From Chloroflexota bacterium (lineage in GTDB: Bacteria; Chloroflexota; UBA11872; VXOZ01), in assembly GCA_958295775.1 (NCBI GenBank), contig CATQHC010000002.1:1077830-1141829 (forward strand): a stretch of DNA of 64,000 nt, given 5' to 3'. The notes below the pieces were generated by a model. The model did no database searches. It was given only the letters and a program-made list of their open reading frames with translations, and had not been told where the DNA came from. The position numbers and the translations under genes were made by a program. This document shows positions 1-64,000 of the stretch, one piece after another (position 1 is the first letter of the stretch; every line of letters begins with the position of its first letter).

Positions 1-1153
1 AGGCGGGCGTATCCAGAGCATCGCGACGCTTGACGGATCGGTGTTCGGCGGCTCCGCGTTCATCGACGCTACCCACGAAGGCGATCTTATGGCGGCAGCA
101 GGCGTAACCTACAAGATCGGACGGGAAGGCGCGGACGAATTCGGCGAGGAGTGGGCCGGAGTCCAGAAAGACGCGCGCCATCACGGCCATTTCTTTCCGG
201 ATGGAGTGGACCCATTCGTGGTAGCTGGGAATCCAGCTTCCGGCCTCCTCCCTCGCATCACCCCGGCCCTCCCGGGGGACAACGGCCAAGGCGATCACCG
301 AATTCAGGCCTATTGTTTCCGAACTTGCCTGACGCAGGCGCCGCAGAACCGGGTCCCGTTTGCCGAGCCGGACGGATACGATCCTGAGGAATACGGTCTG
401 CTCCTCCGCGTCTTGACTGCGGGCTGGCGAGAGGTGTTCCGCAAGTTTGACCCGATCCCAAACGCCAAGACTGACACCAACAACCACGGGCCCTTTAGCA
501 CCGACAACATCGGCAAGAACTACGGCTATCCCGACGGGTCCTACGCGGAACGGGAGCGAATCGTCAGAGAGCATGTCCGCTACCAGCAAGGGCTCATGTA
601 CTTTCTTGCGCACGATCGGCGCGTGCCAAGGGACGTCCGCGACGAGTTCTCCCAATGGGGGCTGGCACGAGACGAGTTTGTCGACAACGGGAACTGGCCG
701 TACCAGCTCTATGTCCGGGAGGCGCGGAGGCTTGTCGGCGAATTCGTAATGACCGAGCATGAGTGTTTGGCCAAGCGCGAGGTACCGGAGCCCGTGGGAA
801 TGGGTTCTTACACGATGGACTCCCACAATGTGCAGCGATACGTCACCGGCGAGGGGTTCGTGCAGAACGAGGGAGACATCGGAGTGAAGCCGCTCCGGCC
901 GTATAGCATTGCTTACGGATCGCTTACCCCCAGGCGGGAAGAGGCTACCAATCTGCTCGTGCCTGTGTGCGTATCGGCCTCCCACATCGCGTACGGATCG
1001 ATCCGTATGGAACCCGTTTTCCTGATCCTAGGTCAGTCCGCGGCCACTGCCGCCGTTCTCTCAATCGATCGAGGGATCGCCGTGCAAGACCTGCAATTCT
1101 CAGCATTGCGCAACCGCTTGTTGGCCGACGGACAGATCCTAGAACTCACATGA
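1..1153 (+). CDS. FAD-dependent oxidoreductase (FAD_oxidored-like), 5'-truncated by window edge
   Basis: Frame is open to the window edge (GGRIQSIATLDGSVFGGSAFIDATHEGDLMAAAG). C-terminal GQSAATAAVLSIDRGIAVQDL is typical of this family. Confidence 0.8.
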   Translation, partial: GGRIQSIATLDGSVFGGSAFIDATHEGDLMAAAGVTYKIGREGADEFGEEWAGVQKDARHHGHFFPDGVDPFVVAGNPASGLLPRITPALPGDNGQGDHRIQAYCFRTCLTQAPQNRVPFAEPDGYDPEEYGLLLRVLTAGWREVFRKFDPIPNAKTDTNNHGPFSTDNIGKNYGYPDGSYAERERIVREHVRYQQGLMYFLAHDRRVPRDVRDEFSQWGLARDEFVDNGNWPYQLYVREARRLVGEFVMTEHECLAKREVPEPVGMGSYTMDSHNVQRYVTGEGFVQNEGDIGVKPLRPYSIAYGSLTPRREEATNLLVPVCVSASHIAYGSIRMEPVFLILGQSAATAAVLSIDRGIAVQDLQFSALRNRLLADGQILELT

Positions 1154-1452
1154 TTCGACCGATTGGGTCATGACACCCGTGGCCTCCAACCCAGAGTGGG
1201 TGGAACAGGTTGGGGCCGACTTTCGCAAGGTGATTGCTAACACTGATCGCCTCGCCTTGCTTGCGCCCGCAGACGCCAATGAGTAAAGCTCGCTCAACAA
1301 TGCCCGCGTGGTCGATGGCTGCATATGGCGTGTGGCCGAACGGAAGCAGCAGAGCCGAAATGCAATAGTAATCAGAGCGCTGCCTGCGCCTACCCGCACA
1401 GGCAGCACCAATTCTCGTATTAGAACGCAGGCGCAAGCAGAGAATTGCTGCC

Positions 1453-3174
1453 TCAGCCGTCCTGCCGACTGCGGTAACGCTCAGTTGCCTCAAAGTCCAA
1501 CTCGCCGCCAGACGTCACCACTACTCCATAGACTTCTCTGGCGCGTATTGGCGAAACCTTCTCATTGCGTACGTCATCCAGGACTAACTGCGGATCGCGT
1601 TCCAGCGGGTTGCCCCAACCGCCGGCCCCAGAGACCATGTGCCGAAACAGGTCGTTCTCGTAAATCGTCTCAGTCGCCTTACTCGTAAGCACCCGCGCCT
1701 CTGTGTCGGGGTTGAGGATGTTCTTGGAAGGCGCGCCGTCATGACCGCCGGCCAGCCCGTACGCGTGGATTTTATGTCGATCCGAACGCAATTGCAACGT
1801 GGCGCGCCGCTCGCGCAGGCGGTAGTCGCGCACCAACGCCAGGCCGCCGCGATACTTGCCGGCCCCTTCGGAGTCCGGCACGTAGCCGTAGCGCTCGATG
1901 CGCAAGGGAAGTTCGGCCTCAACCACTTCTACGGGGTTATTTGAGAAATTCACGACGATGCTTGCCATGGCGTCGGTACCATCGCTCCAGGGCTTACCTC
2001 CCCACGAACCGAAGAGGAATTCCAAGTAGACAAAAGGGTTGCCGTCGTCGTCATAGCCGCCGATGCTTACGCCGGTGTCGCCGCCTACCTCGCACGCCGG
2101 AATGCGCTCCGGCGCCAGCTTGGCCAGCGCGCCCATCACGGCGTTTGCAGTGCGGTACCCAGTGAGACCCCGCGCCGCCACCGGGGCGGGCATGCTGGGA
2201 TTGATAACAGAACTCTTCGGCGCAATCACCTCAATTGGGCGGAAATACCCCTCATTATTGGGGATTTCTTCTCCCATTAGGCTGCGCACACACGCGTAGA
2301 CCGCCGAACGCGTGAATGGTATTGGCGAGTTAATGCCGCCCCGCACTTGCGGCGCCGTACCCGCAAAGTCAACCGTCATCGAGTCACCGTGCACACGCAC
2401 GCTGACGGCAATGGGAATCGGTCCCGGATCGAACCCATCATCGTCAATGTAGTCCGTAAACTGGTATTCGCCGTCCGGGAAGCCGGCAATCGCCTGCCGC
2501 GCCAGCCGTTCCGTGTAAGCGAGCAGCGCAGAAAACCGCGCCTGCAGGTCCTCGTGTCCGTACCGTGCAAAGAGTGTCTTCACCCGCCGCTCGCCCACGT
2601 GGCAAGCGGAAAGTTGGGCGCGCAGGTCACCGAGCACGAGCCGGGGAACACGCACGTTCGCCCGAATCAGTTCAAAGACGGCTGCGTTGGGCTCACCGGC
2701 CGCATAGAGTTTGAGCGGCGGGATGCGAATACCTTCTTGGAAGATCTCCGTCGCGTCGCAGCCGTTCCCGCCTGCCACCATGCCGCCCACGTCGGCGTGG
2801 TGCGCAATGGAAACCAAATAACAGGCAAGGAGGCCATCCAAGAATACGGGCTTGAAGATGTAGATATCCGGCAAATGCGTGCCCCCGGCATAGGGATCGT
2901 TGAGCATGTACACGTCGCCGGGCTGCACGTCATCGCCAAAGGTGGCGAAGACACTTTCAATCGCGTGCGGCACCGAACCGAGATGCAGCGGCAGGGTCAA
3001 TCCTTGGGCAATGAGTTCGCCGCTCGGCTGACAGAGCGCGGTGGAAAAGTCCATGCTGTTTTTTAGATTGTTCGAATACGCCGTACGCAGCACCGTCATC
3101 GCCATCTCGTCCACCAGCGACTCCAGCGCGTTCTTGAGGATTTCCGTTTCAACCGGGTCGAACTCTCGGCTCAC
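1453..3174 (-). CDS. hyuB: Hydantoinase B/oxoprolinase family protein
   Basis: DPVETEILKNALESLVDEMAMTVLRTAYSNNLK, GDVYMLNDPYAGGTHLPD, GGxGGWGNPLERD. GTG start at 3174 overlaps the hyuA stop (GTGA); the ORF track start at 3234 is probably too long. Confidence 0.92.
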   Translation of the reverse strand: MSREFDPVETEILKNALESLVDEMAMTVLRTAYSNNLKNSMDFSTALCQPSGELIAQGLTLPLHLGSVPHAIESVFATFGDDVQPGDVYMLNDPYAGGTHLPDIYIFKPVFLDGLLACYLVSIAHHADVGGMVAGGNGCDATEIFQEGIRIPPLKLYAAGEPNAAVFELIRANVRVPRLVLGDLRAQLSACHVGERRVKTLFARYGHEDLQARFSALLAYTERLARQAIAGFPDGEYQFTDYIDDDGFDPGPIPIAVSVRVHGDSMTVDFAGTAPQVRGGINSPIPFTRSAVYACVRSLMGEEIPNNEGYFRPIEVIAPKSSVINPSMPAPVAARGLTGYRTANAVMGALAKLAPERIPACEVGGDTGVSIGGYDDDGNPFVYLEFLFGSWGGKPWSDGTDAMASIVVNFSNNPVEVVEAELPLRIERYGYVPDSEGAGKYRGGLALVRDYRLRERRATLQLRSDRHKIHAYGLAGGHDGAPSKNILNPDTEARVLTSKATETIYENDLFRHMVSGAGGWGNPLERDPQLVLDDVRNEKVSPIRAREVYGVVVTSGGELDFEATERYRSRQDG

Positions 3175-5264
3175 GTTGTTTCTTCTCCCACCGTGATCAC
3201 CACGTTGTCCCAGGCATCTCGTTTCACAGTGCATTTTGGTGGCACCAGAATGGTTGTGTCGTACTCTTCCACGATCAAAGGACCGGATTGGTCCTCGTTG
3301 CCAAGCTCGCTGCGCGCGCGCAAGGGTACTGTCCGCTCGCCAATTGCGGCGCCAAAGTACGCAGTCCGGTCTCTCGGACCGTCCACAGAGCCTCTACTCG
3401 TCGCTGTATTTCCCCACCTGTGCGCGCCTTCACGCGGCAGCGTCACCTCAACCCGCAGGTTTACCAGTTCCACGGGATCATCGGGCGCTTTGTGCCCATA
3501 GGTGCGCTCGTGCTCATTCTCGAAGGCTTTACGCATCGATGCCGGCTTAGACTCTTGAAAGGGGACGGTAAGTTCAAAGGACTGCCCGGCATAGCGTAGG
3601 TCCGCGAAGCGCTGCCATTCACCTTGGCGCCGGGTCTCATCGTCAACACCAAGCTCGCCGGCCAAGCGAGATTCTAAGCCTTGATATTGTTGGTTGATTT
3701 CCTCTTCACTTACGGTGTCGAGCGGCAGCAGCACGGTCTGGACGGCATGTTGGGAGACATCCACACAAAGGAGGCCGAGCGAGCTAAACAAACCCGGGAA
3801 GGGCGGCACGACTACCTGACGCACGCCAAGCTCCTGTGCCATTTCGGCAGCATGCAATGGCCCGCTGCCACCAAAGGCAAATAAGACAAAATCGGCAGGC
3901 GAACGACCACGTTCTACGGTGACTGCCCGCACGGCGCGGCTCATGTGTGAAACCGCGATACGATGGATTCCGTGGGCGGCATCAGCCACGCCCAGGCCCA
4001 GCGGCGCCGCGAGCCGGCTCTTCAGTATCGAATGTGCGTGAGTAGCGTCAATGGGTAGTTCACCGCCCAGGAAATGTGTCGGGTTCAAGAACCCGAGCGC
4101 CACGTTGGCGTCGGTGAGCGTCGGCTCTTCTCCGCCTAGGGAGTAGCAGACAGGGCCGGGCTCGGCGCCTGCGCTCTGCGGCCCCACACGGAGGCCACCG
4201 GCCGGATCGATCCACGCGATGCTGCCGCCCCCGGCTCCGACCTCGGCGATATCGATGGCGGGCACCCGCAAGGCATAGCCCGCGCCCCGCTGGAGCCGCG
4301 CGCTCAGGCTGATTCCGCCGCCGACCTCATAGTCATTCGTGCGGGTAATGCGTCCGTCTTCGATGACCGACGCTTTGGCGGTCGTGCCGCCCATGTCGAG
4401 TGTTATCGCGTTTGCGAGATTCATGGCGTTCGCCAGCGAAAGCGCGCCCATGACACCAGCGGCGGGTCCGGATTCAATTACGTGGATGGGCTGCTCCGCC
4501 GCTTTGGCGGCGCCCATCATGCCACCGGCGGACTGCATCATATACACCGGCGCGCGGATGCGCCGCTCGTCGAGGGACTCGTGCAGGCGGTTGAGATACG
4601 AGCGCATTACCGGTGCAATGTACGCGTTGATGACCGTCGTGCTGGTTCGCTCGTATTCGCGAATCTCAGGGAGAACGTGCGACGAAAGGGAAATGAACGC
4701 GTCGGGAGCCGCGGCCTGGAGCAGCGCGCCGATGCGTTCCTCATGCTCGGGATTACGATAGGCGTTGATGAGGCACACGGCAATCGACCGCACGCCCGCG
4801 TCCAGCAAATGGGCTATCGCCTCATGGACGCTGTCTTCATCGAGCTCGCGGACGACGTTTCCGTGCGTGTCGATGCGTTCGTCCACCTCTCGCCGCAGCG
4901 CCCGCGGCGCCAGCGGCTGCGGCGGCTCCCAATGCAGATCGTACAGCCGAGGCATACGCAGCCGCCGGATCTCCAGCACGTCGCGAAATCCCGCGGTGGT
5001 AATGAGGCCCGTCAGCGCTCCCTTGGCCTCGAGGATAGCATTGGTCGCCACGGTCGTGGCATGGATGACCTCATGTATGTCGGCGCTGGCAGCGCTCGTA
5101 TCGCGAATGAGCGCGTCAAGGCCCTGCACAATGCCTTGGGCAAAGTCGTCGGCGGTGGAAGATACCTTGGTCCACGCCCGCAGCCCTTGGGAATCCATGA
5201 AGACAAGGTCGGTGAACGTGCCCCCAATGTCGACACCGACACGCAGGGATGAATCCACAGGCAT
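3171..5264 (-). CDS. hyuA: Hydantoinase/oxoprolinase subunit A family protein
   Basis: VGVDIGGTFTDLVF at N-terminus, TLDMGGTTAKASVIEDG, GAGGGSIAWID; 697 aa. Confidence 0.94.
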   Translation of the reverse strand: MPVDSSLRVGVDIGGTFTDLVFMDSQGLRAWTKVSSTADDFAQGIVQGLDALIRDTSAASADIHEVIHATTVATNAILEAKGALTGLITTAGFRDVLEIRRLRMPRLYDLHWEPPQPLAPRALRREVDERIDTHGNVVRELDEDSVHEAIAHLLDAGVRSIAVCLINAYRNPEHEERIGALLQAAAPDAFISLSSHVLPEIREYERTSTTVINAYIAPVMRSYLNRLHESLDERRIRAPVYMMQSAGGMMGAAKAAEQPIHVIESGPAAGVMGALSLANAMNLANAITLDMGGTTAKASVIEDGRITRTNDYEVGGGISLSARLQRGAGYALRVPAIDIAEVGAGGGSIAWIDPAGGLRVGPQSAGAEPGPVCYSLGGEEPTLTDANVALGFLNPTHFLGGELPIDATHAHSILKSRLAAPLGLGVADAAHGIHRIAVSHMSRAVRAVTVERGRSPADFVLFAFGGSGPLHAAEMAQELGVRQVVVPPFPGLFSSLGLLCVDVSQHAVQTVLLPLDTVSEEEINQQYQGLESRLAGELGVDDETRRQGEWQRFADLRYAGQSFELTVPFQESKPASMRKAFENEHERTYGHKAPDDPVELVNLRVEVTLPREGAHRWGNTATSRGSVDGPRDRTAYFGAAIGERTVPLRARSELGNEDQSGPLIVEEYDTTILVPPKCTVKRDAWDNVVITVGEETT

Positions 5265-5267
5265 CGC

Positions 5268-6017
5268 CTAGACGGTCAGAGGAACGGGCTGCGCGACTGG
5301 CGCCAGCTCGAACAGCCTGCCATAGCCGGGAATCGCGGCCGTGTGGCCCAATGCACGGAGGCACTGCCAGTAGGTCGCCTGGTTGCTCGTCACCACCGGT
5401 ATACCCAGGTCCTCCTCAAGCGCTTGAATGACGTCCATGGTGCGGAGATTGGTGCAGCTAATGAAGAGTGCGTCGGCATCCGGAGCTACGTGGTCGCGGG
5501 CAAAGCGGTACGTCTCCTCCAGCGGCACCACGCCAATGTCGAATGCCGTCAGAATGCTCATTCCGGCTTGGCTTACCACGTCGAAACCCCAACTCTGCAA
5601 GAACCTAACTTCCAGGTCATTGAGCTCAGGAATGTACGGCGTGACCATGGCTACGCGCTGTGCCCCCAGCGCGCGCAAGCCCCCGGCAACCGCACCGGCA
5701 GTGGTCACTGCCTCGATCTGGCTGCCGCCTCTCAACCGGGCACGCAAGGATTCTTCGCCATCGGTGCCTTCGAAGAAACTGCCGGCCGTACAGGCAAAGG
5801 CGATGACATCGACGTTCGCACTGAGCAGTTCGTCCACGCCGCGATCAACGTGTGCGCACATCTGGGCCATATCGTCCGCATCCGAGCGGGAGTTACGCAT
5901 ACGGGTAGCGTATACGGCGTATCCGTCAGGTAGCAGCGCACAGCCTTCCGGCTCCACCACGGTATTCACCGAGGGTACCAGCAAACCGACGCGTCCGCGC
6001 CAACCAAACATGCTCAC
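5268..6017 (-). CDS. Asp/Glu racemase superfamily protein (maleate isomerase / arylmalonate decarboxylase-like)
   Basis: GLLVPSVNTVVEPE, FACTAGSFFEG, FISCTNLRTMDVIQALEEDLGIPVVTSNQATYW; same operon as hyuAB. Confidence 0.85.
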   Translation of the reverse strand: MSMFGWRGRVGLLVPSVNTVVEPEGCALLPDGYAVYATRMRNSRSDADDMAQMCAHVDRGVDELLSANVDVIAFACTAGSFFEGTDGEESLRARLRGGSQIEAVTTAGAVAGGLRALGAQRVAMVTPYIPELNDLEVRFLQSWGFDVVSQAGMSILTAFDIGVVPLEETYRFARDHVAPDADALFISCTNLRTMDVIQALEEDLGIPVVTSNQATYWQCLRALGHTAAIPGYGRLFELAPVAQPVPLTV

Positions 6018-6102
6018 TCCTCCATAGGCTTAAAGTTTCAATCCCACACAAACTCGCCATTTCCGGCACTATTCGGATATTGCAGGCGAGTGTCAACTTG
6101 AA

Positions 6103-6306
6103 TTATCCGTGCACAACACCATGGCACATTCCGGATTCACAACCTTCACAGCCGTGCTCCAGACATTGGAACACACCACAGTTGCTACAGGAATGATAGC
6201 GCAGCAACCTTGCGAGAACAACCTCGGTTGTCGCCCAGGTTCTCGCACCATACAATACCTTACGGATGCCAGGCTGCGGGCGTGCGCAAACAGGCCGCAC
6301 GCCCAC
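6103..6306 (-). CDS. Candidate Cys-rich small protein (67 aa), possible metal-binding
   Basis: RYHSCSNCGVFQCLEHGCEGCESGMCHGVVHG read directly from the minus strand. Upstream of and co-directional with the racemase gene. Confidence 0.4.
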   Translation of the reverse strand: MGVRPVCARPQPGIRKVLYGARTWATTEVVLARLLRYHSCSNCGVFQCLEHGCEGCESGMCHGVVHG

Positions 6307-6426
6307 GTAAGAGTTCGGCCGCGCTCTCCTGGCGTCCTCGGCGTTTTGCGCGCACTCCGCAGACGCCTGGTGAGGCCAGGGTGCGACACGAGTCTACGCC
6401 TCTTGCAGCGCTAGGAGGGGAATCCG

Positions 6427-7491
6427 GTGCAGATTGGCATTGTCGGGCTGCCGTTCGCTGGTAAGACCACCGTCTTCAACGCGATTGGCGGTAATGCGAC
6501 CGAGCAGCGCCAGCAGACCCACGGCTTGGAACCAACCCTTGCGACCGTGGACCTCCACGATGCGCGCCTTGAGGCACTCTGCACTTTGTTTGAGACCGAA
6601 CAGTGCATTCCCACGGAAGTGCAATACCTCGACTTCCCCGGCGCGGGCTTTGGCAGGCAGGAGAAAGAAGCTGCCTGGGTAGCAACGCTCCGCACCGTGG
6701 ATGCGTTGCTCATCGTCCTTGGGGCATTTAGTGAAGCCCAGGATCCGGTTGACGAGATTGAAAGCATCCATCTCGACCTCGTGCTCCCGGACCTGCAAAT
6801 TGTAGAAAATCGGTTGCAGCGCCTCCTGCCTCAGTTGCGCACGGCCCCCGCTGCGGAACGGCAACACCTCGAGCGCGAACAGATTCTTTTAGATCGCTTA
6901 CGGAGTGCGCTGGAGCAGGGGATGCCGGTGCGAGCGCTGGAGCTAACTGCTGACGAAGAGCAGGCAATTCGCGGCTTTCAACTTCTCACTATGAAGCCCA
7001 CCCTCGTGGTCCTCAACCTCTCCGAGGCACAGTGGGGGCGCGCCACTGAAATTGCAGACCGTGTCCAAAGTACATACGCGCACCCACGGACAACGGTCAT
7101 GGGTCTCTGTGGGCAACTTGAAATGGAGATCGCCCAACTGTCTCCGGAAGAGTCCGCGCTCTTTCGCGAGGAGATGAGCCTGGGCGAACCGGGCGCGGCG
7201 CGAGTAGTGCGCGAATCGCATACGCTGCTGGGGCTCATTCACTTCTTTACCCTCAACGAAAAGGAGGTGCGGGCGTGGGCGATTCCGCAGGGAACACGGG
7301 CACAGGACGCCGCGGGAAAAGTCCACACCGACATGGCACGGGGGTTCGTGCGGACGGAAGTGATCCCTTGGGAGCAATTGGTCGCAAGCCACGGCTACGG
7401 CGACGCGCGCAAGCACGGACTCGTGCGCCAAGAGGGCCGCGACTACGTTGTGCAAGACGGCGACGTGCTCTACATACTCTTCACACGGTGA
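6427..7491 (+). CDS. ychF: YchF/OLA1-like P-loop ATPase with DUF933 (TGS-like) C-terminal domain, divergent
   Basis: MQIGIVGLPFAGKTTVFNAI P-loop; C-terminal FTLNEKEVRAWAIPQGTRAQDAAGKVHTDMARGFVRTEVIPWEQL is diagnostic of the YchF C-terminus. Confidence 0.85.
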   Translation: MQIGIVGLPFAGKTTVFNAIGGNATEQRQQTHGLEPTLATVDLHDARLEALCTLFETEQCIPTEVQYLDFPGAGFGRQEKEAAWVATLRTVDALLIVLGAFSEAQDPVDEIESIHLDLVLPDLQIVENRLQRLLPQLRTAPAAERQHLEREQILLDRLRSALEQGMPVRALELTADEEQAIRGFQLLTMKPTLVVLNLSEAQWGRATEIADRVQSTYAHPRTTVMGLCGQLEMEIAQLSPEESALFREEMSLGEPGAARVVRESHTLLGLIHFFTLNEKEVRAWAIPQGTRAQDAAGKVHTDMARGFVRTEVIPWEQLVASHGYGDARKHGLVRQEGRDYVVQDGDVLYILFTR

Positions 7492-7696
7492 TGCGGCTGA
7501 ACACTTGACCGGTCGCGCTGAGTGCTGCGCGAAGCCCTTGCCTGTCCTGAGCAAGACGAAGGGTCGAAGCGTGGGCCTTATTCCACACGCGTAGGTGAGA
7601 CACTTGGACCCGTATGTCGTTGTAGATGTTGACCGGTGTTTATATAATCACCAATGAATACTCTTCCATCTGTGAGCATCTGGAGGCAATCCGCTC

Positions 7697-8860
7697 GTGG
7701 CACCCCCTCGCACCGCGCTAGCAGTAGCCGACCGCATTCTGGCAATGACCCCTTCGCCTACCATGGCTATGGATGCCAAGGCCAAAGCAATGCTGCGGTC
7801 CGGCATCGACGTGATAAACCTCTCCGTCGGCGAGCCGGACTTCGATACGCCGGCGCACATCAAGGAAGCTGCCATTGCCGCAATACAGGACGGCTTCAAC
7901 AAGTACACGCCGGCCGGGGGCATACCCGAGCTCAAAGACGCAATTGCCGAAAAACTCTCGCGCGAGAACGGCGTCGACTACAGCCCGAGTGAGGTGGTCG
8001 CCTGCGTTGGCGGCAAGCAGGCAGTCTGCAACGTGTTTCTCGCGATCTGCGACCCCGGAGATGAGGTCGTTGTCCATGCCCCGACGTGGCCGACGTTTCT
8101 CGAGCAGATCAAGCTGGCCCAGGGCGAGCCGGTCACCGTCCCGCTGGCATCGCCATTTATGATAACGGCCGACCCGCTGCTGGAGCGCATAACCCCCCGC
8201 ACGCGCGCCATTCTCCTCAATTCTCCCTGCAATCCCACGGGCGTGGTGGCCGATCCGGCAGAAATTCGCAAACTGGCAAAGGCCTGTGTGGAACGCGGCA
8301 TTTACTTTATTGCAGATGAAACGTACGAGCACTTTGTCTACGGCGATGCCGAACACCTATCGCCGGCATCAATGGGAGCGGACGAAAAGGCGCATGTCAT
8401 CACCGTCAACACGGTGTCGAAGACCTATGCCATGACGGGCTGGCGTCTCGGCTACGTGGCCGGGCCGGAACCAGTGATCAAGGCTATCAACGACCTGATG
8501 ACGCAGATTACCAGCAACCCGACGTCTGCCGCGCAAAAGGCCGCCATTGCCGCGCTCACCGGACCCCAAGACTGTGTGCGTGATATGGTCGCCGAATTTC
8601 GAGCGCGGCGCACGCTCCTCGTCGCGGGACTCAGAAGTGCAGGCTATGCCTGCGCGTTGCCGGGGGGCGCATTCTACGCCTTTCCGCAAGTCAAAGGCGA
8701 CGAGCAGGATATGGTCGTGGCCGATCGCCTGTTGGAAGAGGCCCACATCGCTACGGTCCCAGGGTCATCCTTCCTCGCCGACGGCTACCTGCGTATGTCC
8801 TACGCCACCAGCCGCGAGAACTTGCAGGAAGCACTTGAGCGGCTGGGCACGGCATCGTAG
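7697..8860 (+). CDS. PLP-dependent class I/II aminotransferase (aspartate aminotransferase-like)
   Basis: SVGEPDFDTPAHIKEA, NSPCNPTGVV, ADETYEHFVY, TVSKTYAMTGWRLGY (PLP Lys). Confidence 0.95.
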   Translation: MAPPRTALAVADRILAMTPSPTMAMDAKAKAMLRSGIDVINLSVGEPDFDTPAHIKEAAIAAIQDGFNKYTPAGGIPELKDAIAEKLSRENGVDYSPSEVVACVGGKQAVCNVFLAICDPGDEVVVHAPTWPTFLEQIKLAQGEPVTVPLASPFMITADPLLERITPRTRAILLNSPCNPTGVVADPAEIRKLAKACVERGIYFIADETYEHFVYGDAEHLSPASMGADEKAHVITVNTVSKTYAMTGWRLGYVAGPEPVIKAINDLMTQITSNPTSAAQKAAIAALTGPQDCVRDMVAEFRARRTLLVAGLRSAGYACALPGGAFYAFPQVKGDEQDMVVADRLLEEAHIATVPGSSFLADGYLRMSYATSRENLQEALERLGTAS

Positions 8861-8882
8861 CGCTCGGCGTGACCGGCACAGC

Positions 8883-8991
8883 GCTCAGACGTCCGCAATG
8901 CTCTTGTCGGGTACTTGTAGGGGCGGTTCGCGAACCGCCCCTACCGGACGAGTGGGCAACCACAAGGGTCGGCCCTACTGGACGTCTGAGC
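8883..8991. repeat. Composite intergenic palindrome: 12-bp outer arms around a perfect 28-bp palindrome
   Basis: gctcagacgtcc (8883-8894) pairs with ggacgtctgagc (8980-8991). Inside lies gtaggggcggttcg|cgaaccgcccctac (8917-8944). Confidence 0.85.
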
Positions 8992-9103
8992 GTCCGCAAC
9001 GGCCCGCGTAGGGGCAACCCTTGTGGTCGCTCAAGACTTTCGACAGGCACAATTCATACACCTGTGCTACCGTCTCACTAAGAAGCTCTTTCTAAACTGT
9101 AGC

Positions 9104-9122
9104 GCGGGGGCTTGTCCCCCGC
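9104..9122. repeat. Intergenic hairpin repeat, gtagcgcgggggcttgtcccccgc family
   Basis: gcggggg-cttgt-cccccgc; a second copy is at 14876-14894. Confidence 0.75.
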
Positions 9123-9196
9123 CTCCTGGCACGATAGGCTATCTCCGTAACCGCCTGATTCTCCATACACAGACACGCTGAACGTGGAGGTACACC

Positions 9197-10336
9197 ATGA
9201 AGATTAGCGATGTCCAAACCCATATCGTAAGTGGCGGCACGCGCAACTACACGTTTGTAACGATCACCGAGGAGAGTGGCCTGTACGGCATCGGCGAATC
9301 CGGCTGTTCCGGCAAGGACAATGCAGTTGCGGCGGCAGTGGAGCACTACCGGCCGCTGCTCATTGGGCAAGACGCCGCGCGCATCGAGCACATCTGGCAG
9401 GACCACTTTCGCGGCAATTTCTGGCGCGCGGGCCCGGTGCTCACGGCGGCAATTTCTGCCCTCGATATTGCGCTGTGGGACCTGGCCGGCAAAGCCCTCG
9501 AAGTCCCCACTTATCAACTCCTGGGCGGCAAGACCCGTGAGAAAGTACGCTGCTACGCCCACTTTGGCGGCGGGACCGACAGCCCGGAGTCCTTTGCGCA
9601 AGCCGCCCAAGCGCGCGTGGATGAAGGCTTTGAAGTCGTGCGTTTCGGCCTGCCGACCGATCCGGGTGACATTCTCGAGCCGGCGCGGGCAGTGTGCAAT
9701 GCGGTGGAGGCGTTTCAAGCCGTGCGGGAGACCGTGGGGCACGAGATTGAAATCGCCCTGGACGTGCACACGCGCCTCAGTCCCACCTGGGCCATTCAGT
9801 TATGTAAACGGCTCGAGCCGCTGCGCCCCTTTTTCATCGAAGACCCCATCCGCTCGGAGAACCCGCAATCGTTCGCCAATCTGCGCCACCATACTAGCGT
9901 TCCCATCGCCACCGGCGAGCAACTCATCACAAAGTGGCAGTTTCGCGAACTCATTGAAAACGAGTTGATCGACTATATGCGCGCGGACCTCGGCCTGGTG
10001 GGCGGCATCACCGAGGGCAAGAAAATCGCCGCCATGAGCGAAGTGCACTACATCGACTCGGCCCTGCACAATCCTCTGGGACCCGTAAACACTGCCGCCA
10101 GCGTGCAGCTTGATATGTGCATTCCCAATTTTGGCATCCAGGAACTCTCGCTGGTCCCACCCGCCATGACCGACATCTTTCCCACGCAATGCCATGTAGA
10201 GGCCGGACACCTCTATCCCGCCGACGTGCCCGGCATCGGCATCGAGTTCAACGCGGAAGCCGCAAAGCAGTACCCCTATCAGTACTGGGAACACGCCCGC
10301 CTGCACCGGGACGACGGTTCACTAACGGACTGGTAG
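9197..10336 (+). CDS. Enolase superfamily (mandelate racemase/muconate lactonizing), galactonate/mannonate dehydratase-like
   Basis: ALDIALWDLAGKALEVPTYQLLGG, FFIEDPI, PIATGEQL, ALHNPLGPVNTAASVQLD. Confidence 0.9.
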   Translation: MKISDVQTHIVSGGTRNYTFVTITEESGLYGIGESGCSGKDNAVAAAVEHYRPLLIGQDAARIEHIWQDHFRGNFWRAGPVLTAAISALDIALWDLAGKALEVPTYQLLGGKTREKVRCYAHFGGGTDSPESFAQAAQARVDEGFEVVRFGLPTDPGDILEPARAVCNAVEAFQAVRETVGHEIEIALDVHTRLSPTWAIQLCKRLEPLRPFFIEDPIRSENPQSFANLRHHTSVPIATGEQLITKWQFRELIENELIDYMRADLGLVGGITEGKKIAAMSEVHYIDSALHNPLGPVNTAASVQLDMCIPNFGIQELSLVPPAMTDIFPTQCHVEAGHLYPADVPGIGIEFNAEAAKQYPYQYWEHARLHRDDGSLTDW

Positions 10337-10380
10337 TGCCATACCTGGCGCAATGGACTCCATAGGCGGGTCAAGCGGGA

Positions 10381-10935
10381 CTAGGGCTGTGGGCACGAAA
10401 GCAAGCGTTCAGCAATCCTCTGCACGGTGTCCCAACGCTGTTGCGTTGCCTTGAATTTGCCGTTGACCTGCACACTCCAGCCCTGAAACTCCCCTGCGTG
10501 GCTTTCAATCTCCACGTCGCCCGTTTTCTTGACGAAGGACTTCACCGCGGGATCGTTTGCAAGGACGCTGATCAACCGCGTGGCGTGGTCTTCGCCCTTC
10601 CACGTAACGTCCACTACCTTGCCAAACAGCGGGAAGGACTTGCTACGCGCCGTTTTGATCTTGACCGCGCGCTGCTCCGTAAAGGGTCGCTCGTCCGGAA
10701 CGCCGAATACGGTCCACCACTGCGGCGGACTATACTGCGAGCCGTCCTGTTTCAAGCAGTTTATCCACCGGACCGGTCCCTCCTGCACGTCAATGATTCC
10801 CTGGGAACGGTTCGTCCAGGCATTCTGGATTTTCTCCTCCGGTCGTTCCCGCTCCGCCATCGTGGCGTTAATACCCAGCGCGTTCAGTGCAAGTGTCAAT
10901 TCATCTCGCGTCTTGTCCCGCAAGCGTTCCTTCAT
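10381..10935 (-). CDS. Hypothetical protein (184 aa), downstream of SPFH gene
   Basis: Open 184-aa ORF co-directional with the SPFH gene at a 23-bp gap. No family recognised. Confidence 0.6.
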   Translation of the reverse strand: MKERLRDKTRDELTLALNALGINATMAERERPEEKIQNAWTNRSQGIIDVQEGPVRWINCLKQDGSQYSPPQWWTVFGVPDERPFTEQRAVKIKTARSKSFPLFGKVVDVTWKGEDHATRLISVLANDPAVKSFVKKTGDVEIESHAGEFQGWSVQVNGKFKATQQRWDTVQRIAERLLSCPQP

Positions 10936-10958
10936 CCATCATTCCTCACGTAATTCCT

Positions 10959-11822
10959 CTAATGGTTAGATGAGGTGGTGTTGACCACGGGCTGAATGGC
11001 ATTCTCGCTCGTGAGGACGACAAGCAGGTTGCTCACTAACGCCGCTCGGCTCTTCTTATCGAATTCAATGACTTCGCGCTCGGCGAGCATGCCAAGCGCG
11101 TTCTCGACCATGCCCACAGCGCCTTCCACGATCTTCTGGCGGGCGGCAATAACGGCATCCGCCTGCTGCCGGCGCAGCATGGCGGCAGCGATCTCCGGTG
11201 CATACGCCAGATGGCTAACTCTTGCCTCCTGCACCTCCACTCCTGCTTGCGCCAAACGCTCCTGAATCTCAGTTTTGAGCTGATCCGAAACCTCTGCGGT
11301 GTGGGTGACAAGACTAACCTCTTCTTCTTCGTGGGCATCGTAGGCGTAGCCCGTAGCAAGATTGCGCACGGCAGCTTCGCTCTGAACGTGGACGTAATTC
11401 TCATAGTCGTCCACCTGAAAGGTGGCTTCAGCCGTGTCAACCACTTGCCACACAACAACTGCCGCGATTTCGATGGGGTTGCCGCGACTGTCATTCACCT
11501 TAACCCGCCCGGTCTCAAAATTGCGCACACGCAGTGAGATGCGCGCTTTGCTGTAGAACGGATTGGTATAGCGCAGTCCCGGTATGCGCGCCGTACCGCG
11601 ATACGCCCCAAAGAGCTGTAGCACCTTGCCCTCATTCGGCGAAACCTTGAAGAACCCAAATACGCCAACCATGAGTGCTATGAAAATGATGATCGGCAGG
11701 AAGATCAGCCACGGCACCACCGCTAGCAACACGATGAAGCCGGCAATGTCCAAGAGCAGAAACAGAAGCCAAAGGACAAGGAGCCCTACTCCGGGTAGGC
11801 CGTCTCGACGAGTTTCTTCCAT
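10959..11822 (-). CDS. SPFH/Band 7 domain membrane protein
   Basis: Hydrophobic N-terminus, then FFKVSPNEGKVLQLFGAYRGTARIPGLRYTNPF and ...VSHLAYAPEIAAAMLRRQQADAVIAARQKIVEGAVGMVE. Confidence 0.9.
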   Translation of the reverse strand: MEETRRDGLPGVGLLVLWLLFLLLDIAGFIVLLAVVPWLIFLPIIIFIALMVGVFGFFKVSPNEGKVLQLFGAYRGTARIPGLRYTNPFYSKARISLRVRNFETGRVKVNDSRGNPIEIAAVVVWQVVDTAEATFQVDDYENYVHVQSEAAVRNLATGYAYDAHEEEEVSLVTHTAEVSDQLKTEIQERLAQAGVEVQEARVSHLAYAPEIAAAMLRRQQADAVIAARQKIVEGAVGMVENALGMLAEREVIEFDKKSRAALVSNLLVVLTSENAIQPVVNTTSSNH

Positions 11823-11960
11823 CTTTCAATCACCTTTGGACTAATGAAAGAGTACTACATGTTTCCAGATTATCACGGTGACCGTGGATGCCAACTTCCT
11901 TGCAGCCGCGGTTACGCCACTTGCATTGAGCTACCTAGATCCAGAAACGAATGACGTAAA

Positions 11961-12980
11961 CTAGCCACGAGCCAGAGCAATCTCCGCCCCGTCAAACGCC
12001 CGGCACGTAATACGCACACGCCGTTCGCCAACCGCAACGGGGCTCACATTGCCATCCGGCCCTTGTACCTGCAACGGGCCCGGATCTTCCGCGAATGAAA
12101 CCACAAGCGTCAACTCGCCTTCTTCTATTTGCGGAGGAAGGTCAGGGATTTCCACGGCAATAGTGGCATGATCCTCCGATTCCTGGCTTACGCGGGTAGC
12201 ACAGTGGCGCCGCAGGTAGGCATAGCGTACGACGTCGTCCGGATTCGCGGCCCACATGCGGTCGCCAAAGAGCGTACGCATCTGGTCGAAGCGCTCCTCC
12301 AGCGCACGCGGCGAAATGCATTTGTGGCCCTGCGGCACCTTATACATCACTAAGTGAGTCACGTCCACCAACCACTGCCCCTGCACGCGCTCCGGCTCGA
12401 ATCCGCCGCGCGAGAGCCACTCAGGCAAGAACTCTATTTCGTCGTCCTCGGAGAGACGGTTGCGCCAGATGCTGAACGGATCGAAGTCGGGGGCATTCGT
12501 GTGTTCCGCGTCGTTGGAGGCGCGTGTCAGACCGAGATAGCCCGGCACTCGTGCCACCCATGCCCGCACCGTGTCGTAGACCTCAAAGCTGTTCCATGAC
12601 GAGAAAATAGGCACAGGTTGACCGAGGGCCTGTTCCAAAATGTGGTACGACTCCACAATCTCCTGCGCATAGTCAATTCGGCTCGGATCCCGCAACGGTG
12701 GGTGCGAGTAACTGTGGTTGCTGATGCTCCAGCCCTGCGACAGGAGAAACTTCAAGTGCTCCGGCCCCATGTGGAAGTAGTCGTTCAACGAACTGCGCTC
12801 GACGTGGCGTTTCTCTCCCAATTGCCCGGCGACCACTGCCACGTCGCCCGGAATGTGGTACTGCTGCGCGAGGGGAAACGCGTTGGCCAAACAGTCGATG
12901 GTGCCCTCGTCAAAGACCACCGAGTAGACGAACGCCGCGTCTTCTTTCCACGGTGCAACGTCTATGGACGTGATACGCAT
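11961..12980 (-). CDS. Polysaccharide deacetylase-like (NodB-fold) protein
   Basis: VFDEGTIDCLANAFPLAQQYHIPGDVAVV and WSISNHSYSHPPL resemble NodB motifs 1 and 2. Confidence 0.7.
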   Translation of the reverse strand: MRITSIDVAPWKEDAAFVYSVVFDEGTIDCLANAFPLAQQYHIPGDVAVVAGQLGEKRHVERSSLNDYFHMGPEHLKFLLSQGWSISNHSYSHPPLRDPSRIDYAQEIVESYHILEQALGQPVPIFSSWNSFEVYDTVRAWVARVPGYLGLTRASNDAEHTNAPDFDPFSIWRNRLSEDDEIEFLPEWLSRGGFEPERVQGQWLVDVTHLVMYKVPQGHKCISPRALEERFDQMRTLFGDRMWAANPDDVVRYAYLRRHCATRVSQESEDHATIAVEIPDLPPQIEEGELTLVVSFAEDPGPLQVQGPDGNVSPVAVGERRVRITCRAFDGAEIALARG

Positions 12981-13050
12981 GGTGCCTCTTTTACCCCTTT
13001 GAATTTCCTGTCGCCTGCCGGCATTCCGCGAGAGGAAGCTACGCTGAGCA

Positions 13051-13074
13051 CTCCTGTCATTGCCATGACAGGAG
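13051..13074. repeat. Perfect intergenic hairpin
   Basis: ctcctgtcat-tgcc-atgacaggag, 10-bp arms. Confidence 0.7.
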
Positions 13075-13096
13075 CCAAGAGAAGCGTTCCTGCTCT

Positions 13097-13212
13097 GGTA
13101 GCGTAGGTTTCCAACCTGCGTCTCCGGTAGCGTAGGCTTTCATCCCGCGTCCCCGCTAGCGTAAGTCTGCTACCTGCGGCCCCGGTAGCGCAGATTTGTA
13201 ACCTGCGTCTCC
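13097..13212. repeat. Four tandem 29-bp units, imperfect palindromes
   Basis: Units 13097-13125, 13126-13154, 13155-13183, 13184-13212 (ggtagcgtaggtttccaacctgcgtctcc and variants), no spacer. Confidence 0.9.
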
Positions 13213-13359
13213 TGCCGCAGTGCCGCGCGAGGACGGCCTCGAGCATGAAACGGGAGAGAAATCTATCTGGCCCTCGTTCCCTGGACTCCGCCTTTCGCCG
13301 GAGTGACGGACAGGAACACCTTCGACAGCAGGCTTACACGTACTTCACTTCTCTCAGAG

Positions 13360-14757
13360 TCAATGAATCCGTGCCGAGTCGTAGACGCCCGCCTTGCCGA
13401 TCTCAAGTGCGTTGACCTGCACCCAGACCTCACCTGGGTCTGAGTCTCCGTCAAGTTCAAGCGAAACAGACACTCGCTCAAGCCCTGGAACGGCCGCAAT
13501 GCAATGTCCGATTTGACGCCGGATCAGTAGGGCCGATTCCTCGCGGTTAGCGCCGGGATCGGCAGCGGACTTTGGGTCGCCGTTAAATGCAACCGTAAGC
13601 ATCTTTGCAACATCGAGCGCGCCGGTGTTTTCCACAACAATGTCGGCCACAAGCCGGCCATTCTCGCGGCGCACCTCTGATGAGTTGCCGTCAATACGCA
13701 ACCCCGCCGCAAGCTCTTGGGGCGTCAATGAGACCGCCCGGTAGGCATCGAAGATGCCATGGCCGAGCAGCGGGTCCCAACCGTTGCCCTGTGACGTATT
13801 GCGCAGAATCTCTCGTATTTCCCGATTGGATAGATGCGGATAGCGTGAGAACGCCAGCGCCGCGACACCGCCGCCAAAGGCCGATGCCATGCAGCCGCCC
13901 TCAAACGGAATGTAATCCAGGTCGCCGCCGGTTCCCCACACAGACTCGGTGGGGTCGTCCGTATTGCGCTCACCGCCGGGCGTGGCCGCCTCCACGTAGT
14001 CTGCCGATGCCGCGATGTTCGCTGCTTGACCATGCCGGTTCGTCGAACCGACGGCAAAGACGCTGTCAACGCCGGCATTCACGGTCGCTACCCGCCTACC
14101 GCGATTGTCGGCCGTGCCTTTGAATACCAGGCAACCGGACTGATAGGCATAATCGAGCGCCTCGATCAAGCCGATGTTGTCGTAGGGATAGCTGAAGTCG
14201 GTCCCCTTATAAAACAGGGGGACGCCGTCCGTGTGGTCCATGGTGATGTAGCCGTGGGGCATTACGAGCACCTTGGCCCCGTGATCAACTGCATAGCGTA
14301 CTGCGCGCGGCCAACTCTTCTGGTGGTGCGGCTCGTAGCCGACACGCAAGACCATGATGGGACACTTGGGAGCGGTTGCGGCTACTTCTCCCACGACAAA
14401 GGCATGGTGTCCGCGATGATACATCGTATCCGAGCGCAACCCTTCGTATTCAAGGGTGGCGTCCTCCTCGGCAAAGTCCCAGCCGTGCACGTCGCCCCGC
14501 GTTGGTCGCGGATTCACCCACAGGTGACCCTCGTGATCAGGGTGATACCGATAGCCCAAGTCGATTAGGGCCACGATAACGTCGGGGCTGCCCTGTGTTA
14601 TGGCGTGCGCCTCCGGCACTCGCATTTGATCCAGCGCCCAATCATACGGCTCGCGCACGCCCTCCGGCAGTACGCCACTTTGCTTCTCAGCGATGGCCAT
14701 CTCTACCTCCTCTTGCAAACGTGAATATTCTCGGCTATTGGGGTCAACCTTGGTCAT
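13360..14757 (-). CDS. S8/subtilase-family protein with predicted Cys nucleophile
   Basis: PDVIVALIDLGYRYHPDHEGHLWVNP (Asp), YHRGHHAFVVGEVAA (His), GTADNRG (oxyanion Asn), GGCMASAFGGGVAALA at the usual GTSMAxPHVAGVAAL site. Confidence 0.85.
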   Translation of the reverse strand: MTKVDPNSREYSRLQEEVEMAIAEKQSGVLPEGVREPYDWALDQMRVPEAHAITQGSPDVIVALIDLGYRYHPDHEGHLWVNPRPTRGDVHGWDFAEEDATLEYEGLRSDTMYHRGHHAFVVGEVAATAPKCPIMVLRVGYEPHHQKSWPRAVRYAVDHGAKVLVMPHGYITMDHTDGVPLFYKGTDFSYPYDNIGLIEALDYAYQSGCLVFKGTADNRGRRVATVNAGVDSVFAVGSTNRHGQAANIAASADYVEAATPGGERNTDDPTESVWGTGGDLDYIPFEGGCMASAFGGGVAALAFSRYPHLSNREIREILRNTSQGNGWDPLLGHGIFDAYRAVSLTPQELAAGLRIDGNSSEVRRENGRLVADIVVENTGALDVAKMLTVAFNGDPKSAADPGANREESALLIRRQIGHCIAAVPGLERVSVSLELDGDSDPGEVWVQVNALEIGKAGVYDSARIH

Positions 14758-14875
14758 CTACGCTTTCGCGGGCATCCATCTACTCCGCGCACTGCCATGA
14801 TGACCGCCCTTGATCAAAGTCGCGAAGCCATGCAATTTTCGGGAATGACGTATTGAGGTGCTGTTTCTTTGTAGC

Positions 14876-14894
14876 GCGGGGGCTTGCCCCCCGC
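14876..14894. repeat. Second copy of gtagcgcgggggcttg-cccccgc hairpin
   Basis: gcggggg-cttgc-cccccgc. Confidence 0.75.
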
Positions 14895-14956
14895 TCCTAG
14901 GAGTATGTGCGCGCCAATGCGTTGTACGCTAGTAAACTGTTGAAAGGACAAGATGG

Positions 14957-14976
14957 ATTCCCGCGAATGCGGGAAT
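14957..14976. repeat. attcccgc-gaat-gcgggaat palindrome (tggattcccgc...gcgggaatgacg family)
   Basis: Perfect 8-bp arms; related copies at 13285, 17424 and 21827. Confidence 0.8.
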
Positions 14977-15140
14977 GACGCACGACGCCTCCCTTTCGTT
15001 ACCCTCCTGCAATCCCTCACCTGCAGCCCTCTTGCTACATACAAACTACGGTCAGAAAGCCGACCGCACTATTCAGTCCTAAATCTGCCCAAAGCAAGGG
15101 CCTAGTGCTTCCCGCTTGGGCCGGAACCAGGACCTAGCAT

Positions 15141-16250
15141 TCATACAATCGCCACTTCCTGCGGGATCGTACCCAGACGCTCGAATCCATCTTCCCTAAG
15201 CACGTACATGTCTTCCTCGAGCCACGAAGACTCCAGCGAGACCACATTGTTCTCAGCAAACGTAATCTCCGGTCGCACGTCAACGGCGGACGGCAGCAGG
15301 CTGCCAATCAACGGTTCCTCGTGCTTATCCATGCCCACGCCATGGATCCACCAGGCATACTCGCCCGTATCCTTAAACTCGCGCTGACAGGCGTCAAAGA
15401 CCTCCCGCTTGGTCTTGCCGGGTCTGACGAGTTCTTCCATGAAGAGTTGCCGGTCGCGGTGCTCACGCCAGACGGCCAGGCTCTCCTTGCGGGGCGTGCC
15501 CACGCAAAAATTAAACTTCTGATCGGAAAAGTAGCCGGCGGCAACGGCGGCAAGATCGACGCGGTACACTAGTCCGGCTTCCACCACGCCGGGACCGCGA
15601 ATCACCGCCGCGTCAGGTTGCTCGCGCAAGCTCGTGCCGCCATGGGGCAGCATCCACGACACCGGCGAGGTATTGATGGGTAACGCACCATTATCGAGCA
15701 CTGCCTTCGCCCACACCGTTACGAGATACTGAAAGGTGATGCCCACACGCACCTCTCGCAGCATCTCACGGTACCCGGCTTCCGAGGCCGATATCGCCTT
15801 GCGGAGCCACTGTATCTCTTGCGGCGTCTTGCAAGCTCGGGCTTCTGCGAGTAGCAGGTCGGCGGAAACGAACGTCGCCTCCGGCAGCAGTTCCTTAAGC
15901 CTCTCCAGATCGCTCACCGCGGCAAAGTCCATATCCAAACCGATGCGCGCACGCGCCAGATCCCGCCGGCGCATTTGCGCTGCCAGTTCATTCAGGCGCG
16001 CCGCGCGCGTGTGATCGGGCGACAACCCTTCCACTTGCATGTCAGTGTCGCTGGGACGACCGCCGAACGTAAACGACCGGTCTGGCGGCACGAGGCACGT
16101 CATCCACGGCGCCAGCCCCTGGGGTTCGTTGAGCCACGGCCCCTCGCTGATTGCACCCGCCAGGTAAGCGCAATTACGCATGCCCAGCGTAACCAGCGCA
16201 TCCAGCCGTTGTTCCGCCATAGATTGTGTTATGCGCGCATAGTCAGCCAT
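15141..16250 (-). CDS. M24 family metallopeptidase (Xaa-Pro aminopeptidase/creatinase fold)
   Basis: YRVDLAAVAAGYFSDQKFNFCVG (two Asp), WWIHGVGMDKHEEP (His), ITFAENNVVSLESSW and YVLREDGFERL (Glu). Confidence 0.9.
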   Translation of the reverse strand: MADYARITQSMAEQRLDALVTLGMRNCAYLAGAISEGPWLNEPQGLAPWMTCLVPPDRSFTFGGRPSDTDMQVEGLSPDHTRAARLNELAAQMRRRDLARARIGLDMDFAAVSDLERLKELLPEATFVSADLLLAEARACKTPQEIQWLRKAISASEAGYREMLREVRVGITFQYLVTVWAKAVLDNGALPINTSPVSWMLPHGGTSLREQPDAAVIRGPGVVEAGLVYRVDLAAVAAGYFSDQKFNFCVGTPRKESLAVWREHRDRQLFMEELVRPGKTKREVFDACQREFKDTGEYAWWIHGVGMDKHEEPLIGSLLPSAVDVRPEITFAENNVVSLESSWLEEDMYVLREDGFERLGTIPQEVAIV

Positions 16251-16253
16251 AGC

Positions 16254-17366
16254 TTATAACGAACTGCTCTCATTCTCGTTGGGCCGTGGGTTCTCCACTC
16301 CCATCATCCAACTCCTAAAGACATCTTGCGTCAGTTCGCTCAGCACTTCTTTTCGCTCTTCCAATTCATCAATAGAGCCCAGCCGCAAGAAAACTTCCTC
16401 ATCAACTCGTTCCGTCTTCGCCGCATGTAGAGGTCGTCGCGATTCGAAAGAACCGTTCCCATTGTTATGTTGATCAAACTTGTCCTTGCAAAGATCAACT
16501 GCGCGTGGATAGTACACTATTTCAATTCCGCTGGGCTCATTAATAAGCTCAATTGCCAAGAAAGCAAGGCTTGAAGTGGCCCCTGATTCCTTCCGCACAG
16601 GCAACTTAAAGGTAATACCGTTGGCTCTTGGATCCTCATAGAGACCGGAATTCTTCCCTTGGACAATCCTGTGCCAGTCATCCCAAATAAGATGCTTCGC
16701 ATTCTTCCACAGATCACTGGCGGCCAATTCCTCCGCACGTTTCTCAAGTGCACTTAGCCGTTCCGCTTTCGCCAGATTTGATGTAATGCTACTTAAGGCG
16801 CTCTCAACCTGTACTTGCTTGACCAGCAGGGTCTTATCACCATAATCAAAACCATAGAAACTAATTAGGGATATGTCTAAGCCGGCTTCAGCCAAAAAGT
16901 CGACCATTCGTCGTGTCGTCTCATCAGCGCCCAGCCCTACCAAGAACATACTCAGCGGCCGTAGCAAGTCCAGAGATTCCCCGAACTCTTCCCGGTACCA
17001 CTCCTCAAAGTCCTCAATCTTGTCAATGTCTCTTGAACCGGAATTGTCGACGACACGCCTGGCCAATTCGGTTTCGCTCATGGCCTCAAGCGCGGATCCG
17101 TAGTCGATTACTTGCGCCACGGCATCGCGGGTTAGCGTGCCGCGTTTTAGTTCGAATACTGCGAGTTTGCCTTCATCATCCACACCAAGCAGATCGAGAA
17201 ACCCATCGGCGACCGGCATTTGCCGACCCACCAACTTTAGGTTTGGCAATAACATCCTCGGGTTTGCTGCAAGCGTGTCTTCTAAACTACTCTCCAAGTC
17301 CATCTTGGCACGCTCTACTGGCACGACCTCGGAATCTTCTATTGCCCAAATCTCTATTTCTTCCAT
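16254..17366 (-). CDS. NucS/DUF91-like protein with PD-(D/E)XK nuclease motif
   Basis: GFLDLLGVDDEGKLAVFELKRGTLTRDAVAQVIDYGSAL (D...ELK). Confidence 0.75.
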   Translation of the reverse strand: MEEIEIWAIEDSEVVPVERAKMDLESSLEDTLAANPRMLLPNLKLVGRQMPVADGFLDLLGVDDEGKLAVFELKRGTLTRDAVAQVIDYGSALEAMSETELARRVVDNSGSRDIDKIEDFEEWYREEFGESLDLLRPLSMFLVGLGADETTRRMVDFLAEAGLDISLISFYGFDYGDKTLLVKQVQVESALSSITSNLAKAERLSALEKRAEELAASDLWKNAKHLIWDDWHRIVQGKNSGLYEDPRANGITFKLPVRKESGATSSLAFLAIELINEPSGIEIVYYPRAVDLCKDKFDQHNNGNGSFESRRPLHAAKTERVDEEVFLRLGSIDELEERKEVLSELTQDVFRSWMMGVENPRPNENESSSL

Positions 17367-17417
17367 TTACAACCTCTTTGGTTCCAAAGATAGAATCCAT
17401 TCAGTTGCTATTCATTC

Positions 17418-19256
17418 CTAGACTCCGGCTTTCGCCGGACTGACAGACGGCTCCAACCAAATTGGGCTTGTCCACGCGCGGTTGCCGTCACTCTGTCGTA
17501 CCCGCAGGTAGCAGTAGTGGACATCCATCGGTGAGTACCGCAGCGGCACCTCGTCTGCCAATTGCACGTGCTGTTGCCGGGGCGCATAGCTTCTTGCCGT
17601 GTCGCCGTTTACTACTAGGTCGATGCGTTCGATTTGCGCCGTACCGACCACATCCGCCGTGAAGCCAAAGCGGTCCGCCTGCACCGTGGAACCCATCCAC
17701 TCGCCGTTCACGCGAAAATCGACGATCATGCGCACGCCGCTTGTCGCGTAGCAGCGCCGGTTGAAGAGCGCGTCGAAGATGGACGGCCTATCCAGCCGGT
17801 CCGCCCAAACGCCGGTGAGCCCGGCTGCTCCGGTCAGGGGCCCCGGTTCCTTGTAGGGATTGGCAGGCCGGCTGTCGTGGGTGTCGCTCCCGCTCACGAA
17901 GCCCAGCTTCACGCCTTGCATCAGGTACTGGTTGATCTTCTCCTCCTCCACCTCTCCGTCCGTTCTCTGCTTCTGAAAAATCTCTGCCAGATGTTCTTGG
18001 ACGTAGAAGTGAGTATGGAAGTGACCGTGCATCAGGGCGCCCCGGCGCTTCATTTCGCGATAGAACTCTTGATAGTCATTGCAGAAAACCGTATCGGCGT
18101 GAAAACGCGCCTGGAGTTTCGGATCGTGTGCCGCGGGCCGATCTTCGCAGAAAACTGGCGGCTGTCCCGCAATCTCCGGAAAGAAAGCATGGCGGTGGCT
18201 ACCGTCGGGAGTAGTGCCGAATTCCGCTGAAGGCAGCGCGACGAACTCCCCGGGCAGGTCGTACTGTTGCCACGCATCCTGGAGCTTTTCCCACGTTTCT
18301 TTGATAGAAATACTGTAGGAGAACAACTGGCCGCCGGCAAAGTCCAGGTCATTCACATCTTTGCCCCAGGCAAAGTGTTCTACTATGGGGCGCTGGCTAA
18401 AGAGCATCCCATGGGGATCGCCCCAAAAGAGCGAGAAGGGTGGCGGCTCTTCTGCGACCCGCACTGGGTTGCTCACCGCCGTGATGCCCCGATACGTCGC
18501 CGTGACATAGTCCACCGGCCCCCGCACGGGAACCGTCCCTACGGCGCTGAACGAACTGAATGCAACGCTTGTCTCGCCACTGCCGGAACGCAAGGTCACC
18601 TCTCCCTGGGCATCGCGTACTGGATTGCCAAACCTATCGGTGACGACGACGCGTGTGGCCGCTTGCCCTGTGGCGTGAGAAGGCGTGGTTACTTGTAAAG
18701 CAGCCGGTTCGGCTTCCTTGATCGCGAGGGGATGACACTCCAAAAGGGACAATTCCGCGTCGCGCGGCAGGAAGTAGTGGTGCTTATCGCGTTCGGGGTG
18801 GTAGAACGTAAGCTCGCCAGACGGGTCCTCGACCAGCCAGAAGCGGAAGGCATCGATGGCATTGCGGGGGAGCAAGAAGCCGTCAGGGGCAGTGCGCAGT
18901 TGCACCGTAACGCTCTCTGCGGGAGTCACTGCGCCCGCAACGCACGTCACGTGCACCGCGTGGAGGAATTCAGGCGCCGGCGCATGAATATCAAACGTCC
19001 GCACCACGCCGCCAGCAACGAGCGCCTCGGCTTCCCATACCGACCCCACCGGACCACGGACCGCTATGGAGTCCGGCCAATCAAAGTTGAGCACCCACTC
19101 GTCAAGCTGGCGAATGTCGAAGAAGAACCAGAGGTTTCCACCCGTCTGCAAGCCACCTGCCGGCGGCGTGTAGTGAAGCTGCAACGTGACCGTTTCAGCA
19201 ACTTGCAGCGGGCCATCAACGCTGACCCGAAATCGCCCGCTCTTTCCCCAAGACAT
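17418..19256 (-). CDS. DUF3604/PHP-like protein, paralog A
   Basis: LFWGDPHGMLFSQRP, ALMHGHFHTHFYVQEHL, GFVSGSDTHDSRPANP; near-duplicate of 19601-21415. Confidence 0.75.
   Translation of the reverse strand: MSWGKSGRFRVSVDGPLQVAETVTLQLHYTPPAGGLQTGGNLWFFFDIRQLDEWVLNFDWPDSIAVRGPVGSVWEAEALVAGGVVRTFDIHAPAPEFLHAVHVTCVAGAVTPAESVTVQLRTAPDGFLLPRNAIDAFRFWLVEDPSGELTFYHPERDKHHYFLPRDAELSLLECHPLAIKEAEPAALQVTTPSHATGQAATRVVVTDRFGNPVRDAQGEVTLRSGSGETSVAFSSFSAVGTVPVRGPVDYVTATYRGITAVSNPVRVAEEPPPFSLFWGDPHGMLFSQRPIVEHFAWGKDVNDLDFAGGQLFSYSISIKETWEKLQDAWQQYDLPGEFVALPSAEFGTTPDGSHRHAFFPEIAGQPPVFCEDRPAAHDPKLQARFHADTVFCNDYQEFYREMKRRGALMHGHFHTHFYVQEHLAEIFQKQRTDGEVEEEKINQYLMQGVKLGFVSGSDTHDSRPANPYKEPGPLTGAAGLTGVWADRLDRPSIFDALFNRRCYATSGVRMIVDFRVNGEWMGSTVQADRFGFTADVVGTAQIERIDLVVNGDTARSYAPRQQHVQLADEVPLRYSPMDVHYCYLRVRQSDGNRAWTSPIWLEPSVSPAKAGV
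17421..17450. repeat. Palindromic repeat (gactccggctttcgccggactgacag) abutting and overlapping a coding end
   Basis: tccggc-tttc-gccgga. Encodes the ...SVSPAKAGV C-terminus of paralog A. Confidence 0.7.
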
Positions 19257-19369
19257 CGCCTTTGCTCCTTAGGTTCTACCGCTTGAGGTGACAGATTAAC
19301 AATACTCTCGTGCTACGGTACCCTTTTACAAACACGCGTCCCGGCAGTCCGCACACGAGCAAACGCAAC

Positions 19370-19460
19370 GACTTCGGGACAACGCGGAGACTTCGGGACA
19401 ACGCGGAGACTTCGCGCCATCGCGGAGACTTCGCGCCAACGCGGCGACTTCACGCCAAAG
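19370..19460. repeat. Direct tandem array of 19-bp units (about 4.7 copies)
   Basis: gacttcgggacaacgcgga x2, gacttcgcgccatcgcgga, gacttcgcgccaacgcggc, then gacttcacgccaaa. Confidence 0.9.
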
Positions 19461-19600
19461 TTATGTTGACTACCCGATCTGCCCGCCAGCTTGGGTTGGG
19501 CTCGCGCAATGCCAGTGCCGGTCAAAATCCCGCCTTCTACCACTCCGTATTTTTGCAGCGGGATAGCGTCCCAGCCCTCAAGTCCACTTTTCTGTGCCGT

Positions 19601-21415
19601 CTAGGCCAAGGACTCCAACCAAATAGGGCTCGTCCACGCGCGGTTGCCGTCGCTCTGCCGCACGCGCAAGTAGCAGTAGTTCGCTCCTACAGGAGAGAAT
19701 CGCAGCGGCACCTCGTCTTCCAACTGCACGTGCTGTCGGTTGGGCGTGTAGCTTCTGGCCGTATCGCCATTCACAACCAGGTCGATCTGTTCGATATCCG
19801 CCGTGCCCACCACGTCCGCCGTGAATCCAAAGCGGTCCGCCTGCACCGTGGAGCCCACCCACGCGCCGTTCACGCGAAAGTCAACGATGATGCGCACGCC
19901 GGTGGTGGCGTAGCAGCGCCGGTTGGAGAGCGCGTCAAAGAGCGTTGGGCGGTCGAGCCGCTCCGCCCAGACTCCCGTCAGTCCGGCAGGACCGGACGGG
20001 CCCGGCTCCTTGTAGGGATTCGCGGGTCGATTGTCGTGAGTATCGCTGCCGCTCACGATGCCGAGCTTCACGCCCCGCATCAGGAATTGGTTGATCTTCT
20101 CTTCTTCAGTAACCCCGTCGGTCTGCTGTTTCTGGTAAATCTCGGCCAGGTGTTCCTGTACATAGAAGTGGGTATGAAAGTGACCGTGAATGAGTGCGCC
20201 CCGGCGTTTCATTTCACGGTAGAACTCCTGATAGTCGCGGCAATACACCGTGTCGGGATGATAGCGCGCGTGGAGCTTGGGATCGTTGGCTCCGGGACGG
20301 TCTTCACAGAACACCGGCGGCTGGCCGGCAATCTGCGGAAAGAAGCCGTGACGATGACTGCCGTCGGGGCCGGTCGCGAATTCCGCTGAAGGCAAGGCTA
20401 CGAATTCCCCCGGCAGGTCATACTGCGCCCACGCGTCCTGCAATTCATCCCAGATCTCGCTGATGCAAATGCTGTATGAAAAGAGCTGCCCGCCAGCAAA
20501 GTCAAGGTCGTTTACGTCTTTGCCCCAGGCGAAGTGCTCGACAATCGGGCGTTGGTTGAAGAGCATGCCGTGGGGATCGCCCCAGTAGAGCGCATACGGA
20601 GACGTATCCGCATCCACACGCACCGGATTACTTGCACCCTCAATGCCCTCATACACAGCCGTCACACGATCAGCAGGAGCCTGAACCGGTAGCACCCCCG
20701 CTGCGCTAAACGAGTTTAGAGAAGTGGTTGTCTCACCGCTGCTTGTGCGCAGGGTCACTTCACCCTCGGCATCGTGCACGGGATTGCCGAAACTATCGGT
20801 GACGACAACGCGCGTATTCGCTTGACCTGTAGTGTGCGAGGGCGTCGTAACTTGCAGCACGGTCGGTGCGGCGGCGGTAATAGCAAGTGGATTGCTCTCC
20901 AGCACCGAGAGTTCCACCGCCCGTGGCAGGAAGTAGTAGTACTTATCGCGCTCGGGATGATACAGCGTGAGCTCGCCTGACGGATCTTCCACCAGCCAGA
21001 AGCGGAATGCTTCGATCGCGTTCTGCGGCAGCACAAAACCCTCGGGAGCGGTGTTGAGGTCTATGGAAATCCGGTCCTGTTCCGCCAATGCGCCCGCGAC
21101 GCACTTGACGTGCAGCGCGTGAAGGAACTCCGGCGCCGGCGGATGTATATCGAACGTACGCATTGTGCCGCCGTTGACAAGTGCCTTTGCTTCCCACGCA
21201 GTGCCCGCGGGCCCCTTGACGGATATGCCCCCGCTCGAATCATACCCATGCGTGCGCTCGCCGAATTGCCGAATGTCATAGAATATCCAGAGATTGCCGC
21301 CGGTCTGCATGCCCCCCGCGGGCGGTGTGTAATGCAACGCCAACGCAACCGTCTCCGCTACCTGCAGCGGCCCCTCAGCGCTGACGTGGAACCGTCCGTT
21401 GGCACTCACAGACAT
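19601..21415 (-). CDS. DUF3604/PHP-like protein, paralog B
   Basis: YWGDPHGMLFNQRPIVEHFAWGKDVNDLDFAGGQLFSYSI, LIHGHFHTHFYVQEHL; collinear with paralog A throughout. Confidence 0.75.
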   Translation of the reverse strand: MSVSANGRFHVSAEGPLQVAETVALALHYTPPAGGMQTGGNLWIFYDIRQFGERTHGYDSSGGISVKGPAGTAWEAKALVNGGTMRTFDIHPPAPEFLHALHVKCVAGALAEQDRISIDLNTAPEGFVLPQNAIEAFRFWLVEDPSGELTLYHPERDKYYYFLPRAVELSVLESNPLAITAAAPTVLQVTTPSHTTGQANTRVVVTDSFGNPVHDAEGEVTLRTSSGETTTSLNSFSAAGVLPVQAPADRVTAVYEGIEGASNPVRVDADTSPYALYWGDPHGMLFNQRPIVEHFAWGKDVNDLDFAGGQLFSYSICISEIWDELQDAWAQYDLPGEFVALPSAEFATGPDGSHRHGFFPQIAGQPPVFCEDRPGANDPKLHARYHPDTVYCRDYQEFYREMKRRGALIHGHFHTHFYVQEHLAEIYQKQQTDGVTEEEKINQFLMRGVKLGIVSGSDTHDNRPANPYKEPGPSGPAGLTGVWAERLDRPTLFDALSNRRCYATTGVRIIVDFRVNGAWVGSTVQADRFGFTADVVGTADIEQIDLVVNGDTARSYTPNRQHVQLEDEVPLRFSPVGANYCYLRVRQSDGNRAWTSPIWLESLA

Positions 21416-21573
21416 AGTTAACTGTTACCTTTCGTCTGACTGCTTGAATTGGAGCATCTTAAGCACTATAGCTCTGCGGTATCGTATCACAGGAAGCGGC
21501 AGGGTGCTCTCGGTCAGCGCCTGATGTCGGGGCGGTTCGCTTCCACGCTTGCCAACATGCAGTACCGCGCACT

Positions 21574-21777
21574 ACGGAGAACATGGATTCCGCGCCCTCG
21601 CGCGGGGCGAGCGCCTGATGTAGGGGCGGTTCGCGAACCGCCTCTACGCAGAATTGCTCTCCCTCGTTTGCAAGCATTCTGGCACCGCACAACACGGAGA
21701 ACATGGATTCCGCGCCCCCGCGCGGGGCGAGCGCCTGATGTAGGGGCGGTTCGCGAACCGCCTCTACGCAGAATTGC
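21574..21777. repeat. Tandem 120-bp-period repeat containing the ggggcggttcgcgaaccgcc palindrome
   Basis: 21574-21657 and 21694-21777 are identical over 84 bp apart from T/C at 21598/21718. Partial copies flank at about 21512 and 21814. Confidence 0.92.
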
Positions 21778-21826
21778 ATCGCCACGCCTAAAAGCGTGCA
21801 GGCATTGTGCATGACGGAGAAGATGG

Positions 21827-21846
21827 ATTCCCGTTTTCACGGGAAT
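21827..21846. repeat. attcccgt-tttc-acgggaat palindrome
   Basis: Perfect 8-bp arms within agatggattcccg...gggaatgacg. Confidence 0.75.
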
Positions 21847-21908
21847 GACGGACTGCGTTGCCACGACAATGCAGTCGTTGTGCTTGGAATCCTGATGATG
21901 AGGACGGA

Positions 21909-23483
21909 CTAGAATACCCGGCGCGCGTCCTCGATCCAAATCGGACTCGACCACGCCATCTCGCCGTCCTCCTGGGTCACCCGGACGTAATACCAGTCCG
22001 CGCGGTCTTGCGGCATCTCCAGCTCATCGAGCGACAAGACACACTCCCAGCCGGGCCGTTCCACCACATGCCAGTCGCAGTTGTTCTTTACCACAACCAC
22101 CCTGGCAATTGGCCCGGCGCCGTGGACGCGGACGCGCATCTGCTTGGGCGGGGTCTGCACGCTGATGGTTTCGCCCATGGGTTGGTTATCCACGTCGAAG
22201 TCGAGATAGATGCGCACGCCGGTCGTGCCGATGGCGCGACGCTGCCAAAGCGAACTGAACATGGCATCGCGCTCGCGGCGGCGGGCCCACAGACCCGTCA
22301 TGCCGGCGTGGTGGTTGAACGTCGTCAACTTGATGGGCAGGTGGGCGATTTGCACGCTGCTGGTGGCGCGGCCGTCGTGGCTCTCGCTGCCCCCCACAAA
22401 GCCAAAGCGAAAGCCCTGCCGCAGACCGTCCTGCAAGAAGTGTCCGGTGGCTTCATAGGGGGGATACTCGGCTTGGGGTTCGTCCCATTGCGTCCGTTCA
22501 TTCCTCCCCTTGAGGGCGTAGGGCTCGCCCTCGTGCTCGCTGCTGCCCCAATGGCTGTAGACCTCCATCAGGCGCTCGAACTCCGGGTCCATGGTCTCCC
22601 AATTGTGCCAGATGCGATTGCCCAGGCGCGCGGGGTGATGGGGTATCGAAAGAATGTCCCTGCCGGTTCGGGAAAGGCTTCTGAAGACGTTGAAGAGGTC
22701 CTGCGGCGTGTTTGATCCTTTCCAATTGCTGGAAATGAGCGGCATGTCGCCGTGACGGAAAATCACGTTGCGGTGGCCGCAATCGGCGTCCGGGCCCCGG
22801 TTCCACGACCACTCGTAACCCAGCAGCGTCACGAATCGCTCCGGCTGGTTGTAGAACTCCGCGCCCTCTTGAATCTCGCGCCACTCGTCCGTGCTGAGGG
22901 CGTAATCATGATCGGTCAGCGCCGTAAAGTCCAAGTGCACCACGTCGCGGGCAAAGCGATATACCTCATCGACGGTAGCGGGTCCATAGCTCCACAGGAG
23001 AGGATCCGTGCGCTTACGGCTGGGGTTTTCCAAGCGGTGGCAGTGCAAGTCGCCCCAGTAGAGTTTGTGGTCGCCCCTGTACAAGTAGCCGGGCGCCCAA
23101 CTGGGATTGCTGACAGCCTCGATGCCTGTCTCACGGTCCCGCGCCCGCACGCGAAAGACCCGGTCCTTCTCAGATACCCGGCCCCGTACGGCGTGGTGGC
23201 TGTCGTACTCCGGCAGCATGGGCACGGCTGCCGGGACCTCACCGCCGGCTCCTTCAATTGAGAGTTCCAGGTGGGCGCTCTGCTTGGGTAAGTGAAACCC
23301 CCATTGGTCCCGCAGTTCAAGACCGATCTTAAACTCGCCATTGCGCACGTCCGGCGACACTATGCTAGGCACGTTGACGCGGATTTCTGCCAGTGCTGGT
23401 GTGCCCTTATAGTCCAGCGGCAGCCGAATGAGATTCGGGTCGAATTCTACGGCGCTCATCAGTTCACTCCTCACCACGCTCAC
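21909..23483 (-). CDS. DUF3604/PHP-like protein, paralog C (intact first motif)
   Basis: LYWGDLHCHRLENPS, HLDFTALTDHDYAL, RFVTLLGYEWSW, FRFGFVGGSESHDGR. Confidence 0.85.
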   Translation of the reverse strand: MSVVRSELMSAVEFDPNLIRLPLDYKGTPALAEIRVNVPSIVSPDVRNGEFKIGLELRDQWGFHLPKQSAHLELSIEGAGGEVPAAVPMLPEYDSHHAVRGRVSEKDRVFRVRARDRETGIEAVSNPSWAPGYLYRGDHKLYWGDLHCHRLENPSRKRTDPLLWSYGPATVDEVYRFARDVVHLDFTALTDHDYALSTDEWREIQEGAEFYNQPERFVTLLGYEWSWNRGPDADCGHRNVIFRHGDMPLISSNWKGSNTPQDLFNVFRSLSRTGRDILSIPHHPARLGNRIWHNWETMDPEFERLMEVYSHWGSSEHEGEPYALKGRNERTQWDEPQAEYPPYEATGHFLQDGLRQGFRFGFVGGSESHDGRATSSVQIAHLPIKLTTFNHHAGMTGLWARRRERDAMFSSLWQRRAIGTTGVRIYLDFDVDNQPMGETISVQTPPKQMRVRVHGAGPIARVVVVKNNCDWHVVERPGWECVLSLDELEMPQDRADWYYVRVTQEDGEMAWSSPIWIEDARRVF

Positions 23484-23657
23484 AGACAGTTCTTAGAATT
23501 GTACCCGTACAGAGTTCCTTGAAAACAGGCTGCTGATAGAAACAACAGAGCACCCAGCACTCCCACCGTTTGGCGAGGTACTGGATGCTCCATCTCTATC
23601 GTCAATGCGGTCGCACATGCACCGCAATGCCTGTACTAGACCGCTTAGTGTTCTTTC

Positions 23658-25022
23658 CTACTCGCGCGCCAGCCACTCGTCGAGCACCGTCTGCGCCTGT
23701 GCTTCAGTGAGACGCAAGCCTTCCTCGATGGTGGTCTTGCCGGTGAGCATGTCGGGCACGCCGCCGCTCATGATGCCGAGCATCTCGTTCGCGCCGGGGG
23801 CCGAGACCACGAAGCGTCGGCCTTCCATGACGTCAACCTGATGGATGACGAACGGATCGCCGCCGTGGTAGGCCTCACTGTACGACGTGTCAACGCGAAT
23901 TGGGAGGCGGTCGAAGTGCTTGGCCCAGCGGATATTCACGTCATCTACGCCGAAGTGCTCCATGAACGTCCAGCCAAGGTCTTTGTGCGTAGCGCCAACA
24001 GGCAGCACCCACGTATGGCAGCCGCCGTACGTGCGGTTGAAGCCGTCGGCGGGCTTCGGCCAGTGACCCCAGTGATACTCAAGGTCCGGCGCTTCCTGGG
24101 CGATACTCTCGAACCGGATGGAGCCGGTATCGTAGAGGTTTGCCAAACGGCTGCCGTAGAAGTGTGCCCGGGCATTCTCATCGCCCTTGAACTCCTGCAA
24201 AGCGTCGTAGCCGCCCTGCATGTCATGCACCTTCTTCAGCCACGCCATGCCTTCGCGGCCTTCCTCGGTATTGAGGGTGATCTTGGTGGCGTCTTCGTTA
24301 ATGTTCTCGCCGCCAAGCTGCCACATGGGCACCATCCACACGTGCCGGTTGGCCCACAACGGACCCCACGCCACCTGCTCGATGGTATTGCCGCCCTTGA
24401 ATGACTTGGAGATTACATCCTCTATGTCCGTCCACGTCACCGGCGGGTTCTCTGGGTCGAGGCCCGCATCCAGGTAGAGATTGTCGTGGATGTAGAAGAA
24501 GCGCACGTCCGGGCCGAAAGGCATACTCCACACCTGGCCCTTGTGGTCCATGTCGATGCGCAGGGAGGGCCAGATGTCATCTTTATTGATCACAGGGGAC
24601 TGGGCGTAATACTGCTCCAGGCTATCCACGATGCCGCCGGCCGCCACCTGCTGGTTCTGCCAGACGCCCACCTGACCGATGTCAGGAGACGCATTCGCTG
24701 CTTGCGCGGCAATTAAGATGGTGAAGCGGTTGCCTTCCGGGATGAGGTCTTTGACCGTAAGACCCTCGACCAGGGCCTCGATCTCTTGCTTGACCTCCAG
24801 GCCCAGGCCCTGTGAAAGGTCCCACCGGGCGGTGGTCCACACCTCTAGCTCGACAGCCTCTGCCGGTGCGGGTTGTGCTTCCTCTGCTTTGGGCGCCTCT
24901 TCTTCCGCTGGGGCATCTGCGGAATCCATCGGGGCCGCCTGGCCGCAGGCCACAAACAACGCACCTGCCGCGGTCGCGCCTACGCCACCGAGGAACGTCC
25001 GTCTGAGAATCTTATCTCGCAT
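23658..25022 (-). CDS. ABC transporter extracellular solute-binding lipoprotein, Tat-type signal
   Basis: MRDKILRRTFLGGVGATAAGALFVACGQA (twin Arg plus lipobox); family 1 SBP-like body. Confidence 0.85.
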   Translation of the reverse strand: MRDKILRRTFLGGVGATAAGALFVACGQAAPMDSADAPAEEEAPKAEEAQPAPAEAVELEVWTTARWDLSQGLGLEVKQEIEALVEGLTVKDLIPEGNRFTILIAAQAANASPDIGQVGVWQNQQVAAGGIVDSLEQYYAQSPVINKDDIWPSLRIDMDHKGQVWSMPFGPDVRFFYIHDNLYLDAGLDPENPPVTWTDIEDVISKSFKGGNTIEQVAWGPLWANRHVWMVPMWQLGGENINEDATKITLNTEEGREGMAWLKKVHDMQGGYDALQEFKGDENARAHFYGSRLANLYDTGSIRFESIAQEAPDLEYHWGHWPKPADGFNRTYGGCHTWVLPVGATHKDLGWTFMEHFGVDDVNIRWAKHFDRLPIRVDTSYSEAYHGGDPFVIHQVDVMEGRRFVVSAPGANEMLGIMSGGVPDMLTGKTTIEEGLRLTEAQAQTVLDEWLARE

Positions 25023-25130
25023 ATTCCTCTCCTTATACTTCACGAACACGTCCCAGACTCTCACTCAAACTCTAGTCCCAATTTGGTTTGAGTGCAACCG
25101 CACCCTACGAAGTGGCAGAGACCCCGCATG

Positions 25131-25158
25131 GTAGGGGCGGTTCGGAAACCGCCCCTAC
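25131..25158. repeat. gtaggggcggtt-cgga-aaccgcccctac palindrome
   Basis: 12-bp perfect arms; same family as 8917-8944. Confidence 0.85.
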
Positions 25159-25237
25159 GGAAGTCGCCATGTCTCCGTTTGTCTATACTAGATGGACGGA
25201 TGCAGTCCTCCGCGGAACGCCGACGAAAAGGAAAGTC

Positions 25238-26029
25238 ATGGCGGAATGGCGCTACGCAAAGCTCACCTGGCCGGAAGTGCGACAGGCAGCGCGGGAGCAA
25301 AAGGCCGTCTTGTTGCCTGTAGCGGCCATCGAACAGCACGGTCCGCATTTACCGATAGACACGGACAACGTCGCGGCGCTCGCCGTCTGCGAGCGCGCTG
25401 CACAAGCCGCCCCTAGCAAACTCCTCTGTGCGCCGCCGATCCACTACGGCTTCAACGAGCACAACATGGACTTTCCCGGTACCATTTCAGTCCAGGCGCA
25501 GCACTTCATCGACTATTGCTACGACGTGGCGGTGAGCTTTGCGCGCCATCGCTTCCCCATCATCCTCTTTGTGAACGGACACGCCTCAAACGACCCGCTG
25601 CTCCAGGTGTCCGCCAGGCTTGCAACGCTGCACTCCGATGCTGCGTGCGCTCTCGTTTCGTATTGGGACTTGGCCAAAGATGATGTTGAGCAATGGCGGG
25701 AATCGGAGTATCCCGGCGGCATGGACCATGCCGGTGAATTCGAGACTTCCATTTACCTGGCACTCGATCCGGCGCGGGTGCAAATGGACAAGGCGCAGGC
25801 CGACTACCGCGTTCGCACCAAGTGGCACTACCGCGACCTGATGGGCGGCTCGCCGGTGAAGTACGTAGACCACCTCAGCAAGATGTCGGCAGACGGCACC
25901 GGCGGCGATCCTACCCTCGGCGCGGCCTGGAAAGGCGAACGCATTCTTGAGACAGTGAGCCGGGCAATCCTAGAAGTCGTAGACGATCTCCGCGAGCTGC
26001 CCTACGGGCCGAGGGTTGACCACCACTAG
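25238..26029 (+). CDS. Creatininase family protein
   Basis: LPVAAIEQHGPHLPIDTDN, FVNGHASND, DHAGEFETS. Start set at MAEWRYAKLTW because the upstream ORF extension reads through a repeat. Confidence 0.92.
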   Translation: MAEWRYAKLTWPEVRQAAREQKAVLLPVAAIEQHGPHLPIDTDNVAALAVCERAAQAAPSKLLCAPPIHYGFNEHNMDFPGTISVQAQHFIDYCYDVAVSFARHRFPIILFVNGHASNDPLLQVSARLATLHSDAACALVSYWDLAKDDVEQWRESEYPGGMDHAGEFETSIYLALDPARVQMDKAQADYRVRTKWHYRDLMGGSPVKYVDHLSKMSADGTGGDPTLGAAWKGERILETVSRAILEVVDDLRELPYGPRVDHH

Positions 26030-26070
26030 CTGTTGCTCCATAGCCGGTCGTGCCTCTCCATGTCTACTGG

Positions 26071-27291
26071 CTAGGACAACACTTCATTGACCAGCGAGAG
26101 GCCGGCGTCTAGTCTCTGCGGCCAGTCCGGCGCGAGATGGCGGATGGGGTTGGTGCAGACGCGGAATATGCACACTGCCTCGCGCAGATTGAGGTCCCGC
26201 TCATCCCAACCAAAACGCTCCAACGCTGCGGACCGGAAATCTGCGTGAAATGCCCCGCTCGCCTTTGACTCAGCTTCACGCCCAAAGCGTGCCGACCAGC
26301 GCATATGGGCAAGAAAGTTTCCCACATCGAGCAAAGGGTCTCCCAGCCCGGCCTCTTCGAAGTCCACCAGTGCCATCCTGCCATCGGGGATGCGAATCAT
26401 CTGGTCGTCATAGAAGTCGTTGTGCGCGACGGATGACGGCTGCCAGGCTTTGGCAAAGTCCTCTAGCCCGGCAGTCGCATCATTCAGTTTGAGACGAATT
26501 TCGGCGTGATCACGGAGTACCTGCCGGAAGACGCGCCTGGCACGCCGGTACGCTCCATAGAGATTGATAGGATGCGCTTTGCTAGAAGCCGTCGGAATTT
26601 CCCAAAGCTGTTCCAGTTTGTCGAGGATTGGATTGAGGTCTACCTGTTCACCCTTTCGGATGAGTCTGCGCAAGTTTTTTCCCGGAATCTCCGACAGCCA
26701 GACTATCCCACCTTCACTCCAGCACCCCGCCAGACGGGGAAGCACAAATCCCGCTTGGGCTACTAGCTCTGCCGCTGCCATGAGCCGCGGCACGCGACTT
26801 GGTCGCATCGCGCGCACATAGAAGCGCACGCGGCCGTGCCTATGGCGCAATACGGCATGCCCGCCGGGTCGGTAGCGCACAAGACTCACGTGCACTCGCT
26901 GCACAGAAGTCGCGAACACATGCTTATTGAGCAATTCGGAAGCGGGCACCGCAGACGCGGCACTTACTAGACCGGGCAAGTGAGGATCTTCAGGATAGCG
27001 GTACAGCTTGACCGGTTGATCGCGCGCTAGTTCAATTGCAAACTGCTGTTGTGTGACAAACTCGGCCCAAGGCCATTCGGCCACAATGGTCGCGATGGCG
27101 CTGCGACGGGGATTGTAGCTGAGCTGCCGGTGGCGCAGGTTTGCCGGATTTTCCTCCGGTGCGCCAAACTGAGAACAGTAATTTTGCCAAATCCACTCAC
27201 GATTGAAGAGCTTGGAAAATTCCGGCAAGTTCCGGTCGTCCGGCAAGGCCGCCGGTAGTGCCAAAGGGGGTGCAGTAATCAGGTCCGGCAC
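26071..27291 (-). CDS. APH-like phosphotransferase/kinase family protein
   Basis: SSVAHNDFYDDQMIR and MALVDFEEAGLGDPLLDVGNFLAHM. Confidence 0.8.
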   Translation of the reverse strand: MPDLITAPPLALPAALPDDRNLPEFSKLFNREWIWQNYCSQFGAPEENPANLRHRQLSYNPRRSAIATIVAEWPWAEFVTQQQFAIELARDQPVKLYRYPEDPHLPGLVSAASAVPASELLNKHVFATSVQRVHVSLVRYRPGGHAVLRHRHGRVRFYVRAMRPSRVPRLMAAAELVAQAGFVLPRLAGCWSEGGIVWLSEIPGKNLRRLIRKGEQVDLNPILDKLEQLWEIPTASSKAHPINLYGAYRRARRVFRQVLRDHAEIRLKLNDATAGLEDFAKAWQPSSVAHNDFYDDQMIRIPDGRMALVDFEEAGLGDPLLDVGNFLAHMRWSARFGREAESKASGAFHADFRSAALERFGWDERDLNLREAVCIFRVCTNPIRHLAPDWPQRLDAGLSLVNEVLS

Positions 27292-27335
27292 GTCAGTCCC
27301 AACTCAAGCCGACACTACTTCTCCCCGCGCCCCTG

Positions 27336-28679
27336 CTAGCTGTCAATGTCGTTACTATCATCATCGTCCGAACCACTTTCAATTGGAGTATCGTCGGTTG
27401 GGTCGGTGTCAGTAACCGTCGCAGACGTACCGTCGTCCGTGGCAGTTGCCGTGGCCGTTGCCGTCTGATCGCCTGTCGCTGTCGCAGTTGCCGTGTCTGT
27501 AGCAGTAGTAGTGGAGACATTCTGGCCGGCAGGCGTGTCGTCGGTGCCAGTCTGAGTTGCAGAGGTTCCGTCATCCGTCGCCGTGGCTGTCGCCGTATTG
27601 GACAGATCACCTGTCCCCGTCGCGGTCGCCGTAGCTGTAGCCGTTGCCGTGGGTACGTTTTGGTTGTCAGGCGTATCGTCCGTCGCGGTATGGGTCACCG
27701 AGGCGCCGTCGTCCGTCGCGGTCGCTGTGGCGGTTGCCGTAAAATCACCCGTTCCGGTTGCGGTCGCCGTGTCTGTTGCAGTAGCGGAAAGCGCATTGAG
27801 GTTGTCGGGCGTATCGTCAGTTGCAGTTTCCGTTACGGACAATCCGTCATCGGTCGCAGTTGCCGTAGCCGTCGCCGTCTGATCGCCCGTTCCAGTTGCG
27901 GTCGCCGTGTCAGTCGCGGTAGCCGTAAGCGCGTTCCGGTTGTCAGGCGTGTCGTCCGTCTCAGTATGAGTAATGGACGTTCCATCGTCCGTGGCAGTCG
28001 CGGTCGCGGTTGCGGTCTGATCACCTGTCGCCGTGGCCGTTGCGGTAGCGGTATTGGTTTCGGTATCGTCGTCGTCATCTTCATCATCGTCGTCATCGAT
28101 CAGTGCCAGCAGCCTTTGTAGCACGGCCTCCCGGCTCGCCGGCGGCGCTGGAGGCGAACCTGGAACTGGGCTTGAGGGAATTGTGGTCGGATCAAGGGAG
28201 GAACGCTCAAGGTCAGCAACTGAGAAACTAAATTCGGCTTCCCATGTGGGGATGTCGTATACAAAATCCCCATAGTTGCTGCTGAGACCAAACAACTCGG
28301 CATCGCTCCAGGACTGAATGTGCAGCAGCTTTGGCTCAGTCCAATCCGTTTCCCATTTGACGAGATAGATGGGATCCCCGTCCTTGATCAGTCCGGTGGA
28401 AAGCCAGGGATCACCGATTGCCAAGACCTGCAATTCTTCGAGACTAACCTCAACGCGGATGTTCCAGTTGATGTAGCGTCCGGCAAGGGCGCGTGTATCG
28501 CCGCCCCAATGCAGGACTCCTGCCTCGTCTGCAAACCAGAGGTGCTGGGTACCTTGAAGCGAGACAACTGTGCCGCGAGCAAGAGTATTTTCCGCGTGCA
28601 CGCCAAGCGCCGGAGAAATCGAGGCAGCTATGAGGACGGCAAACACCAAGAGGCTGAAGGGCTTTTGCAGGTGCTTCAA
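27336..28679 (-). CDS. Secreted Thr/Ala-rich tandem-repeat protein
   Basis: Signal peptide-like N-terminus (LLVFAVLIAASISPALGVHA), ~150-aa globular part, acidic DDDDDEDDDDD tract, then 46-aa repeats. Confidence 0.75.
   Translation of the reverse strand: MKHLQKPFSLLVFAVLIAASISPALGVHAENTLARGTVVSLQGTQHLWFADEAGVLHWGGDTRALAGRYINWNIRVEVSLEELQVLAIGDPWLSTGLIKDGDPIYLVKWETDWTEPKLLHIQSWSDAELFGLSSNYGDFVYDIPTWEAEFSFSVADLERSSLDPTTIPSSPVPGSPPAPPASREAVLQRLLALIDDDDDEDDDDDTETNTATATATATGDQTATATATATDDGTSITHTETDDTPDNRNALTATATDTATATGTGDQTATATATATDDGLSVTETATDDTPDNLNALSATATDTATATGTGDFTATATATATDDGASVTHTATDDTPDNQNVPTATATATATATGTGDLSNTATATATDDGTSATQTGTDDTPAGQNVSTTTATDTATATATGDQTATATATATDDGTSATVTDTDPTDDTPIESGSDDDDSNDIDS
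27405..27956 (-). repeat. Four 138-bp (46-aa) tandem coding repeats
   Basis: DDTPDNxNALTATATDTATATGTGDxTATATATATDDGxSVTxTxT, aa 242-425. A partial unit precedes it (to ~28070). Confidence 0.9.
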
Positions 28680-28862
28680 GGTAACTCCCTTTCCATGCGA
28701 ACGCCAAGTCCCTATCAGGCATCAATTGAATTGTTTGCCCGGGCGCTAACTTCCTCCCATGCTATTGCGAATAGGATTGACTGTCAAATTTGTAAACCTA
28801 CATAAATGCGCCTTTAGCGCTATGAATTGCCAGTCACATCCCTTGAACTGAATTTGGAAGAC

Positions 28863-30161
28863 TTACACTGGCGCCGGAAACGCGTAGCACAATTCGAGCA
28901 CATCCTGCTGCACCCGTTGCAACGTGGCCGCGTCCTTGCGATTGTGGACCACCTCTGCCATGCCGACGCCGATGCGCTGCATCTCTGCCGTTCCCATGCC
29001 GCGCGTGGTTACCGCGGGCGAGCCAACGCGGATGCCGCTGGTCACAAAAGCTGAACGGGTCTCGCACGGCACCGTGTTCTTGTTCACAGTAATATTGGCC
29101 TTGGCCAAAGCTGCTTCCACCACCTTGCCGGAGGGCCCCTCCTTGCCAAAGTCCAACACCAGAAGGTGATTGTCCGTGCCGCCCGAAACAACGCGCAGAT
29201 CGTTCTCCATGAGGGTTGTTGCCAGCGTATGGGCGTTATGCACGACCGACTCGCTGTATGCCTTGAACTCCGGCGTCATCGCCTCCGCCAACGCCACCGC
29301 CTTGCCGGCCATGATGTGCATGAACGGGCCGCCCTGCAGGCCGGGAAAGATCGCGCTGTCCACCTGCTTGGCGAACTCCTCCTTGCACAGGATGAGCCCG
29401 CCGCGCGGCCCACGCAGCGTCTTGTGCGTGGATGAGGTTACAAAGTGCGCGTGCGGAACGGGACTTGCATGCAGACCGGTGGCGACAAGACCCGCAATGT
29501 GCGCCATGTCGACCATGAAGAGCGCCCCGACGCTGTCGGCAATCTGCCGCAACCGCGCAAAGTCTATGCTGCGCGAATATGCGGTGGCGCCGCCGACGAG
29601 CAGGCGCGGCCTGCATTCGTGCGCAATGCGCTCCACCTCGTCATAGTCGATACGCTCCGATTCCAGGTTTACGCCATAGGGGATGAAATTGTAGACCAAG
29701 CCGGAGAAATTCTTGGGATGGCCGTGGGAAAGGTGCCCGCCCTGGGCCAGCGACATGCCCATGACCGTATCTCCAGGATCGAGCATGGCCAAATACACTG
29801 CGGCATTTGGATTGGAACCGGAGTACGGCTGCAAATTTGCATGTTCGGCGCCAAAGAGCGCTTTCGCCCGGTCGATCCCCAATTGCTCGATTTCGTCAAC
29901 GAACTCGCAACCGCCATAGTAGCGTCGTCCCGGATAGCCTTCCGCATATTTGTTCGTGAGAATCGATCCGCAGGCTTCACGTACCGCCGCGCTTGTGTAG
30001 TTTTCGGAGGCGATAAGCTCCAGATGGTCTTCCTGGCGTTGGCGTTCCCTGCTGATCCACTGGTAGACTAGGGCGTCTTGCTTCGCGAGTCTATCGAGTC
30101 CGGCCAGAACCTCGTGGGCGCCGCCTGCGATGAAGTCGGAGTCTGCGACCAAGTCGGCCAC
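28863..30161 (-). CDS. glyA: Serine hydroxymethyltransferase
   Basis: ELIASENYTSAAVREA, NKYAEGYPGRRYYGGCEFVDEIE, HFVTSSTHKTLRGPRGGLIL. Confidence 0.98.
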   Translation of the reverse strand: MADLVADSDFIAGGAHEVLAGLDRLAKQDALVYQWISRERQRQEDHLELIASENYTSAAVREACGSILTNKYAEGYPGRRYYGGCEFVDEIEQLGIDRAKALFGAEHANLQPYSGSNPNAAVYLAMLDPGDTVMGMSLAQGGHLSHGHPKNFSGLVYNFIPYGVNLESERIDYDEVERIAHECRPRLLVGGATAYSRSIDFARLRQIADSVGALFMVDMAHIAGLVATGLHASPVPHAHFVTSSTHKTLRGPRGGLILCKEEFAKQVDSAIFPGLQGGPFMHIMAGKAVALAEAMTPEFKAYSESVVHNAHTLATTLMENDLRVVSGGTDNHLLVLDFGKEGPSGKVVEAALAKANITVNKNTVPCETRSAFVTSGIRVGSPAVTTRGMGTAEMQRIGVGMAEVVHNRKDAATLQRVQQDVLELCYAFPAPV

Positions 30162-30466
30162 GTCTTTATGTCCTTTCTTGGGCTTTATGTCTCATCTGTA
30201 ACAGGCCATGTCGCTGGCAGCAGCATGGCGTCCGAAATTGGCTTCTAATTAAATGGTAGCACAGCATTATTCCCCAAAGACCATTCTGACCTAGTTCTTA
30301 TCCGGGGCTCATTGTGCACTTGAGGCATCGAGGATTAGAGCGAAAACCACAACCGAAAGCGCCTGCGTCCAATGCTGGTTAAACGATGCGGGTTGCCGAT
30401 ACTTTGGGGTATAGTGAGGTGAAGGGCGGATTACGCGACCACGCGTGAAGATCGAGGCATTGCCGC

Positions 30467-31777
30467 ATGGAAGACTCTGAGCGTCAAGCGGACCAAGGGT
30501 CGGTTGAAGTCCAGTTGGAGCGACCGCTCATCTTTGTGCTCACTGCGGGCATACTGGTACTCGCCCTGATCTCCGGCATCAACGTCCTCTACTCATTTCT
30601 GTATGCCATGCTCGGGCTCATCGCCCTGAGTTACTTTTGGACGACCCGCAATATTCGCAACCTCTCCGTGGAACGGCACCTGCTGTCTAAATGGGCCACC
30701 TTAGGCGACGAGGTCATTGAGAGCTTCCGCGTCAGCAACTCCGGCGCGTTGCCTGTGCTCTGGGTAGAGGTAAATGATCACTCGGACGTGCCCGGCTACG
30801 AGGCCGGCATTGTAACTGGGCTGGGACCGCGTGAGCACCGCGAATGGAAGTCCCGCGCCGTGTGCAGTCGCCGCGGTCTCTACCGGCTTGGGCCCCTGCG
30901 CGTGTACACGGGAGACCCTTTCGGAATCTTTCGCGCCACCAAAGTCTTGCCCGATCAGGCGACGTTTCTCGTCTATCCTCCCATTACCGAAGTGCCGGGG
31001 CTCGCGCTGCCAACGGGCCGTCAGAGCGGCGAATCCCGCTCGCTGCGGCGAGCCTTACACCTCACCACTGATGCGGCCAGCGTACGCGAATATGTACCCG
31101 GCGATGCGCTGCACATCATTCACTGGCCCACCACTGCGCGGCGCGGCCGCTTGCAGACGAAAGAGTTCGACATGGAGCCGGGCGGCAGTACCTGGGTCGT
31201 GCTCGATCTCGACAGGGAGGTGCAAGCAGGTGAAGAAGACGAGTCTACGGAGGAGTACAGCGTCAAGCTGGCTGCGGCATTGGTCTACCGGCTTATCCGC
31301 GAGCAGAAGTCAATTGGGCTCATTACGTATGGTGAAGAAAACCGCATCTTGCGAGCCAACAAGGGCAGTCAGCACATGTGGCGCATCATGGAGATCCTCG
31401 CCGTCGTGCGCGCTCAAGGCAGGGCAGACCTCGGGGAAGTACTGTCGGAGGTAACACCGCAGATTCGGGGAAGCATGAGCCTGCTCGTGATATCGCCGAA
31501 CACTGACCCAGCCTTAGTACCGATCTTGGTGAATGTCTCCCGCAGAGGGATTCGACCTACGGTTCTTCACCTTGTGCCGCAGACATTTGGGAGCGATCGC
31601 AACAGCGGTCCCTTGCAGCAGGCCCTGGGCGCTGCCGGGCTCTCATACATCGAGATTGAACGTGGGCAGGAATTTCGTACGATTGCCCTTGAGAAAGGCG
31701 ACGAGGACACCAGGCGGCGCGCGCAAACTGTGGAGACAACCGCGACCGGCCGCATTCATGACGTAAGCGCAGGGTAG
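30467..31777 (+). CDS. DUF58 domain-containing protein
   Basis: REYVPGDALHIIHWPTTARRGRLQTKEFD motif. Confidence 0.92.
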   Translation: MEDSERQADQGSVEVQLERPLIFVLTAGILVLALISGINVLYSFLYAMLGLIALSYFWTTRNIRNLSVERHLLSKWATLGDEVIESFRVSNSGALPVLWVEVNDHSDVPGYEAGIVTGLGPREHREWKSRAVCSRRGLYRLGPLRVYTGDPFGIFRATKVLPDQATFLVYPPITEVPGLALPTGRQSGESRSLRRALHLTTDAASVREYVPGDALHIIHWPTTARRGRLQTKEFDMEPGGSTWVVLDLDREVQAGEEDESTEEYSVKLAAALVYRLIREQKSIGLITYGEENRILRANKGSQHMWRIMEILAVVRAQGRADLGEVLSEVTPQIRGSMSLLVISPNTDPALVPILVNVSRRGIRPTVLHLVPQTFGSDRNSGPLQQALGAAGLSYIEIERGQEFRTIALEKGDEDTRRRAQTVETTATGRIHDVSAG

Positions 31778-31781
31778 CAGC

Positions 31782-34241
31782 ATGGCGAGCTTTGCATACA
31801 CCGAAAACACCGAAGATGAAGGGCCGAGCCTCTTTGATTCCTTGCTCCGCCATTGGCTGACGTTGCTGCTGCTGGCGGCGATGGTGTTAGTAAGTTCTTG
31901 GGCAATCCATCAGTCAGGCTGGGCAACCGGTACCGAGGCTATTTTCTCAACCGCCGTGCTGGGCATGGCGGTTGGTTTCTTCGCTGCGCATTCCAAGTGG
32001 CGAACACGCACCGGCTGGATATTCGGTGCCGCAATCGGCATCATTTACTGTTTCTTGCTCGTGGGCGAGGCCCTGCCAGGGGTGGACCGCATCCTCCAAG
32101 ATGCCCTGGCACTCGTTCTCAATACCCTCACGTGGATTCTCGGTGCTCTGGGAGGACTCCTCAGCGGGAGCGGGGTGCCGCAGCCTATACCGCCGCTTGA
32201 CGCAGCCTCAACTTTCGCTACCAATGCCAGTGATTTTGGCTTTCGCCTGTTGGATTGGACGCAGGCGGGCCTCGGCGGCACTTACTCTGAAGACAACGGC
32301 GTGTTTGTCTTCTGGATCACGCTCGTAGGGTGGGCGATTGGCTTCATGGCAACATGGGGGTTCTTCCGCCACAACGACGTGCTGATTGCTGCACTGGTGC
32401 CCGGCGTCGCCATGGTTATCAATCTCGCTTATTCCGGTCAGGGACGCTGGCCGTTCGTGCTTTTTCTCGCCGCAACCCTGCTGCTCATGGTTCGCCTCAA
32501 TCTCCACGCCTTGCACAAACGTTGGGAGTCGCGAAAGCTGGACTACGCCACCGAAGTCGGTCTGGATGTCTTGATAGCGAGCGTCATCTTGACTACCGCG
32601 CTCACGTTTGTGGCGACTATGGCGCCACGGGTGGGGAGTAACCCGATCTCGGAGACCTTCTGGACAATCTTTGGGGGCGAATGGTCAGAGATCGACAACA
32701 CCACGAAGCGTCTCTTCTCAGGAATTCAGAATCCAAGCGGCGTGGGACTTATTCTCGGATCCGACAACCGTCTCTTCAGCGGGCCGCGGCGTTTTAGCCA
32801 ACCCTACCGCATGTACGTCACTACCGAAGAGAGAAATTTTAACGGCTACTGGCGCGGCGCCACCTTTGACGCCTACACCGGCTACACGTGGTACAACACG
32901 AGTGGAACGCTGCTCGACCGGCGCGCAAATGAGGAGCCCATCCCACCACCGCCCGTGAGCTATCGGCGACCGGCAACTTTCACGTTCCGCATTGTAGATA
33001 GTCCCAGCGACATCGTCTTTGCCCCGGACTTCCCAACGAGCATTAGCATTCCGTACCGCGTGCAGGTGGCCTCTACGGATTCTCCGGACGACTACGACCT
33101 CTTGCGCGCGCGTCGTGTTGCGGTGCCCGATCTTGAATACACTATCGAGAGTTTGGTCACTACCGCCACTGAAGACCAGTTGCTCAATGCGCAGGGCGAA
33201 ATTCCCAACGATCTCCGCCGCTACTTGCAGGCGCCCAGAATCCCGGACCGCGTGCAGGACCTCACCAGAACGGTAGTGCGTGGTAAGGAATCCCAGTATG
33301 AAAAGGCATTGGCAATCGAGCTCTTCCTGCGGCGCATCCCTTATTCAATCGCAGTTCCGCCACCGCCTGCCGACAAGGATGCGGTTGACTACTTCCTCTT
33401 CGAGGCCAAGCGCGGCTATGCCGACTACTACGCGAGTACCATGGTTGTGATGCTGCGCACCGTCGGCATTCCGGCACGCCTTGCCATAGGCTTTGCCACC
33501 GGACGGTATGACGTTGCGCAGCGTCGCTTCGTAGTGACGGAGAAACAAGCACACACGTGGCCCGAAGCATATTTTCCCGGCCTTGGCTGGATTCCCTTCG
33601 AGCCAAGTCCCAACCAGACACCCATCGACCGCGGCATCCTGGCCTCAGAGATAAGCGGTTCGTCGAACCCAGAGCTTGACGAGTTCTACGATGAGCTTGG
33701 CGATGAAGACTTCCTGGTCACAGGCGCTGCATCTGTGGTGGGCGGGGCTGTGCCCGGCACCAGCATTCTGGGTGTCGACGTCCCCAACCTGCCTGACCTT
33801 CGCCCGGTCTTGTTGGTCTTGATTGTGATAGGAGCAAGTTGGTTCGCTTTTTCGATCTATCAAGAGTGGCGCATGAAGCCCCACCAAATGGTCCGGCATG
33901 TCTATCGCAAGCTGGTTCGGGCAGGCAGACTAGCCGGAATTCCGGCTTCGGTTGCGCTCACTCCTCAGGAATACGGCCATTTGCTGCTGTATACTGTGCA
34001 CTCAGTTTCCAACAAGCGCTTTCCGGATAGCGCGGTACGGGCGATTTGCACGACATACGCTGAATCACTCTACAGCCCGCAAGGCATTTCGCCCCAGCAG
34101 AAGAAGACTGCAGTCAAGGCATGGGGGCAATTGCGCTGGCGACTCTACCGCCGCGGGTTGCTCTTGGGCCTCAAGCGACTAATTCCTTTTATGCGCAGGG
34201 CGCCTGCTGCCAGCGGGTCTGTAAGTATAACCGGCCAATAG
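31782..34241 (+). CDS. TgpA-like protein (DUF3488, transglutaminase-like fold, DUF4129), catalytic Cys absent
   Basis: Multi-TM N-terminus; YFLFEAKRGYADYYASTMVVMLRTVGIPARLAIGFATG...QAHTWPEAYFPGLGWIPFEPSP. Confidence 0.9.
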   Translation: MASFAYTENTEDEGPSLFDSLLRHWLTLLLLAAMVLVSSWAIHQSGWATGTEAIFSTAVLGMAVGFFAAHSKWRTRTGWIFGAAIGIIYCFLLVGEALPGVDRILQDALALVLNTLTWILGALGGLLSGSGVPQPIPPLDAASTFATNASDFGFRLLDWTQAGLGGTYSEDNGVFVFWITLVGWAIGFMATWGFFRHNDVLIAALVPGVAMVINLAYSGQGRWPFVLFLAATLLLMVRLNLHALHKRWESRKLDYATEVGLDVLIASVILTTALTFVATMAPRVGSNPISETFWTIFGGEWSEIDNTTKRLFSGIQNPSGVGLILGSDNRLFSGPRRFSQPYRMYVTTEERNFNGYWRGATFDAYTGYTWYNTSGTLLDRRANEEPIPPPPVSYRRPATFTFRIVDSPSDIVFAPDFPTSISIPYRVQVASTDSPDDYDLLRARRVAVPDLEYTIESLVTTATEDQLLNAQGEIPNDLRRYLQAPRIPDRVQDLTRTVVRGKESQYEKALAIELFLRRIPYSIAVPPPPADKDAVDYFLFEAKRGYADYYASTMVVMLRTVGIPARLAIGFATGRYDVAQRRFVVTEKQAHTWPEAYFPGLGWIPFEPSPNQTPIDRGILASEISGSSNPELDEFYDELGDEDFLVTGAASVVGGAVPGTSILGVDVPNLPDLRPVLLVLIVIGASWFAFSIYQEWRMKPHQMVRHVYRKLVRAGRLAGIPASVALTPQEYGHLLLYTVHSVSNKRFPDSAVRAICTTYAESLYSPQGISPQQKKTAVKAWGQLRWRLYRRGLLLGLKRLIPFMRRAPAASGSVSITGQ

Positions 34242-34386
34242 GCGGATGCAGATTCCATGCATGGCCTATTTCTCTGCGGTCACTTCCAATGGGCGCGAGC
34301 GATTGCGGCTGCGCTGTGCGTATATACTGTAGAAGAGAGATGCACCAATCAATCGCATCTCATGGTGACGAGAAAGGAACCGGGCC

Positions 34387-34686
34387 TTGGGTCTAAGTGA
34401 AATTCGCGACATAGCAGTCATTGTCCTCGCCGTCGTTTCCATGCTCATGGCGTTCTCCCTCCTTTTCTTGGTGCTGGCCGTCGTGCGGCTTGCCGGCACG
34501 ATCCAGCAAGAGATTCAACCCCTCCTGCAGTCACTGACTGAGACAAGCAACACGATCAAGGGCACAACGCAGTTTGTAAGCGAGGCCGTGGTGCGACCCA
34601 CAGCCAAGGCCGCTGGCAAGACCATCGGCATTTTGCGGTTCGCGCGCACAATTGCAAACACTGTTGCGCGCGTGCAGAAGAAGTAA
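34387..34686 (+). CDS. Small membrane protein (DUF948-like)
   Basis: One N-terminal TM (IRDIAVIVLAVVSMLMAFSLLFLVLAVVRL) then amphipathic helix; TTG start. Confidence 0.55.
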   Translation: MGLSEIRDIAVIVLAVVSMLMAFSLLFLVLAVVRLAGTIQQEIQPLLQSLTETSNTIKGTTQFVSEAVVRPTAKAAGKTIGILRFARTIANTVARVQKK

Positions 34687-34704
34687 GACAAGGAGCGCAG
34701 GCGA

Positions 34705-34902
34705 ATGCTAGGGTTTACGGTTGGCTTTGCGATGGGAATCTCGCTTGGCGCAGTAATCGGCGGCTTGCTCGCTCCCAGTAGTGGTGAGACATTCCGGGAA
34801 AGTGTCCGGCGTCAGATCGAAGTTGCCAAACTCGAGGCCGCCAAGGCCGCGCAGGCCACCGAAGAGGGACTGCTCGCCCGCTTTGAGGAAGCCAAGCAAT
34901 GA
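34705..34902 (+). CDS. YtxH-like small membrane protein
   Basis: GFAMGISLGAVIGGLLAPSSGETFRESVRRQ. Confidence 0.6.
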   Translation: MLGFTVGFAMGISLGAVIGGLLAPSSGETFRESVRRQIEVAKLEAAKAAQATEEGLLARFEEAKQ

Positions 34903-34909
34903 GGATGTT

Positions 34910-35206
34910 ATGACGCTTGCCAATTGGCGAGACATCGCCATGCTGGTGCTCGTCATCGAAGCGCTGCTTGGCGCCATTCTCATTTTGATCCTAACCCTCT
35001 TGCTCGCGAGCATCGTGCGGCGCACGAACTTTGCCCTTCGCAACCTGCTTCGGCAGGGCCAAGTCCATGTGGCAAGACTTGCAAAACAAACTGAGGAGGC
35101 TTCGCGCGAGCAGATCGTGAGTCCGGTCGTGCGCATCCACGCGACACATGCTGGAGCGCGAGCATTCCTACAGGCCTTGGCGCGGGGCATACCGTTCCTG
35201 CACTGA
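34910..35206 (+). CDS. Small membrane protein, resembles 34387-34686
   Basis: MTLANWRDIAMLVLVIEALLGAILILILTLLLASIVRR; start chosen after the upstream stop. Confidence 0.5.
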   Translation: MTLANWRDIAMLVLVIEALLGAILILILTLLLASIVRRTNFALRNLLRQGQVHVARLAKQTEEASREQIVSPVVRIHATHAGARAFLQALARGIPFLH

Positions 35207-35419
35207 TTGACCTGCTTCAGACACCGCTCGCACAGAATCTATCTCAAACTCACCGATGCTCCTAATCGGAGGCATGAGCCTACGTTGGTAGGGCCGGTTG
35301 AATTCGCTTTCGCGAGAGTGTCGTGCGCTTGGTAAACAGAGATTCTTGCCACGAGAAGTTAGCTGCGCGCTGCCGGCGGCGGGACATGCAAGCGACCCTT
35401 GGACAGACATTCATCGCAT

Positions 35420-36178
35420 TCAGCGCCGATCCGGAAACCGGCGGCGTAACCGCCAACACAACCGAATGAACTTGAATGTCTCACCAAGATTCAGCTTCGA
35501 TTGTCCGCGACTGCGCTCAACGAACGTGATTGGCACTTCGGTTACGCGGGCATCAGGCGCCTTGGCCAATAGCTCCAAGAGCAATTTGAACCCCTCTAGG
35601 CCGAGACTTGGCAGCAGCGGCTCCACGACCTCGCGACGGAAGATTGCGAACCCGGACGTGGCGTCGCGCGCACGAACCCCAACCATCAAGTGCGCTACTT
35701 TCCCCGCAACTCGACTAATGATCTGCCGGTGCAGGGGCCACCCGAGAGTTCCACCTCCGGCCACATAGCGCGATCCGACAACGATGTCAGCATTCGCAAG
35801 CGCCGCTACTAGGACCGGCAGGTCTTGGGGCCGGTGCGAAAGGTCGGCGTCCATCATCACCCAGTAGTCCCCGCCGGCCTGCGAAAACCCGGCCGCGACT
35901 GCACTGCCGAGGCCCAGCTTGCGCGGACGTTCCAGCAGTCGGATCGCTGGGTCATCCGCAGCGGCAGCGCGTACATCCTCGGCGGTCCCGTCAGGGCTGC
36001 CATCATCCACTACGATTACTTCGTAGGCCCACGCCTCTTTTAAGGCGCCTCCAATCCCAGATAGCAGCGGCCCAATGTTCTCTCTCTCGTTATACGTGGG
36101 TATCACGATGGAGAGAGTCGCGTCTCTCTTGCTCATGCCGACCCTCATGTCTTCTAAATGTGCACCCAAACACTCCAA
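35420..36178 (-). CDS. Glycosyltransferase family 2, polyprenol-phosphate mannosyltransferase-like
   Basis: LSIVIPTYNERENIGPLL, VVDDGSPDGT, MDADLSHRPQDLP, SGFAIFRRE. Confidence 0.92.
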   Translation of the reverse strand: MECLGAHLEDMRVGMSKRDATLSIVIPTYNERENIGPLLSGIGGALKEAWAYEVIVVDDGSPDGTAEDVRAAAADDPAIRLLERPRKLGLGSAVAAGFSQAGGDYWVMMDADLSHRPQDLPVLVAALANADIVVGSRYVAGGGTLGWPLHRQIISRVAGKVAHLMVGVRARDATSGFAIFRREVVEPLLPSLGLEGFKLLLELLAKAPDARVTEVPITFVERSRGQSKLNLGETFKFIRLCWRLRRRFPDRR

Positions 36179-36372
36179 GACATGGCCAATTCAGTTACCT
36201 TTTGAGGGGATCGCGAATGCGGTCTTAGAGACTGATTCACTATACCACTAGGTTGAGCTTTCGCCTGGGCCTTGTCATACTGCGTACGAGCGAATCTCCC
36301 CGAATCCCATTAGTGGCGTTCTGGCGTGTTACCCTCGGCAAGAGCAAGAAAGTATGGTAGTCTGCCTCATTC

Positions 36373-39300
36373 ATGCTTAGCATCACTGTCGATCCCTCTC
36401 TAACTCTAAACCTCTTTCGCATTCTTGCCCTGCTTCTCTGCGTCGCCGTTTCCGGATTCTTTCTCGTCTACTTCGCCTTCGGCCTCCGCGCACTGCCTTC
36501 CGCTCTCGCAATCGCCCTGCCCATCGGCTTTGCGAGTACCTTGCTCGTTACCAACCTGCTGTCCTACCCATTGGGTACCCCGCGCGCTTTCGCTTTGGGC
36601 CTGATGGCAGTCCTTGCTATTTCCAGCGTAATTGCGCTTATTCGCCGACATGGATTCATGCCTTTGCAGCCACTCTCTTGGTTGGATGGCGGCCTCTTCA
36701 TCGGCGCCAGTCTAGTGATTTTCGTCCTGAGCGTTGTGAACTATGTTGTCGCCCCAGTTTGGGAATACTCCACGCACTTTTGGCTGGCAAACACTATTCG
36801 CTTTGGAAACTTCCCCGTCATGGCGCCCGGCGCGCCTATGCTGCTTGCCGAATATCACTATGGCGGTGCCTTCCTTGCTGCCATGTTTTCCCATATCGGA
36901 AACGTAGACAGTGCCATCAGCTTCTTTATCCTGACCCCACTTATTGCCACTACTGCGTATCTCGCCGCCACTGCGGTCGCCGCAAGTATGCTGAGGAATT
37001 TCCGTCTTGGCTTACTTGCCGGGCTCTTTTTCTCTTTTTCCGCTGGACTGCCTCTTCTCCTTGGCCCGATACGCTACATCAATCTTCGTTGGTTTCCGCC
37101 GAGCTCAGCGGCGGCAGCAGACCAACTCATCGACACATTTGGGACGATGGCTCCTTTGGCTACTGGCCAGTATCCACGGTACCTCTCCGACCCTCACTTC
37201 CTCTTGGCAGGGGGGATTCTGTTGAGTGTGGTCGTTTTGACCGCACACCTAGACTCTTCTGCGCGTGAAACCAATGCTCCCCCTTCGACATGGAGCCTTT
37301 GGGTGCTGCTGGGTGCGCTCTCTGCAAGTATCGCCCTAATAGATTCACTGGTTTTCGGTCTTGGTTTCATCGGCTGGAGTGCCTACGCATTGTGGCAGAC
37401 CGTGAAAAAGCAATCACCGTCCTACTTGCGGAGTTTTGTTCTTGCCGCTGCACCCGCGGCCCTCCTCGCCACGTTTCAGGGCGGAATTCTTACCTCAACT
37501 CTCTTTTCATCCGCCTCTGGGGGTACAGGTCTAGCCACTGCTTTCGACATCTCTCTCAAACCGTTGCCTTTTGCTTTGGGACATCCATTGCTGCAGTTTG
37601 CTACTTCGCCGCCCTGGATAGCAATCTATATCATCAGTTTTGGCATTCCGCTGCTCGCAGCGCCCGCCCTATTTGTCTGGGCAATCCGATCTAAGCACTC
37701 TATTCCACTCATTTGGCTATCGGCAATGAGCATTTTTGGATTGCTCCTCCCTCACATCGTCATCTATCACTACAACACGCTCTTGCGCTGGCTGTCCTTG
37801 GGTCACACTTCGCTGGCATTTCTCCTCGGTATCGGCACATTGACGCTTGTATCCCGACTGCGTCGCCGCTGGATAGCCTGGAGTCTTTTTCTCGCCTGCG
37901 CCGCTTTGACCTTTGGCTGGCCTCTCGCTGCCTCGATTAAAAATGTCTCTATCGAGAGAACTGTGAGTTTGGGACAGAGTATAGAAGATCATTGGACCAT
38001 TTCAGCGTTGCATCGCCAAAGCGATCACATTGACTGGGTATCCGGTCGCCCCTACATATTCCTCATGGGCGCCGAAGCCCGCCAATTCCTTCGCTCTCTT
38101 CCGTCTACAGCTCGCGTACTTACCAACCGTTATCCCGAAGTGCCTTTGCTAATCCGCGGTCTCTCTCCGCATAAGAACACCGACGTCTTCTCATATACTA
38201 ACTTTCGCTATCCCAGTCCTATCTATTTCGATGCCCTCAACGCTCTCGATCCGCTCGCCCTGGAACAGTACGAAATCACGCATTTAGTGATTAACAACAA
38301 GTGGTTTGACCATACGTCACCTCAAACCCACGCTATCCTGAAGAACCCTCGCTACTTTTCACTACTCTTTTCAGATGAAGACAGCCATGGAGGCTTTGCC
38401 TGGCATCACGTTTACCGAGTCCTTCCCGCCTTCTTTGACCATCATCCCAACACCTCCCAGGACCTCTTGCGGAGCCTCCCTAGCCTCATCCCTCAAGATG
38501 CCTCGGTCTATGTCTCGCCCGCAATTCCTCGAGACCTCCGGTGGGCTCTCCTCTATTCCCTTCGTGAACGACAGGTTGCAAGCGCGGCGACCCTCGACAA
38601 CCACGTCAACGTGAACGTCTCAGTCTCCGAGCCCCAACCAACCGACCACTACGACTTCGCGCTCCTCATCGACGATCCTCCAGGGGAGCGCTGGCTCAAC
38701 TGGGTGTTTACCCCTCAGGACCTCCCCGCTGCCTGGGGCATCCACCCTTCGCAACGCATTTGGCATGCGCTTGGCGTTGGTCTCTATGCCCTTGACGGCA
38801 GGGATTGCCCCAATCGCGCCATCGCCAGTGCGCCCTCCGCATGGCATATCCCCGCACGCACGGCGTCTACGTTGGACCTCACGTGTTTGCACGCTGAAGA
38901 TACAGAGGCTCAGAGTTCCGACTCACTCCTGCTGACAATTCTCGCTCCTACCGCTTCACAGGTGGAGATCACTGCTGGCGGGCTTTCAAGTACCTACGAA
39001 TTAGAGTCCGGTGCGACCCTCATCCCCTTTAGTGCATCGGGCCCTCAGCAGGTCACTCTCACTGCGACCGACGCAATCTGGGTGCGCGCGCAGCGCGTGG
39101 CGCCAACCAGTGATGCGCTACGCACAGGAATCCCTGCACTGCACATCATCCCGACCTTCAGCAATGACAAGCTCGAAGTCGACGTGCGCTTCTACGGCAA
39201 ACGCACGAATCCGCTGGAGAATCAAGTAGTTTGGGATGTCATCAAGCAGCGACGAGTCTACGGCCATTGGTGGCATTGGGATTCGCCGTTTCGAGTGGGC

Positions 39301-39600
39301 GCGTGGCGGCTCATGCAGCCACAGCCCCCGGACCATGGCAGCCACTTCTCATTCCTCTTGGACTTTACAACTCTGGAAAACAGCCTCACTGTAAACGGCC
39401 AACCGGCGCGTGCGCCAAGAGAAGTGTATCTCCCAGAAAATCCAGGTGAACCGTATGTCCTGTACTTCACACTGTTTCGCCCGGCCGCGCGCGTGCAGAG
39501 CCTACCGGTGGCGTGGATTACCTATGCCCCGGACCAAGACCCTGAAGTGCTCCTCGCCCCACGCTTCATCTTGCTCGACCAAGCCCCTCTCCAGGAGTAG
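36373..39600 (+). CDS. Large polytopic membrane protein of unknown function (1075 aa)
   Basis: Single long ORF: multi-TM N-terminal half, extracytoplasmic-like C-terminal half. No family recognised. Confidence 0.75.
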   Translation: MLSITVDPSLTLNLFRILALLLCVAVSGFFLVYFAFGLRALPSALAIALPIGFASTLLVTNLLSYPLGTPRAFALGLMAVLAISSVIALIRRHGFMPLQPLSWLDGGLFIGASLVIFVLSVVNYVVAPVWEYSTHFWLANTIRFGNFPVMAPGAPMLLAEYHYGGAFLAAMFSHIGNVDSAISFFILTPLIATTAYLAATAVAASMLRNFRLGLLAGLFFSFSAGLPLLLGPIRYINLRWFPPSSAAAADQLIDTFGTMAPLATGQYPRYLSDPHFLLAGGILLSVVVLTAHLDSSARETNAPPSTWSLWVLLGALSASIALIDSLVFGLGFIGWSAYALWQTVKKQSPSYLRSFVLAAAPAALLATFQGGILTSTLFSSASGGTGLATAFDISLKPLPFALGHPLLQFATSPPWIAIYIISFGIPLLAAPALFVWAIRSKHSIPLIWLSAMSIFGLLLPHIVIYHYNTLLRWLSLGHTSLAFLLGIGTLTLVSRLRRRWIAWSLFLACAALTFGWPLAASIKNVSIERTVSLGQSIEDHWTISALHRQSDHIDWVSGRPYIFLMGAEARQFLRSLPSTARVLTNRYPEVPLLIRGLSPHKNTDVFSYTNFRYPSPIYFDALNALDPLALEQYEITHLVINNKWFDHTSPQTHAILKNPRYFSLLFSDEDSHGGFAWHHVYRVLPAFFDHHPNTSQDLLRSLPSLIPQDASVYVSPAIPRDLRWALLYSLRERQVASAATLDNHVNVNVSVSEPQPTDHYDFALLIDDPPGERWLNWVFTPQDLPAAWGIHPSQRIWHALGVGLYALDGRDCPNRAIASAPSAWHIPARTASTLDLTCLHAEDTEAQSSDSLLLTILAPTASQVEITAGGLSSTYELESGATLIPFSASGPQQVTLTATDAIWVRAQRVAPTSDALRTGIPALHIIPTFSNDKLEVDVRFYGKRTNPLENQVVWDVIKQRRVYGHWWHWDSPFRVGAWRLMQPQPPDHGSHFSFLLDFTTLENSLTVNGQPARAPREVYLPENPGEPYVLYFTLFRPAARVQSLPVAWITYAPDQDPEVLLAPRFILLDQAPLQE

Positions 39601-40044
39601 TGCACGACGTCGTTTCACAGTAGGGCTGTGCCCTGACCCAGCCTGCTATACGGCAATAATATGGCCACGCCGCGAATCGCCCTTTCGATTCGACAAAGTA
39701 AGGTGAAGCAACTGTGCATTCCCACGCTCGCTGACAGAGACTGGCAACCAGTTCTGTTGCCACTGCGTGGGCGCGGTGCGCATGTCCGTAAATTGGGGGC
39801 AGAATGCTAGGCAGGAGACTGACGGCCCGAAGCGTCCCAGTTTGCGATACACAATGCCTGGCCGCACAGAACAGCAAGGCCTGCCCAAATGCATTGGGGA
39901 CTTTGAAAGGAGAGGGGCACTGGGATTCTCAAACTCAGCAGGCTTGACCCGAGCAATGTTCTCAAATGAAGAAGGAAATGCGAACCCAAGTGCAGGCGAT
40001 TCAATCGTCCACACCACTCACCTACCGCACCACTCAACAACCCT

Positions 40045-41427
40045 TTAAGAGAGCTTGTTATAGGCATCGAGCGCCGCCACCTTGTAGCACTCGGCCAGTG
40101 TTGGGTAGTTGAAGACGTTTTCTACAAAGAAATCGAGTGTGCCGCCAAGCGCCATCGCAGTTTGGCCAATGTGGACCAGCTCGGAGGCCCCAGTGCCGAG
40201 CAAGTGGACGCCGAGGATGGTTCTGTCGTCCGCGTGCACGAGCAGTTTCACCAGACCATTAGGGTCACCGATGATCTGTCCCCGCGCAATTTCGCGGTAA
40301 CGGGCGACGCCGATTTCATAGGGGATCCCTGCCTCGCTCAGTTCCTTTTCCGTTCGCCCCACCATCGACGTTTCAGGGATCGTATAGATGCCATACGGGA
40401 AGAGGTTTGAATTGAACGAGCCGCCTTCGCCAAAGGCATGCCGTGCAGCCAGCCTACCTTGCTCCATAGAAGATGCGGCCAAGGCCGGAAAGCCGATCAC
40501 GTCGCCGCACGCGTAAATGTGGGGCACTTCGGTTTGGAAGCGTTCATTAACCTTTAGTCGACCCCGCTTGTCCGCCTCAAGGCCGGCCGCAGCGAGGTTT
40601 AGCATGTCGGTGTTGCCCTGGCGGCCACCGGCGTAGAGCAGATAATCGGCCATAATGGTCTTGCGGCTCCGCGTGCGAGCGACAATGCGATGGCCCTCGT
40701 CAATTACTCCAGCGACTTCTTCCCGAAATCTAAACGTTATTCCGGCTTCGCGCATGTGGTAAGAGAGCGCCTCACGAATCTCTTCGTCAATAAAATCCAG
40801 CATCTCGTCACGTTGTTCGATGAGGGTTATGTCCACGCCTAGCGCCCCAAAGATGCACGCATACTCTACGCCGATAACGCCGGCGCCAACGATAGCAAGA
40901 CGTTTGGGGATTTCCCGGAGCATATACACGCCATCGGTATCAATGATCGTTTTCCCATTAAAGGGCACCATCGCGGAGCGGGCCGGACGACTGCCTGTCG
41001 CCACGATCACAAAGTCCGCTTCAATTTCCTCCACCCGTCCTTCCTCCAATTTGACGGCAACTTGGTGGGGGCTGATAAATTCCGCGCTCCCGTAGAGCGG
41101 CATTACACCATTGCGAGACAGTTGGACCTCAAGCACATCGGTTTCGTTCTTGATCACGTGCTCACAGCGAAACATCAAATCGGCAATGGTAATGTTTTCT
41201 TTTACTGTGTACGTAATCCCGTAGATGTTTCTTTCAAAGAAGCCGGTAAGGTAGAGTACCGCCTGACGCAACGTCTTGCTGGGAATAGAGCCGGCATTCA
41301 CCAAGTTCCCGCCAACAAAGCGGCGGCGCTCAATTGCCACAACCGACTTGCCCAGCTTCGCAGCTTGAATGGCAGCGCGATGACCCGCTGGGCCGGTGCC
41401 GATGACAAGCAAGTCTACCTTCCGCAT
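40045..41427 (-). CDS. sthA: Soluble NAD(P) transhydrogenase-like flavoprotein (pyridine nucleotide-disulfide oxidoreductase fold)
   Basis: VIGTGPAGHRAAIQAAKLGKSVVAIE, GAGVIGVEYACIFGALGVDITLIEQ, YACGDVIGFPALA; GSIPSKTLRQAVLYLTGF. Confidence 0.88.
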   Translation of the reverse strand: MRKVDLLVIGTGPAGHRAAIQAAKLGKSVVAIERRRFVGGNLVNAGSIPSKTLRQAVLYLTGFFERNIYGITYTVKENITIADLMFRCEHVIKNETDVLEVQLSRNGVMPLYGSAEFISPHQVAVKLEEGRVEEIEADFVIVATGSRPARSAMVPFNGKTIIDTDGVYMLREIPKRLAIVGAGVIGVEYACIFGALGVDITLIEQRDEMLDFIDEEIREALSYHMREAGITFRFREEVAGVIDEGHRIVARTRSRKTIMADYLLYAGGRQGNTDMLNLAAAGLEADKRGRLKVNERFQTEVPHIYACGDVIGFPALAASSMEQGRLAARHAFGEGGSFNSNLFPYGIYTIPETSMVGRTEKELSEAGIPYEIGVARYREIARGQIIGDPNGLVKLLVHADDRTILGVHLLGTGASELVHIGQTAMALGGTLDFFVENVFNYPTLAECYKVAALDAYNKLS

Positions 41428-41467
41428 TTCAACCTACTCTTTGCGAAAACGAATTCTCATATCACTC

Positions 41468-41506
41468 TTGGTAGCCCGTGCACGCTTTGGTGGCACATGC
41501 TACCAA
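41468..41506. other. Imperfect inverted repeat upstream of sthA-like gene
   Basis: ttggtagc ... gtgc ... gcac ... gctaccaa. Confidence 0.4.
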
Positions 41507-42412
41507 ACAACGCCATCCATGCCCCATTGTCTGCTCCATTACCCATGCGACTGGCACGCAATTGGGATTCGCGTTCGTCAGCCAGGCTCACTCAACCATC
41601 AGTATACTCTCTCTGCCCGCGGGCGCAGCCTCCAAAGCATCCACTCTGGGATCATTAACTTATCGATAGAGAATTTAGACTACTGTTCTCGCGACACTTC
41701 GCAGTGCTGTCCACATGGCAAAGAGGTCAAGTCTCCAGCGTGCCAGGCAACTTGCGTTCCCCAGCCGTGCTCCCCAACGTATTTCGCCAGCCACCTACGA
41801 GCACCTAGCTTGGCGAATGCAGGGAGAGTCAGCTCAGGACTGGGACTAGGGATAGCCCGGTACAGTAGCCGCCAATGCACTCTTGTGCTAGACTAAATGA
41901 AGCCTCGCTAGCAAATGCCCGCTGCTTTTGCTATACTTCAATGAACTCGCATTTCCCCCGCTCAAGGACTACGTCCTGATTCACGCATCCCAAGCCGGTT
42001 CCGGCGCCCCGCTTCTTCGCTGTATTATCTCGCTACTGCCATGCAGAGACCCGGAATTGGATACCCTCGTCGCGCAAGGTTCGAGCATCCAGTCTACGGA
42101 AGACTCTGCAAGGAGCTGTCGAGGGAGTGTCGGCCCAACGCCTCAAAAAGCTCGATGTTTATCCGAATTCCGCCTCTAGATATTTCGACAGAGTGAGATT
42201 CCAAGACTTTTCAAGACCTTCTCTTCTTTCATACTTAATTATTCTCAGCTAGACTTCCGCGCCTACGCCCAATTTCCGACCGCATTCGTCTCCACTTCTC
42301 GAGTTCATTCCGTTTTCAAGAGACCGCTTTCTGTCTGCGCAATTCTTTCATCACTGTTCGTTCTCGACTCATCCTGGTAAAGACCGCCCTAACAGACTCG
42401 TTGTAGTGTAAG

Positions 42413-43138
42413 GTGCTACCCATGAATTCAAGCCATCTCGATCGTCCTACACTTGAAGCGGAACAGCTTGGGTTCCCGCCCTACTTCGAGAAAGTAGCGC
42501 TCTTCATGGACCTGGGCAACCTCTACTTTGCGGCGCGCAAGCTGAACATCCGAGTCGACTACACGCGCATGGTTGAGGTCCTTACGAAGGGCCGGCGCCT
42601 GTTACGTTCATTTGCATACGCCGGCGTGGACCCGCAAAATCCTGAGTCCCAAGGCTATTTAACCTGGATGAAGCGGCACGGCTTTCGCGTTGTAACTAAG
42701 CACCTGCGTCGTTTCCCTGACGGTACCGTCAAAGCCAATCTCGATGTCGAACTCGCCATCGACATGCTGATGATTGCGCCGCACATCGATACGGCGGTCT
42801 TGGTTTCGGGAGACGGGGACTTCGTCCGACTGGTTGAGGCGGTACAATTCAAGGGAGTGCGGGTAGAAGTTGTGGGACTAGCGGAGATGACGGCCATGGC
42901 GCTCATTGACGTTGCCGACACTTTTACGGAGCTCTCGGAGTTGGTTCCAATCATCCAAATGCCGCATCCCCCCAACGGCACCCGCGATGCCGCTCCCAAA
43001 AATGCCGTAGCTGCGACTTTGCCCCACACAAGCTCAGACTCATTCGTTGCCTACGACACGCCCGCTGACTCAGAGGCCGGTGTACAAGGCCAGCGCGACA
43101 ACCAACGCTTTTCTCGCCCAAGCTACGAGGGGAAGTAG
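42413..43138 (+). CDS. NYN domain (LabA/DUF88) protein
   Basis: VALFMDLGNLYFAARKLN, VDVELAIDMLMIAPHIDTAVLVSGDGDFVRLVEAVQFKGVRVEVVG (first residues written NLDVELAIDM in the ORF). Confidence 0.9.
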   Translation: MLPMNSSHLDRPTLEAEQLGFPPYFEKVALFMDLGNLYFAARKLNIRVDYTRMVEVLTKGRRLLRSFAYAGVDPQNPESQGYLTWMKRHGFRVVTKHLRRFPDGTVKANLDVELAIDMLMIAPHIDTAVLVSGDGDFVRLVEAVQFKGVRVEVVGLAEMTAMALIDVADTFTELSELVPIIQMPHPPNGTRDAAPKNAVAATLPHTSSDSFVAYDTPADSEAGVQGQRDNQRFSRPSYEGK

Positions 43139-43141
43139 CAA

Positions 43142-43990
43142 GTGGACCCGCCGCTCACCTGCGCTCCAGGGCTGTGGAAAGAAGCGCCCCTTGAGGAGAT
43201 CGCAGAGGACTGCAGCGCCGCTCAGTTTAGTGGCATTGAGCGACGTGGCGCGGCCCTCTCTCAATTGCTGGCACAACTGGACGTTCTCGCCGAATCCGGT
43301 CTAGCCCTATCCGCTCTTACGCTGCATGAGCCCTGGTATGACCGCGAGATAACGTCAAACCATCGTCCCCCGCTACCGCAACTGCTCGATGGCCTGGCGG
43401 CACTGAATCCCGACCATTGCGTTCTCTCCATCCCCGGGTCAAACGAGCGCATGTCCACGGCCGGTTGGCCGAACGCAATTCGCTACGATTCACTCACCGC
43501 GAGTGATCATGCGATTTTGGTCGAAACCGTGCAGAGCGTCGCTGATATGATTCGCTCGATTGGTGTGCAAGTGGCGTTTCGACCGCGCCTCGCCTCTTTT
43601 ATCGAGACCGAGGAAGAAATGGAACGTTTCCTTGAAGAAACGGACCCGGAGATCGTCCATCTCGCCCTGGACTTCGGTCATCTTGCACTGATGGAAATAG
43701 ATATCATGCCTTTGATCGATCGTCATGGCGCGCGTATCAGCTATTGTTATGTGCGTGATATCGACGACCGGTTGGCAAGCCAACTCCACATAGGGATGCT
43801 TGGATTGCCAAGCGCGGCGGGTGCGGGGCTCTTTCTCCCACCGGGACAAGGAAGCGCACCGATTCGCAAACCGTTGAATCGCTTGCTTGATGCGGGACTC
43901 TGTCAGTGGTACGCTCTTGACCTACAGCCAGACACTGTTGACCCACGTGAAGCACTGCGAATGACACATGATTACCTGCAAGAGAGTTAG
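43142..43990 (+). CDS. Sugar phosphate isomerase/epimerase-like TIM barrel
   Basis: IETEEEMERFLEETDPEIVHLALDFGHLALMEIDIMPLIDRHGARISYCYVRDI. Confidence 0.7.
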   Translation: MDPPLTCAPGLWKEAPLEEIAEDCSAAQFSGIERRGAALSQLLAQLDVLAESGLALSALTLHEPWYDREITSNHRPPLPQLLDGLAALNPDHCVLSIPGSNERMSTAGWPNAIRYDSLTASDHAILVETVQSVADMIRSIGVQVAFRPRLASFIETEEEMERFLEETDPEIVHLALDFGHLALMEIDIMPLIDRHGARISYCYVRDIDDRLASQLHIGMLGLPSAAGAGLFLPPGQGSAPIRKPLNRLLDAGLCQWYALDLQPDTVDPREALRMTHDYLQES

Positions 43991-44001
43991 GAGGGCAATT
44001 T

Positions 44002-45135
44002 TTGATGCGTCGAAGAGCATTGTTGGCGGCGAGCGCCGCTTCACTAGCCACGGTCGCGTGCGGCCCTTTCCGCGGCGACGATGAGCCGGATATCGAGCGC
44101 ACAATTCCCGCAGCGAATGTCAATCCCTGGGGCGCAAACGCATTCCTCCACAAGGAGGTTGAATTCTGGAAGAAAGAGAAGACCTTCGAGATGGCCCGGG
44201 ACGCCGGCATTGTGTGGATCAAGCAACATTTCCCCTGGGAGCTCATCGAGCAGTCGCAAAAGGGCAACTTTTACGATCAAGTCTGGCAGGTGTCGGCATG
44301 GCAGAGATTTGACGAAATCGTCGACCTTGCGGAGGAATTCGATGTCAAGTTGATCGCCCGCGTTGACCGTAGCCCCCAGTGGGCAAGGGACCCCGATACC
44401 CGGCCGGAAGAACCTCCGGCAGACTTCCAGGACTACGGCGACTTCATGGCCGCGTTGGCAGAGCGCTACAAAGGGCGCGTATCCCATTTCCAAATCTGGA
44501 ATGAGCCCAATCTCGCGCACGAATGGGGAACGGCGCCTGATCCCGCAGGCTACGTGGACCTCTTGCGCGTCGGCTATGAAAGCCTAAAGGCAGTGGACCC
44601 CGACATCCAAGTGCTCTCAGCTCCCCTTGCCATTACCCTGGAGCGCTCCCCACGGGCCCTGGTCGAATTGGAATATCTTGATCAGATGTACCAACATGGC
44701 GCCTTTGACTACTTCGACATTATGTCAGCGAATGCCTACGGGCTCGAGTTCCCGCCGACTGCGGAGCCCGATCCCGAAGTGTTGAATTTTCGCCGCGTTG
44801 AACTGCTGCATGAGGTAATGGTACGCAACGGCGATACGGAAAAAGCCGTCTGGTTCAATGAATACGGTTGGAATGCATCGCCGGCCGATATGCCGGCAGA
44901 CAAGCTGATCTGGCGGCGGGTTACCGAAGAACAACAGGCAGAGTGGACGGTGGAGGGTGTCCGGTACGGTCGCTCCAACTGGCCTTGGGCCGGCGTCTTT
45001 TGCATCTGGTATCTGCGACAGGTGGGCGATATCCCGGCCACGTCGTCAGAGTACTACTTCCGCATGATAGACCCGGAATTCACCCCGCGGCTAGTCTACC
45101 AAGAGGTCAAGAAGAACTCCAAGAAGATCAAGTGA
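44002..45135 (+). CDS. Glycoside hydrolase-like (clan GH-A type) lipoprotein
   Basis: MMRRRALLAASAASLATVACG (lipobox), HFQIWNEPNLAHEWG, VWFNEYGWNASP. Confidence 0.82.
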   Translation: MMRRRALLAASAASLATVACGPFRGDDEPDIERTIPAANVNPWGANAFLHKEVEFWKKEKTFEMARDAGIVWIKQHFPWELIEQSQKGNFYDQVWQVSAWQRFDEIVDLAEEFDVKLIARVDRSPQWARDPDTRPEEPPADFQDYGDFMAALAERYKGRVSHFQIWNEPNLAHEWGTAPDPAGYVDLLRVGYESLKAVDPDIQVLSAPLAITLERSPRALVELEYLDQMYQHGAFDYFDIMSANAYGLEFPPTAEPDPEVLNFRRVELLHEVMVRNGDTEKAVWFNEYGWNASPADMPADKLIWRRVTEEQQAEWTVEGVRYGRSNWPWAGVFCIWYLRQVGDIPATSSEYYFRMIDPEFTPRLVYQEVKKNSKKIK

Positions 45136-45368
45136 CCGCAAGCGGCTGGGCGTTCTTCATGGATCGGCCTTGATTTCGCGGCGGCGCCCGCAATATTGCG
45201 CAATTGACTCGATCCAGAATCCACATGTACAGGCGTACGCGTCTCTGCGCTTTTTGCCCTGACGGTTCCCCGCGCGGAACCTAGCCTTAAGAAATGCACT
45301 CGCTCAGGTGCGCTATACTAGCAGCAGTTGTCAACTGTCTTGGGCTGCGAGTAAGGCTTCCCTGAAGG

Positions 45369-46691
45369 ATGGGAGTGGAGACTATGGACACTAAAGAAAA
45401 GTACGCTAAATACGTTGTAACCAGCCACGCGCCTCCGATGCCGCCGGTGGAGGTGTCGCATGCGCAAGGCGCAACGATTACGGCTACAGACGGAACCACG
45501 TATTTGGATGGATTTGCGGGCTATTCCGTGGTGAACGCCGGGCACAGCAATCCCGACGTAATCGCCGCCGCCAAGTCCGCTATGGACCGCCACATCCACG
45601 TGGGGAGCTATCTCTACTACGCTCCGGCAGTGGGCGATCTGGCTGAAAAGCTCGCGGAGATTACGCCGAGACGCCTTGAGCAATCGTTCTTTGGCAACAG
45701 CGGCGCCGAGGCTGTTGAAGGCGCGCTGCGCATTGCCAAGACGTTTACCAATCGCAATGAATTCATCGCCCTTCAATACTCTTTCCACGGGCGCACGCTC
45801 GGCACCCTGAGCCTTGGCGGCAATGCGCGCCGCAAGCGTCGCGCCGGGCCGCTGGTCTCTGGTGTCGCCATGGCGCCGGCCCCATATTGCTACCGCTGTC
45901 CGCTCCACCTTACTTACCCCTCCTGCAACGTGGCCTGCGCCGCTGAAGTGGAACGCGTATTCGATACACAGACAAGCGGCAACGTGGCGGCGATGATTGC
46001 GGAGCCGGTCATGGGAGAAGGCGGCATCATTGTCCCGCCGCCGGAGTATTTCCCTAAGGTGAGCAGGATCTTGCGGAGCAACGATGCGCTCTTCATTGCT
46101 GACGAGGTGCAAACAAGCTTTGGACGCACCGGCACAATGTTCGCCAGCGAAGAAATCGGCGTTGAACCGGACATTCTCACAATGGCCAAAGGCATCGCTA
46201 ACGGCTTTCCGCTTAGCGCCTTTATCACGAGACCAGAAATTGGTGAATCCTTCCTGCCGGGCGACCACTTCAGCACGTTTGGCGGCAATCTTGTAGCGGC
46301 CGCGGCGGCGATTGCCACCGTGAATTACCTGGAACGTGAAAACCTGGCTCAGCATGCCCGCTACATCGGGCAACACGTCTTGGATGCGCTTGCGAGGATG
46401 CAGCGCGACCAATCCCTCATCGGCGACGTGCGCGGCAAGGGACTCATGATCGGTATCGAGCTGGTAAAGGACCGCGAGACCAAGAGTCCTGCCCCGGATG
46501 AAGCAAAGCAGGTACAGGAAGAGTGCCGGAAAGCGGGCCTGCTTGTTGGCTGCGGCGGTTTCTACGGGAATGTCATCCGCTTCCAACCGCCGCTTGTGAT
46601 CACCATGGCACAGACCGACCGCGCGTTAGATATTCTCGACAGCGCCTTGTCGGAAGTGGCACGGCCTACCGCCGTACTCTCCGCTTCCTAG
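45369..46691 (+). CDS. Class III PLP-dependent aminotransferase
   Basis: SFHGRTLGTLSLGG, LFIADEVQTSFGRTGTMFA, LTMAKGIANGFPLSA. Confidence 0.94.
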   Translation: MGVETMDTKEKYAKYVVTSHAPPMPPVEVSHAQGATITATDGTTYLDGFAGYSVVNAGHSNPDVIAAAKSAMDRHIHVGSYLYYAPAVGDLAEKLAEITPRRLEQSFFGNSGAEAVEGALRIAKTFTNRNEFIALQYSFHGRTLGTLSLGGNARRKRRAGPLVSGVAMAPAPYCYRCPLHLTYPSCNVACAAEVERVFDTQTSGNVAAMIAEPVMGEGGIIVPPPEYFPKVSRILRSNDALFIADEVQTSFGRTGTMFASEEIGVEPDILTMAKGIANGFPLSAFITRPEIGESFLPGDHFSTFGGNLVAAAAAIATVNYLERENLAQHARYIGQHVLDALARMQRDQSLIGDVRGKGLMIGIELVKDRETKSPAPDEAKQVQEECRKAGLLVGCGGFYGNVIRFQPPLVITMAQTDRALDILDSALSEVARPTAVLSAS

Positions 46692-46905
46692 AACAAGCGC
46701 GGTTCGCTGCGCCGGCCGCATACGCTGCTCTCTGCCTGGGGCGGTTCCGTTCCCTGCAGATCTTTCTTCACGCTGCCGTTGCCCCTGAATTGTGCTCTGC
46801 TGCGCTCCGCGCATCGATTCTAACCGCGCACAGCGCCGCAAAACGGTATAAGATGGAAGGAGAAGCCTGCAGGGCGTTTGCCAATGGGGGAAGTGATAGG
46901 CACAG

Positions 46906-47544
46906 ATGAAGGACGTTCTGCTCCTAGGTGGTGCAAATCCGGCACACAATCCGCGTGACGTTGCCGCCTTCGTTGCCGACCACCTCGAAGCCTCCGGTGA
47001 GATGAGAGTTACGCTCACCGAGGATGCCGGTATTCTTGAGACCTCGCGTGTCGACGCATACGACGCATTCTTGCTCTATCTCAATACGCAAGAAGAGCGC
47101 TGGCCGGGCAGCAGAGAGACAGCATTTCATAACGCTGTTGCAGGCGGCAAAGGACTGTTGGTGCTGCATGCGGGCGTATTGAGCTTTCGCGGCTGGGACG
47201 CCTACACCCAGCTTATTGGCGGTTGGCCTACGCCGGAATTCTACCACCCGCCCTACGGTCCCTTCGCCGTACACATAGACGATCCTGCGCATCCCGTCAC
47301 GGCGCACATGGTTGACTTCGCGGTGCGCGACGAACTCTACGCGAACGTGCAACTGACTCCCCAGGCACACTTGCTCGCCCACGCCACGCTGAACGGCAGC
47401 CTGCAGCCGCTGCTTTGGACTGTCGAACATCCGCAGACGCGCGTATGCACGTTTCTCTTGGGTCACGACAGGGCTGCACTGCAGTATCCGGGGGCAGCCA
47501 CGCTCTTGCGCCGCGGGGTAGCCTGGGTGGCTGGCGCGCTGTGA
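46906..47544 (+). CDS. ThuA-like domain protein
   Basis: GKGLLVLHAGVLSFRGWDAYTQLIGGWP, HPVTAHMVDFAVRDELYANVQ, LLWTVEHPQTRVCTFLLGHD. Confidence 0.85.
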   Translation: MKDVLLLGGANPAHNPRDVAAFVADHLEASGEMRVTLTEDAGILETSRVDAYDAFLLYLNTQEERWPGSRETAFHNAVAGGKGLLVLHAGVLSFRGWDAYTQLIGGWPTPEFYHPPYGPFAVHIDDPAHPVTAHMVDFAVRDELYANVQLTPQAHLLAHATLNGSLQPLLWTVEHPQTRVCTFLLGHDRAALQYPGAATLLRRGVAWVAGAL

Positions 47545-47587
47545 AGCAACTTTGCCCCGCAAGTAGTCTGCCGGGAGTGTAGCTGCC

Positions 47588-49984
47588 TTGGCGAATATCT
47601 TAGGCAACATCTTGCTGTGGTGGCTTGCCGTGCAAGTCGTCAGCCTAGTAACCCTGCCGCTGACCTGGCTCCTATTTCGCAAGATGCCGCTCGGGGGCTA
47701 TCCATTCGCCAAGACCTTCGGCCTGCTCCTCTTTGGCTTTGCCGGCTGGTTCTTGATGTCGTTGCGGATCTTGCCAAATACCTTGTGGGCCCTAATCGTG
47801 GTGCTGTTACTTCTTGGCGCCCTATCGGCCTACATTGCGCGGCGCTTGCAATGGCGGGTCCGCGATTGGCGGGAAACGGTTGGGCATCAGGTATATGTTA
47901 TTGAAGCTCTGTTCTTAGTCCTCCTCGGCGGCTACGCACTGCTGCGCCAGTGGGCGCCGGAGATTCTCGGCACCGAGAAATTCATGGACTTCATGATGGT
48001 GAACAGCATCCTCCAGTCATCATCCATGCCCCCGCACGATGCCTGGGCCGCGGGCCTCTCAATCAATTATTACTATTTCGGCTACCTCATCGTGGCGTTT
48101 CTCACTCGCCTCACCGGCATTCCCTCAGCCATTACCTTCAATCTCGCCTTGGCGTTGTTCTTCGCGCTGAGCGGCCTGGGTGCGTATGGCATCGGCTACA
48201 CGCTCGTAAAGCGCTTCCAAGCCGCCGGAGGGGTAATCAGGCCGCGGGCAGGGACGGTCACCGGCCTGTTTAGCATGTTCCTCCTCCTCTTTATCGGCAA
48301 CCTCTTCACCATCTGGAAAGCCATTTCTGAACCTGAAATCCTGCGGCAAGGCTTCTGGTTCGGCGTGGGCTGGAACGCGAGCCGGGTAATCAGCCGGGTA
48401 GATGGCGACACTCTGCTGGACTTTACGATTAACGAGTTTCCCGCGTTTAGTTTCATCCTGGGCGACATGCATCCCCACGTGATGGCGCTGCCGTTTGCGT
48501 TGTTGGCGATTTTCACCGCGCTCACCTGGTACGCCACGCCCGACTATCCGCCCCTGCCTCCCTCATTTGTGCGGAATTGGAGAGCTACCCTTACGTTGCT
48601 CTCTGTCTCGCGCGTCAGTCGTGTTGTGCTTAGCGCCATCATCTTTGGCGGGCTCTACTTCTTGAATTCGTGGGACTTTCCCACGTACTTCTTCCTGCTG
48701 GCGCTCTGCGTGCTGCTCTCGCTTAAGGTGCACGACAAGCTGGCGCAATGGAAGGACGCGTTAGTGTGGCTGGGCGCCACGGGAGCCTTGGCGCTAATCC
48801 TCTTCGCGCCGTTCTATCTTGCGTTCGATCCGCCGGCACAGGGGATCGGAATTGTGCCCTATCGTACCGATCTCGGCCAGTTCTTCACTGTACACGGTAT
48901 TTTCCTGGTCCCGCTGGGGGTCTTGCTGACGATTCTTGCCATACAGACGGTACGGCGCCACATTGAGCCCGAGTTGGCCGACGAGACTTCTCAGACCCGA
49001 GGGCGCAAGGCACGGCAAAAACGACGCCGCGCCGACGGGGGCGGCTTGGAAGTCCCCGATGACGCAGAGCCGGCAGCGACGGGCCGTTGGGAATACTATC
49101 GCCCCTATGCAATCGGGATCGTGGCCTGGGTAGCGATTACGCTGCTTCTCGCGCGCCTCATCGATACCGCTGCCTTGGCAATCATTGCGTTGAGCCTGGC
49201 TGTCGGCCTCGCCCTCCTTCTGCGCTGGCGGAACTACGATGAACCGCTGCCCTTTGTCTGCACCGTGATTGGGCTCGTCGCACTGATCGTTCTAGCCTGT
49301 GAGGTAGTTTATGTAAAGGACTTCTTCGGTCCGCCGAACATGCGCATGAATACAGTGTTCAAACTCTACTTTCAGATTTGGACGCTCCTCGCGCCGGTTA
49401 CGGCCTTTGCAATCTACTACGTAAGAGTCTGGCTGCGGGAAAGAAAACGCTCGCTAAGTTGGGTGTTTCGTATCACCACCACCCTTCTTGTGCTCAGCGG
49501 CTTGTACTATAGTCTCCTCACGGCGCCCGTCTTCGCGTCGTTTCAACGCGAGCCGCCGACATTGGACGGCACCAAATACTATGCGCGCGACCATCCTGAC
49601 GAAGTTGCGGCGATCGCCTGGTTGCAGGAAAACGCACCGTCAGATAGCGTGGTGGTCGAGGCTACCGGCCAGGAGTACAGTCAATACAGCCGCGTCTCGG
49701 TGTTTACGGGCTTGCAGACGGTGTTGGGCTGGCGCCAGCATGAAAATCTGTGGCGGAACGACTTCGCACTGGTGCTCGAACGCGAGAACGATCTGCAACT
49801 GTTCTATGTGACCTTACCGCGGTCAGGCGCTGAAGCTTTCTTGCGTAAGTACGATGCTGACTATATCTTTGTAGGTGACTGGGAACGCCAGCTCTTCGGC
49901 GAGGGCGTCGACCACCTCCTTGACTGGTTCCCCATCGTGTTTCAGAGCGGTAACGTGTACGTACTAAAGGCAAATGTCAGCTAA
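47588..49984 (+). CDS. DUF2298 (Chlor_Arch_YYY) membrane protein
   Basis: MVNSILQSSSMPPHDAWAAGLSINYYYFGYLIVAFLTRLTGIPS, INEFPAFSFILGDMHPHVMALP, GPPNMRMNTVFKLYFQIW. Confidence 0.92.
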   Translation: MANILGNILLWWLAVQVVSLVTLPLTWLLFRKMPLGGYPFAKTFGLLLFGFAGWFLMSLRILPNTLWALIVVLLLLGALSAYIARRLQWRVRDWRETVGHQVYVIEALFLVLLGGYALLRQWAPEILGTEKFMDFMMVNSILQSSSMPPHDAWAAGLSINYYYFGYLIVAFLTRLTGIPSAITFNLALALFFALSGLGAYGIGYTLVKRFQAAGGVIRPRAGTVTGLFSMFLLLFIGNLFTIWKAISEPEILRQGFWFGVGWNASRVISRVDGDTLLDFTINEFPAFSFILGDMHPHVMALPFALLAIFTALTWYATPDYPPLPPSFVRNWRATLTLLSVSRVSRVVLSAIIFGGLYFLNSWDFPTYFFLLALCVLLSLKVHDKLAQWKDALVWLGATGALALILFAPFYLAFDPPAQGIGIVPYRTDLGQFFTVHGIFLVPLGVLLTILAIQTVRRHIEPELADETSQTRGRKARQKRRRADGGGLEVPDDAEPAATGRWEYYRPYAIGIVAWVAITLLLARLIDTAALAIIALSLAVGLALLLRWRNYDEPLPFVCTVIGLVALIVLACEVVYVKDFFGPPNMRMNTVFKLYFQIWTLLAPVTAFAIYYVRVWLRERKRSLSWVFRITTTLLVLSGLYYSLLTAPVFASFQREPPTLDGTKYYARDHPDEVAAIAWLQENAPSDSVVVEATGQEYSQYSRVSVFTGLQTVLGWRQHENLWRNDFALVLERENDLQLFYVTLPRSGAEAFLRKYDADYIFVGDWERQLFGEGVDHLLDWFPIVFQSGNVYVLKANVS

Positions 49985-51731
49985 AGAAGGAACAACCCGC
50001 GCAAAACCGAAGTCGCGCAAGACTCGGTCCGATCGGCCGCCAACTGCGCCCGACCCACCGGTCACCGCTGATTGGCCGGCAATTTCAGGCTGGCTGCGTG
50101 CGGAGACTCCCTTCGGGCTGAGCCGCTGGCAGGTGCTTGTGTTCCTGTTCGTGGTGGCATTTGTCATCTTTACCCGCTTCTGGGACCTCGGCTCACGCGC
50201 GCTGCACCACGACGAGAGCATGCATGCCCGGTTCGCATGGGACATCTACCGTTCGTTCGACTACCGGTACAACCCGGTGCTTCACGGCCCGTTCCAGTTC
50301 TACTTCACGGCCTTCATGTTCTTTCTCTTTGGCGTCAGTGACGCGGTCGCGCGCTTTGGGCCGGCGCTCTTCGGCGTGCTTTCCATATTGCTGGTTTATC
50401 CGCTGAAGCCCTATCTCGGACGCGGCGGCATGGTGCTCGCCGCTGTCCTTATGGCAATTTCACCGCCACTACTCTACTTTTCGCGATTCGCGCGTAATGA
50501 CATTTACATCGTGGCATGGACGCTGCTCATTGTGCTGGCACTGTTTGGCTGGTTGCACACGCGGCAACGCTGGTATATCTACCTTGGCGCGATAGCGGTT
50601 GCGCTCTCCTTGGCAACGAAGGAGAACACTTACATTACCTTGGCGATAGTGGGCATCTTCATTGTGCTGCGCTTTCTCCAGGAGCAGTTCACACCCGGGC
50701 TCGCCGCCCGCCTGCCCAGCCACGAATCCGTGAAAAGCGCCCTTGCCGACCTCTGGCGCGAGCGGGCGCTGCTGATTACCGGCATCGTCACGTTTCTCTT
50801 GATTTTCGTCACCTTCTTTACCGCGTTCTACACGTATCCCCAGGACTTCGCGAGCGGCGTCGTCAAGGCGCTCGAATACTGGCTGGCGCAGCAAGACGTT
50901 AACCGCGGCAATCAGCCGCTATGGTACTACTTCATGCAGATACCGCTCTACGAGTTGATAGTCGCCGTGTTTGCGCTGCCTGCGCTGTGGCAACTCGCGC
51001 GGCGCGGCAGCTTGACCGATCGGTTTCTCTGCTTCTGGTTTGTAGGTGCGGTCGTGCTCTATTCCGCGGCGGGCGAGCGCATGCCCTGGCTGGTGCTTCA
51101 CCTCTCGCTGCCGGGCATTCTCTTGGTTTCGCGATACTTGGGATTGAAGTTTTCCGAACCCAGTGGCCTGCGGCGGCACCGCATCGCGCTGACGCTCTGC
51201 CTCCTGATTGGCGTCTACGCGCTGCATACCGGCATGCCGTTGGCGTTTGCCCACGGCGACACGCCGCGCGACCTGCTCGTCTACGTCCAGACCACCCCCG
51301 ACGTGCCCTACGTCGCAGCGCAGATTGAGCAAATATCGCGAAAACTCACCGGCAATACGGAAATTATCGGGCTAATTGACAATGAAGACTCTTGGCCGTT
51401 CGCGTGGTACCTGCGCGACTACACCATGGTCGGCTACATACCTGCCATTGGCGATCCCGGCGAGGCGGCCTTTGTGATTGTGACGGCGAGTCAGGTTGAC
51501 ACCGCGCGCGAACACCTCAGCAACTATGTGCCGTTCCGCTACAAGCTGCGCTGGTGGTTCCCCGAAGCGCTCTATCGTGAGCTGCGCCCCACATTCCTGT
51601 TTGAGTTTGTTACCAACTCGACGACACGCCGCAACTTTACGGCGTGGCTCGTAAGCCGCAGGCTGCCGCAACCCATTGGCTCGCAGGACTTTTACTTCTT
51701 CGTACGCGGTGACCTAATTCAACTGCTTTAG
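49974..51731 (+). CDS. TIGR03663/Agl23-like membrane protein (GT-C-like)
   Basis: RFWDLGSRALHHDESMHARFAWDIYRSFDYRYNPVLHGPFQFYFTAFMFFLFG; overlaps the upstream gene by 11 bp. Confidence 0.9.
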   Translation: MSAKEGTTRAKPKSRKTRSDRPPTAPDPPVTADWPAISGWLRAETPFGLSRWQVLVFLFVVAFVIFTRFWDLGSRALHHDESMHARFAWDIYRSFDYRYNPVLHGPFQFYFTAFMFFLFGVSDAVARFGPALFGVLSILLVYPLKPYLGRGGMVLAAVLMAISPPLLYFSRFARNDIYIVAWTLLIVLALFGWLHTRQRWYIYLGAIAVALSLATKENTYITLAIVGIFIVLRFLQEQFTPGLAARLPSHESVKSALADLWRERALLITGIVTFLLIFVTFFTAFYTYPQDFASGVVKALEYWLAQQDVNRGNQPLWYYFMQIPLYELIVAVFALPALWQLARRGSLTDRFLCFWFVGAVVLYSAAGERMPWLVLHLSLPGILLVSRYLGLKFSEPSGLRRHRIALTLCLLIGVYALHTGMPLAFAHGDTPRDLLVYVQTTPDVPYVAAQIEQISRKLTGNTEIIGLIDNEDSWPFAWYLRDYTMVGYIPAIGDPGEAAFVIVTASQVDTAREHLSNYVPFRYKLRWWFPEALYRELRPTFLFEFVTNSTTRRNFTAWLVSRRLPQPIGSQDFYFFVRGDLIQLL

Positions 51732-51958
51732 GCGCGACCGAATAGTACCCACATTAGGCCGGCTAATTTCGCAGTCCGGAACTACGCGTAGTAGGACTCT
51801 GGACTCAACGCTTTGCTGCTGGCCGAACACTCGTTTGAGACTCGACGCGCCGGGCCACAAATGGCTCCCTCCTGCGCGCCCGGTGATCTCGAATCACTGC
51901 CCTTAGAGTCCCCCGCGCAACTCCAATTCTTCAGCGACGTCTTCCTGGATTCCCGGTA

Positions 51959-51979
51959 GCGCAGGTTTGCAACCTGCGC
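51959..51979. repeat. Perfect palindrome gcgcaggtt-tgc-aacctgcgc, single copy of the 13097 family
   Basis: cccggtagcgcaggtttgcaacctgcgcctg. Confidence 0.8.
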
Positions 51980-52115
51980 CTGACTTTGGCGAGAGACAAC
52001 CCTTGCAAGTTGCTTGCACGCCAAGGGCGCGGCACTCGCAATTGCCCCAAAGGTGTGCGTTTGCCAGCTAGGTAATCGCCGATTCCGGGTTACGTAGTCC
52101 CGCGAATTTCCGGGT

Positions 52116-52688
52116 CTAGCCGCTGGCTTTCCTATCGCCACCATCGCCGGGGGCGTCAAATGCACGAAGAGGCAAAATCGCCGAGCCGCCAAGAACTACT
52201 GCGCCCAACCCTGCGCCGACGACTGGCACGAGGATTGCCAACAGTCCGGTAATCAGCGCGGCGCTGTCCAGCGTGAGGCTGACCAGAAAATACCCCATCC
52301 CGGCCATACTCGCGGCAAGCCGGCGGCGCAAGAACAGGCGGAGAAAGTGGCTGCCAAGCGCGACCAGCAACGCGACCACCACCCACAGCCACACATCGGC
52401 AGAATTCGCATCCAAGAGGCTCAGCACTATGATTACTGCGCATAGCGGTCGCGCGACGAGACTTACCAGCGCTTCCAGACGGCCCCAGCGTGGATGCTTG
52501 TCGGCAAAGACCTGGACTCCGGCAAGGACGAAGAGCACGGCGATAGCGGCGGTATTTGTGAGAAAGGTGAAAGGAGCCTGCAGCGAGAGCGCAACGTCAT
52601 CCGAACGGCTGAGCACCGCCAGGAGGAAAAGCGCCGCATACGGGTTCTGTCCGGCAGCCAAGGTAAGGCCGATTACGGTCCAGGGCAT
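52116..52688 (-). CDS. DUF4126-like membrane protein
   Basis: LTLAAGQNPYAALFLLAVLSR, several TM segments; 4 bp from coaE. Confidence 0.65.
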   Translation of the reverse strand: MPWTVIGLTLAAGQNPYAALFLLAVLSRSDDVALSLQAPFTFLTNTAAIAVLFVLAGVQVFADKHPRWGRLEALVSLVARPLCAVIIVLSLLDANSADVWLWVVVALLVALGSHFLRLFLRRRLAASMAGMGYFLVSLTLDSAALITGLLAILVPVVGAGLGAVVLGGSAILPLRAFDAPGDGGDRKASG

Positions 52689-52692
52689 ACTG

Positions 52693-53370
52693 CTACAACT
52701 CCTTCACATCCCGCCATTTTGCTTGCGTGGTCTCCCACGCAGCGTCTACGCTCGTTTGCAGTTCTGCGAGCAGTCCGGCATTCTCGATGGTCAGCACGGG
52801 CACAGAATTGCCCCGAATCCGCCGCAGGTGGGCCAACTTCTCCTGAGATGATGGCTGCGCAACTATGCGCCGTTGCGCTTCACTATCTGCCATTCCTTTG
52901 GCGCGCAAACGCGCTCTTTGTAGCTTAGGAGTTGCCTCCACGATCCAGACTGCGTCGAGCAGTGACACAAGCTCGCTCTCAATCAGCTTGATGGCCTCAA
53001 TGGCGACAGGGGTTTGCGGTGAAACCCTCGCCAGTTCCTGCGCCACTTCGGCCACCACTGCCGGATGCACCAGAGTCTCCAGCCGGGCAAGCGCCGCGGC
53101 ATCTCCAAATACTATCCCTCCCAGGACAGCGCGATCCAGCGTGCCCTGTGGCGTTACCACACACGCGCCAAATGCCGCGGCAACGGCGCTGACGAGCGCA
53201 CTGTTCGGTTCATTGTAAAGATTGTGTACGACATGGTCGGCGTCGATTACGTGCACGCCGTGGGCGGCGAGCAATCTTGCCACGGTACTCTTTCCGGAAG
53301 CGATATTTCCCGTAATGCCGATGACGGGGGCTTGCCGTTGCTTGCCTACAGTTCGTAGGCCATTTGACAT
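52693..53370 (-). CDS. coaE: Dephospho-CoA kinase
   Basis: GITGNIASGKSTVARLLAAHGVHVIDADHVVHNLY. Confidence 0.95.
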   Translation of the reverse strand: MSNGLRTVGKQRQAPVIGITGNIASGKSTVARLLAAHGVHVIDADHVVHNLYNEPNSALVSAVAAAFGACVVTPQGTLDRAVLGGIVFGDAAALARLETLVHPAVVAEVAQELARVSPQTPVAIEAIKLIESELVSLLDAVWIVEATPKLQRARLRAKGMADSEAQRRIVAQPSSQEKLAHLRRIRGNSVPVLTIENAGLLAELQTSVDAAWETTQAKWRDVKEL

Positions 53371-53436
53371 GGGATCTTCCTTCTATGTCACAGATTATTG
53401 CGAGCCGCGAGCCTTGCTTCGCAACATCCATTCCGG

Positions 53437-54750
53437 CTAGCAACGCCGGAAGAGCGCGAGGCTCTCAACATGATACGTCTGCGGGAAGAAATCAAAAAGC
53501 TCCAACCGTTCCACACGGTAGCCTTCCTCCTTCAGGAGCGCGGCATCACGCGCGAGCGTCGACGGTTCGCACGACAAATAGACAACTCTACTCGGCGTGC
53601 TGCCGGCCACCGCGCGCAGCACACGCGGGTCCAGGCCGGTGCGGGGAGGATCGACGATGGCGACGTCAAATTGCGGCAAGTCCTCCGTGACTTTTTCGGC
53701 GGACAAGTCCCAAAACTCAGTGTTCTGCAGCCCCCACTGCGCCGCGGTCTGACGCGCCGCGTCAATTGCCTGCGCGTCCACCTCGATGCCGATCACACGC
53801 CCTGCGTCTTCTGCCATGAAAAGGCCGAAAATGCCCACGCCGCAATAGAGGTCTAGCACTGTCTCATCGGCCTGAACCGCCGCCAAATCGCGCATGCGAG
53901 CAATGGCTGTCGGCAACATCTCCACATTTGCCTGAAAGAATGCGCCGGGCGGAAACCGGATTTGCTTGCCCAGAATCTCCACGTCGACCAGAGCCGGCCC
54001 GGCAAAGGGTTCCACCGCACCGCTCGGCGTACGGTAGGAGACACTTATGGCCTCGGGGATGGTTGAGAGCGCAGCTAGCACCGCGCGAAGTTCCGGCTGC
54101 GCCACTAAGTCAACGTTGCGCACGCCCTCCAGCACAAGCGCAAGCTTCACGGATTCGCCCTGGGGAATCACCCGGGTCTCGACCCAATTCATTCCCCATA
54201 GATCGGGTATGCGACCGTCCTGAATCATGGTGTTCAGCGTTGTCAGCAATTTGGAGATGAGCGGATGGCTGATCGCGCACTGTTCTACTTCGACAACGCG
54301 GCGGCTGCCGCGTTGTCGAAAGCCCGCCGCGCGGGAGAGCGCGATTTCACAGCCGTAGCGGTACGCCCACGGCGAGGAGGGCGTATGGACTTGGTCGACT
54401 GTGACGGATTGCTTGCCAATCCGCGCGAATTGTTCCTCGACAATTTGCCGCTTGAGACGCACCTGTGCCGCATAGCCCAAGTGCTGCCACTGGCAGCCGC
54501 CGCACACGCCGTAGTAGGGGCACGCCGGCGCAATCCGGTCCGGCGAAGGCTCCAGCACCTCCACCACGTGTGCCTGGAGAAACTTCCTGCGGCGCCGTTC
54601 CAATTGCACGCGCACCTGCTCACCGGGGATGCCATAGAAGGCAAACACCACCTGGCCGTCAATACGCCCCACCGCCGGCCCGCGATGCGCCATGCCGGTG
54701 AGCGCCACTTCCACCGGGGCACTTTCCCTCAGCTTGCGCCTGCGACTCAA
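53437..54750 (-). CDS. TrmA/RlmD-type RNA (uracil-C5) methyltransferase
   Basis: TRAM-like N-terminus, CPYYGVCGGCQWQHLGY, VLDLYCGVGIFGLFMA, VDPPRTGLDPRVL, YLSCEPSTLARDAALL. TTG start overlaps the upstream stop (TTGA). Confidence 0.93.
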   Translation of the reverse strand: MSRRRKLRESAPVEVALTGMAHRGPAVGRIDGQVVFAFYGIPGEQVRVQLERRRRKFLQAHVVEVLEPSPDRIAPACPYYGVCGGCQWQHLGYAAQVRLKRQIVEEQFARIGKQSVTVDQVHTPSSPWAYRYGCEIALSRAAGFRQRGSRRVVEVEQCAISHPLISKLLTTLNTMIQDGRIPDLWGMNWVETRVIPQGESVKLALVLEGVRNVDLVAQPELRAVLAALSTIPEAISVSYRTPSGAVEPFAGPALVDVEILGKQIRFPPGAFFQANVEMLPTAIARMRDLAAVQADETVLDLYCGVGIFGLFMAEDAGRVIGIEVDAQAIDAARQTAAQWGLQNTEFWDLSAEKVTEDLPQFDVAIVDPPRTGLDPRVLRAVAGSTPSRVVYLSCEPSTLARDAALLKEEGYRVERLELFDFFPQTYHVESLALFRRC

Positions 54751-55973
54751 TGTCTGCCATCCTCGATGCGCAACAACGCTTCGACCGTCCAACCGAGGAG
54801 CCAGGCCAAGTTCTCCGGCGGGTGCGGCGTCGTTCTGCCGGTTATTTTGCGGTACCCTCCCTGTTCGATAAACTCTTCCGTGGTGTTGGCAAGCAGCCAT
54901 TCCTTTGCTCTCGTCAGCTTTGGACCCACGCGCTTTTCCAGGTCCGCATCCACCCAGCCCACAGCGCTAATGTGATCGTATGCCATAATCGCCGCCGCCG
55001 TCATGCCGAGCCAGTGATCGTCTTGGGTGTGCATGCCAACGGCGCCATCCGGGAATTGGCAAGAAAACTGCCACTCAACTGAGCGCGTGCAGCGGTCGCG
55101 CATCACGGTCTCGCGCGGATGCCCTGCCGGCAGCCACGTGTGCAACCGCGTAAGGAATTCCACCGCGCCTCGCGCCGAGAAGCCCCAGCCGGTCTCATCC
55201 ATGCGCACGCTGGGAAAGTGCTCGGCGGCAATTTCTGTAGGCCAGGGCCCAATGCACCACGTACCCAACGCATCGACAAAGGCGCCGTCCGGGGAGCCGG
55301 TTTCGTGGAGGCGCAGGTAGTAATCCGCCAACCGCACCGCCGAGGCCAGCACGTCATCGCGGCGCGACTGCTCGTAGTAGTGCACCAGCCCCATGCCGAC
55401 CCACCGGAGGTCGTCGGTGAAGGCACCGTCGGTAATGGATGGGTCTTGGCAATTGGAAGGCGGATACCCAATGTTGTAGGCATGACCCCGGTCGGTCCGG
55501 TGTTGCTGCAAGTAGTCGAACAACGAGTCGGCGCGGGCGTCGAAGCAGTCCTCGTCCGGGTTATGGAGTCGGAATTCGCCATAGCACCACAGACCGACGC
55601 CCTGCATCCAGGAGCGGCTGAGGAGGTTATTTACAGTCCGCGGATCGCCTACGCTGCTAGGGTCCCGCTCCATTCTCTGGCTCAGCCGCAAATTGCGCTG
55701 CCGGTCGGCCACCGGCGGCACCGGATCGCGCACGAAGCTGAACATAAAGACCGCGTAACGGTCCGCCGCTTCTCTGTATCGTATATCGTTGGTCCGCTCA
55801 TAGAGTCGATACAGCGCCTGCGCCAAGTACGGTGGCGAGTGGGCATGCGTAGGACCAAAACCTCGACCGGTCGTGACGAACGGGCACTTTGCAGGGTCAG
55901 GCCGCCCGATTGTGCCTTGCCAGGAGACAAAGCGGTCGCCGATCGAACGTGCAATCGTGAGGGGATCACGCAT
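54747..55973 (-). CDS. Six-hairpin (alpha/alpha-barrel) glycosidase-like protein
   Basis: Helical ORF with AQALYRLYERTNDIRYREAADRYAVFM and VGMGLVHYYEQSRRDDVLASAVRLADYYLRLHETG; fold is inferred. Confidence 0.55.
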   Translation of the reverse strand: MRDPLTIARSIGDRFVSWQGTIGRPDPAKCPFVTTGRGFGPTHAHSPPYLAQALYRLYERTNDIRYREAADRYAVFMFSFVRDPVPPVADRQRNLRLSQRMERDPSSVGDPRTVNNLLSRSWMQGVGLWCYGEFRLHNPDEDCFDARADSLFDYLQQHRTDRGHAYNIGYPPSNCQDPSITDGAFTDDLRWVGMGLVHYYEQSRRDDVLASAVRLADYYLRLHETGSPDGAFVDALGTWCIGPWPTEIAAEHFPSVRMDETGWGFSARGAVEFLTRLHTWLPAGHPRETVMRDRCTRSVEWQFSCQFPDGAVGMHTQDDHWLGMTAAAIMAYDHISAVGWVDADLEKRVGPKLTRAKEWLLANTTEEFIEQGGYRKITGRTTPHPPENLAWLLGWTVEALLRIEDGRH

Positions 55974-56339
55974 CACTGTCACTTCCTTCCCTTGCAGCAT
56001 TCACTGCTGTTCTGCACTTCACCACTCTGGGTCTTTACTTTCCTACCCACCTTCTCCGTATTGTAACGTAGGCGTACCACGGGCAAGAGCAGTACCCCTA
56101 CGCTCTTCCCGCCCGCGAAACCCGCACATGACCCTAAGACATGGTGCTTTTTGGGTCAATAGAGACGTTGTCGCATTATCCTAACAACAGTGACCGGACT
56201 ATCTTGCCCACCACAGATCAAGTGTACGTGCAATTCGATAGACACCAAACGCTGCGATACTCGTGGGCGGTGGACATAGATGAGATGACAGGTAGCAGTG
56301 CGAATGTGTTACGGCCTCGGTTGAGGGAGTTCTCTGAGG

Positions 56340-56597
56340 ATGAAGCTTCGAGATGCGAGCTTGCAGAGAGCCTTCGAGCTCGTAGAGAGCAACGGCGCCA
56401 GGCCGATGCGCGCGTTGGCTGCCAACGTGATGGGACTGATGGGAGCTGATGCAACGCTCGCCGAGCTGGTCAAAGCTTATCAAAACGCCGATGGGGGATG
56501 GCATAGGTTTGACAGTGACATGCCAGCGCCTCTGTCAACAATCTCAGCTATGTACTTGTTGAAGACCGTTGCCCCGCCTGCGACGTATGCCCAGTAA
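56340..56597 (+). pseudogene. Fragment resembling a prenyltransferase/squalene-cyclase-type repeat
   Basis: LVKAYQNADGGWHRFDSDMPAPLSTISAMYLLKTV in an isolated 85-aa ORF. Confidence 0.3.
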
Positions 56598-57100
56598 CAG
56601 AGATCTACTGCCGTCACGGGATCAGCCGTAAGACCCTATGCCGCCGGCCGCCCGGTATCGGGGAGGGGGGCTCCTACTATGGCTTCTGCCAAAGCGTCTA
56701 CAGCCCGCACTAGGGCCTCCTCCTGGCCCTCGCAAGGGTGGCGAATCCGGGAAGTCTGAGGAGATTTTCAGCAGTGTATCTCTGCCAAGGTGGCATGGCC
56801 TCCAAATCGTCCTAGCCTGGAGTGAGTATGCTCAAATATGCTGTCGTAGACAAGGGGATCGGGGGAGCATGCGTTGGGTCTCTTTACAGTTTAATTTTTC
56901 GTCCCTCAGGGGTGTCTCGCGCCTCCAGCCGGAGATCCGCCTAGTCCTCTTCACCAAGAACAACCGGGATTCCCATAGGCAACGTACGAAACTTGGTATG
57001 ATGCTTGAGCACCGTCCAATTACGAAATGGAGGGTCTAGGGAGACCGGCAAGCGATCTCGCCCAAGGCTCACAGCGTCATGTTATGTTCGGAGGTGTGGG

Positions 57101-57466
57101 ATGGCATGGAAGCAGAGCGAAGCGGCGGACGTGCTGGACACGCCCGCAATCCACGAAGGGGAAGGTGTGATCACGCGCCGGAGGTTCTTCCGCGACACCT
57201 CGCGGCTGCCCGTCCGCGTCGAGATATGGGAACTGCCGCCGGGCGCGAGTGAGGGATCCCATATCCACGACGGCGACGACGCGTTGGAGGAGTTTTACTA
57301 CTTCATCGAGGGTCAGGGCGTCATGTGGATGAATGGACAAGAACTGACGGTCCGGCCGGGAGACGCCGTCATGGCTCCTCCTGGAGCCGACCACGGTTTC
57401 CGCAACACCGGCGACGAGACGCTGAAGCTGCTCCTGATCTGGGGCGCGCCGGCAGGAGAGTTGTAG
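57101..57466 (+). CDS. Cupin domain protein
   Basis: GSHIHDGDDALEEFYYFIEGQGVMWMNGQELTVRPGDAVMAPPGADHGFRNTGDE. Confidence 0.93.
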   Translation: MAWKQSEAADVLDTPAIHEGEGVITRRRFFRDTSRLPVRVEIWELPPGASEGSHIHDGDDALEEFYYFIEGQGVMWMNGQELTVRPGDAVMAPPGADHGFRNTGDETLKLLLIWGAPAGEL

Positions 57467-57472
57467 AACGCT

Positions 57473-57507
57473 TGTAGCGCACCATCCCGGCGTGATGGTG
57501 CGCTACA
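57473..57507. terminator. Perfect 14-bp hairpin 6 nt after the cupin stop (terminator-like without U-tract, or palindromic repeat)
   Basis: tgtagcgcaccatc-ccggcgt-gatggtgcgctaca. Confidence 0.5.
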
Positions 57508-57853
57508 GCAGAGAAGCCGTCTTGCATCGCAGGCTGGACGTTGAGGGTAATTCCCCGCCCGCGCGCGAAATGGGCACTTGCCCGGCCAAAACAGCGCCCG
57601 CCGGGCGGCTGTCGCGACGTGCAGGCCCTCATCACCCGCGTTGGCTCCAGCAGCGATGCGGATGTCACCGTCTACCAGAACAGACCTTTGCGTTAACCGC
57701 AGCCAAGAGCAACGAATCACTGCTATCTACCTGAATGTCCCCTCTCCTTGAGGAGACCTTTGCGCAACTGTGCCGCATCGATGGCAGCGGGGTGAATCCC
57801 GGATACCGCTATAATGGACTTGCCTTCAACACAATCTTCGAGGAAGCAGGTTC

Positions 57854-59041
57854 ATGAAAATCGTAGACGTACGCAGCTACACCCTCAAGTCTCCCCTCGG
57901 CGATCAGGGCTTTTACGCATCACAAGAGTCTTTCTCTGAACGCAGCAGTTGCCTGGTGCGCATCGAGACTGACACCGGGCTGGTTGGCTGGGGCGAAGGC
58001 GGCCTGTGGGGCGCGCCCGAGCCGGTTGCGGCCATGATCGATCACGTCCTGACGCCCCGCATCATCGGACACAATCCATTGCACATGGACGTCATCTGGG
58101 AACGTCTCTACGCGCACATTCGCGATTGGGGCCGGCAGGGCACCGCCGTCGAGGCTATCAGCGGCGTTGACATCGCGTGTTGGGATATTGCCGGACAGGC
58201 ATTGCAGCAGCCAATCCACGCGCTCCTGGGCGGCGCCTACCGCGACCGTGTGCAGTCGTACGCAACCGGAGGGTACTACAAGGGCGGTCCGGAGCGGTGG
58301 GCCGACACCGGACTCCTCAAGGAGGAAGTTGCGCGGCACTTAGACAACGGCTTTCGCGCGCTCAAGATCAAGGTCGGGTTGCTTTCCGTGGCTGAGGACC
58401 TCGCCCGGGTGAAAGCGGCGCGGCAGGTGCTGGACGAATGCGCGCCCAGCGGCACGCGCTTCCCCTATATGGTGGATGCCAACCATGCCTATCCGCCCCA
58501 CATTGCCATCACGGTTGGTCGCGGCTTGGAAGAGGAGGGGGTGCTGTGGTTCGAGGAACCTGTGATACCGGAAGACCGCAAGGGCTACCGCCAGGTTGCC
58601 GAAACCCTTGATGTCGCCATCGCGGCCGGCGAGTGCGAGCACACGCGCTATTGTTTCCGCGATCTGATCCTGGATGGGTGCATAGACATCGCACAGCCGG
58701 ATATTTGCGGCACCGGCGGCATTTCGGAGGCGGTGAAGATCGCCACCCTCGCCCGCACCTTTGGCGTGCAGGTGATTCCGCACGTCTGGGGTTCCGGCAT
58801 CGCGCTGGCTGCCGCGCTGCATTTCATTGCGTCACTACCACCAAGTCCACACTCGGCAAATCCCCTGCCGGCCCTCAATGAGCCAATGCTGGAGTTTGAC
58901 CGCAATCCCAACCCCTTGCGCGACACGCTGCTGCGCGATCCCATTGCTCTTGAGGATGACGGCACTGTGCGGATTCCGCAGGGGCCGGGCTTGGGTATTT
59001 CAGTGGACGAAGACGTGGTGGCGCAATTCGGGCCAAAGTAG
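57854..59041 (+). CDS. Enolase superfamily, mandelate racemase-like
   Basis: FRALKIKVGL (KxK), MVDANHAY, WFEEPV, IAAGECEHTRY, VIPHVWGSGIALAAALHF. Confidence 0.92.
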   Translation: MKIVDVRSYTLKSPLGDQGFYASQESFSERSSCLVRIETDTGLVGWGEGGLWGAPEPVAAMIDHVLTPRIIGHNPLHMDVIWERLYAHIRDWGRQGTAVEAISGVDIACWDIAGQALQQPIHALLGGAYRDRVQSYATGGYYKGGPERWADTGLLKEEVARHLDNGFRALKIKVGLLSVAEDLARVKAARQVLDECAPSGTRFPYMVDANHAYPPHIAITVGRGLEEEGVLWFEEPVIPEDRKGYRQVAETLDVAIAAGECEHTRYCFRDLILDGCIDIAQPDICGTGGISEAVKIATLARTFGVQVIPHVWGSGIALAAALHFIASLPPSPHSANPLPALNEPMLEFDRNPNPLRDTLLRDPIALEDDGTVRIPQGPGLGISVDEDVVAQFGPK

Positions 59042-59193
59042 CCGGACTGGGCAACGTCAAGAACGCTGTCACGACTGCCAAGACTATCTGGACGGCTTGA
59101 GAAATGTCCCGTTCGCAGCGAGGCGGCTCTGCCCCGAACCCTGTACGGAGTTCACGGCGACTCTTGTAGCTCTGTGGGCACCTCGCCCAAGCG

Positions 59194-60333
59194 CTAGTGG
59201 CCGGCAAACCGGTCGAGCCGGAACATCTCAATATCGTGCCGAGTCTTGCCGGCCAGCGCCAACTCGGCGACCACTTCTCCAACCACGCTGCAGAACTTGA
59301 AGCCGTGACCTGAGAACCCGGCCGCAATCACCACATTGGCGTGTTCGGGATGGCGGTCGATTATAAAATGACCGTCCGGCGTATTGGTGAACATGCATGG
59401 CTTCAGCGCCTGCGTCGGCCCCATCCCGCCCGTGAGATACTGCTGCGTGAAGGCGCGCAGTGCTGCTTCATCCTGCGGATGGCACCCGCGGTCCACGTCA
59501 TCCGCGGTGGTCTGTTCCTCTAGGTGGTGGTACTTGCCGATCTTGAATCCTGGAATTCCATGAATGGGGAAACCGTAATAGTGACCTTCCGGCACGAGAC
59601 AGTTGAAGACCGGAAAGCGTTCCAGCGCGAACAGTTGCGGTTGCGCGGGTTGAAACCAGCCCATGACCTGGCGCTCCGGCGCGGCATTGTTGCCCAGCGA
59701 CGCCACGAGTGACTGGCTCCAAGCGCCGGCAGTAAACACAAGCCGCTCGGCGCTGTAGGAAGCGCGGTTGGAACGCACGGTGACGCCACCTGGCGCTGCC
59801 TCCCAATCGATTACGTGCTCGCGCGCCCGCACCTCGGCGCCCAACGCCTGCGCCTGCAGCACGTGGTGCACGATACACCGCTCCGATAGCAGAAAGCCGC
59901 CGTCCGGCTGCCACACGGCCAGCATCTCCGGCGGGAGTTGAAATCCAGGAAAGCGGCTCGTCAACTCTGCGCTAGTGAGTACCTCGTGGGCGAGATTGTG
60001 GTCCGCGCACGAGCTCAGTGAACCCTCAACCACAAATGAGTCCGGCGCGCCGGCATCGAGCGAACCTGTGATATACAACAACTGCTCGCCGCCGGCCTGC
60101 TCCAGTTCACGCCAGAGCGCAAACGCGCGCGCCAGCAGGGGCACGTACGCAGGGTGCTCGAAGTAGGTAAGCCGAATGACCCGCGTGATACCGTGAGACG
60201 ACCCCATCTCGTGTGGGATGTCATATTGCTCCAAACCAAGCACGCGCTGGCCGCGTTGCGCGAGGTGATGGACGGCAGCGCTGCCCATGCCGCCCACTCC
60301 CACCACGATAGTGTCAAAATGCTCAGAATTCAT
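59194..60333 (-). CDS. Sarcosine oxidase/N-methyl-tryptophan oxidase-like flavoenzyme
   Basis: TIVVGVGGMGSAAVHHLAQRGQRVLGLEQYDIPHEMGSSHGITRVIRLTYFEHPAYVPL; LKPCMFTNTPDGHFIIDRHPE (flavinylation Cys). Confidence 0.93.
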   Translation of the reverse strand: MNSEHFDTIVVGVGGMGSAAVHHLAQRGQRVLGLEQYDIPHEMGSSHGITRVIRLTYFEHPAYVPLLARAFALWRELEQAGGEQLLYITGSLDAGAPDSFVVEGSLSSCADHNLAHEVLTSAELTSRFPGFQLPPEMLAVWQPDGGFLLSERCIVHHVLQAQALGAEVRAREHVIDWEAAPGGVTVRSNRASYSAERLVFTAGAWSQSLVASLGNNAAPERQVMGWFQPAQPQLFALERFPVFNCLVPEGHYYGFPIHGIPGFKIGKYHHLEEQTTADDVDRGCHPQDEAALRAFTQQYLTGGMGPTQALKPCMFTNTPDGHFIIDRHPEHANVVIAAGFSGHGFKFCSVVGEVVAELALAGKTRHDIEMFRLDRFAGH

Positions 60334-60515
60334 GGCTTTCTTACCTCACCCATGCGCAATAGCTATACACACACCCTTAAGTTGATATTCGTCCAATTCT
60401 CCCCCGGCCGATCCAGGTTGAACACTACACGCATCTACTGACGGACCCCCATCGCGCGCACCCAGCCTTGCGGCTAGCTACTCTGCGCAAGCTCTATGCA
60501 GCGGACAGCACGAGA

Positions 60516-61460
60516 TCAGAGTATCGGCTCGGGCCGGATGTCGCCCAGCGGTATCTCCATCAAGTCCTCTCCGAGAACTATCGTACCGGTGAATACCTCT
60601 GCGGCTTCCGCGAGCATGCGTTCGCGGATACCGGGACGTGCAATCTGCTCGGTAAGATGGATCAAGACCAGCTTCTCAACCCCGGCCGCGGCCGCCGTGC
60701 GCGCCGCGTCCAAGTGTCCGGAGCACGAGGTGGTGATACGCGGGTCTGTCTCCACTTCATTGAGAAAGTGACACATGTGCAGAATGACGTTCGCGTCGCG
60801 CGCCAAGTCCGCTAGCTGCGTGTTGGGGGCCGTATCACCCGTTACAACGATACTGCCTTCCTGGCTGTTGAACCGATACGCAACGGACTTGAGATATGGC
60901 TGACAATGCACCATCGCTGCCACATGAACCTGCCAGCCTTCGCCACGGATCTCCGCCCCTGGGCCGACTTCCTGCACCTCAGGCGCCGGACGCTGGCGCG
61001 GGAGCTTGCCGCCGCGATGTTCGTAGATCAAATGGCTGCCGGGATGGAGAGTGCGGCCCGCCAGGTCGGCCTGAAATACGCCCTCCTCGCTGAACAGCAA
61101 GCGAGTCATGCGCTCTGTGCCATCCGGACCGTACACCTTCAGATCGGGGATTTGGCCCGCGCCTTGATCCCAGCGCGTGAGGGCTAGATAGCCGTAGTCC
61201 ATGCAATGGTCGTAGTGCAAGTGGGTCAAGAAGATATGGCTGATCTTCGTCAGCGCTATTCCTCTCGCCAGGAGGCGTTGTACTGCCGCCGGTCCGCAAT
61301 CGAACAGCATCAGATCATCATTGTGCTCCACCAGGAAGCTGCAACCGCCCCGCTCGAGCGAAGGGGTTGGCGTGCCCGTACCCAATAAAGTCAGTCGAAG
61401 TGACATACTGGCTGTGCCTCTCTGCGCCGGTACCGGCGTCTCCATCGCTATCCCGTACAT
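60516..61460 (-). CDS. MBL-fold hydrolase (RNase Z-like)
   Basis: HIFLTHLHYDHCMDYGYLALTRW, VVTGDTAPNTQLADLARDANVILHMCHF. Confidence 0.9.
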   Translation of the reverse strand: MYGIAMETPVPAQRGTASMSLRLTLLGTGTPTPSLERGGCSFLVEHNDDLMLFDCGPAAVQRLLARGIALTKISHIFLTHLHYDHCMDYGYLALTRWDQGAGQIPDLKVYGPDGTERMTRLLFSEEGVFQADLAGRTLHPGSHLIYEHRGGKLPRQRPAPEVQEVGPGAEIRGEGWQVHVAAMVHCQPYLKSVAYRFNSQEGSIVVTGDTAPNTQLADLARDANVILHMCHFLNEVETDPRITTSCSGHLDAARTAAAAGVEKLVLIHLTEQIARPGIRERMLAEAAEVFTGTIVLGEDLMEIPLGDIRPEPIL

Positions 61461-61670
61461 CCATGCTCGCGTGACCGTTCGACAGAATCATACCTTGACT
61501 CCGCGCTCTTGTGCCCGCAGTAAAACGCAGTCGCCACATCTGAACCAAAAGCCCTGCTGCGCTCATGGGGTATTAAACTACACGCTCATTGTGTGCTGCT
61601 ACAATTTCCTGTAATGAAATCGCAAGGTTGTGTAACACAACTGCGCGATTCAAGGCGAAGAATGCATAGT

Positions 61671-61736
61671 TTGACTTGACTTCTCGCAGGGAAGGAATCT
61701 ATAATTAAACGAACACCGCACCAAATAACGCGGTGT
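61671..61736 (+). promoter_or_regulatory. groL promoter with inverted repeat at predicted start site
   Basis: TTGACT (61676-61681), N18, TATAAT (61700-61705); acaccgc (61713-61719), 10 nt, gcggtgt (61730-61736). Confidence 0.7.
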
Positions 61737-61774
61737 AATTGGTGTAACGCAATAAGAAGGAGAAAACTACGCCA

Positions 61775-63406
<1,632 letters not shown>

Positions 63407-63433
63407 GCGTTTCTCCGTCACTTCGAGAAAGCA

Positions 63434-63470
63434 AAGAGGGGCTCTTCTCCGAGGAGCCCCTCTTATTTTT
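63434..63470 (+). terminator. Rho-independent terminator of groL
   Basis: aagaggggctc-ttctccgag-gagcccctctt then attttt. Confidence 0.92.
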
Positions 63471-63604
63471 GAGATTGCCGGCAGCTTGGCGTTCTTTCAT
63501 TCTTGCCAGCCTGACGGCGGCGCCGTGTCTACTGCCCAGGGAAAAGCCAGTCCTTCTCGCGCAGCGCCCGCTGCCTCTTCTCCAGAGCCTCCACGATTCG
63601 CTCT

Positions 63605-64000
63605 TTAGCTGCGCAGTCTGACGTTGTGCGGATCGTACAGCGGCTCATCCGTCACCGTGGCCGCATTTCTCTTGCCAAAGTACTCGACGGTCACATTGGT
63701 ACCCGCCGTCGCATACTCAATTGGCAAGTAGCCGTAAGCGATGCTCTGACCCACGGTGTACCCAAAGTTGGCGCTGGTCACGTAACCAAGCACACGGTCG
63801 CCGTCGAGGATTGGCTCTTTGCCCATGACGACATGGCCGGGGTCCGCAAGTGTGAGACAGCAGAGCCGCCGCTCAATGCCTGCTTCCATGCTGCGAGTGA
63901 GTGCCTCACGGCCAAGGAAATCACCTTTGCCGAGTTTGACTGCCCAACCCAAGCCGGCCTCATACGGGTTATATTCAGTATGAATGTCCGTGCCCCACAG
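63605..64000 (-). CDS. GcvT/aminomethyltransferase-family protein, N-terminus beyond window
   Basis: LWGTDIHTEYNPYEAGLGWAVKLGKGDFLGREAL, C-terminal barrel VTSANFGYTVGQSIAYGYLP; frame open to window edge. Confidence 0.9.
   Translation of the reverse strand: MWGTDIHTEYNPYEAGLGWAVKLGKGDFLGREALTRSMEAGIERRLCCLTLADPGHVVMGKEPILDGDRVLGYVTSANFGYTVGQSIAYGYLPIEYATAGTNVTVEYFGKRNAATVTDEPLYDPHNVRLRS

Follow-up and report, generated by a model that had tools for sequence, protein, structure and literature searches.

The gene and its catalytic positions

In the window, the whole 64,000-nucleotide stretch of Chloroflexota DNA analysed here, an open reading frame of 465 amino acids on the minus strand (13360-14757) encodes a protein that matches the Peptidase_S8 family (PF00082) over residues 59-334, scoring 51.3 bits where the cut-off is 21.8 (E=1.4e-13). 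The translation contains FEGGCMASAFGGGVAALA and GGCMASAFGGGVAALA, the latter in agreement with the transcription given in an earlier, sequence-only reading of this DNA. An in-frame stop immediately precedes the ATG of this longest frame, and the second ATG is at 14700. Because an AGGAGG motif lies ahead of the second ATG, orthologs from the same genus begin there (at MAI(A/T)E), and one of them has a stop codon within the upstream stretch, ATG 14700 is the likely translation start, to judge from the sequence; residues are numbered from this methionine, M20 of the 465-residue frame.

Table 1. Features of the subtilase locus, in window coordinates
Feature	Position	Strand	Basis
Cys-subtilase gene (clade A)	13360..14700	-	446 aa from likely start; PF00082, 51.3 bits; longest ORF extends to 14757
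AGGAGG, Shine-Dalgarno-like	14706..14711	-	5 bases ahead of ATG 14700; sequence reading
Catalytic Asp codon (D47; Asp32 of subtilisin BPN')	14560..14562	-	1gns profile alignment
Catalytic His codon (H98; His64)	14407..14409	-	1gns profile alignment and 24-row alignment
Clade-specific insert, residues 153-175, PxFYxGTDFxxPxDN	14176..14244	-	at substrate-binding loop position; putative role
Oxyanion Asn codon (N199; Asn155)	14104..14106	-	Asn in 12/12 clade A and 4/4 clade B rows
Nucleophile Cys codon TGC (C270; Ser221)	13891..13893	-	1gns profile alignment
Ala274 codon (Pro225 of BPN')	13879..13881	-	1gns alignment; Pro225Ala is the second subtiligase mutation
C-terminal beta-rich domain, residues 327-446	13363..13722	-	homologous to the domain of the clade B paralog
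Partner gene, NodB-type polysaccharide-deacetylase family (PF01522)	11961..12980	-	next co-directional gene, 5/5 genus genomes

The sequence-only reading had proposed a natural Ser-to-Cys change at the nucleophile of a subtilase, with the Asp, His and oxyanion Asn intact and with neither a signal peptide nor a clear prodomain, and had suggested a cytosolic thiol-subtilase acting as a ligase or transferase, or else a regulated non-protease. Alignment of a profile of nine orthologs (alignment A2) against 1gns, a subtilisin BPN' variant, confirms the change, placing C270 at residue 221 with no different Ser at the nucleophile site, and bears out D47, H98 and N199 as the other catalytic positions. 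The absence of a visible signal peptide or prodomain likewise holds for the window protein. The cytosolic assignment fits this protein as well, but the N-termini of two planctomycete homologs resemble signal peptides by eye. As a whole, the earlier interpretation is partly supported.

The catalytic His, the first His of GHHAFVVG, was assigned by the 1gns profile together with a wider alignment of 24 rows, in which D47 also aligns; the MAFFT alignment of clades A and B (defined below) is off by one motif. An earlier His, in 'YH', was ruled out, as it is Gln in two orthologs. Both D47 and H98 are invariant across clade A, as is N199, which lies in the Asn155 region of 1gns in a column that the wider MAFFT alignment offsets by one residue relative to the Ser proteins. 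Two further candidates were rejected: S273, three residues after C270, as an alternative nucleophile (A, C or I in other members), and a Cys113-Cys270 pair, of which there is no sign, since several Ser subtilases also have Cys at the position of C113.

The AF2 model of the window protein (pLDDT 84.9, pTM 0.87, with low confidence at residues 155-173) contains a helix, residues 269-286, that begins at the Cys, as in subtilisin. The best Foldseek matches of the model in the PDB are the peptiligase structures 7am3 (E=1.7e-19, TM 0.82 over the target) and 7am4 (E=3.7e-19); they rank just above ordinary natural subtilisins by a small margin, to which a common loop deletion may contribute. By single sequence, the best PDB match is thermitase.

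Distribution and origin of the cysteine

Orthologs with 85-91% identity are encoded in four genomes of the same genus; together with the window protein and more distant homologs, they make up clade A. GTDB was scanned, at one genome per species for 85,462 species, with peptide patterns (GWD..., DV.VA.I...) that lie outside the nucleophile motif, so that there was no selection for Cys and Ser-type members were not filtered out. Besides three genus records that had already been identified, the scan returned four additional orthologs with 46-54% identity: L030, L031 and L033 from Armatimonadota or close to it (the genome of L030 falling in the same phylum sample as that of L031), and L032 from Planctomycetaceae. 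Three more homologs (L063, L064 and L066) and a fragment (L065), which stops before the nucleophile site and is left out of the counts, were added from 291 Armatimonadota genomes and two planctomycete samples of 394 and 257 genomes.

The motif GGCMA is present in all 12 clade A members in which the site is covered, the window protein and 11 homologs from Chloroflexota, Armatimonadota and Planctomycetota, with identity of about 50% between phyla; the Cys, for which the sequence-only reading had left conservation in close orthologs to be checked, is thus kept throughout. The possibility that the Cys is a chance substitution or a sequencing error in one genome is refuted, because it is constant in 12/12 while the adjacent Gly and Ala codons vary synonymously and, counting the second subclade described below, it occurs in 16 independent sequences from three phyla. 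No Ser-type member of clade A was found in the GTDB scan, and no further relatives at E <= 1e-30 in the Armatimonadota (291 genomes) or planctomycete (394 and 257 genomes) samples; the family is rare. A phage or plasmid origin was rejected, with zero matches among viral contigs and plasmids.

The source genome encodes a second S8 protein, 33% identical to the window protein (contig C2, 780583-781968; L069:8565-10049), which, with orthologs in three sister genomes, constitutes clade B. A PF00082 search of this genome detects these two S8 genes only, both of the Cys type. The clade B paralog likewise has GGCMA at the nucleophile and has Glu at the position of the catalytic Asp; among 399 Chloroflexota genomes, the clade is confined to the same genus. 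Clades A and B both carry an insert that follows the substrate-binding strand, and their C-terminal beta domains are homologous (hhalign E=6.5e-6). The neighbors of the clade B gene include a gene for an M14 carboxypeptidase-like protein and genes that, by eye, resemble the sarcosine-oxidase and glutamine-synthetase types.

In a tree of 56 catalytic domains from which the nucleophile motif columns were omitted, the 16 Cys proteins (12 of clade A and four of clade B) are separated from the other subtilases by a branch with support of 97/89, and of 98/95 after the insert columns and long rows were also removed. The nucleophile is Cys in all 16 and Ser in 39 of the 40 other subtilases compared, a set picked by similarity to the query and thus no census of S8. 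The sequence comparisons therefore indicate that the natural Cys-nucleophile subtilases form one clade, with a single origin. By descent these proteins belong to the S8 fold family, with which (subtilisin, thermitase) they share the fold and the order and sequence context of the Asp, His, Asn and nucleophile positions, yet on sequence grounds they would not be classed as serine peptidases, because the nucleophile is Cys in 16/16. A separate case is the subtilase of locus L009 (G075:C9), whose nucleophile motif reads SSTAQAAAHVSG and whose His motif reads NGTHVAG; it is probably inactive.

Among the NCBIfam models, the best match is that of the mycosins (TIGR03921), with 97.3 bits for the window protein and 211.8 for the clade B paralog; membership was rejected, as neither score reaches the curated cut-off of 278.75. 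The mycosin family comprises type VII secretion proteases, exported and membrane-anchored Ser enzymes encoded in ESX loci. The clade B paralog also resembles, weakly, the PatA/PatG cyanobactin proteases (TIGR03895), at 54.7 bits against a cut-off of 421, and these, unlike the paralog, have a Ser nucleophile. PatG is a subtilase with natural acyl transfer (macrocyclisation); no RiPP gene set was seen in the annotated neighborhoods. A search of open-licence papers turned up no natural subtilase with a Cys nucleophile, and Cys-subtilisins are treated as engineered variants in a review of peptide ligases (PMC6895249); such a protein may have been noted before in other sources, such as a peptidase database.

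Substitutions accompanying the cysteine

Subtilases are textbook serine peptidases, and laboratory Ser-to-Cys conversion almost abolishes their hydrolytic activity. Thiol-subtilisin, with S221C, is weak, subtiligase (S221C/P225A) is an active ligase, and peptiligase carries the same pair of substitutions in a calcium-independent, loop-deleted subtilisin.

The natural Cys clade differs from other S8 proteins at several sites besides the nucleophile. Position 225 is Ala, Gly or Ser in 16/16 Cys proteins and never Pro, as against Pro in 32/40 others, and position 220 is Gly in 16/16, as against Thr in 38/40. Clade A alone has Gly65 -> His, Ser125 -> Pro and Leu126 -> His, and the spacing between His64 and the AP motif is 12 residues in this clade versus 21-23 in all others (22 in clade B), so that the calcium-loop segment located between these two points is missing in clade A and retained in clade B. 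The conserved insert, the C-terminal beta domain and the lack of a visible prodomain are further departures from S8.

When residue 225 of the engineered Cys enzyme is Pro, synthesis reaches 6% and the synthesis-to-hydrolysis ratio is 0.2, whereas Ala, Gly and Ser give ratios of 4.5, 4.6 and 6.1, respectively, the values being those of engineered enzymes with activated ester donors (PMC7921005). The thiol-subtilase or ligase idea gains weight from these parallels, because a non-Pro residue at 225 and the loss of the calcium-loop segment are both design features of subtiligase and peptiligase. This match, a chemical analogy, is the best support for the idea that the enzyme is active, works through a thioester and can accommodate acyl transfer. 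The likeness to subtiligase, peptiligase and omniligase in the Cys and in position 225 extends over the whole natural clade, whereas the loop deletion and the peptiligase structures as top Foldseek matches concern clade A. The correlation at 225 amounts to one evolutionary event, because all 16 Cys proteins belong to a single lineage, and Pro225 is also absent from 8/40 other subtilases. The engineered ligases differ from the natural proteins as laboratory enzymes with about 22% identity and a different substrate cleft, in which residue 222 is P or M (always Met in the natural Cys clade), and any ligase function of the natural clade would be predicted from this comparison.

We consider it rather probable that these proteins are active Cys-subtilases that form a thioester, with acyl transfer as the favored outcome. 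In such a mechanism, the His equivalent to H98 would activate the Cys thiol, the acyl group of a specific amide or ester substrate would move to the Cys to yield a thioester, and an amine rather than water would preferentially resolve it, resulting in acyl transfer, transpeptidation or amide formation. The substrate strand is remodeled, with Ser125 -> Pro, Leu126 -> His and the conserved insert. The replacement of Thr220 by Gly in all Cys members and that of Asp by Glu in clade B, as read from the alignments, count against this explanation.

The same two replacements, along with the remodeled strand, can be accommodated by a pseudoenzyme that has lost catalysis and whose retained fold serves in binding, scaffolding or redox sensing, the Cys having a structural, metal-related or redox role. 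We regard this alternative as improbable: the four catalytic positions are invariant in clade A over about 50% identity, where the loss of some would usually be expected, and the other invariant Cys, C113, is also found in several Ser subtilases. Retention of the triad makes a non-catalytic role less likely.

The NodB-type partner and gene neighborhood

The gene that follows the subtilase gene in the genus lies at a distance of 280-550 bases in the loci measured, and its NodB-type product retains the Asp and His-x3-His positions; the predicted structure of this protein is poor (pLDDT 55), and its sole PDB sequence match, 6dq3, is weak (E=0.0063). In Armatimonadota, a member of the NodB-type family adjoins the subtilase in four genomes (G101, G362, G370 and G102), in G102 upstream rather than downstream; in G104 the NodB-type gene is on a different contig, and in G365 both genes are close to contig ends. 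Among the 291 Armatimonadota genomes, all six that encode the subtilase are included in the eight with a strong match to the partner (Fisher p=3.5e-11, the true significance being lower because the genomes are related). No NodB-type partner was seen in the 13-20 kb covered at the loci of the two planctomycete homologs.

The Armatimonadota clusters additionally contain Gfo/Idh/MocA dehydrogenases, a DegT-type aminotransferase, an isochorismatase-like protein and MtaA-like URO-D proteins, a content that points to small-molecule, perhaps amino-sugar, metabolism and not to protein digestion. Varying combinations of these genes with the NodB-type gene and usually the Cys-subtilase are found at L030:267-10403, L033:5487-10564 and L031:5956-9452, and a cluster without the Cys-subtilase at L120:4432-8957. 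The enzyme of Chloroflexota and Armatimonadota is probably specialized and intracellular, with the neighboring NodB-type hydrolase as its working partner, rather than a digestive protease.

Ligase activity does not follow from the Cys alone, because natural Cys hydrolases such as papain and its relatives hydrolyze well. The proteins might accordingly be cysteine peptidases or amidases of narrow specificity that use water to release the thioester and whose substrates would be small amides or peptides from the linked pathway. The retained catalytic triad is compatible with this alternative, and so are the many hydrolases and amino-compound enzymes among the neighbors: M24 creatinase-like and NodB-type proteins in the genus, and M14 carboxypeptidase-like, isochorismatase-like and agmatinase-like proteins in Armatimonadota. 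The M14 carboxypeptidase-like gene is a second recurring neighbor, adjoining the subtilase of L030 and lying near the clade B gene. On the other side, the replacement of Pro225 and the loss of the calcium loop fit a ligase design, thiol-subtilisin is a weak hydrolase (PMC7921005), and Ser-to-Cys swaps in other hydrolases are reported to have mostly destroyed activity (PMC6642262). We judge such a hydrolase to be rather unlikely, albeit a stronger contender than the pseudoenzyme.

Within the preferred thioester-forming mechanism, we tentatively suggest, as a less than even possibility, that the clade represents a natural subtiligase, that is, an amide-bond-forming or acyl-transferring enzyme that would have been reached independently through S221C and the loss of Pro225 and the calcium loop, and would function with the NodB-type hydrolase in a pathway of small-molecule or peptide modification. 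The fixation of the Cys in a single event and its retention across three phyla imply that a Ser-to-Cys change can be functional in evolution. With the natural clade one can ask directly whether evolution takes Cys-subtilases towards acyl transfer, and the clade is a possible source of new peptide-ligation catalysts of non-BPN' origin.

Elsewhere in the window, three co-directional paralogs of CehA/McbA (DUF3604)-type metallohydrolases (17418-23483, minus strand) differ in copy number among sister genomes, and a hydantoinase-A-like gene lies beside an Asp/Glu racemase- or maleate isomerase-like gene (3171-6017, minus strand; identified by eye) in an arrangement conserved in the genus. A REP-like palindrome, CATTCCCGC..GCGGGAATC, is present as a single copy, and there are three copies of its half, GTCATTCCCG, versus 0.11 expected by chance; these palindrome and half sites, at 14956-14977, 14840-14849 and 21840-21849, are in or near intergenic DNA.
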